DNA of 57,742 nucleotides from Ruminiclostridium sp. (GTDB taxonomy: Bacteria; Bacillota; Clostridia; Oscillospirales; Ruminococcaceae): NCBI GenBank assembly GCA_017625405.1, contig JAGALB010000057.1, positions 1 through 57,742 of the forward strand, in the 5' to 3' direction. The notes below the pieces were generated by a model. It was given only the letters and a program-made list of their open reading frames with translations, searched no databases and was not told the origin of the DNA. The translations under genes and the position numbers were made by a program. Shown piece after piece: positions 1-57,742 of this stretch. Numbering within the stretch: position 1 is the first letter of the stretch; every line of letters starts with the position of its first letter.

Positions 1-10
1 GCGGTACTCA

Positions 11-178
11 TATAGAAGCTTTATAAGTATTTATCGTGGGACACCTTTCTGTAGAAAGGTTATCCCCCGAACCCCCTTCCAAAGGCTTAAATTAAAATTA
101 AAAGTTTTCGGAAAGGAGTCTGAGGAAAAGCCCTTTTACAACAGGGTTTTCCTCAGCAATGCCTGTAAAGCTTCTATA
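11..178. repeat. MITE-like intergenic repeat, copy 1
   Basis: A non-coding block bounded by a perfect 13-bp inverted repeat: TATAGAAGCTTTA at 11-23 and TAAAGCTTCTATA at 166-178. Inside are two hairpins, ACCTTTCTGTAGAAAGGT at 43-60 and a longer one with arms at 122-133 and 144-154. The same order of parts (ends, AACCTTTC hairpin, a C-rich run, a TTTTCGGAAAGGAG stretch, second hairpin) recurs at 21555-21761. No transposase is encoded. The terminal inverted repeats, small size and recurrence suggest a miniature inverted-repeat element or a palindromic repeat family. Its left flank lies outside the window. Confidence 0.65.
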
Positions 179-210
179 CGGATATCCACCTTAATGGAAT
201 CCGCCTGTTT

Positions 211-3200
211 TTATTTGTAAAGCTCCCTCAGCAGCATATAATACCAGGCTGCCGAGCCTGTATACATGGACCAGCCGCCTCTGCCGTATGCGTCGGGGTT
301 TGTATACACGTCTGCCGACATATAATACGGCTCATTCTTATAGCTTTCAGGGCGGTTTGCGGGAGAAAGGAACTCCGCAAGCTTTTTCGCTGTCTTCCTG
401 TCACCGCTTCTGAGATATGCCAGAGCCAGCCATATTGCGCCGTGGGTGTATTGTCCGCCGTTTTCACGGATACCCACGGGATAGCTTTTTACATAGCCGG
501 GGTCATCGGGGGAATCCTCCGAGAAAGGCGGCGAAAACAGCTTTATAATTCCGCTCTGCTCAGAAACCAGCTGTCTGTAAGCGTTACTGAGGGCGGATTT
601 TTTCTTTTCCTCGTCGGGAATATCCGCCAGCACCGAAAACGCCTGAGGCAGAAGGTCTATCTTGCAGCATTCGCTGTCCTTTCCGCCCATTTTTGTTCCG
701 TCATCATAGAATGCACGCAGGAAATAACCGTTTTCCCAGCCGTTTTCCGTAATTGCACAGGTAAGCTGTGCGGCACGCTTTTCAAGCTCCTCGGCATATT
801 TGTCTTCGTGCATTTCCCGTGCAAGAGGTGCGAACTCCTTTACTGTGAGGACGTAGAACATTGAGAGCCAGACGCTTTCTCCTCTGCCGCCAGCACCAAC
901 ACGGTTATAGCCATCATTCCAATCGCCGCCACCAATTTTAACAAGCCCTTTACCGCCCGTTTTGAAGCCTTTTTCAAGTGCCTTTTTGCAATGCATATAT
1001 ACATTTTCTGAAGCATCTCCGATTTTTACCTCCATATATTTTTCCTGTGCGCCGTCGAGAGCCTCTCCCTCGGCATAGCGCACACCGAGATTTAAAATAT
1101 CCCTGTCACCTGTGACCTTTACGTAATGCGCTGTCACATAGGGCAGCCACAGCAGGTCATCGGAGCAGGTTGTTCTCACGCCGTATCTGAGATTTCCTGC
1201 CCTGTGCCACCAGTGAAGTACATCGCCTTCGGCAAACTGGGAGTTGCAGCAGTTTAAAATCTGTCTTTTCGCTTCCTTCGGCAGAAAATAAGCCGCCGCC
1301 ATACTGTCCTGAAGCTGGTCACGGAAGCCGAAGGCACCGCCGTTCTGATAAAATCCGCTTTTCGCCCACAAACGGCAGCCCACTGTCTGCCAGGGCAGCC
1401 ACGTGTTATAAAGCTTGTTCAGTTCGGGAGAGCTGCTGTTTAACGGCAGGGTCTGCTCCCTTTCCCATTCCGTAGTGATATTCCTGAAGGCTTCAAGCTG
1501 TTTTGCCACATTCTTTCTGCCGTAGGCAAGAATGAATTTCACCTTTACCGTTTCACCGGGCTTTACCTTTATCCTTGCCGTAAGCGCCGCACAGCCGTTC
1601 ATACAGGGAGCTGCGCCGCTGTCGGTGACGCCTGCGAAAAACCATTCACGGTTGGTTGTGCGTGATGTTTCCCTGTCGCAGTAAACCGCCATTTCTCCAC
1701 GGAAGGCATTGTTTCCGCCTTTTATATAAAGTGCGTTTTCATCTTCCGAATAAGAAAGTCCTGCGCCGTAGTTATTTGCGCTTCTGTCAACGCCCATAAC
1801 AGGCTCGGTATAATAGGAAAGACTGCATTTCTTGTCGCTTCTGCTCCTGTTGGTTACCGAAACGGTGATTTCCTTACCCATACCCTTCTGATATACGCCT
1901 ACGGCAGTGTGATATTCCATATCCTTAACCTTGCCGTAATAATCGGCTTTACAGGGCGCAAAAACCGCTCTCGCACCTTTTATGATGTCGTAATATCTGC
2001 CCGTACCCTTTACAAGCAGCATTTCGCCGCTGTTGTCGTGCATGATGTCATTATACCAGGGGGTAAGCTTGTTTTCTCTGCTGTTAAGGGCATAGGTGAA
2101 GCCCAGAGAATTCTGCGAAAGCACACAGCCGAAGCTTCTTGAAGCGATGACGTTGCAGAGGGGATGTCCTTTCTTGTCGATTACAAAGCAGTTTTCCCCG
2201 AAGCCCTCCCTGCCGCCTGTTTTAAGGATTTCACAGGGAACGATTTCCATGAGCTTTGAGGGAGCTTTCTTTATTTCGGATTTTCCGAAAATAAAGACCG
2301 CCGATTTTAAAAGTATGCCCTTTTCTTCTTCTGAAAGGCTGTCCTTTATGATAACCGAAGCGTTGATGTTATTTTCTTCGGTAAGCTGTGAAATATACCG
2401 CTGCCGTGCGGTATCGGCACAGAGAATCGCAATTTCCGTTTCAATTCCGCACTCTCTCAGCCCCGTAAGGGTGAGGACCGTTCCCTCAAGATTCATCATA
2501 TCGCCGTCATAGTCATAAACAAACAGCGGCAGATACGGCGTAAGCCCGAAACGCACAAGGCTCTGTCTTGTGAGAGAGGTTTTCGCTTCCAGTATTTCTT
2601 CACAGGTGACGTTGCGGTAGATAAGCGGGGGAAGAATCTTTCTTGCCAGCTGTCCCTGAAGCGTTGTTTTCGGCAGAGGTGAAACAGGCTGCTTTTCTTC
2701 CCTGCCTGAACGTATGTCATGGCATATGCCCATCACTTCTTCACGGCTTCTGCCGTAGCAGATGAACATTTCCGTGCTGAATTTATTGCCGTTGCCGATT
2801 TTTACGGGCAGGTCAATAAAGATACAGGGCGACGGCACGCTGCAGCGGTTGTTCTGACCGCCGCCTGCCTTTTCTGTAAAGGCAAGAGGCTCGTCGTAAT
2901 CGTCAATCTCCTCACGGCTGAAGCTGAAATTGAAGGCTGCCGCTTCCCTGAAGCCGAGGCACAGCCAGAACTGCTCGTCGCTGTCACGGTTCTTGCGGTG
3001 GGCAAGGACTACGTTGCTGCTTTCGTCGTACTCGGTTTTTAAAAATAAATCCGCAAAGGCAGGATGTGCGGCGTATGCCGTATCGTCCATAAGGCAGGGG
3101 TTCAGATATGCCGTAAGGCTTATGCTGCGGTCAGTGCCCGAAATATTTTCAACGGCAAATTCACGGATTTCCGCCGCATTTTCCCCGAAAAGCGACAGCT

Positions 3201-6200
3201 TCATACCGCATCTGAGCGTAGGGGAATTCACATAGTATTCGGCGCTGTTTTCTCCGAAGCTTACGCTTCTTTCAAGGCTTCCGCCCTTGTCTGCGGCGGT
3301 AAGGAAAAAAGGTATTTCCCTCTGACCGTCGGCAATTCCGAAAAACATACCCTTGGGGCGTGTAAGGAAATCGGGGGATTTCACCATAGTGCTGCGACCT
3401 TCGGTTCTGCCGTAGTAAAGCCCCGTATCCGTAACAAAAAGCGCCAGCTTATGATTTGCGATTACATTCATTTCAGGGCGCAGCACGGAAAACACAGTGC
3501 TTTCCTCTTTTTGCTCCGCAGGCTGTGTTCTGTCACGGAGCTTCTTTATATCAACAATTCTTTCGCCTGTCATAATCTTTTCCTCCAGCAGTTCGCCTGC
3601 CCTTGCCATGGTTTCGTCTGATAAGAACAGCTTTTTCAGCACTCCGTCGCAGAGTGCGTTTGTTATTCCGCCCATGCTCATTCCCAGATGATGGGACATA
3701 TGGCTTTTTACAACACCCTCTCCTGTTCCTGTACGCCGAGGGGTTACGTCAATAGCCTCAAAGCAGCCGTATCTTGCATGGGTAAACTGCGGCTGGCTCA
3801 GCCGTGCAAAATTCGTCATGCAGGCGCCGAAGCTGTGGGAGAGGGCTAAAAATGTGGAATACGGGCTTATTACATATTCCCTGTTCATGCCGCCGCAAAG
3901 GGCAAGAGTCTGCACGCCGTGAGCCTTGTACAGATAATTAAGCTCATGGTCAAAGGAATAGTATGCGCTTTCCGATATTCCGAAGGGCAGATGCTTTTTC
4001 CGCCCTCTTTCTTTCTGGCAATGAATTGCATACTCAAGAGCTTCGTAGGAAAGACTGCCCTTTTTTGAGTCCAGAAGCAGCTCAGGCATAAAAAATTCAA
4101 ACATTGTTCCCGTCCACGCAACAGGCCCTGCATATTTTCCGTTTCTGCTCATTGTGCGGGAAAGGCTCTGCCAGTGCTTTTTGGGCGCTTGTCCTGTGGC
4201 AATGGCGAAAAAGCTCAGCATGCGTGCTTCCGACATGAGCATATCGTAGCAGTTGGGCGCAGCTTCTCCCGTATCGGCATTTATGCCTGTGGAAAAAAGG
4301 TTGCGGGGGATGTTGTAGAATATTTTCAGGTCAGCTTCCGCTATGATTTTTCCCATAGCTTCCGCAAGAGCCGTATTATTCCTGTTTTTCAGCAGCCATT
4401 GTCTTACCGCAACCATACAGCAGAGGAAATTACCGCTGTCCACCGAGGAAACAAAGCTGCCCAGCACCGACAGATTTTCCGTGCTGTACCAGTTGTAGAG
4501 ATTGCCCCTGTATTTTTCCAGTTTTTTAACCGTTTCAACGGTGCGGGCGATACAGGTTTCCGCCGTTTCTGCGTCGGTGATTCCAAGCTCGGCCGCACAG
4601 ACGCAGGAAAGCAGATACATACCGATATTTGTGGGCGAGGTGCGCCTTGCCACACGGTAAACGGGGGTATACTGAACGTTATCGGGGGGAAGAAAGTTTT
4701 CCTCCTCCGTTACGTAGTCCCTGAAAAAGTTCATATATTTTTCCGCTTCCGATAAAAGCTCCCCTCGGTCACTGTCGCTGATTCTGATACTGCCTGAGGG
4801 AATGACACGGTCAAGGCAGACCGCCGCAACAGGTGCGCATATCATAAAAAGCGCAGTAATTGCAGTCAGCACATTGTTATAGTATACACTGACGGAAAAC
4901 AGCCCGAGGGACACGATTTCAGGAATTATAAAGCTGCCGTAGCCTATGGCGCTCACCTTGTCAAAGACAGAAGCCGTAGTCCATTGAAGCAGGTTTCTGC
5001 CTGTGATGATACGGTACATGGTGCGGATAAAGGCGTCAACGGATTCACAGGCATTTCTGGAAAGGAAGATTATTTCCCCGAAAATACGTGAAACGAGGGT
5101 TCTGCTCCGTGAAAGGAAGGGAGAGTAGAATTCTCTTGTGTTGGAAAAGCCCAGCCCCCTGACTGCTGTGGGTATAAGCTCCGCAAGATAGGGCAGCACA
5201 AGGGAAATCAGCGCTACCGCCGCAGGAAAGGCATAACCGTACACCGCCGCCATGAACAATGTGCTGAGAACATAAAAGGGAGCAAGCGCACGGCGGATAT
5301 TTTCCGAAAGCTTGAATTTTGTCAGCAGGGAAAACCGCTTGTCCGCAAGGAACCGCCAGTTCTGGAAATCACCCCGCATCCAGCGGTGGTTACGGCGGAA
5401 ATATCCCTTTGTGGTGGGAGGAAAGCTGTCGGCAAACTCTGTTTTTCCGCAGTACAGAACGCCCAGAAGGCCGCCCTCAAGAACATCGTGGGAGAGAATC
5501 TTTTCGTCGGGGAACTCACCGCATACACGGTTATAGAAATCCTCTGTGCGGATAAGCCCCTTTCCCGTGAAGATGCCCTCGCCGAAGCAGGCGGAGTAAA
5601 GCTCGGTGTCGGCGTTGTCGTAGGCGCTTGCTCCGCAGCAGCCGCCGTTGCCGTTCCACAGCCGTGAAAGACCTGTCCGTGAAGAAGAATCGAGAGTGGT
5701 GGTTATGCGTGGCACGATGATGCCGTAATCCTTGTTCACAGGGTGAACAGCCGCCCCCACAAGCTCGTTTATGCTGTCCATAAACGGCACGGTGTCATAA
5801 TCGAGAGCGCAGATAAAGGGCGCTTCACGGATAACCGACAAATCCCCCGAAACAAGACGGAAGGAAATGCTTTCACCGTTTATATACCGCACAAGGTCGT
5901 CAATTGCGCCTCGTTTGCGTTCCTTTCCCTGATACATTCTCTGGGTTTCGCTGTAATCACGGTGTCTTACTAGTATGATTATTCCGCTGTTTTCGGGTAT
6001 AGCGGAAAGTATTTCTTCATCCTTTTCGCTCTCCCTTGTTTCTGAGGGCGGCAGGTCGCACAGCAGGCAGAACACAAGATTTCTGCCCCTGTTGCGGATT
6101 TTCGCCTGCTTCAGACGGGCTATTCCCTCTTCGATGCTTGCAGGAGAGTCCGCAAGCACGCTGAGAACGCAGACTGTGCGGTGTTTTTCCGCTTCCTCAG

Positions 6201-6972
6201 CGGTAAAGGCGGCAACATGGGCAGTCCCCGCATTTCTCATAAGGATGCGGTCGATGACGGTTTTTGAAATTGCCAGCGCAGGCGCATAGACGTTAAGTCC
6301 CACAAGCCAGTCGGAAAACCATACGGTCACAAGGGTTATAAATGCCGCTGAAACAGTCAGTGCGGCAATATACCAGGCGGTGTTCACCTTTGGAAAAACA
6401 CGCAGATAGTCCTGGTTTATGATTTCGCAGACGCTGACGCCGCTGCTTTTAGCGAGCTTTGCATATTCTGCGGACAGCCTCTCTTCGGGGATTTCCGTTT
6501 CTGCGGAAATCCTTTCCGTAAGTCCTCGGATATATGCACGGGTTTCATCGGTGCTCAGCCTGTAAGCTTCATCCTCCATATATAAAAGGTGCAGAGGATT
6601 GAGAGCGTCGTTAATTTTTCCGCAGTCAATATCTCCTGCGGTGTAGAAGGCGTTTTCATTTTCTTCGCTGTCGCCTGCTTTAAGTATCAGCCCGTAGCGT
6701 ATCTGCCAGGGCATGGAGGAAAAGTCGCTGTTTCTCAGCTTTTCCCCGCAGGCGGTCAGCTTCCCGGCAAGCAGGTCGGTATTGATTCCGGTTTCTTTGT
6801 ATGCTATATCCGAGATAAACGGCATATCTCCCGCAAAAGCTGTGTTGCAGGACGGAATATCCCTGATAAGTGCGCCGCACTCCGCTTCAAGGCGGTATTT
6901 TCCGTTCTGTCTGAATTTTTTCTGCAGCTTACGCAGATTTTTACGCAGGGGTTTCAGGCTTCGGTATATCAT
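211..6972 (-). CDS. Cyclic beta-glucan synthase-like GT84-GH94 membrane protein
   Basis: A 2253-residue protein. After about 190 soluble residues come two hydrophobic helices near 197-225, then a family 2-like glycosyltransferase domain with the acidic motif ALDYDTVP near 390 and the acceptor-site motif HRWMRGDFQNW near 529. More membrane helices lie near 560-600 and 680-725. A glucoamylase-like section follows with RRTSPTNIGMYLLS near 774. The C-terminal third is a GH94 (phosphorylase-like) domain with FGFRDQLQDSMAA near 1879 and GGGDWNDGYN near 2015, the latter holding the expected acid-catalyst Asp. This order is that of NdvB/Cgs proteins, which make cyclic beta-1,2-glucan; the GH94 part trims or sets chain length. 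It is shorter than the roughly 2800-residue rhizobial enzymes and mostly lacks their long N-terminal membrane section, so a linear beta-1,2-glucan or another product is possible. It stands alone, transcribed away from the atp operon. Confidence 0.82.
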   Translation of the reverse strand: MIYRSLKPLRKNLRKLQKKFRQNGKYRLEAECGALIRDIPSCNTAFAGDMPFISDIAYKETGINTDLLAGKLTACGEKLRNSDFSSMPWQIRYGLILKAGDSEENENAFYTAGDIDCGKINDALNPLHLLYMEDEAYRLSTDETRAYIRGLTERISAETEIPEERLSAEYAKLAKSSGVSVCEIINQDYLRVFPKVNTAWYIAALTVSAAFITLVTVWFSDWLVGLNVYAPALAISKTVIDRILMRNAGTAHVAAFTAEEAEKHRTVCVLSVLADSPASIEEGIARLKQAKIRNRGRNLVFCLLCDLPPSETRESEKDEEILSAIPENSGIIILVRHRDYSETQRMYQGKERKRGAIDDLVRYINGESISFRLVSGDLSVIREAPFICALDYDTVPFMDSINELVGAAVHPVNKDYGIIVPRITTTLDSSSRTGLSRLWNGNGGCCGASAYDNADTELYSACFGEGIFTGKGLIRTEDFYNRVCGEFPDEKILSHDVLEGGLLGVLYCGKTEFADSFPPTTKGYFRRNHRWMRGDFQNWRFLADKRFSLLTKFKLSENIRRALAPFYVLSTLFMAAVYGYAFPAAVALISLVLPYLAELIPTAVRGLGFSNTREFYSPFLSRSRTLVSRIFGEIIFLSRNACESVDAFIRTMYRIITGRNLLQWTTASVFDKVSAIGYGSFIIPEIVSLGLFSVSVYYNNVLTAITALFMICAPVAAVCLDRVIPSGSIRISDSDRGELLSEAEKYMNFFRDYVTEEENFLPPDNVQYTPVYRVARRTSPTNIGMYLLSCVCAAELGITDAETAETCIARTVETVKKLEKYRGNLYNWYSTENLSVLGSFVSSVDSGNFLCCMVAVRQWLLKNRNNTALAEAMGKIIAEADLKIFYNIPRNLFSTGINADTGEAAPNCYDMLMSEARMLSFFAIATGQAPKKHWQSLSRTMSRNGKYAGPVAWTGTMFEFFMPELLLDSKKGSLSYEALEYAIHCQKERGRKKHLPFGISESAYYSFDHELNYLYKAHGVQTLALCGGMNREYVISPYSTFLALSHSFGACMTNFARLSQPQFTHARYGCFEAIDVTPRRTGTGEGVVKSHMSHHLGMSMGGITNALCDGVLKKLFLSDETMARAGELLEEKIMTGERIVDIKKLRDRTQPAEQKEESTVFSVLRPEMNVIANHKLALFVTDTGLYYGRTEGRSTMVKSPDFLTRPKGMFFGIADGQREIPFFLTAADKGGSLERSVSFGENSAEYYVNSPTLRCGMKLSLFGENAAEIREFAVENISGTDRSISLTAYLNPCLMDDTAYAAHPAFADLFLKTEYDESSNVVLAHRKNRDSDEQFWLCLGFREAAAFNFSFSREEIDDYDEPLAFTEKAGGGQNNRCSVPSPCIFIDLPVKIGNGNKFSTEMFICYGRSREEVMGICHDIRSGREEKQPVSPLPKTTLQGQLARKILPPLIYRNVTCEEILEAKTSLTRQSLVRFGLTPYLPLFVYDYDGDMMNLEGTVLTLTGLRECGIETEIAILCADTARQRYISQLTEENNINASVIIKDSLSEEEKGILLKSAVFIFGKSEIKKAPSKLMEIVPCEILKTGGREGFGENCFVIDKKGHPLCNVIASRSFGCVLSQNSLGFTYALNSRENKLTPWYNDIMHDNSGEMLLVKGTGRYYDIIKGARAVFAPCKADYYGKVKDMEYHTAVGVYQKGMGKEITVSVTNRSRSDKKCSLSYYTEPVMGVDRSANNYGAGLSYSEDENALYIKGGNNAFRGEMAVYCDRETSRTTNREWFFAGVTDSGAAPCMNGCAALTARIKVKPGETVKVKFILAYGRKNVAKQLEAFRNITTEWEREQTLPLNSSSPELNKLYNTWLPWQTVGCRLWAKSGFYQNGGAFGFRDQLQDSMAAAYFLPKEAKRQILNCCNSQFAEGDVLHWWHRAGNLRYGVRTTCSDDLLWLPYVTAHYVKVTGDRDILNLGVRYAEGEALDGAQEKYMEVKIGDASENVYMHCKKALEKGFKTGGKGLVKIGGGDWNDGYNRVGAGGRGESVWLSMFYVLTVKEFAPLAREMHEDKYAEELEKRAAQLTCAITENGWENGYFLRAFYDDGTKMGGKDSECCKIDLLPQAFSVLADIPDEEKKKSALSNAYRQLVSEQSGIIKLFSPPFSEDSPDDPGYVKSYPVGIRENGGQYTHGAIWLALAYLRSGDRKTAKKLAEFLSPANRPESYKNEPYYMSADVYTNPDAYGRGGWSMYTGSAAWYYMLLRELYK

Positions 6973-7085
6973 AGTTCTGTCCTTTCTGACGGTTTATGTA
7001 TAGCTTCAGCCTTAGTATTGCCCGTTTTATGTAAATTATTTCACGGAATGTTCATCATTTATCCAAAAATTAGTCTTTTAGCCCC

Positions 7086-7114
7086 TTGATTTTTTGAACA
7101 AAGTGTAGTATAAT
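7086..7114 (+). promoter_or_regulatory. Sigma-A-type promoter of the atp operon
   Basis: TTGATT at 7086-7091 and TATAAT at 7109-7114 are separated by 17 bp. They lie about 75 bp before the first gene of the ATP synthase operon, in the divergent gap with the GT84-GH94 gene. No terminator is visible before 15857, so this probably drives the whole operon. Confidence 0.75.
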
Positions 7115-7189
7115 AGAACTATCTTTAATTGGTGGAATATGCCAATATTTTAAGATAGATTAACTAATCAGACAAAAGGATGACACATT

Positions 7190-7870
7190 ATGGCGATAAA
7201 AGGCAAATATCCGGAGAGTACACCTCTTTATGCGGCGTTCCTCTCTGCAGGTGCAATTGCGGCGATTGCGGTTTTCGCAGTTGTGATGAATATGAATGCG
7301 GATAAGCTTGTTACCGATACTTTTGACGGCGTCGCTACAACCACAACAACCGCTGCGGTTCAGGAGGCTCCTGAGGGCTATGTTCCCGACAAGGAGCTCA
7401 GTGAAGAAATGAAGGATGCGGCTATTGAGCTTCTCGCTTCAAATTACGAAGTGCTCAAGCTTTATTTTATAACAGGCATGGACCATAAGGACGAGCCTTA
7501 CGGAAATGCTCCCGAAGATGGTTACTACACCGCAGACAACAGCAAGTACAATTCTCTTGCACAGCTTGAACAGCTGGTTGACAGCACCTTTGTAAAGGAG
7601 CAGGCACAGGCTATCAAGGAAAACTCTCTCGGCTACGGCCCTATCTATAAGGAAAGAGACGGCGGCGAGCTGGGAATCATCCAGAATTTTACTCCCATGC
7701 CCTATGAAATTTCATGGGATAACCCTAAATTTGAAATCGACCCTGTAAGCGATGATGAGTGCATTATCGACGTGACACTCCATAACCGTGCGGATGATGC
7801 GGAGGTAAAGCTCAAGGGCGAAATCGTAAAAACAGAAGATGGCTGGCGCCTTAAAACAATACTTTACTGA
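7190..7870 (+). CDS. Membrane-anchored protein of unknown function, first gene of atp operon
   Basis: 226 residues, not recognised as a known family. A short basic N-terminus (MAIKGKYPES) is followed by one hydrophobic helix at about 14-35. A Thr-rich linker (VATTTTTAAVQ) near 45-55 comes next, then about 165 polar residues predicted to be outside the cell. The start is supported by AAAGGATGA just upstream. It is the first gene after the atp promoter and lies 20 bp before the AtpZ-like gene, so it is probably co-transcribed with the ATP synthase. A role in the complex is not shown; it may be a passenger gene. Confidence 0.7.
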   Translation: MAIKGKYPESTPLYAAFLSAGAIAAIAVFAVVMNMNADKLVTDTFDGVATTTTTAAVQEAPEGYVPDKELSEEMKDAAIELLASNYEVLKLYFITGMDHKDEPYGNAPEDGYYTADNSKYNSLAQLEQLVDSTFVKEQAQAIKENSLGYGPIYKERDGGELGIIQNFTPMPYEISWDNPKFEIDPVSDDECIIDVTLHNRADDAEVKLKGEIVKTEDGWRLKTILY

Positions 7871-7890
7871 TAAGTGCTACGGAGAAATAT

Positions 7891-8208
7891 ATGGCAAAAA
7901 ACAAGAAGGATAACCCTGTTGCGGTTTACGCTGTGGTAAGCCAGATAGGATTTCTGGTGCTGACGCCGCTGCTTGTATTTGTAATCGGCGGAACGTCGCT
8001 TTCAGAGTATATGGGGTGGCCTGACTGGGTAAATATAGTTTTTGTCGCTATCGGCATCTTTACTATGCTCAGCAGCTGCTTTGTGTACCTCAAAAAGCTC
8101 ATAAAGATGTTCGACAGCAGCGAATCGGGTGCGGGCACCACGGAAGTGAGCCACGACCGAAAGGACCACGATTACTACGACGACAGCATCAAGAAAAAAA
8201 GATTATGA
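7891..8208 (+). CDS. AtpZ/AtpI-like small membrane protein
   Basis: 105 residues with two hydrophobic helices at about 12-32 and 45-67 and a charged C-terminal tail rich in His and Asp. The size, two-helix form and position just before the ATP synthase genes match the AtpZ family. In other Firmicutes AtpZ acts with AtpI in ion (Mg2+/Ca2+) transport or assembly of the c ring. A CGGAGAAA site precedes the ATG. Its stop overlaps the next start by 4 bp (ATGA), indicating translational coupling. Confidence 0.75.
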   Translation: MAKNKKDNPVAVYAVVSQIGFLVLTPLLVFVIGGTSLSEYMGWPDWVNIVFVAIGIFTMLSSCFVYLKKLIKMFDSSESGAGTTEVSHDRKDHDYYDDSIKKKRL

Positions 8209-8606
8209 AAAAGCGAAAGAATCAGGCGGCAGAGGAACTGAAGGAAATGCTTCCGTCGCTGCTGATATATAATGTGCTTGTCCTGCTGACTGTAACGGCA
8301 GCCGGCTTTGTATGGGGCTTTGATTTCCGCCTTTATACAGGACTTGCTGCGGGCAATGTGCTGATGGCGGCAAATATGCTGATTATCGGTATAACCGCAA
8401 ACGCAATAGTCAGGACAAGACAGCAGAAAAGAGGACAGTTCCTTGCGAATTTTTCCTACGGCGCACGCTATATAGGTATATTCGTGATACTTGCCCTGCT
8501 GCTCACATTTAAGCTTATATCGCCCTTTACGGCGGTTATTCCCCTTTTTTATCCACGGATTTACTACACAATTGCGGCCTTCCGTGGAAAATATGACGAA
8601 GAATAA
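8205..8606 (+). CDS. atpI: ATP synthase subunit I-like protein (AtpI)
   Basis: 133 residues with four hydrophobic helices: about 17-36, 41-63, 83-103 and a shorter one near 105-118. The loop after helix 2 and the C-terminus are basic or charged. The four-helix form and location immediately upstream of the a subunit fit AtpI, an accessory protein of F-type ATP synthases implicated in c-ring assembly. The family is poorly conserved, so the name rests mainly on topology and context. It overlaps the AtpZ-like gene by 4 bp and ends 23 bp before the preferred atpB start. Confidence 0.72.
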   Translation: MKKRKNQAAEELKEMLPSLLIYNVLVLLTVTAAGFVWGFDFRLYTGLAAGNVLMAANMLIIGITANAIVRTRQQKRGQFLANFSYGARYIGIFVILALLLTFKLISPFTAVIPLFYPRIYYTIAAFRGKYDEE

Positions 8607-8629
8607 ACAGAAAAGGAATGGTAGATTAT

Positions 8630-9370
8630 ATGCCAAACGGATATATGAAACTTCTTGCTGAAGAAACAGCCCGTACCTTTACCGTTGACGGACCTTTAAA
8701 ATCAATAACCTTTGATTTTCTCGGAAGAGAATGGGTAATTTCCGAATCGGTGGTTGTCCAGTGGGTGGTAATGGTTGTTCTTGCAATCTTCTTCTTTGTA
8801 CTGGGCAGAAACTTAAAGGTAAAGCCCACATCCAGAAGACAGATGATAGCCGAATACATTGTCGGCACCTTTACAGGTCAGGTTGATGATGCGATGGGTC
8901 CCAACTATAAGGCGTACCGTCCTTATATCGGCTCTCTCTTCTGCTTCATTTTCCTTTCATGTATCATGGGTATCTTCGGTCTCCGCAACCCCACATCCGA
9001 TGTTTCGGTTACAGGCGCATGGGCAATAATCACCTTTGTACTGGTATTCTGGACAAAGCTTAAGACGGGCGGTGTAAAGGGCTTCCTCAAGTCGTATGTT
9101 GAGCCTGCACCCTTCATGCTTCCCTTCAATATCATCGGCGATTTCGCAAACCCCATCGCACAGGCGCTCCGTCTGTTCGGCAACAACGTTTCGGGTATGG
9201 TAATCGGCGGACTGGTTTATTTCGCTCTGGGCGGAATTGCAGGCGGACTTGCATCAATCGGTATTCCCGCAGTGCTTTCCCTCTATTTCGACTTATTCTC
9301 GGCGTTTATCCAGTCATACATTTTCGTAACACTTACAATGGCTTACGTATCCATGGCGGATGCAAGCTGA
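8630..9370 (+). CDS. atpB: F-type ATP synthase subunit a
   Basis: 246 residues from the preferred ATG at 8630 (an in-frame ATG at 8618 abuts the AAAGGA site with no spacer and is unlikely to be used). It is a polytopic membrane protein that forms the ion half-channels of Fo. The essential arginine helix is visible as ALRLFGNNVSGMVIGG near residue 180. The PFMLPFNIIGDFANPIAQ segment before it and the C-terminal helix ending in VTLTMAYVSMADAS are typical of AtpB. The paired c subunit has a Na+-type site, so the a subunit probably handles Na+ as well. Confidence 0.93.
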   Translation: MPNGYMKLLAEETARTFTVDGPLKSITFDFLGREWVISESVVVQWVVMVVLAIFFFVLGRNLKVKPTSRRQMIAEYIVGTFTGQVDDAMGPNYKAYRPYIGSLFCFIFLSCIMGIFGLRNPTSDVSVTGAWAIITFVLVFWTKLKTGGVKGFLKSYVEPAPFMLPFNIIGDFANPIAQALRLFGNNVSGMVIGGLVYFALGGIAGGLASIGIPAVLSLYFDLFSAFIQSYIFVTLTMAYVSMADAS

Positions 9371-9425
9371 CAAATCATGGTAATTAAGGCGTTTACGCTT
9401 TAAATATAGTAAATTATTTTTTTAA

Positions 9426-9695
<270 letters not shown>

Positions 9696-9734
9696 TAAGG
9701 AACACGTATAAAGCAGAAAGGAATGGTCACATAA

Positions 9735-10259
9735 ATGTGTATGAAGCTGTTGGCTGAAGGAAATACACTTCAGCTTGTCAATATCAACTTTGACACGATC
9801 ATTTTCACGCTTATCAATACGCTTATTATTTTCCTGCTCTACAAGTTCTTACTCCATAACAAGGTTATGGCAGTTCTTGACGAGCGCAAGGAAAAGGTGA
9901 ATTCCGAGATGAATGCGGCAGAAGCCGCACAGGCTGAAGCAGAGGCGGTAAAGCAGGAATATGCACAGCGCCTTGAGCAGTCCAAGGAAGAAGCTTCCCA
10001 GATAGTAGCCGCAGCCGTAAAGCGTGCAGGCGAACGTGAAGCTGAAATCATCGCACAGGCAAACCAGGAAGCTGCCGCAATCAGGATCAAGGCTGAAGAA
10101 AGCATTGAGCTTGAAAAGAAGAAGGCAATCAACGAGATCAAGGATCAGATTGCCGATATCGTAATCATGGCAAGTGAAAAGGTCTGTGAAAAGGAAATTT
10201 CCGCCAAGGAAAATGAAGCGCTTATTAATAAGTTCATTGCTGAAGTCGGAAACGAATAA
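9735..10259 (+). CDS. atpF: F-type ATP synthase subunit b
   Basis: 174 residues. One membrane helix near 20-40 (TIIFTLINTLIIFLLYKFLL) is followed by a long Ala/Glu/Lys-rich helix that forms the peripheral stalk (EKVNSEMNAAEAAQAEAEAVKQ and onward), as in all b subunits. The start at 9735 lies 12 nt after AAAGGA; an ATG two codons later at 9741 is an alternative. An upstream ATG at 9723 reads ATG GTC ACA TAA and cannot be used. The gene sits between c and delta in the standard order. Confidence 0.93.
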   Translation: MCMKLLAEGNTLQLVNINFDTIIFTLINTLIIFLLYKFLLHNKVMAVLDERKEKVNSEMNAAEAAQAEAEAVKQEYAQRLEQSKEEASQIVAAAVKRAGEREAEIIAQANQEAAAIRIKAEESIELEKKKAINEIKDQIADIVIMASEKVCEKEISAKENEALINKFIAEVGNE

Positions 10260-10281
10260 TTTCTGACGGAAAGGAACGGAA

Positions 10282-10830
10282 ATGACGGGAATTGTTGAAA
10301 AAAACTACGGTGACGCACTTTTCGAGCTTATAAATGAAGAAGCTCCCGCAATGCTGAAGACGGTGCAGGACGAACTCTGCGCTGTCAACGACATTTTAAC
10401 GGAAGTTCCCGATTTTATAAAGCTTTCAAAGACTCCCACCGTTTCTGCCGCAGAAAAGGCTTCTGTTATCAAGGAAACCTTTGAGGGCAGAGTTTCCGCT
10501 TACACCTATCGTTTTCTCATGATTATCACCGAAAACGGAAGACTCCCCTTTTTCGGCAAGATATACCGCTATTTCGCATCCCTCTGCAACGAAAAGCTGG
10601 GAATTGCGGAAATTACCGCTGTTACAGCCGAACCTCTCACAGAGGAGCTTAAAGCGAAGATAAAGCTGAAAATGACTCAGGTTACAGGAAAGACAATAAG
10701 CTTAAAGGAAGAGGTTGACCCCTCCATTATCGGCGGTATTGTCTTAAAATACGGAAGCAGGAGTTTCGACGGAAGCGTTAAGGCTCGTCTTGATGCCCTT
10801 AAGGCGGAAATCGGAAGCGTTATCTGTTAA
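10282..10830 (+). CDS. atpH: F-type ATP synthase subunit delta
   Basis: 182 residues. The N-terminal helical domain (EKNYGDALFELINEE, then TPTVSAAEKASVIKETFEG and YRFLMIITENGRL) and the C-terminal beta domain ending DPSIIGGIVLKYGSRSFDGSVKARLDALK are the conserved features of the delta/OSCP family. The protein caps the F1 head and joins it to the b stalk. It follows atpF by 22 bp with GGAAAGGA before the ATG. A small ACCGG-TTTAT-CCGGT hairpin lies between it and atpA at 10854-10868. Confidence 0.93.
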   Translation: MTGIVEKNYGDALFELINEEAPAMLKTVQDELCAVNDILTEVPDFIKLSKTPTVSAAEKASVIKETFEGRVSAYTYRFLMIITENGRLPFFGKIYRYFASLCNEKLGIAEITAVTAEPLTEELKAKIKLKMTQVTGKTISLKEEVDPSIIGGIVLKYGSRSFDGSVKARLDALKAEIGSVIC

Positions 10831-10893
10831 ATCACAAGCTAAAACTTCAGAGCACCGGTTTATCCGGTCGGACAGAAGGGAATGGTCAATAAA

Positions 10894-12396
10894 ATGGAAT
10901 TACGTCCTGATGAAATAACAGGCATATTAAAGTCTAAGATCAAGGCGTTTGAATCCAGAATCCAGCTTAGCGATACAGGCACGGTTATCACCGTGGGCGA
11001 CGGTATCGTAAGAATTCACGGGCTTGAAAACTGTATGATGAACGAGCTTCTCGAATTCGAGAACGGCGTTCAGTGTATGGCTCTCAACTTAGAGCAGGAT
11101 TTCGTAGGCGCAGTTATGCTGGGTTCCGACGCAGACATCAAGGAGGGTGCAACTGTAAAGAGAACGGGTAAGATTATCTCCGTTCCCGTAGGCGACGCAC
11201 TCCTCGGCAGAGTTGTAAACTCTCTCGGCGAACCTATCGACGGCAAGGGCCCGATAGTTACAGCCGAATCAAGACCTATCGAAAGAATTGCCCCCGGTAT
11301 CATCACAAGAAAGTCGGTTGACACACCTTTACAGACAGGTATCAAGGCTATCGACTCCATGATTCCCATAGGCAGAGGTCAGCGTGAGCTTATTATCGGC
11401 GACAGACAGACAGGTAAGACTGCTATCGCCGTTGATACAATCATCAACCAGCGTGAAACAGGAGTTCTCTGTATCTACGTTGCAATCGGTCAGAAATCCT
11501 CTACCGTTGCTACCGTAGTGGAACAGCTCAAGAACGCAGGCGCTATGGATTACACAATCGTTGTATCCGCTACCGCTTCCGAGCTTGCTCCCTTACAGTA
11601 TATCGCTCCCTATTCAGGTTGTGCTATGGGTGAATACTTTATGGAACAGGGCAAGGATGTCCTCATCGTTTACGATGATTTATCCAAGCATGCTGTTGCA
11701 TACCGTGCACTCTCCCTGCTCTTAAAGAGACCGCCGGGACGTGAGGCTTACCCCGGAGATGTATTCTATCTCCATTCAAGACTTCTCGAACGTGCGGCAA
11801 ACCTTAATGAAAACTACGGCGGCGGCTCGCTTACTGCCCTTCCTATTATCGAAACACAGGCAGGCGACGTTTCCGCTTATATCCCGACCAACGTAATTTC
11901 CATTACCGACGGTCAGATATTCCTTGAAACAGAACTTTTCAACTCAGGCGTACGTCCTGCCGTAAACCCCGGTATTTCCGTATCCCGAGTAGGCGGTTCT
12001 GCACAGATCAAGGCAATGAAGAAGGTTGCAGGCTCGCTGAAGCTTGAATACTCCCAGTACAGAGAATTACAGGCATTCTCCCAGTTCGGTTCTGACCTTG
12101 ATACTGATACAAAGAACCGTCTTGCAAAGGGTGAAAGAATCGTTGCTGTACTGAAACAAGGTCAGTCTGCTCCCCTTTCCGTTGAAAATCAGGTAATCAT
12201 CATCTACGCGGTTATCAACAACTATCTCAAGGATATTGCCGTTGAACGTGTAGGCGAATTTGAAACAGAGCTTTTCGCTCACATTGCTTCAAATCACCCT
12301 GATATCACTGACAGTATAAAGAAGGAAAAGGTGCTTACTCCCGAAAATGAGGAGAACCTGAAGAAGGTTCTTGCAGATTTCGCAGCAAGCTTCTGA
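10894..12396 (+). CDS. atpA: F-type ATP synthase subunit alpha
   Basis: 500 residues from the ATG at 10894, giving [16 protein letters not shown], the usual alpha N-terminus. An in-frame ATG at 10882 immediately abuts the AAGGGA site and is less likely. Three alpha domains are present: N-terminal barrel, nucleotide-binding domain with Walker [15 protein letters not shown] near 169-176 and the noncatalytic-site region [18 protein letters not shown], and C-terminal helical domain. The signature [13 protein letters not shown] is near 365. It forms the noncatalytic subunits of F1. The length is normal. Unlike usual operons, it is followed by two extra small genes before atpG. Confidence 0.96.
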
Positions 12397-12425
12397 TCCC
12401 GTTTGTTTGAGAAAGATTGGAAAAA

Positions 12426-12947
12426 ATGGATATTGTTATTATTTTAATTGCAGCTGTTGTTATTATAGGCGGTGCTGCACTGGCTTACTTCCTTGTAAAG
12501 AAATATCTTGCAAAGGATGAAAGCGCAAAGCCCGCAAACAGCAAAAACGACAGGAAGGCTGCGGCAAACGCAGTAGCGGCAGAGAAGCGCAAGGCAGAAA
12601 TGATGAAGAAATTTGAGGTTGCCGCAGACCCGAAGGTGCTTGAGCACCGTCTGGTGAAGAAGGCTGCCGCAGAAATCTCAAGAATGCCCCGCACTCTTGA
12701 CCGTATCGAGGTTAAGGCAAACCGCATAGACTGGTATGTAAAGGAAGACTGCACCGAAAACGAATCGGGCAACGTGTTCTTTGACGACCCTGCTTTACAC
12801 CGCCTTGAACAGGGCGAAATGAAGCTGGTTGCGGAGCATCTTTACAGCCTTGTGAAGAGCACAGGCTTTGAACTTAACGAAGAAGGAAGCGGCGAAAAAG
12901 GTACTTTCCGTTATCATATCGACAAGTACGTTATAAAGGCGCTTTGA
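12426..12947 (+). CDS. Unknown single-helix membrane protein inserted in atp operon
   Basis: 173 residues, not recognised. One N-terminal membrane helix (IVIILIAAVVIIGGAALAYFLV) spans about 3-25. A Lys/Ala-rich helical stretch to about 75 follows, then a mixed soluble domain containing RIDWYVKEDC and ending in KGTFRYHIDKYVIKAL. The ATG at 12426 has only a weak purine-rich site upstream, and an in-frame TTG lies at 12417. It sits 29 bp after atpA and 28 bp before a 39-residue membrane protein, exactly where atpG normally follows atpA. It resembles in form, but not recognisably in sequence, a b-type stalk protein. A role in the ATP synthase is a guess from position. Confidence 0.75.
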   Translation: MDIVIILIAAVVIIGGAALAYFLVKKYLAKDESAKPANSKNDRKAAANAVAAEKRKAEMMKKFEVAADPKVLEHRLVKKAAAEISRMPRTLDRIEVKANRIDWYVKEDCTENESGNVFFDDPALHRLEQGEMKLVAEHLYSLVKSTGFELNEEGSGEKGTFRYHIDKYVIKAL

Positions 12948-12975
12948 GCTTACTGCAGAAAGGAATTGTGAACTT

Positions 12976-13095
12976 ATGAATAAATCAGCATTTGTTTTAA
13001 GCATCGTTGCAATCAGCCTTTCCGTTATCACTCTTGCACTTGCGGCAGCGGTGTATTTAGGAAAAAAGGTTGTATACATCAAGAGCGATTTTTAA
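12976..13095 (+). CDS. 39-residue single-helix membrane microprotein in atp operon
   Basis: A short gene encoding 39 residues that start MNKSAFVLSIVAISLS and end VVYIKSDF. Residues 5-28 form one uninterrupted hydrophobic helix, followed by basic residues (GKK), so the C-terminal end is probably cytoplasmic. AAAGGA lies 11 nt before the ATG, similar to the spacing used by atpB, atpF and atpA. It lies between the unknown 173-residue gene and atpG, with 20 bp to the TTG start of atpG. The good ribosome-binding site, clean membrane helix and tight packing support a real gene. Function is unknown. Confidence 0.68.
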   Translation: MNKSAFVLSIVAISLSVITLALAAAVYLGKKVVYIKSDF

Positions 13096-13115
13096 AGAAC
13101 AGGGTGTGATTTGAC

Positions 13116-13973
13116 TTGGCAACAGGAAATATGAAGGACATCAAGCGCCGCATACGCAGCGTAGGTTCCACAAAACAGATAACCAAGGCTATGGAGCTTG
13201 TTTCGTCCTCTAAGCTGCGCCGTGCGAAGCAGAGAGCCGAATTGGCAAGACCATATTTTGAGGCGCAGTATACCCTGCTTTCGGAAATTGCGTCCAGCAA
13301 AAAGGATTTCTCTACGGTTTACACCGAGGAGCGTCCCGTTAAACGCCGCCTGTTTATAGTAATCGCAGGCGACAGAGGTCTTGCGGCAGGCTATAACTCA
13401 AATATCCTCAAAGCGGCTGTTGCAGCCCACGCAGGCGACGCAGTAAATCCGAAAATTATAGCAATCGGTAAAAAAGCGGTTGAATATTTTGAAAAGCGTG
13501 ATTATGAGCTGGTAGGCAGCTACCCTTACCTTGCGGAGAACGTTAAAACGGCGCACTGTGCGGACATTGCACGTGCAGCTACCGAGATGTTCAGCGCAGG
13601 CGAGGTTGACGAGGTTGTGCTCTTCTATACAGCATTCGTTTCTGCCCTTGTGCAGAATCCCGAGCAGATCAAGCTTCTGCCTGTTTCGGGTATCGGTGCA
13701 GGCATGGGCGAGGACAACGGTCTTATAAATTATGACCCCTCTCCCGAAGTTGTTTTCAACCGTATTGTCCCCAAATTCATAATGAGCCTTATCAAGTGCG
13801 GCGTTGTTGAATCCTACGCCTCCGAACAGGGTGCAAGACGTACCGCAATGGAAAGTGCTACGGACAATGCAGACCAGATGATTGCAGACCTGTCGCTCAT
13901 CTACAACAGAGCAAGACAGGAAAAGATTACTAACGAAATTAACGAAATCGTTTCGGGCGCAAACGCTTTATGA
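13116..13973 (+). CDS. atpG: F-type ATP synthase subunit gamma
   Basis: 285 residues from a TTG start at 13116. The TTG gives MATGNMKDIKRRIRSVGSTKQITKAMELVSSSKL, the conserved beginning of gamma; the first ATG at 13131 would drop five residues and is the alternative. The C-terminal helix RRTAMESATDNADQMI, LIYNRARQEKITNEINEIV is also diagnostic. Gamma is the central rotor shaft of F1. The site upstream (AGGGTGTGAT) is imperfect, which together with TTG suggests modest translation, suitable for a one-copy subunit. Confidence 0.94.
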   Translation: MATGNMKDIKRRIRSVGSTKQITKAMELVSSSKLRRAKQRAELARPYFEAQYTLLSEIASSKKDFSTVYTEERPVKRRLFIVIAGDRGLAAGYNSNILKAAVAAHAGDAVNPKIIAIGKKAVEYFEKRDYELVGSYPYLAENVKTAHCADIARAATEMFSAGEVDEVVLFYTAFVSALVQNPEQIKLLPVSGIGAGMGEDNGLINYDPSPEVVFNRIVPKFIMSLIKCGVVESYASEQGARRTAMESATDNADQMIADLSLIYNRARQEKITNEINEIVSGANAL

Positions 13974-13993
13974 TAAGCATTGCTCTGAACTGA

Positions 13994-15409
<1,416 letters not shown>

Positions 15410-15425
15410 GAAAGGAGCATGACAA

Positions 15426-15839
15426 ATGACTCCGTTCAGACTTGAGATTTTGACTCCCGACGGCGTATTCTTCAGCGGTGAAACCGACAATATCGTAGTA
15501 AGAACAACAGTAGGCGACAAGGGTATCCTTGCCCGTCACGAGCCTTATGTTGCGGCTCTTACCATAGGTAAGTTCAAGGTACGCATTGACGGAGAATTCC
15601 GCTTCGGCGCAATCTCTTCGGGCATTATAAAGGTTGACAGGGACAAGACCGTTATTCTTGCAGACAGCTGCGAGTGGGCGGAAGAAATTGACCTTGACCG
15701 TGCTGTAAGGGCAAAGGAGCTTGCCGAACAGAAGCTTGAAGAATTCGAAAAGGCCGATAACGACAGAGGCGTTGCGGTTGCGGAATATAAATTAAAGCGT
15801 GCTATCAACAGAATTGAAGCTTATAAGCTCAGAAAATAA
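15426..15839 (+). CDS. atpC: F-type ATP synthase subunit epsilon
   Basis: 137 residues. The N-terminal beta-sandwich begins FRLEILTPDGVFFSGETDNIVVRTTVGDKGILARHEP, typical of epsilon, and a C-terminal helical hairpin (DLDRAVRAKELAEQKLEEF, then YKLKRAINRIEAYKLRK) can inhibit rotation. AAAGGAG precedes the ATG and the gene starts 16 bp after atpD. It is the last gene of the operon and is followed by a clear terminator. Confidence 0.94.
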   Translation: MTPFRLEILTPDGVFFSGETDNIVVRTTVGDKGILARHEPYVAALTIGKFKVRIDGEFRFGAISSGIIKVDRDKTVILADSCEWAEEIDLDRAVRAKELAEQKLEEFEKADNDRGVAVAEYKLKRAINRIEAYKLRK

Positions 15840-15856
15840 CAAGCGTGCAATAAAAT

Positions 15857-15890
15857 ACGGCGGATACCTGAACAGGTGTCCGCCGTTTTT
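15857..15890 (+). terminator. Intrinsic terminator of atp operon
   Basis: Arms ACGGCGGA..CCTG and CAGG..TCCGCCGT around an AA loop, followed by TTTT. It lies 17 bp after the atpC stop. Confidence 0.88.
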
Positions 15891-15913
15891 AAGAAACAAG
15901 GGAGAGAAAAACA

Positions 15914-16174
15914 ATGTTACTTATTATACCTTACTTTATAATTGCCGCAGGTATATCCTTTATACCTGCAATTATTGCGGTAGCGGGCGGTATTCTTGCA
16001 ATCATCACCGAAAAAATCAAGAAAAATCCTGCCTATACGCCTGAGATGAAGGAGTTTAAGAAAAAGAAAGCAATCAGGACAACCGTTATTGTCGCAGCTA
16101 TAATCGCTTTTGTGGTAATTCTGCTTACAGTTATTGCGGTTGCGGGAATACTTGACGTTTTCAGACAGATGTAA
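15914..16174 (+). CDS. Small two-helix membrane protein, unknown
   Basis: 86 residues with two hydrophobic helices, about 3-31 and 55-83, joined by a basic cytoplasmic-type loop (TEKIKKNPAYTPEMKEFKKKKAIRT). GGGAGA precedes the ATG. It lies just beyond the atp terminator and 11 bp before the next membrane-protein gene, so the two are probably co-transcribed. Family and function are not recognised. Confidence 0.65.
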   Translation: MLLIIPYFIIAAGISFIPAIIAVAGGILAIITEKIKKNPAYTPEMKEFKKKKAIRTTVIVAAIIAFVVILLTVIAVAGILDVFRQM

Positions 16175-16185
16175 AAGGAGATAAT

Positions 16186-16746
16186 ATGGCTGGTTTCTGG
16201 GTGGTTATGCTGCCGTTTCTTCTTATGGGGATGGCGGCGGTTACATTTGCGGCGGTTGCGGCTATGATTCTTGCCCTTGACTGGGGAATTTCACTTGCGG
16301 TCATAATGGGAAAGGAACGGGAAAGACAGAAAAGATACGGCAGAAAGCCCGTGGCAGAAACTTTTATGGTGATATACGGCATAGTGCTTGCGGCCGTGCC
16401 CACAAGCATCATTGCGGTTCTGCTTTTAGGAAGCGAGGATATCGGCGAAACCCTCATGGGTATAGCAGGGATAGCGATTCCATTTGTGGGATTTTCAATT
16501 CCCGTGGGTATTGCAGGCAGTGTCCTGGTTCAGGTGTTTATGCTTATTGCAGGCATTTCCTGCATTGCTATCGGCTGTGCGGAACGCAAAAGACTGCAAA
16601 GGCGTGGCGAAAAGCATATTATACCGGTTCTGATGATAATTTACGGCATAATCATTACGGCTATTCCCGTCGGTACTGCCATTTTTCTTGGCGGCGGCGC
16701 ATGGCTGATAAATATGATTTCCGAAGAGGCGGTTTTTCTCATGTGA
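16186..16746 (+). CDS. Multi-helix membrane protein with internal repeat, unknown
   Basis: 186 residues and about five hydrophobic segments. Two parts look alike: GRKPVAETFMVIYGIVLAAVP near 50-70 and GEKHIIPVLMIIYGIIITAIP near 143-163, each following a charged loop with KERERQKRYGRK or CAERKRLQRRGEK. This suggests an internal duplication. AAAGGAG lies 7 nt upstream of the ATG. It ends at a good terminator, closing a two-gene unit with the 86-residue protein. No known function is recognised. Confidence 0.65.
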   Translation: MAGFWVVMLPFLLMGMAAVTFAAVAAMILALDWGISLAVIMGKERERQKRYGRKPVAETFMVIYGIVLAAVPTSIIAVLLLGSEDIGETLMGIAGIAIPFVGFSIPVGIAGSVLVQVFMLIAGISCIAIGCAERKRLQRRGEKHIIPVLMIIYGIIITAIPVGTAIFLGGGAWLINMISEEAVFLM

Positions 16747-16753
16747 ATACAGC

Positions 16754-16782
16754 GGCGGTATCAGCGATACCGCCTTTATTTA
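16754..16782 (+). terminator. Intrinsic terminator
   Basis: Perfect 9-bp stem GGCGGTATC / GATACCGCC with loop AGC, followed by a T-rich run. Confidence 0.85.
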
Positions 16783-16823
16783 TTTATCGCATCTGGTCTT
16801 ATCAAAAACAATTAAATTGGTTA

Positions 16824-16851
16824 TTGAGATATCACCAAAACATGATATACT
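16824..16851 (+). promoter_or_regulatory. Promoter of ECF S-component gene
   Basis: TTGAGA at 16824-16829 and TATACT at 16846-16851 are 16 bp apart, about 32 bp before the start codon. The predicted leader is too short for a riboswitch. Confidence 0.6.
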
Positions 16852-16883
16852 GTTTACAGTAACTTATATCAGAGGTGTTTTCT

Positions 16884-17387
16884 ATGAACAACAGATCAAC
16901 AACGGCAAAAATCTGCTTTACAGCACTATTTGCAGCGCTTACCTGCGTGGCAACAATAATTATACGCATTCCCTCTCCTCTGGGAGGATACATAAATTTC
17001 GGGGACTGCATACTGCTTGCGGGAGCATGGTTTCTCGGTGCGAAATACGGCTTTGCGGCAGGAGCAGTCGGGTCGGCGCTTGCGGATATTTTTTCGGGCT
17101 ATGCGGCGTATGCCCCTGCAACCTTTATAATCAAGGGTGTTATGGCGGTTGTTGCGGCATTGATGCAGAAAAAGAGTCATAGCGGTGTTTCAAAGGCGGC
17201 AGGTGCGGTAATTGCGGAGCTTGTGATGATCGGCGGATATCTTGTATTTGAAGTGTATATCCTGGGTTACGGCGGAGCTGCCCTTGCAAATGTGCCGTAT
17301 AATGCCATTCAGGGCGCTGTCGGTGTTGTGGGCGGGATTCTGCTGTCCTCTGCTATGGGCAGAATCAGCAGAAAGAACGATTTGTAA
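16884..17387 (+). CDS. ECF transporter substrate-binding (S) component
   Basis: 167 residues and about five to six hydrophobic helices. The stretch SPLGGYINFGDCILLAGAWFLGAKYGFAAGAVGSALADIFSGYAAYAPATFIIKG is typical of the ECF S-component family that includes HmpT-like vitamin transporters. S components bind a vitamin and dock to a shared EcfT/A/A' module, which is not in this window. The ATG at 16884 is preferred because AGAGGTG lies 7 nt upstream; an in-frame GTG at 16875 overlaps that site. The substrate cannot be told from sequence; a thiamine precursor is one possibility. It has its own promoter and terminator. Confidence 0.82.
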   Translation: MNNRSTTAKICFTALFAALTCVATIIIRIPSPLGGYINFGDCILLAGAWFLGAKYGFAAGAVGSALADIFSGYAAYAPATFIIKGVMAVVAALMQKKSHSGVSKAAGAVIAELVMIGGYLVFEVYILGYGGAALANVPYNAIQGAVGVVGGILLSSAMGRISRKNDL

Positions 17388-17410
17388 GAGGAAATCAATT
17401 TTTTGCATAA

Positions 17411-17444
17411 AATGCGGTCGCAGCGTTGCTGCGACCGCATTTTG
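17411..17444 (+). terminator. Terminator with recurring GCGGTCGCAGC stem
   Basis: Fourteen-bp stem AATGCGGTCGCAGC / GCTGCGACCGCATT with loop GTT and a short T run. The core stem recurs at 33869-33898 with the reverse-complement loop AAC. Confidence 0.85.
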
Positions 17445-17512
17445 CAATCTATACAAAAAGGCGGTTACGCATTTGTAATATCTGTAAAATTTTTTGTTAT
17501 CGTTTTCAACTA

Positions 17513-17541
17513 TTGATATTTCAGGCGAAATGTTATATAAT
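17513..17541 (+). promoter_or_regulatory. Strong promoter of cellobiose phosphorylase gene
   Basis: TTGATA at 17513-17518 and TATAAT at 17536-17541 with a 17-bp spacer. No clear operator palindrome is visible between it and the start codon. Confidence 0.8.
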
Positions 17542-17604
17542 GGATATGTTAGTGTAATAAGTATGCACTAAACCCACCCAATCAGGAAGGACAGGTATAA
17601 ATTT

Positions 17605-20106
17605 ATGAAATTTGGTTACTTTGATGACGCAAACAAAGAATACGTCATTACTTCACCCCGTACACCTTATCCGTGGATAAACTACCTCGGAACACAGGGA
17701 TTCTTCTCCCTTATCTCCAATACAGCGGGCGGTTACAGCTTCTATAAGGACGCAAGACTCCGCCGCATTACCCGTTATCGCTACAACAACGTTCCCGTTG
17801 ATATGGGCGGACGTTATTTCTACATCAACGACGGTGGCCACGTATGGAACCCCGGCTGGTCTCCCGTAAAGACAGAGCTTGACGCTTATGAATGCCGTCA
17901 CGGTATGGGCTACACCATTATCAAGGGCGAATCCAAGGGTATCGAAGCAAAGGTTACATTCTTCGTTCCCCAGGACTTCAACGGCGAAGTACAGAAGGTT
18001 ACCGTTACAAACAAGACAGGCGCTTTCAAGAAGATCAAGCTTTTCAGCTTCCTCGAATGGTGCCTCTGGGACGCTAACGATGATACAACAAACTTCCAGA
18101 GAAACTTCAACACAGGCGAAGTTGAAATCGAAGGCTCCACAATTTACCACAAGACAGAATACAAGGAAAGACGTGACCACTTTGCGTTCTATTCCGTAAA
18201 TACAAAGATCAAGGGCTTTGACACAGACCGTGAAAGCTTCCTCGGCTTATACAACGGCTTCGGCGAGCCCCAGACAGTAATGCAGGGCACACCTGGCAAC
18301 TCCGTAGCTGACGGTTGGTCCCCTGTTGCTTCCCACTACATTGAAATCGACCTCGAAGCAGGCGAATCCAAGGATTTCGTATTCGTTCTCGGTTATGTGG
18401 AAAACCCTGTTGATGAAAAGTTTGCTCCCGACCTTACAGACGACGACAAGCTCATTACAACAGCAGGCTCCAAGAAGAACATCATCAACAAGAAAAAGGC
18501 TCATGAAATGATTGCAATGTGCGATACTGCTGAAAAGGCAGATAAGCTCTTTGCAGAGCTGAAGGCTCACTGGAACAGCCTCCTCGGTCAGTACGCAGTT
18601 GACTGTCCCGATGAAAAGGTTAACCGTATGGTTAATATCTGGAACCAGTATCAGTGCATGGTTACATTCAATATGTCCCGTTCCGCATCCTACTTTGAAA
18701 GCGGTATCGGCAGAGGCATGGGCTTCCGTGACTCCAACCAGGACCTCCTCGGTTTCGTTCACCAGATTCCCGCACGTGCAAGAGAAAGACTTATCGACCT
18801 TGCAGCTACAATGCTTGAAGACGGCGGTGCTTACCACCAGTATCAGCCCCTTACAAAGAAGGGCAACCACGAGCTCGGCTCCAACTTCAACGATGACCCG
18901 CTGTGGATGATTCTCGCAACAGCTGCTTACATCAAGGAAACAGGCGACGTATCCATTCTTGACGAAATGGTACCTTACGAAAATAAGGATGAGCTTGCTG
19001 ACACAATGCTCGACCACATGAAGAGAGCGTTCAACCACGTTGTAAGAAAGGTTGGTCCTCACGGCTTACCTCTCAGCGGACGTGCTGACTGGAACGACTG
19101 TCTCAACCTCTCCTGCTTCTCTGACAAGCCCGGCGAATCCTTCCAGACCTACAACAACAAGGAAATGTTCACAGAACCTCCTTTCTACAGCCAGACAGCT
19201 GAATCTGTAATGATCGCAGGTATGTTCTGCTATATCGCTCCCGAATACGCTGCTATGTGCAGACTCAAGGGTGACGAAGAAGAAGCAAAGAGAGCTGACG
19301 CTGAAATTGAAAAGATGAAGGAGCTCACACTCCAGCACGGCTTCGACGGCGAATGGTTCTTAAGAGCTTACGATAACTTCGGCAACAAGGTTGGTTCCAA
19401 GGAATGTGAAGAAGGTAAGATCTTTATCGAACCCCAGGGCTGGTGCGTTCTCGCAGGTCTCGGCAAGGACAAGGGCTACGATATCAAGACTCTTGACAGC
19501 GTAGACAAGTACCTCAATTCCGACCATGGTCTTGTACTCAACAACCCCGCATTCACAAAGTACTACATCCAGTACGGTGAAATTTCCACATATCCCGGCG
19601 GTTACAAGGAAAATGCAGGTATCTTCTGCCACAACAACGCTTGGATCATCTGCGCTGAAGCAGCAGTTGGCCGTGGCGATAAGGCATTTGAATATTACAG
19701 CAAGATTGCTCCCGCTTTCCGTGAAGAAAAGTCCGACCTCCACAGAACTGAGCCCTACGTATACGCTCAGATGATCGCAGGTAAGGATGCTAAGCGTCAC
19801 GGTGAAGCTAAAAACAGCTGGCTCACAGGTACAGCTGCTTGGAACTTCGTGGCAATCTCCCAGTACATCCTCGGCGTAAAGCCCGGTTACAACGGTCTTG
19901 AAATCAATCCTTCCATTCCTCACGAATGGGACGGCTTCTCCATCAGCAGACTCTACCGTGGCGCTACTTACAACATCAAGGTTTCCAACCCTGATCACGT
20001 TTGCAGCGGCGTAAAGAGCATGGTTGTTGACGGCAAGGCAGTTGACGGCAACGTAATTCCCGTATTTGCTGACGGCGAACACACTGTTGAAGTAATCCTC
20101 GGCTGA
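17605..20106 (+). CDS. cbp: Cellobiose phosphorylase (GH94)
   Basis: 833 residues, close to known cellobiose phosphorylases. It splits imported cellobiose with phosphate into glucose 1-phosphate and glucose in the cytosol, saving ATP. The N-terminus [29 protein letters not shown] is characteristic. The (alpha/alpha)6 barrel contains [18 protein letters not shown] near 366-383 and the acid-catalyst region [15 protein letters not shown] near 491-505. NPAFTKYY and [13 protein letters not shown] follow further on. It has its own promoter and no transporter next to it. Codon use is extremely biased, more than in neighbours, suggesting very high expression. The long open frames on the opposite strand are a by-product of this bias. 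Confidence 0.95.
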
Positions 20107-20363
20107 GCAACGTGCGACGTTGCATCCGAATCCCGCCTTTTGAGAGCTTTGGTTTAAACTGAAGTCAGTTTAACGGCGGTTCAACAATTGCATAAAATCA
20201 ACGGCGGAAATCGCGTAGTGCGGTTTCTGCCGTTAATTATTTTAATTAACTTTTCAGGCTGTAAAAGGAAAATATACCTCGGTCAATTTGCATAACCGGC
20301 TTTAGCAAAATCGCCAAAATTACAGATTTTAGCAATTTTAGAGAAAAATTATCCAAAAACCAG
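20107..20363. other. Non-coding spacer with inverted repeats after cellobiose phosphorylase
   Basis: No gene is seen. Directly after the stop is GCAACGT-GCG-ACGTTGC (20107-20123), a perfect 7-bp hairpin without a T run. At 20154-20173 is the 20-bp inverted repeat TTAAACTGAAGTCAGTTTAA, which resembles an operator or a small hairpin. A hairpin at 20200-20234 is listed separately. Short motifs TTTAACGGCGG and TCAACGGCGG flank the middle. The rest is A/T-rich. Confidence 0.5.
20200..20241 (+). terminator. Possible terminator of cellobiose phosphorylase
   Basis: Imperfect stem AACGGC..GAAA..CGC / GCG..TTTC..GCCGTT around GTAGT, followed by an A/T-rich run (AATTATTTT). It is the most terminator-like structure after the gene, though the T tract is interrupted. 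Confidence 0.5.
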
Positions 20364-20392
20364 GTGACAAGTTTAATAAATTATGATATAAT
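20364..20392 (+). promoter_or_regulatory. Promoter of HD-GYP gene
   Basis: GTGACA at 20364-20369 and TATAAT at 20387-20392, 17 bp apart, about 36 bp before the TTG start. Confidence 0.65.
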
Positions 20393-20428
20393 TATATAAA
20401 ATGTAGTGTGTAGAAAGGAGCGATTACA

Positions 20429-21529
20429 TTGCAGACAAGCGTAAAAGATGCAATCAAAACTCCCGTAGATGAACTGGTTTCGGGCATGGTTATTGCCAGA
20501 AATGTATACGAACCCGATTCGGAAAAAATACTTTTATATTCAGGAAGCAAGCTGGACAGCGTTACTATTTTCAACCTCAAAGAGCGTTACAACGTCAGAA
20601 GTGTATGGATAAAGAACGAAATATCCAAAGGCGGAATAGCCAAGCAGATGAAGGCGGAAATTGACGTTCACGAATCTCTCAACACCCTGAAGGATGTATT
20701 CGGTTCGGATGAGGATGTTCCTCTTGAAGCAATTACCGAAGAAGCCGTAAATCAGGTGGACGACCTTGCGGATGACCTGCTTCAGAGCGTGGAAATGGAT
20801 GACAACCTGCTTCTGAAGATGCATCAGCTTCAAACCTATGACGACAGTACATACAAGCATTGTCTTCGTGTGGCGATGATGTCGGTTTCTATCGGCAAGC
20901 AGCTTAATCTCTCCAAGGAAAGGCTCCGTGACCTTGCTCAGGCGGCGCTTCTTCACGATATAGGCAAGCGTATGATTCCCATTGAGATTATACGCAAGCC
21001 CGGAAAGCTTACCGATGCGGAATTTGCGGAAATCAGAAAGCACCCATCCCTTGGTTACCGCCTTCTTAAGGAGCACGGCGGTTACAGCCAGGAGGTTATG
21101 AATGCGGTGCTTATGCATCAGGAAAAATACGACGGTACAGGCTATCCCCTGCATTTCAAGGGTGAAAAAATTTCTTATCTCGCCCGTATCATTACTGTTG
21201 CGGACGTTTATGATGCACTTACCTCAAACCGCCCGTACAGACAGCCCTGGAGCGTGGCGGAAGCGGAAGAGTTCATGATGGGCGGCAGCTATACCCATTT
21301 CGATTATGAAATCATCCTTGCTTTCTTAGCGGCATTTGCGCCTTATCCCGTAGGCGGTATGGTGCTGCTCAGCGACGGACGTAAGGCAATCGTAAAGAGC
21401 AATACCGCAAACGTTCTCCGTCCTGTGGTGCAGGTGCAGAATTCAGACGGCGGCGTTGTGGAAGAAATCGACCTGTATAACGATTTCAAATACCTGTCAC
21501 TGTCTATCGTAAAGAATCTGAAAGAATAA
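20429..21529 (+). CDS. HD-GYP domain protein, probable cyclic-di-GMP phosphodiesterase
   Basis: 366 residues from a TTG start at 20429 with AAAGGAG 8 nt upstream. Residues 1 to about 130 have no recognised domain. The HD-GYP domain follows: YKHCLRVAMMSV, the HD motif LLHDIGKRMIP near 183, HPSLGYRLLKEHG near 208, and HQEKYDGTGYPLHFKGEKISYLARIITVADVYDALTSNRPYR near 230-270. The GYP motif is intact (TGYP). Such proteins hydrolyse cyclic di-GMP or related dinucleotides. The C-terminal part beyond 300 resembles the tail of other DUF3391/HD-GYP proteins. It is a single-gene unit ending in a shared terminator with the minus-strand gene. Confidence 0.9.
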   Translation: MQTSVKDAIKTPVDELVSGMVIARNVYEPDSEKILLYSGSKLDSVTIFNLKERYNVRSVWIKNEISKGGIAKQMKAEIDVHESLNTLKDVFGSDEDVPLEAITEEAVNQVDDLADDLLQSVEMDDNLLLKMHQLQTYDDSTYKHCLRVAMMSVSIGKQLNLSKERLRDLAQAALLHDIGKRMIPIEIIRKPGKLTDAEFAEIRKHPSLGYRLLKEHGGYSQEVMNAVLMHQEKYDGTGYPLHFKGEKISYLARIITVADVYDALTSNRPYRQPWSVAEAEEFMMGGSYTHFDYEIILAFLAAFAPYPVGGMVLLSDGRKAIVKSNTANVLRPVVQVQNSDGGVVEEIDLYNDFKYLSLSIVKNLKE

Positions 21530-21790
21530 AAAACACCGCTTAAGAGCGGCGCTCATACAGAAGCGTTATGCATTTATCGGAGGAAACCTTTCTGTAGAAA
21601 GGTTCTCCCCCGTACCCCCTTCCAAAGACTTTTAATACTAATTACAGCCTGACAGGTTTACCCTGCCAGGCTGCAATTAATATTTGAAGTTTTCGGAAAG
21701 GAGGCCCCGGGAAACCCCTTTTACAAAAGGGTTTCCCTCAATAAGTATAACATTTCTGTATAAACCTCTGTCTTAAGCGGTGTTTTTATT
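21526..21790. terminator. Bidirectional terminator split by a repeat element
   Basis: AAACACCGCTTAAG (21531-21544) and CTTAAGCGGTGTTT (21772-21785) are exact 14-base reverse complements flanked by A and T runs, the form of a two-way terminator between convergent genes. The 227 bp between the arms are mostly the MITE-like repeat, so the element sits in the loop. Confidence 0.65.
21555..21761. repeat. MITE-like intergenic repeat, copy 2
   Basis: Ends are ATACAGAAGCGTTAT (21555-21569) and ATAACATTTCTGTAT (21747-21761), a 15-bp inverted repeat with two mismatches. Internal hairpins are AACCTTTCTGTAGAAAGGTT (21585-21604), a CAGCCTG..CAGG / CCTG..CAGGCTG hairpin (about 21646-21674) missing from copy 1, and GGGAAACCC / GGGTTTCCC (21709-21737). 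It is the same family as 11-178 and, inverted, the tandem units at 56454-56687. Confidence 0.65.
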
Positions 21791-22004
21791 TCGTCTTCTT
21801 TTTGAAAAGTTCAATAATAATTATTATTGCGACCATAATAACTGCTGCAATGAGGAGCATAAATGCCCATATTGGAAAAACTCCGAAAATGCGGCGGTCT
21901 GCCTCGGTATACTTTTCTGCTCCCTCGGCAAAAGCGGTGATATTCATAAAAAAGCACGCCATAGCGCAGTAAATGCAGGCGAGAATATATCGGATTTTTT
22001 TCAT
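21786..22004 (-). CDS. Small protein with signal sequence and membrane helix
   Basis: 72 residues. An N-terminal signal-like helix (MKKIRYILACIYCAMACFFMNITAFA) ends in AFA, a plausible cleavage site. A short polar part (EGAEKYTEADRRIFG) and a second hydrophobic helix (FMLLIAAVIMVAIIIIIEL) follow, with a basic end (FKKKTK). The ATG has a strong GGAGGT site and a promoter at 22039-22067. Function is unknown. It converges on the HD-GYP gene. Confidence 0.7.
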   Translation of the reverse strand: MKKIRYILACIYCAMACFFMNITAFAEGAEKYTEADRRIFGVFPIWAFMLLIAAVIMVAIIIIIELFKKKTK

Positions 22005-22038
22005 TCTGTACCTCCATGGGAAAAAGAACGTTTTATAT

Positions 22039-22067
22039 ATTGTAAACTATTGTGCGAGTTTATTCAA
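22039..22067 (-). promoter_or_regulatory. Promoter of the 72-residue protein gene
   Basis: On the minus strand TTGAAT (22067-22062) and TACAAT (22044-22039) are 17 bp apart. Confidence 0.55.
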
Positions 22068-22140
22068 TAGTAATTTTCAACATATTTTTTGCCATCTTTT
22101 GTGTATTGAAATGTATTTATCAGAAATTACGGCTTTTCTA

Positions 22141-22169
22141 TTGCTTTTTTTCCGAAAATGTTGCATAAT
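22141..22169 (+). promoter_or_regulatory. Promoter of prmA
   Basis: TTGCTT at 22141-22146 and CATAAT at 22164-22169, 17-bp spacer, 36 bp before the ATG. Confidence 0.5.
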
Positions 22170-22205
22170 GGAAGTAGATAAATTACAGAAAACGAGGAAA
22201 AAGAT

Positions 22206-23165
22206 ATGAATTTTATGCAGATTGATGTTTATACAAACTCAGAAGCGGTGAATGTTCTGGTAATCCGTCTTTCCGAGCTTGGCATAAACGGCTTTACTAT
22301 CCACGATAGTGCGGATTTTGAAGAATTTCTCGAAAACAAGGATATGAACTGGGATTACGTGGACGACGACCTTATGGGTCTCAAGGACGTCCCTACCCAT
22401 ATAACCCTCTACTTACAGGATAACGAGCAGGGCATGGAAACTCTTTCCGAGCTTAAGGGCGTGCTCTCTGAGCTGCGTAAGGCAGACGGTGAATATTACG
22501 GCTCCCTTGAAATGAAAATCGACAACGTGAAGGAAGAAGACTGGGCAAACAACTGGAAGCAGTACTACAAGCCCTTTACAGTAGGCGAAAAGCTTGTTGT
22601 AAAGCCTTCCTGGGAAGAAGTAACCGACATCGGCGCAAGAAAAATCCTGGAAATCGACCCTGCGTCAACCTTCGGCACAGGTCAGCATCACACAACAAGA
22701 CTTGTAATGGAAAAGCTTGAAGGAATTATAAACGGCGGCGAAAAGGTGCTTGATTTAGGCTGCGGCAGCGGTATCTTATCCATTGCGGCAATGCTTCTGG
22801 GAGCAGGCAGTGCCTGCATGGTTGATATTTTCAGGAACGCTGTTGATACAGCTGCGGAAAATATGGAAAAGAACGGTTTCTCCGCCGATAAATACTCCGC
22901 TTACTGCGGAAATATCCTTGCGGACGAGCTTCTTGTGTCGGAAATAGGCACAGGCTATAATGTGGTTGTGGCAAACATCGTTGCCGACGTCATTATCGCC
23001 ATGAGCGAGTATTTCCGTACATTCATGGCTGCGGGTGCTACTCTCGTTGTATCGGGAATTATTACCGAGCGTCTTGACGAGGTGCTTGCAGCTCTGAAGA
23101 AAAACGGATTTTCCATCGTTTCAACCGCTGTTCAGGAGGGCTGGAACGTAATTGTTCTGAAATAA
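22206..23165 (+). CDS. prmA: Ribosomal protein L11 methyltransferase
   Basis: 319 residues. It trimethylates ribosomal protein L11 using S-adenosylmethionine. The N-terminal L11-recognition domain (about 1-130) is followed by EDWANNWKQYYKPFTVGEKLVVKPSWE, typical of PrmA. The methyltransferase domain has EIDPASTFGTGQHHTTRL near 155-172, motif I VLDLGCGSGILSIAA near 180-195 and VVVANIVADVI near 255. The ATG follows GAGGAAAA. It is 18 bp upstream of a glycosyltransferase gene and probably co-transcribed with it. Confidence 0.93.
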   Translation: MNFMQIDVYTNSEAVNVLVIRLSELGINGFTIHDSADFEEFLENKDMNWDYVDDDLMGLKDVPTHITLYLQDNEQGMETLSELKGVLSELRKADGEYYGSLEMKIDNVKEEDWANNWKQYYKPFTVGEKLVVKPSWEEVTDIGARKILEIDPASTFGTGQHHTTRLVMEKLEGIINGGEKVLDLGCGSGILSIAAMLLGAGSACMVDIFRNAVDTAAENMEKNGFSADKYSAYCGNILADELLVSEIGTGYNVVVANIVADVIIAMSEYFRTFMAAGATLVVSGIITERLDEVLAALKKNGFSIVSTAVQEGWNVIVLK

Positions 23166-23183
23166 GCAGAAAGGACAGAAATT

Positions 23184-24209
23184 ATGATAACCATAAGCGT
23201 CTGCATGATTGTAAAAAACGAGGAAGAACAGCTTCGTGCGTGCCTTGAAAGCCTTAAACCCATTGCCGATGAAATTATCATCGCCGATACGGGCTCAACC
23301 GACCGCACAAAGGAAATTGCGGCGGAATTCACCGATAAAATCTATGATTTTCCCTGGATTGACGACTTTTCTGCGGCACGTAATTTCGTTTTTTCAAAGG
23401 CCCAGTACGATTACATATATACCGCTGACGCAGACGAGGTTATTGATGACACTAATATTGAGCTTTTCAGAAAGGTAAAGGCGGCACTGCTGCCCGAAAT
23501 CGAGATAGTGCAGATGTACTATCTCAACCTTATGGAAACCAACACCGCATATAACTCAAAGCGTGAAATGCGCCCGAAGCTTTTTAAGCGCTTACGTACC
23601 TTTGAGTGGATAAATCCCGTTCACGAAACGGTAAGGCTTGACCCCGTAATTTACGACAGCGGCATTGAAATACAGCATCTGGCAAAGGGCAGCCACGCAA
23701 AGCGTGATTTCCGCACTTTCCGGAAAGCTCTTTCAAAGGGTATGCGCCTTGACAAGGTGCTGCACGGAATGTACGCAAAGGAACTTTTCATAGCAGGCGA
23801 CAACGAGGACCTGCTGGAGGCGGAGGAGTTCTACAAGCAGAGCCTTTCCGACCCGTCCCGAAGCACTGACGAAAAGCGTGAAGCCGCCTGCGTGCTGGCA
23901 AGGCTTTACCGTAGAACAGGAAATACTGCGGAGTTTTTCCGCCTGTCACTCCACGAAGCCATGAGCTGCCCATGCAGTGAAATGTGCGTGGAAATCGGGG
24001 ATTATTTCTATGAAAACGGCAAGTATGATGAGGCGTTATGCTGGTACTATGACGGAATTTTCGAGACCGAAGCGGTGATTTCCGTTTACACAAAGGGCAC
24101 GGAATATCTTGAAAAGCTCGGGGAATGCTATGAAAAAACAGGCGACAGCGAAAATGCGGAAAAATACAAAAAGCTCGCCCGTGAGTGGGAAGTGCCCGAA
24201 ATTGTTTAA
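23184..24209 (+). CDS. Family 2 glycosyltransferase with C-terminal helical repeats
   Basis: 341 residues. The N-terminal GT2 domain begins ISVCMIVKNEEEQLRACLESL and has the nucleotide-binding region EIIIADTGSTDRTKEIAAEF and the acidic motif YTADADEVID near 80-90. The second half (about 210-335) is made of helical pairs resembling TPR repeats (EEFYKQSL, FYENGKYDEALCWYYDG, ECYEKTGDSENAEKYKKLA). This arrangement is common in the SPBc2 SunS/YcdB-like and capsule GT2 group; the acceptor is unknown. No membrane helix is present. It ends at a clear terminator. Confidence 0.85.
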   Translation: MITISVCMIVKNEEEQLRACLESLKPIADEIIIADTGSTDRTKEIAAEFTDKIYDFPWIDDFSAARNFVFSKAQYDYIYTADADEVIDDTNIELFRKVKAALLPEIEIVQMYYLNLMETNTAYNSKREMRPKLFKRLRTFEWINPVHETVRLDPVIYDSGIEIQHLAKGSHAKRDFRTFRKALSKGMRLDKVLHGMYAKELFIAGDNEDLLEAEEFYKQSLSDPSRSTDEKREAACVLARLYRRTGNTAEFFRLSLHEAMSCPCSEMCVEIGDYFYENGKYDEALCWYYDGIFETEAVISVYTKGTEYLEKLGECYEKTGDSENAEKYKKLAREWEVPEIV

Positions 24210-24257
24210 AATCAACATAGAATCCTGCAACTGAAAACGTAAAAATCTATTATTAAT

Positions 24258-24292
24258 AAAGACTTTTTTTGCAAAAAGTCTTTATTTTTTTT
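24258..24292 (+). terminator. Intrinsic terminator after the GT2 gene
   Basis: Stem AAAGACTTTTT / AAAAAGTCTTT with loop TTGC, then A and eight T. Confidence 0.85.
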
Positions 24293-24349
24293 ATTATATA
24301 TGATATAATAAAATGAATAATCAGATTTTTTATTGAAAGGACAAAAGCG

Positions 24350-25144
24350 TTGGCAACTATTATATCTATTGTAAACCAGAAAGGCGGCGTAGCCAAGACC
24401 ACAACAGCCATAAACCTCTGTGCTTCTCTCGGCGCAATGGGTAAGAGGGTGCTGCTTGTTGACCTTGACCCCCAGGGTAACGCAACAACAGGCTACGGCT
24501 ATGCAGGTGCTGCAAAGAAAGGCCTTGAATATACTACATACGAAGTGCTTATGGGCGAGGTACGTCCCGCACAGGCTATACTCAGAACAAAATTCAAGAA
24601 TGTTTCCATAATGCCCGCAACTTCAAACCTTGCGGAAGCGGAAATCAGACTCTTACAGTTTGAAAATAAGACCCTGTGTCTTAAAAAAGCCCTTTTACAG
24701 GTAAAGGACGAATACGACATCATTATTATCGACTGTCTTCCCTCTCTCGGTATCCTTGCCCTCAACGGACTTTCCGCCTGCGACAGAATCATTATCCCCA
24801 TGCAGTGCGAGCCGTACAGCCTGGAGGGTGTTGCAGAGCTTCTTGCTACCGTAAAGAGAGTAAAGAAATCCAGCAACCGCAATTTACAGCTTATGGGCAT
24901 TGTTTTCACCATGCTTGACAAGCGCCTTACGGTAAACCGTGAGGTTATGAGAAGCATAAAGGCGAATTTCCCCGAAGATACAATCTTCAAGACAGAAATT
25001 CCGAGAAATGTAAGAATTTCCGAAGCACCCAGCCACGGCGAGCCTATCATGTACTATGACCCCAGCTCAAAGGGTGCGGAAGCCTATGCCCTTCTTGCAA
25101 AGGAAGTTGCGAGAAAGTGCAGGGAAAGCGAAGAAATGTTATAA
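24350..25144 (+). CDS. parA: Chromosome-partitioning ATPase ParA/Soj
   Basis: 264 residues from a TTG start at 24350 (GAAAGGA 8 nt upstream), giving MATIISIVNQKGGVAKTTTAINL, the family N-terminus. The deviant Walker A is KGGVAKTT at about 11-18, Walker A' VDLDPQGNATTGYG is near 38-51, and Walker B IIIDCLPSLG is near 125. It is the ParA-type ATPase that acts with ParB in origin segregation and replication control. parB follows after 103 bp. A TATAAT at 24304-24309 may be its -10 element, with no good -35. Confidence 0.93.
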   Translation: MATIISIVNQKGGVAKTTTAINLCASLGAMGKRVLLVDLDPQGNATTGYGYAGAAKKGLEYTTYEVLMGEVRPAQAILRTKFKNVSIMPATSNLAEAEIRLLQFENKTLCLKKALLQVKDEYDIIIIDCLPSLGILALNGLSACDRIIIPMQCEPYSLEGVAELLATVKRVKKSSNRNLQLMGIVFTMLDKRLTVNREVMRSIKANFPEDTIFKTEIPRNVRISEAPSHGEPIMYYDPSSKGAEAYALLAKEVARKCRESEEML

Positions 25145-25247
25145 GAACCGCACGCCGTAAGCAAAATCAAAGATTTTGACGGCTGAGCGAACCTTGAAAT
25201 ATATGTTTGGTCTGCTGTTGCAGACTTTATAACGGAAAGGAGATTAA
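25145..25247. other. parA-parB spacer with two hairpins
   Basis: Contains GCCGT..CAAAATC-AAA-GATTTTG-ACGGC (25154-25183) and GTCTGC-TGTT-GCAGAC followed by TTT (25210-25228). The second resembles a weak terminator or attenuator just before the parB ribosome-binding site. No parS-like TGTTTCACGTGAAACA site is seen here. Confidence 0.45.
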
Positions 25248-26099
25248 ATGGCAAAGAAATCAGCACTCGGAGATAATTTATCTTCAATTTTCGATGATGA
25301 CGGGCTTTTCGGCTCGGAGGAAACCTCAGCTCCCCAGAAGCTGAAGCTTACCGAAATCGAGCCCAACAAGAAACAGCCCCGAAAGACCTTCAACGATGAA
25401 GCCTTACAGGCTCTTGCCGATTCCATTGTCGAAAACGGCATCATCCAGCCTCTTACCGTAAGACCCTACGGCGATGTATACCAGATTGTCGCAGGTGAGC
25501 GCCGCTGGAGAGCAGCAAAGATTGCAGGCCTCAAGGAAGTTCCTGTAAGAATCATGGAGCTTACCGATGAGCAGACAATGCAGATTGCCCTGATTGAAAA
25601 CCTGCAGCGTGAAGACCTGAACCCCATTGAAGAGGCTCTCGGCTATCAGCAGCTTATCGACACCTTCAGCATGAAACAGGACGAAGTGGCAAAGAGAGTA
25701 GGCAAGGCACGTTCCTCGGTTGCCAACTCGCTAAGACTCCTGACCTTACCTGAAGATGTAAAGATTATGGTCCGTGACGGACAGATTTCCGTGGGACACT
25801 GCAAGGTTATTATCGGCGTTCCCGACGAAAAGAGCCAGCGTGAGCTTGCACAGAGGGTTGTGAACGACGGTATAAGCGTAAGAACCCTTGAAAAGCTTGC
25901 AAAGCAGATAAAAACAGAGAAAAAACCCAAAGCAAAGCCCCCCAAGGATATTTTCCTTGTGGAAGCTGAAATCAGCATGACCGATTTCGTAGGCAAGCCT
26001 GTCCGTATAGATAAATCAAAGGACAGATACACTATGAGTATCGACTGCAAGACCGAAGAAGAACTTAAAGAGCTTATAGCATTTTTGTCAAAGAGATAA
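25248..26099 (+). CDS. parB: Chromosome-partitioning protein ParB/Spo0J
   Basis: 283 residues. The N-terminal domain contains IEPNKKQPRKTFNDEALQALADSI, then ENGIIQPLTVRP and the CTP-binding box GERRWRAAKIAGL near 84-96. The central helix-turn-helix includes DEVAKRVGKARSSVANSLRLL near 145-165. A C-terminal dimerisation domain ends TEEELKELIAFLSKR. ParB binds parS and slides as a CTP-dependent clamp, working with ParA upstream. The start MAKKSALGDNLSSIF has AAAGGAG before it. No parS was found by eye in this window. Confidence 0.93.
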   Translation: MAKKSALGDNLSSIFDDDGLFGSEETSAPQKLKLTEIEPNKKQPRKTFNDEALQALADSIVENGIIQPLTVRPYGDVYQIVAGERRWRAAKIAGLKEVPVRIMELTDEQTMQIALIENLQREDLNPIEEALGYQQLIDTFSMKQDEVAKRVGKARSSVANSLRLLTLPEDVKIMVRDGQISVGHCKVIIGVPDEKSQRELAQRVVNDGISVRTLEKLAKQIKTEKKPKAKPPKDIFLVEAEISMTDFVGKPVRIDKSKDRYTMSIDCKTEEELKELIAFLSKR

Positions 26100-26180
26100 G
26101 AGATAGAATCGGAAGAAAATGAATTTGGCACAGTAAACTTTTCACACAAAAACACATTTCAGAATTGAGAGGTATTGATT

Positions 26181-26684
26181 ATGTCAGTTAAGAAAAGCAG
26201 CCCACTTTCAACAGTTTTCGGAATCATTGTACTTGTAGCCGTTATCGGTGTACTTTACTACGGCCTTGTACTCTGTACACAGGCAGGCCCTGCCGCAGAG
26301 GAAGCAGCAGACAGAGCAAAGCTCAGACTTACAACAGAAAGCATATGGAATATTTCCAATATACCTTATGAACTGCTTTCTGATGATTATCAGGCAGTAA
26401 TCACAAAGAGTGAATATGAGGACGTTATGAATCAGACTGCCCCTGACCAGAAGACCATTGATCTTTTCCAGAAGATTGACAAGGTTGAAGGTGGCGCAAA
26501 GTTCCTCCAGGGTGCCGCAACCTATTACTGCGGCTCAGTTGAAAAGCCTGTAACAGGCACAATGAAGATTCAGGGTATTGAATACAGAGTAACACAGGCT
26601 GTTGAATTTGCCCCCAACGTTGAAAACTTCGAGCCTGAGGTTATCAACTGGACTATTACAATTGAACGTCTTACACGTGCATAA
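26181..26684 (+). CDS. Membrane-anchored protein, unknown
   Basis: 167 residues from the ATG at 26181 (GAGAGGT 7 nt upstream; a TTG at 26175 is in frame but overlaps the spacer). A single helix at about 10-33 (VFGIIVLVAVIGVLYYGLVL) is followed by about 130 residues probably outside the membrane. This region starts with a helical AEEAADRAKLRLTTES and ends in a beta-rich region (IQGIEYRVTQAVEFAP, INWTITIERLTRA). It lies between parB and serS. Family not recognised. Confidence 0.65.
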   Translation: MSVKKSSPLSTVFGIIVLVAVIGVLYYGLVLCTQAGPAAEEAADRAKLRLTTESIWNISNIPYELLSDDYQAVITKSEYEDVMNQTAPDQKTIDLFQKIDKVEGGAKFLQGAATYYCGSVEKPVTGTMKIQGIEYRVTQAVEFAPNVENFEPEVINWTITIERLTRA

Positions 26685-26709
26685 AAACAAATGAAAGGAC
26701 TTAAAAAAG

Positions 26710-28008
26710 ATGCTTGACATTAAATTTTTAAGAGAAAACCCCGAAATTGTAAAGGAAAATATCAAGAAGAAGTTCCAGGACGCTAAGCTTCCTATGGTTG
26801 ATGAAGTAATCGCTCTTGACGCTGAAAGCCGCAAGATTCAGGCGGAAGCACAGGAGCTGAGAGCTGAAAGAAACCGTATTTCCAAGGAAATCGGTATGCT
26901 TATGGGTCAGGGCAAGAAGGAAGAAGCCGAAGAAGCAAAGAAGAAGGTAGGCGAATTCTCCGCACGTCTTGCTGAGCTTGAAAAGCTTGAACCCGAATAT
27001 GCCGAAAAGGTAAACAAGATAATGATGGTTATCCCCAACATTATTGACGAAAGCGTTCCGATAGGCAAGGACGACAGCGAAAACGTAGAGGTTACAAAGT
27101 ACGGCGAGCCTTTCACTCCCGATTTTGAAATCCCCTACCACACAGACATTATGGAAAAGCTGAACGGTATCGACCTTGACGCTGCAAGAAGAGTTGCAGG
27201 CAACGGTTTCTACTACCTTATGGGCGATATTGCAAGACTTCATTCCGCTGTTATTTCCTACGCACGTGATTTTATGATTGACAGAGGCTTTACCTACTGC
27301 GTACCTCCCTTCATGATCAGAAGCAACGTTGTAACAGGCGTTATGAGCTTCGCAGAAATGGAAGCCATGATGTATAAAATAGAGGGCGAAGACTTATTCC
27401 TTATCGGTACAAGCGAACACTCCATGATCGGTAAGTACATTGACACTATCGTCAACGAAGAAACCCTCCCCCACACACTTACAAGCTATTCTCCCTGCTT
27501 CCGTAAGGAAAAGGGCGCACACGGCATTGAAGAACGTGGCGTTTACCGTATCCACCAGTTTGAAAAGCAGGAAATGATTGTTATCTGCAAGCCCGAAGAC
27601 AGCATGATGTGGTTTGAAAAGCTCTGGCAGAACACTGTTGATCTTTTCCGTTCCATGGATATTCCCGTACGTACTCTTGAATGCTGCTCAGGCGACCTTG
27701 CAGACCTTAAGGTGAAGTCCTTCGACGTTGAAGCATGGTCTCCCAGACAGCAGAAGTACTTTGAAGTAGGCTCCTGCTCCAACTTAGGCGATGCGCAGGC
27801 ACGCCGCCTCAAGATCCGTGTAAACGGCAAGGACGGCAAGAAGTATCTTGCACACACTCTCAACAACACAGTAGTTGCTCCTCCCAGAATGCTTATCGCA
27901 TTCCTCGAAAACAACCTCAACGAGGACGGAAGCATCAGAATCCCTGAGGTATTAAGACCTTACATGGGCGGAAAGAGCGTTATTGAAGTTCCCGAAGCAA
28001 ACAAGTAA
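26710..28008 (+). CDS. serS: Seryl-tRNA synthetase
   Basis: 432 residues. It charges tRNA-Ser with serine. The N-terminal coiled-coil arm runs to about residue 105 (AESRKIQAEAQELRAERNRISKEI). The class II core has TSEHSMIGKY near 237, motif 2 CFRKEKGAHGIEERGVYRIHQFEKQEM near 262-288, and motif 3 region LNNTVVAPPRMLIAFLENN near 385-405. Motif 2 has EERGVYRIHQF where many bacteria have DTRGLIRQHQF, a variant also seen in other Clostridia. AAAGGA precedes the ATG. No T-box leader is present. Confidence 0.95.
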   Translation: MLDIKFLRENPEIVKENIKKKFQDAKLPMVDEVIALDAESRKIQAEAQELRAERNRISKEIGMLMGQGKKEEAEEAKKKVGEFSARLAELEKLEPEYAEKVNKIMMVIPNIIDESVPIGKDDSENVEVTKYGEPFTPDFEIPYHTDIMEKLNGIDLDAARRVAGNGFYYLMGDIARLHSAVISYARDFMIDRGFTYCVPPFMIRSNVVTGVMSFAEMEAMMYKIEGEDLFLIGTSEHSMIGKYIDTIVNEETLPHTLTSYSPCFRKEKGAHGIEERGVYRIHQFEKQEMIVICKPEDSMMWFEKLWQNTVDLFRSMDIPVRTLECCSGDLADLKVKSFDVEAWSPRQQKYFEVGSCSNLGDAQARRLKIRVNGKDGKKYLAHTLNNTVVAPPRMLIAFLENNLNEDGSIRIPEVLRPYMGGKSVIEVPEANK

Positions 28009-28024
28009 TTTAATGACACAAAGG

Positions 28025-28054
28025 CACTGTGAGGCTTATGCCTCACAGTGTTAC
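28025..28054 (+). terminator. Hairpin after serS
   Basis: Perfect 11-bp stem CACTGTGAGGC / GCCTCACAGTG with loop TTAT. The following TTACATCTT is a weak T tract, so termination may be partial, with read-through into the next gene 26 bp on. Confidence 0.55.
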
Positions 28055-28079
28055 ATCTTATAAAAAGCGAGGTGAGAAC

Positions 28080-31000
28080 GTGACTTTTACGGAAAATCTG
28101 GAGAAAGCAAAGGCAGGCGATAAGCGTGCCTACGGCATGCTGTGCAATCTGTCCGCAGATACCCTTTACGGAATTGCATACCTTTCCCTCGCAGACAAGG
28201 GCGACGCCGAAGCGGCGGTAAAAAACGCCTTTGACGACGGCTTCAGAGGAATAAACCGCATAAACGATGAAAATCATCTTCGTGCGTGGCTTTCCCGTGA
28301 GCTTACAAAGCATATAGTTGCAAAGCTCAAGGAATACCGTGCCGAAGAAAAATCCGTAAAAAGCGACGGTTCCCACGAAATGGACGTTTTCTGCCGTCTT
28401 GGTGACCTTGACCGCCTTGTTGCGGCTCTGGCAACGGGCTTTGGCTACAATGTAAAGGAAATCACTGTAATTACAGGCCTCAAGGAAGAAACGGTAGAAC
28501 GCAAAATCCGTGAATCCGATAAAAAGCTTGGTAAGGACAAGCAGATTACCGAAGATTTTCTCAGAAATGTAAAAGCTCCCGATTCGCTTATAACAAAGGC
28601 TCCCGCCGTTACCGACCTTACTGTTGAAATCGACAAGACAGACGATGACGGTCTTATCGGCGAAATGGAACGCATTGCGGCAATTGCCGAAGCGGAAGAA
28701 AAGGGCATCAGCCCCGAAGCTCCTGCGGAAGGCAATCCAAAGCTCATACGCTTCGAGCCTGTGAAATTCAGCGAAGAAGCTCCTGAGCCTTCTCCCGAAA
28801 AGGAAGAAAAGGAGGAGGAATATAAGCCCTCTATTTCCCTTGCGCCCAAGGCAGAACCCGAACCTGTAACGGCTGCACCTGCGGCTGAAGAAAAGCCTGC
28901 GGTCGAAAAGACAGCTGTTCCGACAGCGGAAGAACCCATCAAGGAAGAAACGGTCAAGGAAGAGCCTGTGGCACAAAAGCCTGTTTTCACACCTGCACCT
29001 GAGGCAGAAGAGCCTGTTCAGACCGCAGAAGCGGAGAAGCAGGAAACGAAAGTGGAGAAAGAGCCTGAACAGCCTGCTGTACAGAAGCCTGCTGAGCCGC
29101 CCCGAGAAATTGACGCAAGAACATTTATAAATGTAATTACTTCCCAGAAGATAAAGGGCAGAGATTTCCTGAAGCTTATGGGCAACACCCGTATAAGCAA
29201 CGAGGTTTATCGTGAAATCGAGCAGAATCCCAATCTTACCAAGGAAAGACTGGTAGAGCTGCTGGAAAATTCGGCGCTTACATCTGCGGATTATTACAAG
29301 GTGCTTACGGCAGTCAAGCAGCGCAATGAGCTGCTTGCGAAAAAGGAACAGGCCAATGTTCTTTTTGATATAAACAGCAAGAGGGAAGAAAAGAGCGGGC
29401 CTTCTCCCACTGATACCCGCGCTTTTGCCGCACCCGTAAAGGAAGAAGAGGCAAAAACCGAGCGTCCTCAGAAGGTGGATCCCACCAACTTTGATTTCGG
29501 AAAGAAACCTGAAAAGGAAAAGCTTTCCTTTGATTTCCCGAAAAAGAACGAGCCTGAAATAAAGCCTTTCATGCCCATACAGGACGTTGAGCCTGATGAT
29601 GAGGATGATGAGGATTTAGACCTTGACGACGGTCCTGTAAATCCCATAAAAATTCCTGCGCCGAAAGCTCCTGCCCCCAAAGTTCCCGAAGCTAAAGAGG
29701 AAGAGCCTGAAACACAGCAGCCCGTTCGTGAAAAATACAAGGGCAAGGAATTCTTCATTGACGACGACGTATATTATCCGGGCGTAAATAACGGCAAGCT
29801 GATTTTTGCCGCAGTGTGTGCGGTGCTTCTTGTTGCAGGAAGCTTCGGTATCCGTTATATGATGACAGGAAGCCTTTTGCCCGGCGCAGAAAAGGAGCCT
29901 ACTGTGGTTGTAGAAAGCTTACCCGAAACCTATGCTTCCGACGATGACATATACAAGGCTATGAGCCTTACGGAAAATGCTGTTACAAACCGCATTTCCG
30001 ATTATTACAGAGCTGACGCAAAGGGTTACAGCGAAGCGGTTACAAAGGATTTCTGCGAAACCGATGATAAAATCTACATAGCAGACGAAGACGCAGTAGT
30101 TGTTTATTCCCTTGACGCTGAAAAGCCCGAAGAGCTTTACAGAGTTGAAACAGAAGCCTCCAACGGCGAATTCCTCGGCTTTACCGCATGGGGCGACAAG
30201 CTTTGCATGCTTTATAACGGCACATATGATTATCCCATTTCATATACGGTAACCTCTTCCGACGAAGAGGGCAACCCCGTAACCGCAAACTATGAAGCGG
30301 TCATTTCCCGTGACTGTGTATACGCTGATTTTTATGAAAACGGCGAATACAGCAAAACCTATACACAGGACGGCAGATATTCTGCCGTGAAAACAACAGA
30401 CGAGGCATTCAGCCTTGCTACAACCGTGAATACTGCCGACGGCGCAGTAAGCGGCGTCCCCGAAACTTACCTCCCCTCCTATCAGCTTGATGAAAACGAC
30501 AGGGTGTATGTTGATTACAGCGTTATAACCGTTCCCGACGGAATCGGCTATAACGGCTTTACGGTAATCGGCACCGTAAGCGGCGAAGACGCACGTGCTG
30601 TTGCGGTAATGGGCGGCTCCCAGAGCTTTACTGAGTTCGGCGAAGGAACCTGCCGTGTAATTATCTCCGACAAGAACAAGACATATGAAGAAAACTTCCG
30701 TTTTGTAGGAAGCAATCTTACCCTTGACAGCACAAAAACATATGTCGGCGAATGCTTCGGTCCTCAGTTTGTGGGCGAAAAGGCGGCGGTAACATATCAG
30801 CCTTCCGACAACTCCATAAACGTAACAACCGAAAACGGCGCTACAAACTTTGTTATGGGCGCAGGCGAAACCCTCAGCGGCACAGCCTTTGAGGGCGATC
30901 AGGTGCATATTGTGACGCAGATGGCAGAGGGCACAATGCTCTACTGTGTGAATCTGAACGATATGCAGAACCCTGCTGAAGCAAAGCCCGATGCAATTTA

Positions 31001-31535
31001 CAGCGAAAAGCTGAAAGGCTACGGCACAGATGAGCTGCTGGGGCTTTCTGTAGAGGCTGACGAAAGCGGCAACCGCACAGGTTTACGCCTTTCGGTTTAC
31101 GGCTATGACGGAAAGCTCACAGAGAAGAGATATGTAACCATAACTCTCGATGAGCAGACAAGCACCGAGTATTTAAGATACCTTTCGGCTGACGCTGAAA
31201 GCTCAAACCTGCGTATCGCCGAAGACAACGGCTTTATAGCGGTTTCCACCGTTTATTTTGACGGAATTTCAGAAATCGAGCGTATTCTTTGCTTCAAGGA
31301 TGACGGCTCGGCTCTGACAGAAACCACTGACCTGCTTCTTTTCGATATCCAGTCGGATTATCGTTTCCTTACCTTCCGTGACGGAATGCTGTTTGTTATA
31401 ACCGACAGCAGAATTATCACCATTGACCCCGAAAGCGGCAAGGCACAGGGCTATTTCAGCTCTGACGAGCAGGAGGCAGTGACTGAAGCTGCTCCCGAAA
31501 CGGAAGAAAGCTCAGAAGAAAGCACCATAGAATAA
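28080..31535 (+). CDS. Sigma-factor-like domain fused via one membrane helix to a large extracellular region
   Basis: 1151 residues from a GTG start (GAGGTGAG upstream). Residues 1-90 resemble sigma-70 region 2 (LEKAKAGDKRAYGML, DKGDAEAAVKNAFDDGF, NDENHLRAWLSREL). Residues about 105-150 resemble region 4 (GYNVKEITVITGLKEETVERKIRESDKKLGKD). Both align with the true ECF sigma encoded next (NDENHEKAWLIR; GYSIREIASLLNVNENTVKSRL), but the sequence is degenerate. Next come an acidic Pro/Glu linker, a helical domain near 341-430 and a second acidic linker. One membrane helix lies near 571-596. About 550 extracellular, beta-rich residues follow with repeated Asp/Tyr-rich strands, possibly a C-terminal beta-propeller (PF09826-like). 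The tail is Glu/Ser-rich. Probably a membrane-tethered sensor or regulator; whether it binds DNA, RNA polymerase or the neighbouring sigma factor is unknown. Confidence 0.75.
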   Translation: MTFTENLEKAKAGDKRAYGMLCNLSADTLYGIAYLSLADKGDAEAAVKNAFDDGFRGINRINDENHLRAWLSRELTKHIVAKLKEYRAEEKSVKSDGSHEMDVFCRLGDLDRLVAALATGFGYNVKEITVITGLKEETVERKIRESDKKLGKDKQITEDFLRNVKAPDSLITKAPAVTDLTVEIDKTDDDGLIGEMERIAAIAEAEEKGISPEAPAEGNPKLIRFEPVKFSEEAPEPSPEKEEKEEEYKPSISLAPKAEPEPVTAAPAAEEKPAVEKTAVPTAEEPIKEETVKEEPVAQKPVFTPAPEAEEPVQTAEAEKQETKVEKEPEQPAVQKPAEPPREIDARTFINVITSQKIKGRDFLKLMGNTRISNEVYREIEQNPNLTKERLVELLENSALTSADYYKVLTAVKQRNELLAKKEQANVLFDINSKREEKSGPSPTDTRAFAAPVKEEEAKTERPQKVDPTNFDFGKKPEKEKLSFDFPKKNEPEIKPFMPIQDVEPDDEDDEDLDLDDGPVNPIKIPAPKAPAPKVPEAKEEEPETQQPVREKYKGKEFFIDDDVYYPGVNNGKLIFAAVCAVLLVAGSFGIRYMMTGSLLPGAEKEPTVVVESLPETYASDDDIYKAMSLTENAVTNRISDYYRADAKGYSEAVTKDFCETDDKIYIADEDAVVVYSLDAEKPEELYRVETEASNGEFLGFTAWGDKLCMLYNGTYDYPISYTVTSSDEEGNPVTANYEAVISRDCVYADFYENGEYSKTYTQDGRYSAVKTTDEAFSLATTVNTADGAVSGVPETYLPSYQLDENDRVYVDYSVITVPDGIGYNGFTVIGTVSGEDARAVAVMGGSQSFTEFGEGTCRVIISDKNKTYEENFRFVGSNLTLDSTKTYVGECFGPQFVGEKAAVTYQPSDNSINVTTENGATNFVMGAGETLSGTAFEGDQVHIVTQMAEGTMLYCVNLNDMQNPAEAKPDAIYSEKLKGYGTDELLGLSVEADESGNRTGLRLSVYGYDGKLTEKRYVTITLDEQTSTEYLRYLSADAESSNLRIAEDNGFIAVSTVYFDGISEIERILCFKDDGSALTETTDLLLFDIQSDYRFLTFRDGMLFVITDSRIITIDPESGKAQGYFSSDEQEAVTEAAPETEESSEESTIE

Positions 31536-31545
31536 GACAGAATTC

Positions 31546-31586
31546 CACCGCATAAGGGCATCGCCCTTATGCGGTGAAAATTTTTC
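31546..31586 (+). terminator. Intrinsic terminator
   Basis: Fourteen-bp stem CACCGCATAAGGGC / GCCCTTATGCGGTG with loop ATC, followed by AAAATTTTT. It separates the fusion gene from the sigma gene. Confidence 0.85.
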
Positions 31587-31594
31587 ATAAAAAC

Positions 31595-31603
31595 GCAACC
31601 TTT
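31595..31603 (+). promoter_or_regulatory. Possible ECF-type -35 element (GCAACCTTT)
   Basis: An AAC-core motif like the -35 element of many ECF promoters lies about 44 bp before the sigma gene. No convincing -10 (CGT-type) follows, so autoregulation is only suggested. Confidence 0.3.
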
Positions 31604-31646
31604 CCCCCTGCAAAAATCATTTACATATGAAAGGAGTGAGTGAATC

Positions 31647-32156
31647 ATGACCGACGAACAGGATATGCTTGAAAGGATATACCGCAGGCACTATCTGACC
31701 GTGTATCGCTTAGCGCTGGCGAAATGCGGCGGAAAACAGGAAAACGCCAATGACGTTTTCGGCGAGGTTTTTCTTCAGCTTGCGAAATATCTGAGAAAAG
31801 GCAGATTCTTCAACGACGAAAATCATGAAAAGGCGTGGCTTATACGTGTTACCCTGAACTGCAGCAAGGTAATATTCCGCACATATCTGCGCCCGTCGGA
31901 ATCCGTCGAGGACAAGGGCTATTATATCCCCGAAAGCGACGGAGAAGTCTATGAAGCGGTTATGCGGCTTTCGGAAAAGTATCGTGTTGTTATTCACCTT
32001 TTCTATTTTGAGGGCTATTCAATACGTGAAATCGCTTCACTTCTGAACGTAAATGAAAACACGGTAAAATCACGGTTATCACGTGCAAGAAAAATGATGA
32101 AAACCGATATTGAGCAGGAAAGGAAGGGAAATATATATGAACCCCGAAAAATATAA
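31647..32156 (+). CDS. ECF-family RNA polymerase sigma factor
   Basis: 169 residues. Region 2 is MLERIYRRHYLTVYRLALAKCGGKQENANDVFGEVFLQLAKYL and NDENHEKAWLIRVTLNCSKVIFR (to about 80). Region 4 is LSEKYRVVIHLFYFEGYSIREIASLLNVNENTVKSRLSRARKMMK (about 108-152). AAAGGAGTGAG precedes the ATG. The stop overlaps the start of the following membrane protein by 20 bp, the usual sigma/anti-sigma arrangement. Its target regulon is unknown. Confidence 0.92.
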   Translation: MTDEQDMLERIYRRHYLTVYRLALAKCGGKQENANDVFGEVFLQLAKYLRKGRFFNDENHEKAWLIRVTLNCSKVIFRTYLRPSESVEDKGYYIPESDGEVYEAVMRLSEKYRVVIHLFYFEGYSIREIASLLNVNENTVKSRLSRARKMMKTDIEQERKGNIYEPRKI

Positions 32157-33840
32157 AAATGAAATGTCCCGTCAGTATCCCGACAGAGCAATTGTGGAAA
32201 TTACTCTCGCTCAGGCGAAGAAAAAAGTTGTCCCCGAAAAGAAAAACCACCGCTTTTTAAAGACAGTGGGCGGCGTTGGACTTTCTGCTGCGGTGCTGGT
32301 GGGGGCATTCTTCGGTGCAGGCGCAGTAAGCGGTATGTTCAAGGAAATAAACACTGAGGAAGCGGACATTACAGAGGAAATCAAGGAAGTAAGCCCTGTT
32401 ATTTACGAGGAAGAAGCGGAAATTGACCGCATCGTGGCTACCGATGATATTCTTGCGGTAACTCCCCTGTCAAACCCCAAATATACCGTAAAAGCCAACA
32501 CCCCCGACGGCAAGGTTTCCCTTGACGAGCATACCACACCTGCGGAAATGCTTGCCTGCGGCGTAACGGTTGAAACGGACAACGGCATACTCGGCATACA
32601 GTATCTTTGCGAAGCCTTCAGGAACTACAAAAATATTCAAGGCTTTGAATTTATCAGGGCCGACGCAAGAACTTTAATGGGCGCAAACACCTATCACTAT
32701 TATAACTATGACCCCACAGCCCCCAAGGATAAACACTATAACTGGCACGACCCGCAGACACGCTGCGTTTACTGGTTCTACGACCACCGCTACGGTCAGT
32801 CCATAACAAAGCACAACGCAGGCATAGACTTTGCGGATATGCGGGGCACGCAGAACGGAGGCCTTGTAGCAATCACTATCGAAGAAGCAACTTTCATGAC
32901 AACGGATATAGGAATCCTCACTTCCTACGATACCTACGGCGTAACAGGCATGGATAAGGAGCTGCGTAAGGCACTTTATTACGAGGATGTCACCAAAAGA
33001 GCCGACACAGGCTTCCCGCCGTTCCTTAATATCATCTACAACGGACAGTGCGAGGGCAAGTACAGAATGAACCTGTTCCTCGAAAGAATCGAAAACGGCG
33101 CAGAATACGCAGGCATACAGTTCACTGATATAACTACCACTGACGAATATGACGAAAGGCTCTATTCTATCGAATACTGCCAGGGCGTTTACAGCATCTT
33201 CACCATGACAGACGGTCTTGACGGAAAGTTCGACACCCAGTATTTTGACGGTTATACGGTAGCGGACAACATGGTAGTTTTCGACAACGGCAATGTAAAG
33301 TACACCTTTATGTTAAGCGAGGATGTAAAAGCCGATACAGAAAAATACGGCGACATCCTTATGGATAATTTCTACGTAGGCTATGCGGTGGGCGTTACAA
33401 ATGACCTGCCCACAAACCTTACGCTCCACTATGACGCACCTTATGCGGATTCCTTATATGAAGAAAACGTGCTGGATATGATCGTTATTGACGAAGAAAA
33501 CTCCACTGAAGGATATAATGCGGTAAAGGTAAAAGGATACAATGCCTACGGAATGGGCGAAAACCGTGTAACAAATTATAAGCTGGAGATTAAAAGTGCA
33601 TTCCTGGGCACAAATAATAAGGGTGACAGATATTACCTTGGCGATGTAGAATGCTGGTCAGAAACAGACGCGCTTCATAATTCATTTGTTGAGCGTGACG
33701 GAGAAATGCTCCTTATGCTGACCGATGAACAGCTGGAAAAGCTGAAGAATTTTACTCCGTCTATTGTTCTTAACAGCGATGATATATCTCCTGAAAGGAC
33801 ATGGGAGCTGTCAGCGTGGGTATGTATGGACGAAAGATAA
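32137..33840 (+). CDS. Membrane protein in anti-sigma position with large extracellular domain
   Basis: 567 residues from the ATG at 32137 (AGGAAGGGA upstream). A cytoplasmic tail of about 40 residues (MNPEKYKNEMSRQYPDRAIVEIT, then AQAKKKVVPEKK) is followed by one helix at about 43-67. About 500 residues outside the membrane follow, rich in Tyr, Asp and Asn (TYHYYNYDPTAPKDKHYNWHD, YYLGDVECWSET). No zinc-binding anti-sigma motif is visible. Overlap with the sigma gene suggests a partner that holds the sigma factor via the short tail and senses something outside. The outer domain is not recognised. The end is at a terminator. Confidence 0.7.
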   Translation: MNPEKYKNEMSRQYPDRAIVEITLAQAKKKVVPEKKNHRFLKTVGGVGLSAAVLVGAFFGAGAVSGMFKEINTEEADITEEIKEVSPVIYEEEAEIDRIVATDDILAVTPLSNPKYTVKANTPDGKVSLDEHTTPAEMLACGVTVETDNGILGIQYLCEAFRNYKNIQGFEFIRADARTLMGANTYHYYNYDPTAPKDKHYNWHDPQTRCVYWFYDHRYGQSITKHNAGIDFADMRGTQNGGLVAITIEEATFMTTDIGILTSYDTYGVTGMDKELRKALYYEDVTKRADTGFPPFLNIIYNGQCEGKYRMNLFLERIENGAEYAGIQFTDITTTDEYDERLYSIEYCQGVYSIFTMTDGLDGKFDTQYFDGYTVADNMVVFDNGNVKYTFMLSEDVKADTEKYGDILMDNFYVGYAVGVTNDLPTNLTLHYDAPYADSLYEENVLDMIVIDEENSTEGYNAVKVKGYNAYGMGENRVTNYKLEIKSAFLGTNNKGDRYYLGDVECWSETDALHNSFVERDGEMLLMLTDEQLEKLKNFTPSIVLNSDDISPERTWELSAWVCMDER

Positions 33841-33868
33841 TAATAACCTTAATAATTCATTTAAAAAA

Positions 33869-33898
33869 CGGTCGCAGCAACGCTGCGACCGCATTTTT
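33869..33898 (+). terminator. Terminator with recurring CGGTCGCAGC stem
   Basis: Stem CGGTCGCAGC / GCTGCGACCG with loop AAC followed by CATTTTT. It shares its core with 17411-17444 in the opposite orientation. Confidence 0.82.
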
Positions 33899-33950
33899 GT
33901 AGTTATTTTCGCCCCTGCCGTTAACGAAAACCTGTTAGAGCAGAATATTT

Positions 33951-33968
33951 AAAAAGGCAGGAACTGCC
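33951..33968 (-). terminator. Terminator of glnN
   Basis: On the minus strand GGCAG-TTC-CTGCC is followed by TTTTT. A second hairpin GTCGTG / CACGAC (33970-33984) lies between it and the stop codon. Confidence 0.7.
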
Positions 33969-33983
33969 CGTCGTGGTTCACGA

Positions 33984-36086
33984 CTATTTAACGCTGAATA
34001 ATATTTCGCCGTAGTTGGGTACAGGCCAGTATTCGCTTGCAACCATGGTTTCAAGCTCGTCTACATCTGCTCTGATTTCGTTCATCTTGGCAAAAACCTT
34101 GTCATGGTAGAATCTTGCGATTTCCAGAACGCCTGTTATATCCTTTGCATCATCAAGCAGAGCGCAAAGCTCCTTTGTCTTGCTTGTCATGGATGTGGTA
34201 AGAGCGCAGAGTCTTACTGCAATCTCCTTTTCCACGCCTATATCAATACCTACAACCTGCTTTGAAGCTATAATATCGCAAAGGGTCTTCTGATAGCTCA
34301 TTACAGCGGGAGTGTAGTCACGCTTTACCATTTCAACGGCAGTCTGAGCTTCGATATTGATAGTCTTGTAGTAATTCTCAAGAAGAATTTCCATACGTGC
34401 ATGGATTTCACGCTCGGTAAACACCTTATGTCTTGTGAAAAGCTCGATTGCCTTTTCATCCTCAAAGTGAGGAAGCGCATCAACGGTTGAAACAAGGTTG
34501 GGAAGACCTCTGATTTCGGTAGCTTCCTTTACCCATTCCTCGCCGTAGCCGTTGCCGTTGAAGATTACTCTGCCGTGCTTCTTGAAGGTATCAACAAGCA
34601 GGTTGTGGAGCATATCGTCAAAGTTTTCGGGAGTTGCCTTTTCAAGCTGGTCAGCGAACACTCTGAAGGATTCAGCAACGATTGTGTTGAGGATAATATT
34701 GGGAGTTGCCACGTTATGAGTTGAACCAACGGAACGGAACTCGAACTTGTTGCCTGTGAAAGCAAAGGGAGAGGTTCTGTTGCGGTCGGTGTTGTCTTTT
34801 TTGAATTTGGGAAGAGAAATAATACCCAGGTCGAAATAAGCGGATTTCTTTACTACTGTTCTGCCGTCGATAATCGCCTTTACAACCTCGTCAAGCTCGT
34901 CACCGAGGAAGATTGAGATAATAGCGGGGGGCGCTTCATGTGCACCGAGACGGTGGTCGTTGCCTGCTGTTGCGACAGAGAGGCGGAGCAGCTCTGCATA
35001 ATCGTCAACTGCCTTTACAACGGCGGCAAGGAAGGTGAGGAACTGTGCATTTTCGCTGGGGGAACGGCCGGGCTTTAAAAGATTCTGACCGTCGTCGGTG
35101 GATAATGCCCAGTTGTCGTGCTTACCTGAGCCGTTTACGCCCTTGAAGGGCTTTTCGTGAAGAAGGCAGACCATATCATGCTTCTTGGCGATCTTCTGCA
35201 TCATTTCCATAGCCAGCTGGTTCTGGTCAGCGGCAATATTTGCGGAAGCGAAGATAGGCGCCATTTCGTGCTGTGCAGGTGCGCCCTCGTTGTGCTTTGT
35301 CTTGGAGGGAACGCCCAGGCGCCACAAAGCCATATCGAGGTCCTTCATAAAATCGGATACTCTCTGCTTGATAACGCCGAAATAGTGGTCTTCCATCTGC
35401 TGACCCTTGGGTGCGGGAGCACCGAAAAGGGTGCGGCCTGTGTAGAGTAAGTCCTTACGCTTTTCGTAAACTGTCTTGTCGATAAGGAAATATTCCTGTT
35501 CTGCGCCTACTGTGGGAATGACACGCTTGGAGGTGGTATTGCCGAAAAGGCGGAGGATTCTCAGCGCCTGTTCGGAGAGTGCGTCCATAGAACGAAGAAG
35601 AGGAGTCTTCTTGTCAAGCGCCTCGCCTGTGTAGGAACAGAAGGCGGTGGGTATGTAAAGAGTGGAGTCCTTTACGAATACAAAGGATGTGGGGTCCCAT
35701 GCTGTGTAGCCTCTTGCTTCAAAGGTTGCACGGATACCGCCCGAGGGGAAGGAGGAAGCGTCGGTTTCGCCCTTTATAAGCTCCTTGCCTGAAAACTCCA
35801 TAATAACAGTACCGTCGCCTGTGGGAGCGATAAAGCTGTCGTGCTTTTCAGCGGTAATGCCTGTCATAGGCTGGAACCAGTGGGTATAGTGTGTTGCGCC
35901 CTTTTCAATTGCCCAGTCCTTCATGGCGGTTGCAACGCTTTCCGCAATTGTTCCGTCAAGCTCGCTGCCTGTGTTCATGGTTTCCTTCAGCTTCTTGAAA
36001 ACCTCCTTGGGCAGTCTTTTGCGCATGGTGGATTCGTTGAAAACGTCCTCGCCGAAAATTTTCGACACATCAATAACTTCTGTCAT
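33984..36086 (-). CDS. glnN: Glutamine synthetase type III
   Basis: 700 residues, the size of GSIII rather than the 440-residue type I enzyme. It makes glutamine from glutamate, ammonia and ATP. GSIII marks are KTKHNEGAPAQHEMAPIF near 258-275, NDHRLGAHEAPPAIISIFLG near 372-392, and VIPTVGAEQEYFLID near 195. The N-terminus VSKIFGEDVFNESTMRKRLPKEVFKKL is typical. GSIII is known from Ruminococcus, Bacteroides and cyanobacteria. A strong promoter lies upstream (36143-36171). No PII or ammonium-transporter gene is adjacent. Confidence 0.96.
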   Translation of the reverse strand: MTEVIDVSKIFGEDVFNESTMRKRLPKEVFKKLKETMNTGSELDGTIAESVATAMKDWAIEKGATHYTHWFQPMTGITAEKHDSFIAPTGDGTVIMEFSGKELIKGETDASSFPSGGIRATFEARGYTAWDPTSFVFVKDSTLYIPTAFCSYTGEALDKKTPLLRSMDALSEQALRILRLFGNTTSKRVIPTVGAEQEYFLIDKTVYEKRKDLLYTGRTLFGAPAPKGQQMEDHYFGVIKQRVSDFMKDLDMALWRLGVPSKTKHNEGAPAQHEMAPIFASANIAADQNQLAMEMMQKIAKKHDMVCLLHEKPFKGVNGSGKHDNWALSTDDGQNLLKPGRSPSENAQFLTFLAAVVKAVDDYAELLRLSVATAGNDHRLGAHEAPPAIISIFLGDELDEVVKAIIDGRTVVKKSAYFDLGIISLPKFKKDNTDRNRTSPFAFTGNKFEFRSVGSTHNVATPNIILNTIVAESFRVFADQLEKATPENFDDMLHNLLVDTFKKHGRVIFNGNGYGEEWVKEATEIRGLPNLVSTVDALPHFEDEKAIELFTRHKVFTEREIHARMEILLENYYKTINIEAQTAVEMVKRDYTPAVMSYQKTLCDIIASKQVVGIDIGVEKEIAVRLCALTTSMTSKTKELCALLDDAKDITGVLEIARFYHDKVFAKMNEIRADVDELETMVASEYWPVPNYGEILFSVK

Positions 36087-36142
36087 AAACGGTCTGTTCC
36101 TTTCTTTATGTTAAGCTGTTCTACTTTTATTTTTATAGTAAA

Positions 36143-36171
36143 ATAATAATACAATAGTCACATTTTGTCAA
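36143..36171 (-). promoter_or_regulatory. Promoter of glnN
   Basis: On the minus strand TTGACA (36171-36166) and TATTAT (36148-36143), 17-bp spacer, about 57 bp before the ATG. The -35 overlaps the end of the upstream gene. Confidence 0.78.
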
Positions 36172-36850
36172 TATGGGAATTAGCTAAAAAACTGTGCCGT
36201 TGAGCCTTTGTATCTGCTGTTTTTTTGCCATTTCCCGCTTTTCTGCGCTCTGCAATTTTCGCCCAGACGCCCCATAAAAGCAGGTTTAAGTTTATATAGC
36301 CCAGGGATTTCGCCAGAGAATATACGCTTTCCCGTGCGTTTTCAAAGGCACTCATAACGCTGGTATAGAGTCCGCAGACCTCCCATACATTACTGCATAC
36401 GGGAAACAGGGATATTATTGAAAACAGTATAGGTACTATATAAATCCCAAGCTGAGGGGAATCCTCCGTCAGTTCGTCTGTGCCGTGACGGAAAATAAGG
36501 GCAAAGCAAAGACTGCAGGCGGCAACAATGGCGGGATAGATGAAAAGCTCCAGTGAGCCTGTGCGTACCGACGGGTATTCCTTGAAATAGAACACCGTTT
36601 CAATCTGCGGTACGAGAAATTCAGCGGTGTTTTCAATATCCACGGCATAGCTGTACACCCTGTCATCCACTTCGTATTCGTAGCGGGCAAGGCGCTGTCC
36701 GTCTTCGGTAATTTCCGTGACGGAGCTGTAACAGATTCCTATAATCTGAAGGGTGGAGAAAAAGGCGGTAATGAACATCATTGCGGCATACAGGAAGATA
36801 AAGGCAAAGAACATCCAGCCGTTTACCCTGAGCCTGAATATTTTTCTCAT
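36158..36850 (-). CDS. Four-helix membrane protein, unknown
   Basis: 230 residues. Hydrophobic segments lie at about 12-35, 100-120, 135-155 and 180-198. A polar loop after helix 1 (SVTEITEDGQRLARYEYEVDDRVYSYAVDIE) resembles the loop of DUF3592-type proteins, in which a short beta domain sits between helices; this is a tentative likeness. The C-terminus is basic (KIAERRKAGNGKKTADTKAQR). It is 33 bp downstream of the acyl carrier protein gene and probably the last gene of that operon. Confidence 0.65.
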   Translation of the reverse strand: MRKIFRLRVNGWMFFAFIFLYAAMMFITAFFSTLQIIGICYSSVTEITEDGQRLARYEYEVDDRVYSYAVDIENTAEFLVPQIETVFYFKEYPSVRTGSLELFIYPAIVAACSLCFALIFRHGTDELTEDSPQLGIYIVPILFSIISLFPVCSNVWEVCGLYTSVMSAFENARESVYSLAKSLGYINLNLLLWGVWAKIAERRKAGNGKKTADTKAQRHSFLANSHIDKM

Positions 36851-36883
36851 TCCGTCACCCCGCTTCCGTCAGATTTACCGTTT

Positions 36884-37117
36884 TTATGCTCTGTCCTTTA
36901 TTATCTGAGCCATTTCGCCTACATTCTTCATACCTGAAACCTCGCCCATTGTAAAGCGGATTCCGAACTCATCCTCAACCGCAGCCATAAGAGTGATGTG
37001 GTTAAGGCTGTCCCAGTCGTCAATGTCGTCTGCTGTTGTTTCTTCGTCCAGTTCAATATCCTCATCATCAAAAAAATCTCTGAATACGGTATTGAGTCTT
37101 TCAAAAATTTCGTCCAT
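36884..37117 (-). CDS. Acyl carrier protein
   Basis: 77 residues from MDEIFERLNTVFRDFF; GGAGGA precedes this ATG, and an in-frame extension upstream lies inside the preceding gene. The phosphopantetheine serine is Ser37 in DDWDSLNHITLM, followed by AAVEDEFGIRFTMGEV, a normal carrier-protein fold. It is strongly acidic. It begins one base after the stop of the FkbH-like gene, so translation is coupled. This is most likely a dedicated carrier loaded by the FkbH-like protein rather than the fatty-acid-synthesis ACP. Confidence 0.88.
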   Translation of the reverse strand: MDEIFERLNTVFRDFFDDEDIELDEETTADDIDDWDSLNHITLMAAVEDEFGIRFTMGEVSGMKNVGEMAQIIKDRA

Positions 37118-37118
37118 C

Positions 37119-38906
37119 TTAATTTTCCTCCGTGTTGATTCTGATATGCTTTGTATAAGGCTCAAAACCTGCTGTTTCAAGCTCCCATACAGTATTTCCG
37201 TTGTCGTCAGATATCTTTCTGAAGCCGAAAGAGCCGAACAATTCCTTTACCATGGCGTTTTTCGCCGTAGGATAGTAATATCCTTTTATTTTTGTGATGC
37301 CGCATTTTTTCGCTTCGCTTACCACGTTGTCCAGCATGGCGAATTCCATTTCCCTTTTGAGAACACGGCAGCTCATTATCCATAAATCAATATGTAAGGT
37401 ATCATTGTCCTTATGACCGATAACGACAGAAACTACCCCGTTATCGCCGAACTTGTCCGAAAGTCTGCCGTAAAGGGTTATATAGCTGTCATCCGAGGCA
37501 AGCTTTTCGATTTCTGCGTCGGTGTAGCGCCTTGTGGTGACGTTGAACTGGTTGCTCTTGTTGGTGAGCTGGGCGATTCTCTGAAGATAAGGCGGAGCAA
37601 AGCTCTTTATCTCTGCGGACATATCAAGGCTGTCCAGATATTCGCCGTAGTCGGAAAAGCTTTTCTGAAGGCTTGCACGCTGTGCGTTTGCCTTGTACAT
37701 TTCCGTACGTCTGCGGTCATCCTCAGACAGGGAAACAACTTCAAAATAGCGGTTTCTGTCCATAATCCGCACATAGTTTTCCGCCCCGTCCATTTCGGGT
37801 ACGGCTGTGCCCTTCAGCTGTTCACGGACAATCTCACGTTCCGCAGGGTTGTCGTCCGCAAAAACAAAGCTTTCAGGGAGAAGACTCAGCTCTTCCGCAG
37901 TTTCAAGGATGTTTCTGTCCTTGTTCTCCCAGTTTGCCTTTATAACCGTGAAATCGTCGGGCTTCAGGGTACCGTCAGGGTGGTTGAGCCCTGCTTCGGC
38001 ATTTTCATAATCGTTCTTTGAGCAGACCGTAAGCAGTACGCCCAGATCCTTGTGGAGCTTTATATATTCCTGGAACTCGGAATAAACCTGTCCCGAGGGC
38101 AGATCCATGCCGATTTTTATCTTGTCCGCACCATCATCGCCCACGACTCCGCCCCAGAGGGTGTTGTCAAGGTCAAGGGTGATTACTTTTTTATTTTTGC
38201 CGTAAATCGCTTTGATAATCGCCGCAAGGTTTGCCGCAAGATAAGGCACGGCAGGCAGGGCAAGTGCGTATTTGTACATCTGCCAGCTGAGGTTGTCCGC
38301 CCAGGCGTCAAGACCGTAGCAGGCGGAAACGTAGTTTATGTCGTTTATGTAGAATTTCTGTTCATTTTCCGCATATTCCGCAAATTTAAGGTTCAGCTCA
38401 TTTACCGTTCTTACTCTGCCGTGAATATCCGAGCAGTCGGAGTTGCCCAGAAGGCGGAAGGGCGGCTGTTCAAAGTTGTTCTGGATAATGGGACAGCCGA
38501 ACTTTTCCTTTAAGCTTTCCCACATCTGTCTGTAACGCTGAAACTCTCCGTCAATTGCCGCAAACGCATCCTCCCTGCTGTCTGTTACGGCAGGAAAACT
38601 GTTTATATTGCGATTTGTGGTGTGGATATAGATAAGGTCGGGGCTGAATTCCGTCAGCTCATGGGGCGGAAACATTGCGTCCTGCCAGTACTGACCGTAT
38701 TCGCTGATATAAAAAGACGGCTCAAGCCCATAGTTTAACAGGAATAATTCCAGCTGGTCGCATACAGCGTTTGCGGTAGAGCCTGCCAGCACGGCGATTT
38801 TCACGGGAATGCGCTTCACACCGTCATTTTTCATTTCCTTGCGCAGACTTTTCTGTTTTTTCAGCAGAAAGCCGCTGTCAAAGGGGTAGGTAAAAATATC
38901 CTTCAT
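37119..38906 (-). CDS. FkbH-like HAD-IIIC family protein
   Basis: 595 residues. An N-terminal domain (KIAVLAGSTANAVCDQLELFL, SPDLIYIHTTNRNI) precedes the HAD domain with VITLDLDNTLWGGVVGDDG near 238-256 (nucleophile Asp in DLDNT), LLTVCSKNDYENAE and FVFADDNPAEREIVREQ. A GNAT-like domain lies at the C-terminus (ITLYGRLSDKFGDNGVVSVVIG, MVKELFGSFGFRKI). FkbH enzymes take a three-carbon unit from 1,3-bisphosphoglycerate and attach it as glyceryl to a carrier protein. The adjacent ACP gene is the obvious partner. Preceding genes encode two DHHW proteins, pointing to surface-polymer modification rather than polyketide synthesis. Confidence 0.87.
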   Translation of the reverse strand: MKDIFTYPFDSGFLLKKQKSLRKEMKNDGVKRIPVKIAVLAGSTANAVCDQLELFLLNYGLEPSFYISEYGQYWQDAMFPPHELTEFSPDLIYIHTTNRNINSFPAVTDSREDAFAAIDGEFQRYRQMWESLKEKFGCPIIQNNFEQPPFRLLGNSDCSDIHGRVRTVNELNLKFAEYAENEQKFYINDINYVSACYGLDAWADNLSWQMYKYALALPAVPYLAANLAAIIKAIYGKNKKVITLDLDNTLWGGVVGDDGADKIKIGMDLPSGQVYSEFQEYIKLHKDLGVLLTVCSKNDYENAEAGLNHPDGTLKPDDFTVIKANWENKDRNILETAEELSLLPESFVFADDNPAEREIVREQLKGTAVPEMDGAENYVRIMDRNRYFEVVSLSEDDRRRTEMYKANAQRASLQKSFSDYGEYLDSLDMSAEIKSFAPPYLQRIAQLTNKSNQFNVTTRRYTDAEIEKLASDDSYITLYGRLSDKFGDNGVVSVVIGHKDNDTLHIDLWIMSCRVLKREMEFAMLDNVVSEAKKCGITKIKGYYYPTAKNAMVKELFGSFGFRKISDDNGNTVWELETAGFEPYTKHIRINTEEN

Positions 38907-38917
38907 CTGATATCCTC

Positions 38918-40201
38918 TCAGTAGTTCAGTAATTTTTCAAGGTAATTGCCGTTAGGCCCTGCGGCGGTAAAGGTGCAGACCGAAAACAGCAGGTCGGTTG
39001 CGTTTACGTCCTTGCAGAACTGCACGGCGTTCTTATAGAAATATCTTATATCGCAGACGTAGATTTTTTCAAAGGAGGAGGTAAGAAACGGCACAATGGC
39101 GTTTCCGTAGCTTTCCTTGAAAATAACAAGGGTACGTCCGTTCTTTACATCTGTTTCAATTTCCGCCACAACATTGTCAGCACCTAAGAATGAGCAGTAA
39201 TATGCACCTGCGTCGGGGGAAGTTATAAGCTTCCCTTCCCGTTTGCTTCCCATGTAGCCGTCATAGTAGGTGGTTTTCAGGCTGTTATTGTTGGGCGGGA
39301 TGTAAAGGTCGAACTGTTCGGGGTCGTTATAGATAAGCGGACTTTCCGTATACATATACATTGAGCCTACGAAGCCGCCTCTCGAAACCTTCTTGTAGTC
39401 ACCCAGCGGGGCAAAGGGTACATCAGCGCTGCGGGCAAAGCTCATAGCCGCATAATATCCTCCCAGCGGCATCCAGTGATGGTCGGTACGGGAGTATATG
39501 TATTCTCCTGTATGGGAAGCAAGTGCAGAATATGCATCCACATTGGTCACATCCTGAAGCCTTACCCTTATATGCTCGGCTTTTTTCCACTGGCTTGCCG
39601 TAAAGTTATCAAATCCGTCGGGCAGATAGAATTCCGCCGAGGTAGGCACAACCATATTGTATACATTCACATCCGGGAGCTGTCTTTTAAATTCATTTAT
39701 GCTTTCAGTCCAGCTTTCACACAGTCCGAAAGTGCCCCAGCAGGGCATAAGCGCCCAGTAATGTCCGTCAATATCGCATATCATAAGTCCGCTGTCATCA
39801 ATTTCCGCATAGCCGCCCGACATCACCTGTACCGCTTCGGGCTGTTTTTCCGTGGAAATTGCCTCGGTTACAGGCGGAAGAGTGGTTATATCGGTGCTTT
39901 CCGAAACCCCCGCCGTCGTATCGACGGTTGTACCGCCGATAAGGGTCAGCGGAATAGTGGTTTCGTAATGCTTTGTGCGGACGGTGGTAGTCACAGCGGT
40001 GGTAACCTCAGGCGTTTCACAGGTCGTGGTGATTTCTTCTTCCCCTGTTGTGGCGCTTGTGCCGTGGTCAGCGGCAATATACGCCATTATTCCCTCGGTG
40101 TCAACCGTTCTGAAGGTGACAACCTTTTCCTTTTTCTGACAGGCGGAGAGCATGGCTGTGCACATAAACAATGCAAGGCAGGCCGCCTTTTTATTCTTCA
40201 T
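38918..40201 (-). CDS. DHHW-family lipoprotein, SGNH/AlgX-like
   Basis: 427 residues. A lipoprotein signal (MKNKKAACLALFMCTAMLSACQ) has its lipobox Cys at 21. A Thr-rich linker (EITTTCETPEVTTAVTTTVRT) follows. The C-terminal 270 residues are a DHHW domain: YIYSRTDHHWMPLGGYYAAMSFA near 190-210, GGFVGSMYMY, and GRTLVIFKESYGNAIVPFL near 375-393, related to AlgX/AlgJ and DltD-like O-acyl transfer proteins. The first 11 bp overlap the end of the upstream DHHW gene. The two DHHW domains are clearly paralogous (both TDHHW..LG.YYAA, ICDMRYF-like ends and CTF.A.GPN). Confidence 0.85.
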   Translation of the reverse strand: MKNKKAACLALFMCTAMLSACQKKEKVVTFRTVDTEGIMAYIAADHGTSATTGEEEITTTCETPEVTTAVTTTVRTKHYETTIPLTLIGGTTVDTTAGVSESTDITTLPPVTEAISTEKQPEAVQVMSGGYAEIDDSGLMICDIDGHYWALMPCWGTFGLCESWTESINEFKRQLPDVNVYNMVVPTSAEFYLPDGFDNFTASQWKKAEHIRVRLQDVTNVDAYSALASHTGEYIYSRTDHHWMPLGGYYAAMSFARSADVPFAPLGDYKKVSRGGFVGSMYMYTESPLIYNDPEQFDLYIPPNNNSLKTTYYDGYMGSKREGKLITSPDAGAYYCSFLGADNVVAEIETDVKNGRTLVIFKESYGNAIVPFLTSSFEKIYVCDIRYFYKNAVQFCKDVNATDLLFSVCTFTAAGPNGNYLEKLLNY

Positions 40202-41819
40202 CGTTATCCTTTGTAGTGGTCTTTTTGGTTTTCTTTGTCTTCCTGGTGGTTTTTTCAGGCTCGTCCTCGGGGACGGTCGTCACCTCTGCCTCATCCTCCT
40301 CTGCCTCTTCGGGAGGAGTTGTTGTGGAGGTCTTCTTTGTCTTCTTTGTGGTTTCTTCCGCTTCAGGCTCAGGCGCAGTTGTGGTGGTTGCGGTTGCCGC
40401 CATAGCTTCAAGCTCTTCCCTTGTGGGGTTGTCCAGAACTACGTTAAGTCCGTTTGCGTTAGGACCTGTTGCAGAGAAGGTGCACATTGTGAATAAAAGG
40501 TCGGTAATGCCGTTTTCCTTGATGAATTCTATGGCGTTCAGGTCGAAATAACGCATATCGCAGACATAGATTTCTTCAAATGAGCCTGTATAGAAGGGCA
40601 CTTCCGCATTTCCGTAGCTGTCCTTGAAGATAAGCAGCTTTCTGCCGTTCTTTACGTCGGTTTCAATACGAACAATCTTCATATCGCCGCCCATAAAGGT
40701 GGAGTAGGAAGAGCCTACGGGCATATCAACGAACAGCGGGAATTCATAGTCGAAATTATAGGCTGTATCATAGTAATATGTATAGTACTTGTTGGAGGGC
40801 TTGTAGAAAACGAACTGTTCGGGGTCGTTCAGGATATTGACGCTTTCGGTGAAGGCGTACATTGTGCCTACATAGCCGTCCTTTACCACCTTTTCGTAGG
40901 TGGAAATATCCGCAAAGGGAACATCTGCCGCCTTCGCAAAGGCTTCTGCCGCATAGTATGCGCCCAGCGGCTTCCAGTGGTGGTCGGTACGCAGGTAGAT
41001 ATCCTCGTCTGTATGCTCCGCAAGTGCAGAAATCGCATCAACGGTGACAATATCCTCGTCAAGCTGGGAAGCTATGCTGTCAACGCTGTTTTTCTGAATT
41101 GCGTTATAGTCGGCAAAATTCGAGGGCAGATAGTACTCGCCTGCTGTGGGAGCAATCATGGTATAGATTTTCACATCCTCGCCCAGCTCTTCGTGGAAGC
41201 GGTTGAGGGCGGAAGCGTAGGTCTTGCCTTTTCCGCCGCCGAACAGGGAGATTGCCCAGTAATGTCCGTCATTGCGCTTTACAACAACCTGTCCGTTGGT
41301 GATAACGCCGTCAGCGATTTCGTTTATATTCTTTTCGGTAGTAACCGTTGTGGTGGTAACAGGCGCAGTTGTAACAGCGGTTGTGCCCGAGGGTGCAGCC
41401 TCACCGGCTGTGGTTGTGGTGCTTTCGGTTGTTACGGGGGCAACAACGGGAAGCTCCTCTTCCTCGATGGTTATGGCAACCAGCTGACCGTGAATTTCCG
41501 TATCATTCAGCTCTACGCCGTATAAACCCTTTATACCTGCGGCGATTTTCTTTATATCGTCACGGTACGGCACGGTATCGTCGTAGAATTCGGTTATTCC
41601 GTTGGTATATTTTCCGTTTATGAAATCTTCGTATGTAAATTCGGGGAAGGTAGCAAGGGTACGCTGTTCGATAAGGGACTTTTCAGGTCGTGGAAGAGCC
41701 AGCATAGCTACCGTTACCGCCCCGAAGAAAACTGCGGAATATATGATATTTGCAGAAGCGAAAACAGGCTTTAAGGGCTTTACCGTTTCCTTTTTCGCTT
41801 TTTTCTTTTTTTCCGCCAT
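40191..41819 (-). CDS. DHHW-family membrane protein with Thr/Lys-rich tail
   Basis: 542 residues from MAEKKKKAKKETVKPLK (AAAGGAG 7 nt upstream; a TTG 30 bp earlier is in frame but unlikely). A basic N-terminus is followed by one helix at about 23-42 (IIYSAVFFGAVTVAMLAL) and EQRTLATFPEFTYEDFINGKYTNGITEFYDDTVPYRD, a typical DHHW opening. A Thr-rich linker, then the DHHW domain with LRTDHHWKPLGAYYAAEAFA near 276 follow. The last 75 residues are unusual: Thr/Lys/Glu-rich with the pattern TT-K/R-KTKKT twice. It is the first gene of the surface-modification operon, under a strong promoter. Confidence 0.85.
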   Translation of the reverse strand: MAEKKKKAKKETVKPLKPVFASANIIYSAVFFGAVTVAMLALPRPEKSLIEQRTLATFPEFTYEDFINGKYTNGITEFYDDTVPYRDDIKKIAAGIKGLYGVELNDTEIHGQLVAITIEEEELPVVAPVTTESTTTTAGEAAPSGTTAVTTAPVTTTTVTTEKNINEIADGVITNGQVVVKRNDGHYWAISLFGGGKGKTYASALNRFHEELGEDVKIYTMIAPTAGEYYLPSNFADYNAIQKNSVDSIASQLDEDIVTVDAISALAEHTDEDIYLRTDHHWKPLGAYYAAEAFAKAADVPFADISTYEKVVKDGYVGTMYAFTESVNILNDPEQFVFYKPSNKYYTYYYDTAYNFDYEFPLFVDMPVGSSYSTFMGGDMKIVRIETDVKNGRKLLIFKDSYGNAEVPFYTGSFEEIYVCDMRYFDLNAIEFIKENGITDLLFTMCTFSATGPNANGLNVVLDNPTREELEAMAATATTTTAPEPEAEETTKKTKKTSTTTPPEEAEEDEAEVTTVPEDEPEKTTRKTKKTKKTTTKDNDEE

Positions 41820-41848
41820 TCCTCTTCTCCTTTCAGGGGTATATATCA

Positions 41849-41877
41849 ATTATATTATCTCTGTGTTTTGCAGTCAA
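41849..41877 (-). promoter_or_regulatory. Promoter of DHHW-FkbH-ACP operon
   Basis: On the minus strand TTGACT (41877-41872) and TATAAT (41854-41849), 17-bp spacer, 29 bp before the ATG. Confidence 0.8.
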
Positions 41878-41911
41878 GTGTAATATATGGTAAATAACCG
41901 TATCTTAACCG

Positions 41912-42541
41912 TTATTTGTTATACTTGTTCATTGCCTCGTCAGTCTTGTCCTGAACCATAAGCTCGGCTGCCGCAGCGGCATTGGAAAGAGAGCTTTCCA
42001 GAGCTTCTGCCTGCTCCTTCAAAAAGGGAGAAAGCACCCAGTCGGCAAGGTTATAGTCGGGATGGGGCTTTGCGCCTACGCCGATTTTAATACGGGGGAA
42101 GCTGTCGCTGTTTGTGCAGAGAATAATGCTCTTTATACCGTTGTGGCCGCCGTCGCTTCCCTTTCTGCGGATTCTTGTACGTCCCACATCCATGGAAATA
42201 TCGTCATAGATGACAATAAGCTTTTCAGGCGGCAGCTTATAGAAGCTGAGCGCTTCTCTTACAGCCTCGCCGCTGTTGTTCATGAAGGTGGTGGGCTTCA
42301 TTAAAAGGCAGCGCACACCCCCCAGCATTATATCGCCTGTGAGGGATTTGAATCTGAGCTTCTTTATCTCTGCGTTCTTGTTCTTTGCAATGGTATCAAT
42401 TGCCATAAAGCCTGCATTGTGGCGGGTATTTTCATACTGGGTGCCGGGGTTGCCCAGTCCGCAGATGATATACTCGATATTACCGGTAAGAGCAGGCTCT
42501 CTTTCTGTTTTAAGCTTATCAAGAATGTCAAAAACCGACAT
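41912..42541 (-). CDS. pth: Peptidyl-tRNA hydrolase
   Basis: 209 residues. It frees tRNA from prematurely released peptidyl-tRNA. Motifs: CGLGNPGTQYENTRHNAGFMAID (catalytic His in RHN), KPTTFMNNSGEAV, and IYDDISMDVGRTRIRRKGSDGGHNGIKSI with the catalytic Asp. There are about 22 residues before the usual start of the fold (MSVFDILDKLKTEREPALTG), with no later ATG, so the extension appears genuine. It is next to mfd, a common pairing in Firmicutes. Confidence 0.94.
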   Translation of the reverse strand: MSVFDILDKLKTEREPALTGNIEYIICGLGNPGTQYENTRHNAGFMAIDTIAKNKNAEIKKLRFKSLTGDIMLGGVRCLLMKPTTFMNNSGEAVREALSFYKLPPEKLIVIYDDISMDVGRTRIRRKGSDGGHNGIKSIILCTNSDSFPRIKIGVGAKPHPDYNLADWVLSPFLKEQAEALESSLSNAAAAAELMVQDKTDEAMNKYNK

Positions 42542-42556
42542 TTTTACAATCCTTCC

Positions 42557-42787
42557 TTATTCCGATTTACTGCCGAAAAGGTCTTTCAGCTCCTTGCCGA
42601 TGTTCTTTCCGAGGCTTGTAAGGCTTTCCTCGGCGCTGTTCACGGCGCTGTTTGCCTTTTCCTTGTATTCTGTCTTCTTTTCTTCTGTAAGATGCTCGTC
42701 AAGCTTTTCCTTTGCCTTGTCTGCAAGGTCGTCAAAGCTTTTGTCAAGGTCGTCCATTACTTTTCCGAATTTTTCTGTGAAGCTCAT
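42557..42787 (-). CDS. Small Lys/Glu-rich helical protein, unknown
   Basis: 76 residues, entirely helical in appearance (EKFGKVMDDLDKSFDDLADKAKEKLDEHL) with many charged residues, no Cys and no membrane helix. It is 16 bp before pth and 26 bp after mfd on the minus strand, with AAAGGA before the ATG. It resembles small stress-type helical proteins in composition only. Function unknown. Confidence 0.65.
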   Translation of the reverse strand: MSFTEKFGKVMDDLDKSFDDLADKAKEKLDEHLTEEKKTEYKEKANSAVNSAEESLTSLGKNIGKELKDLFGSKSE

Positions 42788-42812
42788 AATATTTTTCCTT
42801 TCTGTCTATGTG

Positions 42813-45800
42813 TTATTGCAATCCCTCCAGCACCGTTCTCATAAGAGAAAGTGCGGTTTCGTTCTTTTCGGGAGTGATTTTAAAGCACACCCTGCCTGCA
42901 AGATTCAGGTTGATTCTGCCGTTAAGGGTGGTGTTCAGCCTGCCGATTCTGTTCATGTCGGGCTTATCCGTATAGAAGCAGATGCCGTCCTTGTTCTGTA
43001 TAATTTCAGTAATGCCGATATTCTGTGCCAGATTGCGAAGCTCGGCAACCTCAATAAGTCCGTATACGGGCTTCGGCGGTTCGCCGTAGCGGTCAATAAG
43101 CTCATCGGTAACGTCGTAGGCGTCGTCCTCGTTCCGTATAAGCGCAATACGCTTGTAGCAGCTGATACGCTGCGCCTGATTTGAAATATAGGTTTCGGGA
43201 ATAAAAGCGTCCACCTTTATATCAACAAGGCATTCGGGCGTAACCTCTGCGGTTTCGCCTCGTTCCTCCTTTACCGCCTGGTCAAGGAGCTTTAAATACA
43301 TATCATAGCCTACTGCCGAAAGGTGGCCCGACTGGCTTGCGCCTAAGATTGAGCCTGCCCCACGGATTTCAAGGTCGCGCATGGCAATTCTGAAGCCTGA
43401 GCCGAATTTTGTGAATTCTCTTACAGCGTCAAGGCGCTTTGTGGCGATTTCGCTGAGCATCTTTCCTCTTCTGAAGGTGAAATATGCGAAAGCACGGCGG
43501 TTTGTTCTGCCGACACGGCCTCTGAGCTGGTGAAGCTGTGCAAGACCCATATAATCCGCATTTTCAATAATCAGCGTGTTGCAGTTGGGCACATCCACAC
43601 CCGTTTCAATAAGCGTGGTGCAGACAAGCACGTCTATTTCATGCTCAAGAAGCTTTCTCCAGACTTCAAGAAGCTCGTCTTCCTCCATTTTGCCGTGAGC
43701 GATGCCTATTCTCGCCTCAGGCACAAGTGCGTGAAGCTGTGCGGCGCACTGCATAATGCTTTCGATACGGTTGTGGATGTAGTACACCTGACCGTTTCTG
43801 CGAAGCTCCTTGTTTATAGCCTGGGCGATAACCCCCTCGTTATGCTCGATAACATAGGTGGTTACAGGCTGTCTGTCCTGGGGAGGCGTTTCGATAACGC
43901 TCATATCACGTATACCCGACATAGCCATATTAAGGGTACGTGGGATAGGTGTTGCGGAGAGAGTAAGAATATCCACCCCTGCGAACATTTCCTTGAATTT
44001 ATCCTTGTGGGCAACGCCGAAGCGCTGTTCTTCGTCTATGATTACAAGTCCAAGACTTCTGAAGCCGATATCGTCCTGCACCAGTCTGTGTGTGCCTACA
44101 ACAATATCAACCGTTCCCGCTTTCAGCTTTTCGATAGTCTTCTTTATTTCCTTCTGGGTACGGAAGCGTGACAGCAGGTCCACATTTACGGGAAAATCCG
44201 CCATACGCTTTAAAATCGTCTGATAATGCTGCCATGCAAGTACCGTTGTGGGACATAAAAGAGCGCACTGCTTACCGCTCATAACGCATTTGAACGCCGC
44301 ACGGAGGGCAACCTCGGTTTTTCCGAAGCCTACGTCGCCGCACAGCAGTCTTTCCATGGGTCTTTCCGACTCCATATCACGCTTGATTTCAGCAATACAG
44401 CGAAGCTGGTCGTCGGTTTCCACATAGTTGAAGTGGTTTTCAAAATCCGCCTGTTCACTGCTGTCGGGATAGAAAGCAAAGCCCTTGGATTTCATTCGCT
44501 TTGAATAAAGCTGGATGAATTCCGCCGCCATTTCCTTTGCGGCAGCCTTCGCCTTGGTTTTCGCCTTCTGCCACTGGTCGGTATGCATTTTTGACAGCTT
44601 TACGGTGTTTATATCGCCGCTGCCGATATATCTTGAAATCAGGTCAAGCTGGGTAACAGGCACATAAAGCACATCCGTACCCGCATAGCGGATTTTTATA
44701 TAGTCCTTGCTGATTTTGTCCTGAGTCAGCTTCTGCACACCCTCGAAAACGCCGATACCATAGCTGTTGTGAACAACTAAATCGCCTACGGCGATATCGT
44801 TGAGGGAGTTTATGATTTCCGCTTTTTTGCGCTTGGGCTTTTCTCTTGTCTGAACGCTTACGGCTGTATGTGAGATTGCCGCAAGCTTTGCGTCCTGATA
44901 GTTATAGCCTGAAGTCAGCACGCCCGTTGTTACATAGACTCTCTTTGCGTAGAGCTTTTTGGGAGAGTCGGAATAATCCGCAGGTATGCCGTCGCCGCGC
45001 AGGTCTTCCGCAAGGGTCTTTGCACCCTTTTCCGTGCCCGCAAAGACAATTACGCTGTAATTCTCCCTGAGATATGCTTTCAGTTCCTCTAAAAGATACT
45101 TGTATTCACCGCTCCAGGGGGCTACCTGCCCTGCGGAAACGTTCAGCAGCTTTGAAAGACGTATGTCATGCCCGCGCATGAAGTTGTCGAAATATGCAAA
45201 ATTCATTTCTTCCAGCTTTGCGGCGTATTCCGCCTTGGTGAGCATATAGCGGTCAAGCCCCTTGCACAGAACGCCGTCCTCGAACAGCATTTTAACATCC
45301 TCGTTATGCTGTGCGGCAGCAGATTTGAAGCCCTCGCTGCAAGCGCTGTGCTCGCAGATTATCACCCGTCTGCAGTAGTCAAAAAGGCAGCTTTCCCTTT
45401 CATAGCAAAGAGGGATATACTTGTCGCTGTCGGGAAGAATGCCGTTTTCCAGCTTTTCTATATCGGCGGCAAGGCGTTTTTTCACGCTGTCGGCGTGCTT
45501 GCCCCTGATTTTTGCGGAAAAGGCGGTTAATTTATCGGAAAATGCCCCGTTACTATCAAAAAGTATTTCCATAGCGGGAGCAATTGTTATTTTCTTGATT
45601 GTGTCGATTCTTCGCTGGGACTCGATATCAAAGGCGGAAATGCTGTCCACCGTGTCATCCCACAGCTCGATTCTTACAGGCGCAGGGAAATTGACCGGGT
45701 ACACATCAAAGATTGCACCACGCACCGAAAACTGGGAAACGCCCTCAATCTGGTCGCATCTGCTATAGCCTAGAGATATAAGCTTTTCGGCAAGCTCCTG

Positions 45801-46250
45801 TAAATTTACCGTATCGTCATTATTTATGGTTATTGAACGGCTCAGAAGCACATCATCGGGAATTGTGAGCTGTGAAGCCGCTTCGGGAGTTGCACAGACG
45901 ATTTTTGCGCTGCCGCTGCACATTCCGTAAAGCACGCCCAGTCTTTTATGCTCATATTCACGTGAGGCGGAGTCCACCTGTCCCAGCATAAGGTCCTTTG
46001 CGGGATAGACAAAGGCGGTTTCCGAGCCTGTCATTGTATTTACATCATTACACATTCTGACGCATTCGCCCTCTGTTTCGCACAGCACAACAAGAGGAGG
46101 GACGAAGTCGTCCTCCTCTGAAAGTGCCGCTAAAAAATGGGCTTTATGTATGTGGGAAAGTCCCGTAAGCATTACGGGCAGTCCGTTTTTATGCTCTGCA
46201 ACGGCATGATATTCCTGAAGCTGCCGTGCCGCATTTAAAAAGTAATCCAT
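42813..46250 (-). CDS. mfd: Transcription-repair coupling factor
   Basis: 1145 residues, normal length. It removes stalled RNA polymerase at DNA damage and recruits UvrA. The N-terminal UvrB-like module (SRSITINNDDTVNLQELAEKL, QFSVRGAIFDVYP) is followed by the CarD-like polymerase-binding domain (VGDLVVHNSYGIGVFEGVQKL, YAGTDVLYVPVTQLDLISRY, near 490-550). The RecG-like motor then has Walker A LLCGDVGFGKTEVALRA near 636-650, VIIDEEQRFGV near 735, and LSATPIPRTLNMAMSGIRDMS. The C-terminal region ends with a UvrA-binding-type domain. Confidence 0.96.
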   Translation of the reverse strand: MDYFLNAARQLQEYHAVAEHKNGLPVMLTGLSHIHKAHFLAALSEEDDFVPPLVVLCETEGECVRMCNDVNTMTGSETAFVYPAKDLMLGQVDSASREYEHKRLGVLYGMCSGSAKIVCATPEAASQLTIPDDVLLSRSITINNDDTVNLQELAEKLISLGYSRCDQIEGVSQFSVRGAIFDVYPVNFPAPVRIELWDDTVDSISAFDIESQRRIDTIKKITIAPAMEILFDSNGAFSDKLTAFSAKIRGKHADSVKKRLAADIEKLENGILPDSDKYIPLCYERESCLFDYCRRVIICEHSACSEGFKSAAAQHNEDVKMLFEDGVLCKGLDRYMLTKAEYAAKLEEMNFAYFDNFMRGHDIRLSKLLNVSAGQVAPWSGEYKYLLEELKAYLRENYSVIVFAGTEKGAKTLAEDLRGDGIPADYSDSPKKLYAKRVYVTTGVLTSGYNYQDAKLAAISHTAVSVQTREKPKRKKAEIINSLNDIAVGDLVVHNSYGIGVFEGVQKLTQDKISKDYIKIRYAGTDVLYVPVTQLDLISRYIGSGDINTVKLSKMHTDQWQKAKTKAKAAAKEMAAEFIQLYSKRMKSKGFAFYPDSSEQADFENHFNYVETDDQLRCIAEIKRDMESERPMERLLCGDVGFGKTEVALRAAFKCVMSGKQCALLCPTTVLAWQHYQTILKRMADFPVNVDLLSRFRTQKEIKKTIEKLKAGTVDIVVGTHRLVQDDIGFRSLGLVIIDEEQRFGVAHKDKFKEMFAGVDILTLSATPIPRTLNMAMSGIRDMSVIETPPQDRQPVTTYVIEHNEGVIAQAINKELRRNGQVYYIHNRIESIMQCAAQLHALVPEARIGIAHGKMEEDELLEVWRKLLEHEIDVLVCTTLIETGVDVPNCNTLIIENADYMGLAQLHQLRGRVGRTNRRAFAYFTFRRGKMLSEIATKRLDAVREFTKFGSGFRIAMRDLEIRGAGSILGASQSGHLSAVGYDMYLKLLDQAVKEERGETAEVTPECLVDIKVDAFIPETYISNQAQRISCYKRIALIRNEDDAYDVTDELIDRYGEPPKPVYGLIEVAELRNLAQNIGITEIIQNKDGICFYTDKPDMNRIGRLNTTLNGRINLNLAGRVCFKITPEKNETALSLMRTVLEGLQ

Positions 46251-46276
46251 TTTTCACCTGTTAATAGCTTTTATCT

Positions 46277-46861
46277 TTATTCCTTGACGGATTTTACGCC
46301 ATATTCTATTATAGCAACAATTGCTGAGCTTAATACAAGATTTACAGCAAGCTCGATAACAAAGTTAAGTCCTACAAAGGCAGTAACCATATATGCGCCT
46401 GCATTTTCAAAGCCTGCGCCTGCTGCCCATTCCTTGATTGTGTCCATAAAGAACAGCACACAGCCAAGTAAGAATATGCCTGTGTTTACAACGGGAGAAA
46501 CTACGCCTGCGGTAACAACTGCGGCGATTCTGTTCTTTTTGCTGATAAGGCGGTAAACAACGCCTGCACAAAGACCAGCAAGAGTACCCTTTAAGATACA
46601 GGTTACGATAGTTCCCGGTACATTTACCGCAAGGAACGCACCTGCGTCAGTCATAAGCACCACTACGCCGAATACGAAGCCCAGCCATGCGCCCGCTTTC
46701 CAGCCGTAAAGCGCTGCACCGACAATTATCGGCACAAGGGTAAGGGTTATTGCGAATACGCCGAAGCGGATGCTGATTGCCATTGCCTGTAAGACAACGA
46801 CGATTGCGGTCAGAAGACCGAGGCCTACCAGGGCCTTTGTGTTGAATTTTTTCTTTTCCAT
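46277..46861 (-). CDS. ECF transporter S component, possibly for pantothenate
   Basis: 194 residues with five to six hydrophobic helices: ALVGLGLLTAIVVVLQAMAI, FAITLTLVPIIVGAALYGWKAGAWLGFVFGVVVLM, IVTCILKGTLAGLCAGVVYRL and others. The pattern (small integral membrane protein, LTLVPIIVGAALYG..AGAWLGF..G) matches ECF S components. The next gene upstream is coaX (type III pantothenate kinase), which suggests pantothenate as substrate; this is inference from context. AAAGGA precedes the ATG. A 256-bp structured spacer separates it from coaX. Confidence 0.78.
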   Translation of the reverse strand: MEKKKFNTKALVGLGLLTAIVVVLQAMAISIRFGVFAITLTLVPIIVGAALYGWKAGAWLGFVFGVVVLMTDAGAFLAVNVPGTIVTCILKGTLAGLCAGVVYRLISKKNRIAAVVTAGVVSPVVNTGIFLLGCVLFFMDTIKEWAAGAGFENAGAYMVTAFVGLNFVIELAVNLVLSSAIVAIIEYGVKSVKE

Positions 46862-47029
46862 AACGGATTCCTTTCTGCCTCCCCTTTTCGGGTGAAGCGA
46901 TGGGTTTATATTTTAAGCGCCGGCTGATTTCCCCTGTACACGGTGAAACGATGTTACATCTGCTTCCCATATGTGTTTTAAAGAAACCGCCTCTGCCTGA
47001 CCCCTGATTAAGATAAAGATATGAGATTA
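46862..47029 (-). other. Structured non-coding leader of the S-component gene
   Basis: No gene is seen. Read on the minus strand it contains GATGT-TAC-like and TTTCACC..GGGGAAA pairings and a CACCC-GAAA-AGGGG hairpin just before the ribosome-binding site. It could be a regulatory leader. It matches no riboswitch class I can confirm by eye. Confidence 0.35.
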
Positions 47030-47112
47030 CGGGGCTGCCGCCCCGCACACCGCCAAGCCTTTTGTAAAAAGCTTGACCGAAAACTTTTATTTCTCGCTAC
47101 GCTCGTTTGAGA
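47030..47112 (-). repeat. Dispersed intergenic repeat, second family
   Basis: Minus strand: ACTCTCAAACGAGCGTAGCG, then AGAAATAAAAGTTTTCGGTC, AAGCTTTTTACAAAAGGCTT and CGGGGC-GGCA-GCCCCG. This kind of sequence recurs between genes in many Ruminococcaceae (recalled, not searched). AAGCTTTTTACAAAAGGCTT is an imperfect hairpin that may also terminate the coaX transcript. Confidence 0.5.
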
Positions 47113-47117
47113 GTTTT

Positions 47118-47897
47118 TCAGTTTTTCTGCTTATTTTTACGGTAGATTATAAGAAGACCCTTTAAAAGAAGCTGTGAGTCCAGCGTCATTTCGCGCTTGC
47201 AGTAGGGTGCTACCGTGCTTGAATAGCCGCCTGTGGCAACTACCGACTTTGCCTTGCCCATTTCGCTTTCAAAACGCTCGATAAAGCCGTCGATTGTACC
47301 TGCCATACCGATTATTACACCTGAACGCATACAGTCGGCGGTATTTGTGCCGATAGCCTTGTCAACTGCGCCTGCGGAAATAAGCGGAAGTGCCGCCGTA
47401 CCGCTGGAAAGAGAGCCGAAAGCCATTTTAAGACCTACGGCAAGAGCACCGCCCAGGAAATCGCCCTTTTCATTCACTGCAAGAATCTTGCTTACTGTGC
47501 CTAAATCCACGATTATGCAGGGCAGCGGATATAATTCCTTAGCGGCAACGCCTGCACAGCAAAGGTCAGCGCCCAGTGTGGCAGGGTCGTCGATTTTGAT
47601 GTTGAGTCCTGTCTTTACGCCGGGGCCTACCACCATTGCGTCAATATCCATACAGCGTTTTACCGCAGTTTTAAGCTGTTCGGTAACGGGAGGAACTACC
47701 GAGGAGATGATTACTCCCTCGAAATCCTCCTTTTTTATACTGTGCATATTGAAAATATCCAGTAAAATCATGGAATATTCGTCCGCCATTCTTGAAGGAC
47801 GGGTTTCGATACGCATTTCAAATACAAGCTTTTCGTTTTCGTCATATGCGCCGAAAACGGAATTTGTGTTGCCTACGTCAACTGTAAGAACGTACAT
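47118..47897 (-). CDS. coaX: Type III pantothenate kinase
   Basis: 259 residues from MYVLTVDVGNTNSVFGAYDE, the CoaX phosphate-binding N-terminus; GAGGAG lies 7 nt upstream. An in-frame extension to 47951 lies inside the previous gene and is unlikely. Further motifs: PSRMADEYS, the region TLGADLCCAGVAAKEL with the catalytic Asp, VDLGTVSKILAV, and GALAVGLKMAFGSLSSGTAALP. Two positions differ from the common family form: GADR is GADL and GTATT is GTVSK. It catalyses the first step of coenzyme A synthesis. It starts 4 bp after the YfhO stop and is translationally coupled to it. Confidence 0.87.
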   Translation of the reverse strand: MYVLTVDVGNTNSVFGAYDENEKLVFEMRIETRPSRMADEYSMILLDIFNMHSIKKEDFEGVIISSVVPPVTEQLKTAVKRCMDIDAMVVGPGVKTGLNIKIDDPATLGADLCCAGVAAKELYPLPCIIVDLGTVSKILAVNEKGDFLGGALAVGLKMAFGSLSSGTAALPLISAGAVDKAIGTNTADCMRSGVIIGMAGTIDGFIERFESEMGKAKSVVATGGYSSTVAPYCKREMTLDSQLLLKGLLIIYRKNKQKN

Positions 47898-47901
47898 TGT
47901 A

Positions 47902-50658
47902 TTACTCCTCATCTTCTGTTTCTGCATCTTCCGTTTCTGCTTCGTCGTCATTTTCTGCGGCTGCGGAAGCTTTCTTTTTCCTGAGCAGGCAGGATATAGC
48001 TATCATTGCCGCAAAAATTACTACGCCCGAAACGGTTGTTATAATCGCAAGGGGATAGCCTGCGGTGGTGAATGACATTTCAATCACGTGCTGCCCCTCT
48101 GTAAGCTCAACGCCGATAAGAGCGTCAAGCAGCTCGATATATTCGGTTTCCTTTCCGTCAAGGGTTACTGTCCAGCCCTTTTCAACGGGAACGGTGGTAA
48201 ACAGGATATCGTCCTTCTGTGCATTTACGGATATTCTGAGCTTTGTGGGAGATACTCTTTCAACGACTGTTTCGCTGTTCTTCGCCTTTAATGCGGATAA
48301 ATCTGCGTCAATCGCCTCGCTGTCGCAGTAGAGGAACTGCGCTTCACGGAAATACAGGTCGTCACGGGTAAGGGTAAGACCGATAATCACCTGTTCGCCC
48401 TGAACAAAATCGCCGATTTTCATGATGCTGTTGTTGTCGCCCTCGAAATAAGTACCGAGGAACAGCTCACGGTTGAGCCATACGTTTACGGTACGCTCAT
48501 ACTTTGAGGGGAGATACATATAGAGCGCAGAGGTTTCGGGCATCTCGAAGGTATATACGATTTCGGTGTTAAGACCGTCCTTCTTTTTCTTGAAGCTGTG
48601 GTGGCCGTCTGTGGTCTTGCCCTGGGTTACGTTGGTAAGCTCCAGATCCACATCGTCGATGATTCTTGTGAAATAGTCGGTCTTTTCAAGGTCGGAGGTA
48701 ACAAGCTGTCTGCCGTTAAGCATATACTGCAAAAGCTCGTTCTGATTTTCAAGAGGCTCGGTTGCGGAAAGCTCAAGGTCGGCAACATCCTCGTTTACAA
48801 GATATGCAAGAGGCATTGCGTAGGGATTTTCCGTAACGGTGATATCATCCTTGCCGGTGATATTGCCTGTGCTGTTATCGGGACAGGTAAGCATATACTT
48901 TACGCCGAAGAGGCTGTTTGTAACCTCAGTGCCGCCCGAAGAACGTGTATAGTGGCTTCTTGCGGAGAAGCCGAGACGGGATAAAAGCTCGATAGGCTTG
49001 GAATTAAGTGTGCTGGAGCTGTGGGAAAGTCCGTACATACCGCATGCCATAGGGTCGTTCACGGTTCTGTGGAATTCCTTTTCAATCCGGTAGAAGCCGT
49101 CATCCTTTGCCTTGATTTCGTCAACCACCTCTCTTGTGGGAACAACCACGTCAACATAGGAGGGTCTTGTGGAATAAACAATATCCCAGTCCTGACGGAG
49201 CAGCTGAACAAAGGTGTTTGCGAAAATTTCAAGGGAAACAATCACTGTGAATACAATGCACATGGACTTGCGGTTCAGCTTATCCTTCAGCTGGATAACA
49301 GCTGCGGAGATTACAAGCAGAATGAACATTACAGGCAGGATTACCTGCATGCTGTCCATGGTGTCACGGCTTATATCGTCAAGATAATTGTCGGCTTTTT
49401 CAATAAACAGAAGCACCGCAAACCAGGCAAGGGCAATTCCTGCGATGTGCTTTTTGCGGATTTCGCCGATGCTGTTGAAGGCTTCGGCAGCAAAGCGCAC
49501 CATAAGGAACGAAAGCATGAAGCTGTAACGGTAGGGCAGCCAGTTGGGGAGCTGTCCGCCGTGCCAGAGCATATCCACCTGGCAGATCCACATGGAAACG
49601 CAGAGAACGGAAATAATTACCGCTGCTCCGATTCTGTCACGTCCTCTGATTTTCTTCATGAAGAAATAGCAGGGAAGCAGTAAAAGTACGATTGTACCGC
49701 AGTAGATGAAGGGCAGACCCGACATTCTTACGGTGTCGTAGGTAAGCGGGAACATCTTATCCAGCATTTCGATGAGGTCGAAGTTTGTGTATACGGAGCT
49801 GTAATCAGGCTCGGAGAATTCGAACTTTCCGTAGGAAAGGGCGTTGTATACGGGGATAAGCATATAGCTTGAAATCAGGGCTGATACGAGAGCTACCGCA
49901 GTAAACAGCATACCTCTGCCGATAAACAGGCGGTGAAGTCCCTTCTTGTGGGAAACAACTGCATAATAAAGGAAGTATATTGCCGAAAAAATGGCAATCA
50001 TAAAGCCGATATAGAAGCAGGTAACGAAAGCGTATACAAGGGAAAGGGTGCACATCACGAACTTACCCTCATCAATAAGCTTTTCGATACCGTATACTAC
50101 CAGCGGAAGAACCATTACGCCGTCAAGCCACATAGGGTTCATTGTCTGCACCATTGTGTAGGAGCAAAGAGCGTAGCTTGCGGAGAAAATAATTGTTGTA
50201 AGCTTTCCGAAGCCTCTTCCGCGGCTCAGGTAAATCGCTGTGCAAAGGCCGATAGCGCCCACCTTGGTTACCATCATGGTGAGAAGTCCCTCGGTTATCA
50301 TGTGTCTGGGGAACATCCATACAAGGAAATTGAAGGGGCTGCCCAGATAGTAGCCGATGATACCCATGAATTCACCGGAAAGGTTTCTGCTCCAGGAGTA
50401 GAAGACGCTTTCCTCGCCTGCGAAGACATCGTACATGTAGTCGTAGTAATAAACGTACTGACCGTTCAGGTCAAGGGATAATACCGATTCACTGCCGAAG
50501 GGGTAAACTCCGAAAATAAAATATGAAAGCAGCAGTATCAGGCAAGGAATGCCGAAGGATACGGGAAGCTGGAAGTCGGTTACGAAAAATCTTTTAAGAC
50601 CTGCTTTTGCGTATCCCAGATACTTGGCCGCAACGCTCTGTTCAGCGGTTTTCTCCAT
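47902..50658 (-). CDS. yfhO: YfhO-family membrane glycosyltransferase
   Basis: 918 residues from MEKTAEQSVAAKYLG (AGAGGA upstream). The membrane half has about a dozen helices with YfhO marks: SVLSLDLNGQYVYYYDYMYDVFAG near 60, SVFYSWSRNLSGEFMGIIGYYLGSPFNFL near 85-115, and MNPMWLDGVMVLPLV near 170. A large extracellular beta-rich part (about 500-860) and a last helix near 875 follow, with an acidic tail. In Bacillus subtilis YfhO uses the lipid-linked sugar made by CsbB to glycosylate lipoteichoic acid. Here the CsbB-like gene overlaps by 17 bp, so the same pair is proposed. The polymer modified is unknown. Confidence 0.88.
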   Translation of the reverse strand: MEKTAEQSVAAKYLGYAKAGLKRFFVTDFQLPVSFGIPCLILLLSYFIFGVYPFGSESVLSLDLNGQYVYYYDYMYDVFAGEESVFYSWSRNLSGEFMGIIGYYLGSPFNFLVWMFPRHMITEGLLTMMVTKVGAIGLCTAIYLSRGRGFGKLTTIIFSASYALCSYTMVQTMNPMWLDGVMVLPLVVYGIEKLIDEGKFVMCTLSLVYAFVTCFYIGFMIAIFSAIYFLYYAVVSHKKGLHRLFIGRGMLFTAVALVSALISSYMLIPVYNALSYGKFEFSEPDYSSVYTNFDLIEMLDKMFPLTYDTVRMSGLPFIYCGTIVLLLLPCYFFMKKIRGRDRIGAAVIISVLCVSMWICQVDMLWHGGQLPNWLPYRYSFMLSFLMVRFAAEAFNSIGEIRKKHIAGIALAWFAVLLFIEKADNYLDDISRDTMDSMQVILPVMFILLVISAAVIQLKDKLNRKSMCIVFTVIVSLEIFANTFVQLLRQDWDIVYSTRPSYVDVVVPTREVVDEIKAKDDGFYRIEKEFHRTVNDPMACGMYGLSHSSSTLNSKPIELLSRLGFSARSHYTRSSGGTEVTNSLFGVKYMLTCPDNSTGNITGKDDITVTENPYAMPLAYLVNEDVADLELSATEPLENQNELLQYMLNGRQLVTSDLEKTDYFTRIIDDVDLELTNVTQGKTTDGHHSFKKKKDGLNTEIVYTFEMPETSALYMYLPSKYERTVNVWLNRELFLGTYFEGDNNSIMKIGDFVQGEQVIIGLTLTRDDLYFREAQFLYCDSEAIDADLSALKAKNSETVVERVSPTKLRISVNAQKDDILFTTVPVEKGWTVTLDGKETEYIELLDALIGVELTEGQHVIEMSFTTAGYPLAIITTVSGVVIFAAMIAISCLLRKKKASAAAENDDEAETEDAETEDEE

Positions 50659-51589
50659 TTTTGTCGTCCTCTCTGTTCTTCTTTGTGTCAATTGAAACTA
50701 TATAACGGGGGCGGAATTTTATTTCCTCGTATATCTTTGCCATATAATAGCCGATAATTCCCAGTCCGATCATGATGAATGCGCCGGAAATCAGTATAAG
50801 CAGTATGACCGTGGGGAAGCCTGCGGCGGAAACGCCCTGGAAATACTGCACCAGCGTGTTTATGCCGAAGCCCACAGCAATCAGAAAAAACAGGATGCCC
50901 ATTCCTGTTATGAGCTGCAGGGGCAGGTTTGTAAAGCTTGTGATATTGTTTATTGCGAATTTCGCAAGCTTCTTGAAATTCCATTTGGTTGTGCCTGCGT
51001 TACGTGGTGCAACGTGGAATTCCAGCTGTGCTGTCTTAAAGCCTACCCAGCTTGACAGCGCACGGAAGAAGGTAAGTCTTTCCGGCATATCGTTAAGTGC
51101 GTCGATGACCTTTCTGTCCATAAGCTTGTAGTCGCTGGCACGGTCGAGGTTCACGTCTGCGGAATTCTTCATAAGGCGGTAGAAGGTCTTTGCAAAGGTC
51201 TTGTATATGAAGCCCTCCTTGCCACGGCTGGCCTTTATGGCTTCAACCACCTCAAAGCCCTGTTCCCACAGATTCAGCATTTCGGGAATAAGCTCGGGGG
51301 GATGCTGCAGGTCGCAGTCGATTACAACCGCACAGTCGCCGTCGCAGGCTTTGAGTCCTGCAAAAATAGCGCCCTCCTTGCCGAAGTTGCGTGAGAATTT
51401 AAGTCCTCTCACCGACTTGTTTTCCTCTGAAAGACGGCTGATAAGCTCCCACGTTCTGTCACGTGAGCCGTCGTCCACAAAGATTATTTCACAATCCGTA
51501 CCGTTGTCGGAAAGGATTTTGTAAATTGTTTCTGCTGTTTTTTCAATGTTTTCCTGTTCATTGTATGCAGGAATGATTACTGATAACAT
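50642..51589 (-). CDS. CsbB/GtrB-type polyprenyl-phosphate glycosyltransferase
   Basis: 315 residues. GT2 domain: MLSVIIPAYNEQENIEKTAETI, IIFVDDGSRDRTWELI near 36-51, CAVVIDCDLQHPPELIP (DxD-type DCD..H) near 88-104, and DRASDYKLMDRKVIDAL near 146. Two C-terminal helices near 230-255 and 265-290 (LITGMGILFFLIAVGFGINTL, FPTVILLILISGAFIMIGLGII) are typical of enzymes that load sugar onto undecaprenyl phosphate at the membrane. It partners with the YfhO gene it overlaps. It follows the DUF4097-like gene by 18 bp. Confidence 0.9.
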   Translation of the reverse strand: MLSVIIPAYNEQENIEKTAETIYKILSDNGTDCEIIFVDDGSRDRTWELISRLSEENKSVRGLKFSRNFGKEGAIFAGLKACDGDCAVVIDCDLQHPPELIPEMLNLWEQGFEVVEAIKASRGKEGFIYKTFAKTFYRLMKNSADVNLDRASDYKLMDRKVIDALNDMPERLTFFRALSSWVGFKTAQLEFHVAPRNAGTTKWNFKKLAKFAINNITSFTNLPLQLITGMGILFFLIAVGFGINTLVQYFQGVSAAGFPTVILLILISGAFIMIGLGIIGYYMAKIYEEIKFRPRYIVSIDTKKNREDDKNGENR

Positions 51590-51607
51590 TTCATTTCGTC
51601 CTTTTCT

Positions 51608-52381
51608 TTAGTTTGTCGCTTCGGGAGCTCTGTTTATTTCCAGATTTCCCGCTGTTGTGTCTATTTTCAGGGTATTTCCGCCTTTTCCGCCAAGCAGTGC
51701 GGCGTCGCCCCTGCGGTTTTCAACGTCGTTATAGAAATTGCGGCTTGTACAGCTGCCGCTTTCGGTGGCAAACTCCACGAAAACGTCAAGAGAGCCGGAT
51801 AAGTCCACAACCATTTGTCCTTTTCCGCCGTTTACGGTCATTTCCCCGTCAATACTGCCGATGCTGAGGTAGGTTGTTCCGCTTTCGTTCTTTATCTTTG
51901 TGTTTTCATCCGCTCCCGTAACGTGCATATATCCGCTTCGGGTGGAAAGCTCAAGGCTTTCGCAGGTTACGCCCAGCGTTGTAATATTTCCGCTGCTGGT
52001 GGCAAGGCTTATACGCTCGTAATTTCTTCTGGGAACATACAGATTGATATGTGCGCTGTCGGCGCTTTGGGAGAACAGGGACAGCGTAAAGCTGTCGTCT
52101 TCGGTTATTCTCAGCGTTCCGAACTCGTCACAGTCCATTATCAGCGGCAGACCGCTGCTCCATTCCACACGGCAGACGCTGTCGTCGGAATATTCAAGCT
52201 TCACAGGCAGAGCGCCTGTCACAACTATTATTTCATGGACATTATCAAAGCTTTTCTGCCCGTAGAAAAATTCGGGACGGCTCTTTCCCAGGGGAGTGAA
52301 AAGCTGAAGCAGCATCGCAGCGGCAATCAGCAGCAGTCCTGCCACGGAAAGCAGCAGGGACAGCGATTTAATCTTCTTCAT
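51608..52381 (-). CDS. DUF4097-like surface protein
   Basis: 257 residues. One N-terminal helix (SLSLLLSVAGLLLIAAAMLLQL) anchors a repetitive beta-rich region: ATSSGNITTLGVTCESLELSTRSGYMHVTGADENTKIKNESGTTYLSIGSIDGEMTVNGGKGQMVVDLSG. Such turns of short strands ending in SG, DG or GG are typical of DUF4097/DUF4098 putative adhesins. The partner upstream (overlap 14 bp) is a small membrane protein in the place where DUF1700 proteins often occur. The role is unknown; cell-envelope stress clusters often contain such pairs. Confidence 0.75.
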   Translation of the reverse strand: MKKIKSLSLLLSVAGLLLIAAAMLLQLFTPLGKSRPEFFYGQKSFDNVHEIIVVTGALPVKLEYSDDSVCRVEWSSGLPLIMDCDEFGTLRITEDDSFTLSLFSQSADSAHINLYVPRRNYERISLATSSGNITTLGVTCESLELSTRSGYMHVTGADENTKIKNESGTTYLSIGSIDGEMTVNGGKGQMVVDLSGSLDVFVEFATESGSCTSRNFYNDVENRRGDAALLGGKGGNTLKIDTTAGNLEINRAPEATN

Positions 52382-52706
52382 TGTACAACCGCCTTTTCCG
52401 CCATTCCATCTTTTTCATGAAGCTGTGAAGTCTGTTTATCGAAGCAGGACAGATAACCGCCGTGCCGAGGCACATTCCGCCGCCGAGCAGCAGCAGTCCC
52501 ACGCCGAGAACACACAGGACAGGCAGCCCCACATCGGTTATTATATCCAGCAGACCCGCCATACCAAGCAGCGAAGACGGAAAAACAATAATTCCTGCGG
52601 AGAGCAGACCCAGAGCTGTGAAAATATAAAGGAAAATCAGCAGAAACAACATGACAAAGCCGAAAATTCCCGAAACAAGACCGAAAAAATAACCTGCTTT
52701 TTTCAT
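52368..52706 (-). CDS. Small two-helix membrane protein, unknown
   Basis: 112 residues from the second ATG (MKKAGYFFGLVSG). The first ATG at 52718 abuts the GGGAG site with no spacer, whereas the second lies 12 nt away. Helices lie at about 5-30, 32-50 and 60-85, followed by a Lys/Arg-rich end (FMKKMEWRKRRLYNEED). It overlaps the DUF4097-like gene by 14 bp. It has a promoter at 52747-52775 and is probably the first gene of the operon running through the glycosyltransferase, yfhO and coaX. Confidence 0.62.
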   Translation of the reverse strand: MKKAGYFFGLVSGIFGFVMLFLLIFLYIFTALGLLSAGIIVFPSSLLGMAGLLDIITDVGLPVLCVLGVGLLLLGGGMCLGTAVICPASINRLHSFMKKMEWRKRRLYNEED

Positions 52707-52746
52707 TTCTGCTTTCATCTCCCTTGTTTTTCAAGATACGAAATCA

Positions 52747-52775
52747 ATTATACCATATTATTAATACATTTGCAA
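52747..52775 (-). promoter_or_regulatory. Promoter of the membrane protein-DUF4097-GT2-yfhO-coaX operon
   Basis: On the minus strand TTGCAA (52775-52770) and TATAAT (52752-52747) are 17 bp apart. Confidence 0.7.
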
Positions 52776-52922
52776 TATACTGATTGCCAAATATCGGTTA
52801 AGAGTGGGTGAAAGTTTTGTTATAATTTTGGAAAAAGTGACGTATATAGCCAAAAACAGCGGAAAAAGTCATATGTTTTTTACGAATTGATAGAAATTTA
52901 GGGGCAAGTTCGGGAATACCTC
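52776..52922. other. Spacer between divergent promoters upstream of rpmH
   Basis: No gene is seen. TTAAGA (52798-52803) and TATAAT (52821-52826) on the plus strand form a possible extra rpmH promoter. No DnaA-box cluster (TTATCCACA) is visible, so this is not the origin despite the rpmH-rnpA-yidC-jag genes. Confidence 0.4.
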
Positions 52923-52951
52923 TTGACAAGGCGGGGTAAATTGTTTATAAT
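52923..52951 (+). promoter_or_regulatory. Promoter of rpmH-rnpA operon
   Basis: TTGACA (52923-52928) and TATAAT (52946-52951) with a 17-bp spacer: a consensus promoter, about 115 bp ahead of rpmH, leaving a leader of roughly 110 nt. Confidence 0.85.
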
Positions 52952-53071
52952 AATATGGCTAAGCTATGGGTGTACTATGCTCATACGCAAAAAATCAAAC
53001 AACGGAACGGCTTAACCTTGACGGCAACCGCAGGTCGAAGAGCCGACCACAAGAAAGGAAAGGTAATAATC

Positions 53072-53206
53072 ATGAAAAGAACATATCAGCCTAAGAAGCT
53101 TCAGAGAAAGAAGGAACACGGTTTCAGAAAAAGAATGAAGACCGCTAACGGCCGTAAGGTACTCGCAAGAAGACGTGCTAAGGGCAGAAAGAGCTTAACA
53201 TACTAA
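53072..53206 (+). CDS. rpmH: Ribosomal protein L34
   Basis: 44 residues, [20 protein letters not shown] to the end [18 protein letters not shown], the complete and highly conserved L34 sequence. GAAAGGAAAGG precedes the ATG; the frame stays open upstream to 52955, but that part is leader. It is followed by rnpA after 6 bp, the normal order. Confidence 0.97.
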
Positions 53207-53212
53207 GATAAA

Positions 53213-53587
53213 ATGGGAGAATATTCCAGAAAATTCTTCAGTATAAAGAACGACCGTGAGTTCAGATTCCTGTTTAAAAAGGGCGAAACCTGCGTGAATT
53301 ACGCTTTCGTCTGCTATTTCAGGGAAAACAAGCGCCGCAGAAACCGCTGCGGTATAGTTACGGGCAAGAAGATAGGAAATGCGGTTACCAGAAACCGTGC
53401 AAGACGTATTATCAGAGAGGCATTCAGGATTTTCGACCATGACCTCCGCTTAAGTACGGAGAAGCGCTACGATTTTATCTTCGTGGCAAGAACACAGACT
53501 GCATCTCAGAAATCGGGAAAAATCCTTCAGCTTATGAATAAGAAGCTGTTACCTCTTGTTGTGCCCGCACCGAAGAAAAACGGATAG
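53213..53587 (+). CDS. rnpA: Ribonuclease P protein component
   Basis: 124 residues. The RNR motif is KKIGNAVTRNRARRIIREAFR near 54-74, with NDREFRFLFKKGETCVN at the N-terminus. It binds the RNase P RNA for tRNA 5'-end maturation. The ATG is only 6 bp after the rpmH stop with no clear ribosome-binding site, so translation probably depends on rpmH. A strong hairpin follows directly. Confidence 0.95.
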   Translation: MGEYSRKFFSIKNDREFRFLFKKGETCVNYAFVCYFRENKRRRNRCGIVTGKKIGNAVTRNRARRIIREAFRIFDHDLRLSTEKRYDFIFVARTQTASQKSGKILQLMNKKLLPLVVPAPKKNG

Positions 53588-53626
53588 GAAAACACGTTCA
53601 TCTGAACGCTGTTTTTCCTTTTTTCC
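53586..53626 (+). terminator. Terminator between rnpA and yidD
   Basis: Extended stem AGGAAAACA..CGTTC / GAACG..TGTTTTTCCT with loop ATCT and a following T run. It overlaps the rnpA stop. Some read-through is likely because yidD has no obvious promoter. Confidence 0.75.
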
Positions 53627-53638
53627 GTATTTTATGCC

Positions 53639-53881
53639 ATGAAATATATCTTAATCGGAATAATCAAACTTTACAGACTTACATTATCGAAGATACTGCC
53701 GCCTTGCTGCCGGTTTCATCCATCCTGCTCACAATACGGACTGACCGCTGTGAGCCGATTCGGAGCAATCAAGGGCGGCTATTTGACTATCAGAAGGATT
53801 ATAAGATGCAATCCCTTCAACCCCGGCGGGTATGACCCCGTGCCGGAGGAATTTTATTTTTTCAGGAAAAAATCAGAATAA
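53639..53881 (+). CDS. yidD: Membrane protein insertion efficiency factor YidD
   Basis: 80 residues. Conserved cysteine region [50 protein letters not shown] at about 21-70. It is an amphipathic membrane-associated protein that helps YidC-dependent insertion. No ribosome-binding site is evident before the ATG. It lies between rnpA and yidC as in most bacteria. Confidence 0.95.
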
Positions 53882-53901
53882 CTCAGGAAAGGTGATCTAC
53901 C

Positions 53902-55302
53902 ATTAATTTCTTAACCAATCTTTTAAGCACGCCTTTAGGCTGGATAATGTGGCTTTGCTACCTGCTTGTTCAGAATGTAGGCTGGGCTATTATCATTTTT
54001 ACCGTCCTTATCAAGACGGCGTTATTCCCTCTTAACTTAAAACAGCAGAAAAGCATGGCTATTTCCCAGCTCTACACACCCAGAGTCCAGGAAATCCAGC
54101 GCAAATATAAGAACAATCCCGAAAAACAGCAGGAAGAGCTTACAAAGCTCCAGAAGGAGGGCTACAACCCCACAGGCGGCTGCGGCACAATGCTCCTTTC
54201 CATGCTTGTGCTTTTCGGTATTATCGGTGTAGTTTACAAGCCTATGACACACATGGAGCGTTTTACTTCCACCGAAATCGCAGCAATTATGGAAACCGCC
54301 GAGCAGATTGACCTTGCTCAGGCAATTCTTGCAAGTCCCGAGGACGCAGCTGTTGTTGCAGCTTTCAGAAACGACCCCACTGCCCTTACTTTTGTTGAAG
54401 GCAAGGACGAAAACGACAAGAAAATCAATAACAGAATTACTTTTGAAGAAGGCTTCAACTATGAAGAAGCAAAGGCTGCTACCGTTGTTACAGCAGAGGA
54501 TTTAGCAACCTACGGCGTATTTACCGATGATGAAATCAAAACCCTTATCGGAAAGAACAGAAACCAGTCTTCCCGTCTTTCCGCTGAAGTAAAGAACGCT
54601 ATTACTGTTATCACAACAAATTACAACCCTCAGGGTTATTACGGCGAATTACGTGCTCTCAAGAGCTTTGAAAACGAAAATCACCGTGCACTTTTCGCAC
54701 TCAACGAAAACATTTCCGAAGAGCTTCTCACAAAGATGGAAACTCTCCTCAAGAATATGTATTTCGGACCTATAAGCCTCATTGATACACCTACATGGAG
54801 CTTTAACGTTCTTCTTCTTATCCCTGCGCTGTCATTCATTTTCTCTCTTGCACAGCTCTTCATCCAGCAGGCTATCCAGAAGAAGCAGAATCCCCAGATG
54901 GCTGCCGCACAGCCTGCAAGCGCAAAGATGATGCTTTACATCATGCCCTTCTTCTCTCTGTGGATTTCCTTTACAGTTCCTGCAGGTGCAGGTTTCTACT
55001 GGGCACTGTCCTACCTTACAGGTATTGTTCAGACCCTTGTTACCGCTAAATTCTGGCCCGCAGACAAGATCCGTGCCGAAGCAAAGGCAAAGATGGAAGC
55101 TGCAGCTGCCCAGAAGGAACAGAGAGCAAAGATTGTAACCGTTGACGCAGACGGCAAGGAAACCGAAAAGGTACAGCGCTTATCTGAGCTTTCAAAGAAG
55201 GAAATAGACGAGCTCAACAGAAAGAAGCTTGAAGCTGCAAGAAAGGCAGACGCTGAAAAGTACGGCGAAGAATATGTAGAGCTTCCCGATGACGAATATT
55301 AA
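53902..55302 (+). CDS. yidC: Membrane protein insertase YidC, probable ATT start
   Basis: 466 residues if translation begins at ATT 53902. The stretch it adds (NFLTNLLSTPLGWI before MWLCYLLVQNVGWAIIIF) matches the conserved start of Clostridial YidC. AAAGGTGATC lies just upstream, and no ATG, GTG, TTG or CTG occurs in frame before ATG 53947, which lacks a good site. The helices, the TALFPLNLKQQKSM loop with its basic residues, and NPTGGCGTMLLSMLVLFGIIGVVYKPM are typical. An insert of about 150 residues lies between helices 2 and 3. KMMLYIMPFFSLWISFTVPAGAGFYWALSYLTGIVQTL closes the core. The tail is Lys/Glu-rich. YidC inserts proteins such as AtpE (c subunit). Confidence 0.9.
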   Translation: MNFLTNLLSTPLGWIMWLCYLLVQNVGWAIIIFTVLIKTALFPLNLKQQKSMAISQLYTPRVQEIQRKYKNNPEKQQEELTKLQKEGYNPTGGCGTMLLSMLVLFGIIGVVYKPMTHMERFTSTEIAAIMETAEQIDLAQAILASPEDAAVVAAFRNDPTALTFVEGKDENDKKINNRITFEEGFNYEEAKAATVVTAEDLATYGVFTDDEIKTLIGKNRNQSSRLSAEVKNAITVITTNYNPQGYYGELRALKSFENENHRALFALNENISEELLTKMETLLKNMYFGPISLIDTPTWSFNVLLLIPALSFIFSLAQLFIQQAIQKKQNPQMAAAQPASAKMMLYIMPFFSLWISFTVPAGAGFYWALSYLTGIVQTLVTAKFWPADKIRAEAKAKMEAAAAQKEQRAKIVTVDADGKETEKVQRLSELSKKEIDELNRKKLEAARKADAEKYGEEYVELPDDEY

Positions 55303-55321
55303 TAACCGAAAGGAGTATATA

Positions 55322-56245
55322 ATGGAAAAGATTTATACAGCAAAGACAGAAGAAGCTGCCAAGGAACAGGCTGTAAACGAATTTGCCGCTTGCGGAATCG
55401 AAGAAAGCGACATTGAATTTGAAATTCTTGAACGCCCCGTAAAAAAGCTTTTCGGCATGAAGGGCGAATTTAAAGTAAGAGCATTCGCTGCTGAGCCTGT
55501 AAAGGCTGCCGCTGAGGAGGAAGCTCCCGCTGCTTTTGAAGAAGAGGAACAGGCTGTTACTGCTCCCGCAGACGGCGTAAATCCCCTTGAAAGCGAAAAG
55601 GTAAAGAACGCTGTAAAGTACCTTACAAAGGTGCTTGAGGCTCTCGGCGCAGAAGATTTTGAAATCAAGACAACTCTTAACGGCGAAACAGTATTCCTCG
55701 ACATCGTAGGCGAAAAGCTCGGCGTTGTAATCGGCAGAAGAGGCGAAACCCTCGACGCTCTTCAGTATCTTACAATTTTAGCAAGCAACAAGGCAGAAGA
55801 ATCCTACTGCCGTATCTCCGTTGACTGCAACGGTTACCGTGCAAAGCGCAGAGAAACTCTCGAAGCTCTCGCAGTAAAGACAGCAAACAGAGTTTTAAAG
55901 CAGGGCAGAAGAGTTACTCTTGAGCCTATGAACCCCTATGAAAGACGTATCATCCATAGCAAGGTTGCCGAAATCGAAGGCGTATTCAGCAACTCTATCG
56001 GCGAAGAGCCTTTCAGAAAGGTTGTAATCTCCAGCAACGCAAAGCCCGTTTACAACAAGAGCAACGACAGACGCAAGGGCGGCCACACAGTTACTCCCGG
56101 CAAGAGCTACCGTCAGTCCACAGGCTTCTCTACTTCCTTTGAAAGAGAATACAAGCGTGCACAGGCTGAGCCTGTTGAATATTCTCAGGAAACAGTTGAT
56201 CTTGAAAAGGACAGCTCCGTTCTTTACGGCAAGATTGAGTTATAA
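55322..56245 (+). CDS. jag: Jag/KhpB RNA-binding protein
   Basis: 307 residues from MEKIYTAKTEEAAKEQAVNEF (AAAGGAG 6 nt upstream). The Jag-N domain (1-52, with PVKKLFGMKGEFKVRAF) is followed by an acidic Ala/Glu linker to about 88. A KH domain then contains EKLGVVIGRRGETLDALQYL near 137-156, and an R3H domain RRETLEALAVKTANRVLKQGRRVTLEPMNPYERRIIHS near 180-217. A low-complexity tail follows. In other Firmicutes KhpB works with KhpA as an RNA chaperone affecting cell division. It follows yidC after 19 bp. Confidence 0.94.
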   Translation: MEKIYTAKTEEAAKEQAVNEFAACGIEESDIEFEILERPVKKLFGMKGEFKVRAFAAEPVKAAAEEEAPAAFEEEEQAVTAPADGVNPLESEKVKNAVKYLTKVLEALGAEDFEIKTTLNGETVFLDIVGEKLGVVIGRRGETLDALQYLTILASNKAEESYCRISVDCNGYRAKRRETLEALAVKTANRVLKQGRRVTLEPMNPYERRIIHSKVAEIEGVFSNSIGEEPFRKVVISSNAKPVYNKSNDRRKGGHTVTPGKSYRQSTGFSTSFEREYKRAQAEPVEYSQETVDLEKDSSVLYGKIEL

Positions 56246-56284
56246 TTCCGAAAATTTCAAGGGTGTAAGCCCTCCATAAAAATT

Positions 56285-56312
56285 CCGCCGTGCTTCACGC
56301 CAAGCACGGCGG
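56285..56312. other. Strong hairpin between jag and tRNA-Gln
   Basis: Perfect 11-bp stem CCGCCGTGCTT / AAGCACGGCGG with loop CACGCC. No T run follows on the plus strand, so it may be an RNA-processing or stabilising structure rather than a terminator. Confidence 0.5.
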
Positions 56313-56320
56313 AGTCATAC

Positions 56321-56395
56321 TGGGATATAGCCAAGCGGTAAGGCAACGGACTTTGACTCCGTCACCCGTGGGTTCAAATCCCGCTATCCCAACCA
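56321..56395 (+). tRNA. tRNA-Gln (anticodon TTG)
   Basis: Cloverleaf: acceptor TGGGATA / TATCCCA, D arm AGCCAAGCGGTAAGGCA, anticodon arm ACGGA-CTTTGAC-TCCGT with anticodon TTG, T arm GTGGG-TTCAAAT-CCCGC, and encoded ACCA end. It is a single gene with its own terminator. Confidence 0.95.
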
Positions 56396-56406
56396 GAAAA
56401 GCAATG

Positions 56407-56438
56407 ACGCCCTCACTCTGAGGGCGTTGTTGTTTTTT
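56407..56438 (+). terminator. Terminator of tRNA-Gln
   Basis: Stem ACGCCCTC / GAGGGCGT with loop ACTCT, followed by TGTTGTTTTTT. Confidence 0.88.
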
Positions 56439-56453
56439 GCATTTGGGGTCAGT

Positions 56454-56687
56454 CTTAAATCCGAATTAAAAGTCTTTGGAAGGGGGTGCGGGGGAGAACC
56501 TTTCTACAGAAAGGTTTCCACCGCAATTCTTCTTAAATCTGTATTAAAAGTCTTTGGAAGGGGGCGCGGGGGAGAACCTTTCTACAGAAAGGTTTCCACC
56601 GCAATTCTTCTTAAATCCGAATTAAAAGTCTTTGGAAGGGGTACGGGGAAGAACATTTCTACAGAAAGGTTTCCACCGCAACTCTTC
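56454..56687. repeat. Three tandem 78-bp copies of the dispersed hairpin repeat
   Basis: Units begin with CTTAAAT at 56454, 56532 and 56610 (periods 78, 78 and 77 bp), with a decayed fourth start at 56687. Each unit carries GTCTTTGGAAGGGG, a G-rich run and the hairpin of AACCTTTCTACAGAAAGGTT form (the third copy has one change, ACATTTC). It is the inverse of the core of the elements at 11-178 and 21555-21761, without their terminal inverted repeats. The open frame through it is fortuitous. Confidence 0.85.
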
Positions 56688-56766
56688 TGAAATCTGTATT
56701 AAAAATCTCCTGTGCGTCCACCTGCTGCAAACCGCATGGTTGTCGGAAAATGTCGAAAGTTTTTTC

Positions 56767-56795
56767 TTGACAAAACAGGGAATTTATTGTAAAAT
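56767..56795 (+). promoter_or_regulatory. Strong promoter of a small RNA gene
   Basis: TTGACA (56767-56772) and TAAAAT (56790-56795), 17-bp spacer. No open frame of usable length follows before a terminator 80 bp on. Confidence 0.78.
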
Positions 56796-56801
56796 AAAGT
56801 C

Positions 56802-56913
56802 GTACCGGAAGGTGCAGATTTTTCTGTCGTTTTTGCGGCTCCTCCAAATTGCCGTAAAAACAAATCATTATTTTCGGCAGGTGCTTGTGCACCTGCCATT
56901 TGTTTGCATTTTT
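56802..56913 (+). ncRNA. Candidate small regulatory RNA with UCCUCC loop
   Basis: Predicted transcript of about 112 nt between a consensus promoter and a strong terminator. Hairpin 1 (56802-56815) is GTACC-GGAA-GGTGC. Hairpin 2 (56829-56861) pairs GTTTTTGCGGC with GCCGTAAAAAC (11 bp, one G-U) and exposes the loop TCCTCCAAATT. Hairpin 3 (56876-56897) is GGCAGGTGC-TTGT-GCACCTGCC followed by a T-rich tail. The loop is complementary to Shine-Dalgarno sequences, as in C-rich-loop small RNAs of Firmicutes (RsaE/RoxS type), so translational repression of mRNAs is plausible. GGAA in hairpin 1 recalls SRP RNA, but the flanking SRP signature is absent. No protein is encoded. Confidence 0.62.
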
Positions 56914-57005
56914 CACGGTTTTTCGGCGTATACAGGCGTCTGATTAAGTCGGAACGCCGAATTTTAATTTTAATGAAAATATTTTAAAATTTTTTTTAAA
57001 AATAC

Positions 57006-57034
57006 TGGAAATACCGCTTGAAATGTGCTATAAT
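57006..57034 (+). promoter_or_regulatory. Promoter of ppdK
   Basis: TGGAAA (57006-57011) and an extended -10, TGC-TATAAT (57026-57034), 17-bp spacer between the hexamers. Confidence 0.7.
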
Positions 57035-57040
57035 ATAAGT

Positions 57041-57152
57041 GTTATGCAGAACACCATGCAAATTCTATACTTTCGGTATAAAACATCGCTTGTTATACGT
57101 GTTTGCAGGGGACAAGCTGCCAAACTAATTTATTTTATTGGAGGTAATACCA
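57041..57152 (+). promoter_or_regulatory. 5' leader of ppdK
   Basis: About 112 nt with hairpins TATAC-TTTCG-GTATA and GCTTGT..ACAAGC, ending in GGAGGT before the ATG. It may regulate or stabilise the message; no known riboswitch is recognised. Confidence 0.4.
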
Positions 57153-57742
57153 ATGGCAAAGAAATACTGCTATCTCTTCTCTGAGGGTAATGCTGACATG
57201 CGTGAAATCCTCGGCGGTAAGGGTGCAAACCTTGCAGAAATGACCAACATGGGTCTTCCTGTACCTCAGGGCTTCACAATTTCTACTGAAGCTTGTACAG
57301 CTTACTACGATGACGGTCGTAAGATTAACGACGATATCCAGGCTGAAATCAACGAATACATCGTTAAGATGGAAGGCGTTACAGGCAAGAAGTTCGGCGA
57401 CAAGACAAATCCTCTTCTCGTTTCCGTACGTTCCGGTGCTCGTGCTTCCATGCCCGGTATGATGGACACAATCCTCAACCTCGGTCTTAATGAAGACGTA
57501 GTTAATTATATGGCTGAAGCTTCCAACAACCCCAGATGGGCTTGGGACTGCTACAGAAGATTTATCCAGATGTACTCCGACGTAGTTATGGAAGTTGGTA
57601 AGAAGTACTTTGAAGAACTTATCGACGAAATGAAGGAAAAGAAGGGCGTTACACAGGACGTTGAACTTACAGCTGAAGACCTCAAGGAACTCGCTGGTCA
57701 GTTCAAGGCTGAATACAAGGCTAAGATCGGTGCTGACTTCCC
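57153..57742 (+). CDS. ppdK: Pyruvate phosphate dikinase (N-terminal part, cut by window end)
   Basis: 196 residues visible, open to the last base. MAKKYCYLFSEGNADMREILGGKGANLAEMTNMGLPVPQGFTIST is the PPDK ATP-grasp N-terminus (KGANLAEM), and LLVSVRSGARASMPGMMDTILNLGLN is its next hallmark. The full enzyme is about 875 residues and interconverts pyruvate, ATP and phosphate with phosphoenolpyruvate, AMP and pyrophosphate, a key step in glycolysis of anaerobic cellulose degraders. GGAGG lies 8 nt upstream of the ATG. Codon use is highly biased, indicating high expression. Confidence 0.96.
   Translation, partial: MAKKYCYLFSEGNADMREILGGKGANLAEMTNMGLPVPQGFTISTEACTAYYDDGRKINDDIQAEINEYIVKMEGVTGKKFGDKTNPLLVSVRSGARASMPGMMDTILNLGLNEDVVNYMAEASNNPRWAWDCYRRFIQMYSDVVMEVGKKYFEELIDEMKEKKGVTQDVELTAEDLKELAGQFKAEYKAKIGADF

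Follow-up and report, generated by a model that had tools for sequence, protein, structure and literature searches.

Why would a protein that begins like a sigma factor be joined, in a single chain, to a membrane helix and a large outer domain, directly upstream of a free ECF sigma factor and its membrane partner? The question is raised by a locus in contig JAGALB010000057.1 of Ruminiclostridium sp. (assembly GCA_017625405.1; "the window" denotes the whole stretch of 57,742 nucleotides that was analyzed). A check of the open frames placed three genes on the + strand, at 28080-31535, 31647-32156 and 32137-33840, confirming the coordinates of an earlier, sequence-only reading as well as the 20-bp overlap of the second and third genes, which is exact. 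The first gene starts with GTG after AGGTGAG and encodes the putative fused pseudo-sigma/membrane propeller protein of 1151 amino acids. The second encodes P0002 (169 aa), an ordinary ECF sigma factor by family match, and the third P0003 (567 aa), its membrane partner and presumed anti-sigma factor; both are neighbors outside the unit.

Sigma-type fold of the N-terminal domain

The similarity of residues 1-150 to sigma factors, originally seen by eye, is well above chance in BLASTP, in NCBIfam and with a profile of relatives. A single BLASTP comparison with P0002 gave 25% identity (E 3e-9). Among the NCBIfam models, TIGR02954 (E 2.5e-11) and the SigW model (3e-9) matched with scores far under their curated cut-offs, and TIGR02937 scored 17.9 bits against a curated cut-off of 42.9. 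Pfam gave no sigma match for the fused protein at E<=1, and for the relatives it detected region 4 in 17 of 28 and region 2 in 2 of 28 (E<=0.01). The profile built from these 28 relatives matched SigW (5wuq) with an E-value of 5.5e-14, covered both sigma-2 and sigma-4 of SigH (5zx2, E 3.3e-10), and aligned in hhalign with 30 ECF rows, one of them in a wrong frame, at E 5e-24. Similarity to sigma-2 and sigma-4, as expected of a functional ECF factor, is present, and the curated cut-offs of Pfam regions 2 and 4 and of TIGR02937 are not reached. Judged by these comparisons, residues 1-152 (28080-28535) are an ECF-sigma fold.

Membrane helix and outer domain

Hydropathy (peak of 2.25 at 573-591) and alignment with relatives agree with the single membrane helix proposed before, at about residues 571-596 (29790-29867). 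The outer domain, residues 597-1151 (29868-31532), is probably a diverged PF09826-type beta-propeller, as identified via homologs. Pfam did not report PF09826 for the 1151-residue protein itself or for six other fused relatives, and the cut-off was passed in only one of the eight fused genomes, that of the closest relative (G004, 52% identical over residues 340-1141; E 6.9e-6, 25 bits versus 22.4), where the fused gene is split over two contig ends. Unfused homologs match PF09826 at 3e-14 to 1.5e-24. The link between this family and sigma factors is not universal: among eight canonical PF09826 loci in the genus, seven of them with upstream sequence, an ECF gene was seen in the retrieved flank of only two of the seven.

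Origin from a two-gene unit

All 21 genomes of the wider family that have PF09826 carry a sigma-type gene upstream of it, at a spacing of -70 to +94 nt (20 measured); the ECF profile behind these and several other searches of the analysis was built with one wrong-frame row (L106). Among 36 genomes of the genus, 18 have a separate adjacent pair (gap of 0-53 nt, 17 measured), 8 have the fusion, 9 have neither a sigma gene nor the P-x-x-L segment discussed below, and in 1 the system is absent. Relatives that carry the two halves as separate adjacent genes show that these were once partners in an operon. With a sigma domain, a helix and an outer domain in one chain and with unfused operon relatives, the protein qualifies as a sigma/anti-sigma fusion, and the earlier description of a degenerate sigma factor covalently joined to an outside sensor is borne out.

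The fused genomes form one clade, with support of 100/99 for the sigma part and 100/100 for the membrane part. The sigma-less membrane proteins (9 of 36 genomes, 8 of them in the membrane-part tree) also form one clade. The positions of the degenerate rows G278 and L168 in the sigma tree lean on long branches. A genome of another genus (G412) combines an intact-looking ECF factor with a partner that already carries a 79-residue module, and in four g32 genomes the sigma factor is partly degenerate.

By eye, no gene neighbor was common to all of the six fusion loci compared. Near relatives do share neighbors, namely an upstream gene in G002 and G011 (71% identical) and parA, parB and serS in G000 and G004. 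A mobile origin was considered and rejected, as there was no plasmid match and no viral contig by the pattern of the module.

Contact residues and purifying selection

Aligned in operon numbering, the trio of an acid at 45, an acid at 49 and a base at 161 is complete in all 19 operon sigmas and in 20 of the 31 other ECF rows used for comparison, and is thus missing in 11 of 31 ordinary ECFs as well. The same trio was found in 0/19 free and 0/8 fused genus copies; the acid at 45 is kept (as E) in 10 of the 27, and the base at 161 in none. The operon group comprises the 21 family sigma rows without L154 and L157 (other sigma types), L168 (degenerate) and L172 (a genus copy), plus the genus ECFs G010 and G021, and the free copies are those of 18 genus genomes and G169. 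The net charge of the recognition-helix stretch ranges from +3 to +7 in the operon group, from +2 to +7 in other ECFs and from -2 to +2 in the 27 genus copies, where the acidic region 2.2 residues and basic recognition helix of a functional ECF factor do not occur in combination. The alignment suggests that genus sigma copies, whether fused or free, lost residues at positions of contact with RNA polymerase (region 2.2) and with the -35 element, although Pfam still detects region 4 in the 17 relatives noted above.

Despite this apparent loss, the sigma fold of the genus copies stayed under purifying selection. The dN/dS ratio of the sigma part was 0.051-0.141 in five free pairs and 0.093 and 0.143 in two fused pairs, and it was lower than that of the partner in all three pairs with both values computed (sigma/partner 0.141/0.155, 0.073/0.201 and 0.092/0.176). 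The sigma frame is open in 26 of 26 genomes that have one.

The cytoplasmic segment, linkers and module

Between the sigma domain and the membrane lie a P-x-x-L segment (residues about 155-176, 28542-28607) and a conserved cytoplasmic module of 79 residues (344-422, 29109-29345) with a possible internal two-fold repeat, both overlooked in the sequence-only reading, as was the hairpin described below. The acidic linkers that it did report are present and proline-rich: linker 1 covers residues 177-343 (28608-29108; net charge -25, computed for 153-343) and linker 2 residues 423-570 (29346-29789; net charge -15).

The P-x-x-L segment follows directly on the sigma domain in 8/8 fused proteins and matches the N-terminus of unfused partners. 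The match is short, and the expression used to look for it was loose: it hit 17 of the 21 free partners (of the four others, three have P-x-x-I instead and one has a wrong start) and 19 of 20 family partners, several of these matches being clearly spurious. The segment is absent from the nine sigma-less paralogs (one spurious match), in which the module begins at residue 1-33. We infer that it is the anti-sigma segment of the former partner, now in cis. In Thermoanaerobacter tengcongensis, residues 1-39 of Tt-TolB bind its sigma factor (PMC3397946).

The module was present in 35/35 membrane proteins of the genus and, in overlapping samples, in 11/297 family, 10/295 order and 3/391 class genomes, including two weak fragments (G447 and G898, of which the latter contains a stop and lies outside the family). 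Comparison with PDB and Pfam gave nothing convincing, the best matches being a cyclodipeptide synthase in PDB (E 0.016) and a Pfam entry at 0.0016, under its cut-off. A helix-turn-helix of the XRE/Cro or RodZ-like type, suspected by eye, was rejected after comparison in hhalign (probability 2%, P 0.021 versus XRE domains of the same genome). The module is also unlikely to be the anti-sigma domain itself, because sigma-less paralogs retain it and lack the P-x-x-L segment.

The neighboring ECF pair

According to the sequence-only reading, the fused protein could act as a decoy or co-sensor that controls how much P0002 is available, presumably by competing for P0003. The genes are adjacent, the two sigma domains share the identity given above, and the three genus genomes with P0003 homologs (3/36, E<=1e-5) all carry the fusion. 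However, a P0003 homolog is missing in 5 of 8 fusion genomes and in 18 of 18 genomes with the unfused pair (E<=1e-5), and the fused protein contains the P-x-x-L segment, which matches the partner it formerly had. The units are moreover separated by a terminator-like hairpin 3' of the fused gene (31546-31576, + strand, 14 pairs then AAAATTTTTC), which has the most pairs on that strand in a 7.5-kb region where the pattern scan found 24 such sites versus 10.8 expected. Co-occurrence of the three genes is confined to the three closest species, and by the standard that the sequence-only reading set for itself, this speaks against its model outside them. P0003 itself had no family match in Pfam or NCBIfam. 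As a general explanation, the decoy is rejected on the grounds of the P0003 distribution and the hairpin; control of the neighboring ECF factor by the fused protein is unsupported, we consider the model very improbable, and the pair P0002/P0003 looks incidental. The fused protein may still be a decoy toward some other anti-sigma factor.

Comparison with known systems

The earlier statement that no well-described system has such an architecture was too strong, as IutY and SCO4117 are sigma/anti-sigma fusions. IutY of Pseudomonas putida (ECF243) likewise combines a sigma domain and a membrane anti-sigma factor in one chain (PMC5411451, PMC8999054), but there Prc/RseP cleavage yields an active sigma domain, whereas the contact residues are lost here; its sensor differs, and no 79-residue module is described for it in these papers. 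SCO4117 of Streptomyces coelicolor (ECF52) contains a sigma domain, an anti-sigma-like part, a helix and an extracellular binding domain in one chain; unlike the protein studied here, it has zinc-finger and carbohydrate-binding domains and a sigma domain with regulatory activity, and its family is exclusive to Actinobacteria (PMC5826349). The unfused layout resembles Tt-RpoE1/Tt-TolB, in which an ECF gene is followed by that of a membrane protein whose first 39 or so residues bind sigma and whose remainder comprises a single helix and a large part resembling TolB (PMC3397946), although there the sigma factor works and the genes are two. PhyR offers a further likeness, which here would be one of mechanism, in that a sigma fold acts by binding an anti-sigma factor and not on promoters; PhyR carries a receiver domain, and its target is NepR (PMC4598750). 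The fused protein has no receiver domain in Pfam (E<=1) and thus is not of the PhyR type; it is instead membrane-anchored, joined to its own partner and from another bacterial group. Sigma/anti-sigma fusions are therefore already known; no paper on a disarmed one, or on PF09826 with sigma factors, was found in the literature searched, which covered few subscription journals.

Proposed function and alternatives

We favor, with a probability of roughly 0.55, a fusion of a conserved pseudo-sigma with the anti-sigma-type membrane protein that was its partner, the sigma fold being kept for protein binding. Comparison shows a two-gene unit as the layout across the family: an ordinary ECF sigma factor and a membrane protein whose short N-terminus is cytoplasmic and whose single helix leads to a PF09826 propeller on the outside. 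In the lineage studied here, the 79-residue module is part of the partner, the sigma factor has, by alignment, lost residues at the RNA polymerase (region 2.2) and -35 (recognition helix) positions while its fold was retained by purifying selection, and a single fusion event joined the two genes. The sigma fold would dock on the P-x-x-L segment in cis, and the propeller may read an envelope signal that alters docking, either by changing the conformation or through cleavage close to the membrane. The output would be protein binding by the sigma fold, the module or both, comparable to PhyR, rather than direct promoter recognition; the mechanism would be that of a sigma mimic, not of a sigma factor.

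Alternatively, the protein could be a functional sigma/anti-sigma system in a single chain, like IutY or the ECF52 proteins, from which signal-triggered, regulated proteolysis frees a sigma factor that transcribes with altered residues. The order of parts matches IutY and SCO4117, the sigma domain is under strong purifying selection, and descent from a unit of sigma factor and membrane partner also fits. We nevertheless consider this rather unlikely, since none of the 27 genus copies counted, the unfused ones included, has kept the contact trio, and an ECF-type promoter was found upstream of 0/8 fused and 0/19 free loci (17 genus loci without G030, plus G169 and G278), in a scan that is weak because only 4 of 21 operon sigmas gave a match (0.9 expected). 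If instead the sigma fold were a decaying passenger and only module, helix and propeller mattered, the clade that keeps the membrane protein without a sigma gene (9/36 genomes) would be readily explained; the uniformly open sigma frames and the sigma dN/dS below that of the partner in every pair compared make this improbable.

The favored reading, a pseudo-sigma joined to its former partner, suggests that a transcription switch has turned into another kind of signaling protein. At slightly less than even odds, and thus tentatively, we extend it further: this lineage would have made a membrane signaling protein without transcriptional function out of a sigma/anti-sigma switch of the ECF kind. 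Its pseudokinase-like pseudo-sigma would have lost its contacts to promoter and polymerase while still a separate gene, then been fused to its former inhibitor, and would signal via protein binding and the new module.

Significance

In known sigma/anti-sigma fusions, release of the sigma domain is expected to let it initiate transcription. The relatives described here provide a graded series of intact unit, intact sigma factor with module, partly disarmed sigma factor, disarmed sigma factor, fusion and loss. With this series it becomes testable by what route a transcription factor can end up as a domain purely for protein interaction, and what role is left to an anti-sigma-type partner without sigma activity to restrain. 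Some of the proteins counted as ECF sigma factors in genomes of this kind may have ceased to be sigma factors.

Sigma Fold and Architecture of the Fused Protein

The fused gene (window 28080-31535, 1151 residues) carries at its N-terminus a predicted sigma fold, residues 1-152, judged from several sequence comparisons. These residues align with the ECF sigma factor P0002 encoded downstream (E 3e-9, single BLASTP comparison) and match NCBIfam TIGR02954 (E 2.5e-11). A profile built from 28 relatives matched SigW 5wuq (E 5.5e-14), and its alignment to SigH 5zx2 spans both sigma-2 and sigma-4. Pfam found no sigma domain in the fused protein at E<=1; among the 28 relatives it found region 4 in 17 and region 2 in 2 (E<=0.01). 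Beyond the sigma domain lie, in order, a short segment with the pattern P-x-x-L, a first acidic linker, a module of 79 residues (344-422, window 29109-29345), another acidic linker, a single membrane helix and an outer part of about 555 residues. The two halves of the module are alike (hhalign P 1.9e-4), which tentatively suggests an internal two-fold repeat. Among the genomes sampled, full module matches were confined to one bacterial family; outside the genus they occurred in G412 and the four genomes of group g32, with a sigma gene upstream of the module-bearing protein in all five.

Fused, Unfused and Sigma-Less Copies in the Genus

The search for relatives covered 60 genomes, 36 of them from the same genus (including the window's own, G000). 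A homolog of some part was present in 35 of the 36, the exception being G001 (86% complete). The fusion was found in 8 (G000, G002, G004, G007, G011, G015, G023 and G033), counting G004, where the frame leaves two contig ends and is consistent with fusion. Another 18, including G030 with a membrane protein truncated at a contig end, have a sigma-like gene (152-178 aa) immediately 5' of a module-bearing membrane protein, at a gap of 0-53 nt (17 unfused pairs measured). The membrane protein lacked a preceding sigma gene in 9 genomes. Fused copies formed a single clade (support 100/99 in the sigma tree, 100/100 in the membrane-part tree), and sigma-less copies a separate one (100/99, membrane-part tree, 8 of 9 included). 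With G278, from another genus and with an unfused pair, taken as the outer row, one fusion and one loss would explain this pattern.

A second type of sigma fusion was observed in the genus (L129, G017:C1, 1928-3817; L130, G021:C5, 2217-4349), in which, by eye, an intact-looking ECF domain is joined to a hydrophobic helix and a leucine-rich-repeat-like end. In the window's own genome, the 573-residue frame L125 (G000:C38, 376-2094, minus strand) has an ECF domain (TIGR02937, E 1.8e-13) and about 350 residues beyond it.

The sequence-only reading had suggested a link between the fused protein and the neighboring ECF pair, which the comparisons did not support. Homologs of P0003, the membrane partner of P0002, were found in 3 of the 36 genus genomes (G000, G004 and G015); all three have the fusion, and in G015 the P0003 homolog is on a different contig. 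A terminator-like hairpin of 14 pairs (31546-31576) separates the fused gene from P0002/P0003, which are probably a separate, ordinary ECF/anti-sigma unit. Further along the window (36884-41849, minus strand), genes for a small acyl-carrier-like protein, an FkbH-like protein and their neighbors resemble, on visual inspection, a cluster for surface O-acylation.

Sigma Genes and PF09826 Partners Across the Family

PF09826 was present in 21 of 61 genomes sampled family-wide, each time with a sigma-type gene upstream; these 21 genes include one genus copy (G034), one degenerate gene (G332) and two of other sigma types. Spacing was -70 to +94 nt in 20 genomes; G367 has a PF09826 fragment at a contig end, about 400 nt downstream of the sigma gene. 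The Thermoanaerobacter protein Tt-TolB, partner of Tt-RpoE1, has a layout like that of the family's partners and, as described in PMC3397946, was found experimentally to exert its anti-sigma action via its first 39 residues, showing that such a partner can be an anti-sigma factor.

The degenerate gene from G332, of another genus (L168, G332:C4, 567-1001), is strongly degenerate and lies 5' of the PF09826 gene, in whose product no module was found; it is possibly an independent disarming event.

Canonical PF09826 proteins (E below 1e-100) occurred in six genus genomes. All six belong to the sigma-less group, and none of the 26 genomes with a pseudo-sigma has such a protein. Upstream sequence was available at seven of the eight loci (L182 begins at a contig end), and the fetched flank held an ECF gene at two. 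The fetched flanks of L178, L180, L181, L183 and L198 contained none, so the propeller is not always coupled to a sigma factor.

Contact Residues and Selection

We aligned 31 other ECFs, the 19 operon sigmas encoded upstream of PF09826 genes, the G412 sigma, four g32 sigmas, and 19 free and 8 fused genus copies. Acids at 45 and 49 together with a base at 161 (operon numbering) were present in 20/31 other ECFs, 19/19 operon sigmas and G412, and in none of the g32, free or fused copies. The 27 genus copies have aspartate at 45 in none and glutamate in 10, an acid at 49 in 2 and a base at 161 in none. ECFs have a recognition-helix stretch of net charge +2 to +7 and operon sigmas one of +3 to +7; the value is +6 in G412, +2 to +5 in g32 and -2 to +2 in the genus copies. 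By its contact residues the G412 sigma looks intact and the g32 sigmas partly degenerate. Asparagine 77 (29/31 ECFs versus 0/19 operon sigmas) is uninformative on disarming, because the operon sigmas already lack it. As described in PMC7406223, the clamp helices of the polymerase are bound by region 2.1/2.2, while the -35 element is contacted by helices of sigma-4; we infer that positions 45, 49 and 161 correspond to such contacts.

The sigma domain of fused and free genus copies thus appears, from the alignment, to be disarmed, and the identical residue loss in both indicates that disarming is older than fusion. Purifying selection on it persists: dN/dS was 0.051-0.141 for five pairs of free copies; in two pairs of fused copies, the sigma part gave 0.093 and 0.143 (dS for G000/G004 is 1.65, near saturation). 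Partners gave 0.155-0.201 (three pairs), versus 0.051-0.143 for sigma.

The P-x-x-L Segment and a Proposed Mechanism

Many unfused partners have an N-terminal stretch resembling [IV]P-x-x-L-x-P. In all eight fused proteins, AP-x-x-L or LP-x-x-L stands at the corresponding position, directly after sigma-4. The loose pattern used picked up P-x-x-L in 17 of the 21 free partners; of the four misses, three read P-x-x-I. The nine sigma-less proteins, which begin at or near the module, lack the segment. That segment and sigma domain are missing together suggests that they bind each other.

The comparisons establish the layout in common with a sigma/partner unit, the fusion, the loss of contact residues and purifying selection. 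The main rival account of these features is release of a working sigma factor, as in the IutY/ECF52 model. In the mechanism we propose instead, the sigma fold would dock in cis on the P-x-x-L segment, the propeller would read an envelope signal, and the output may be a change in how the sigma fold or the module interacts with proteins.
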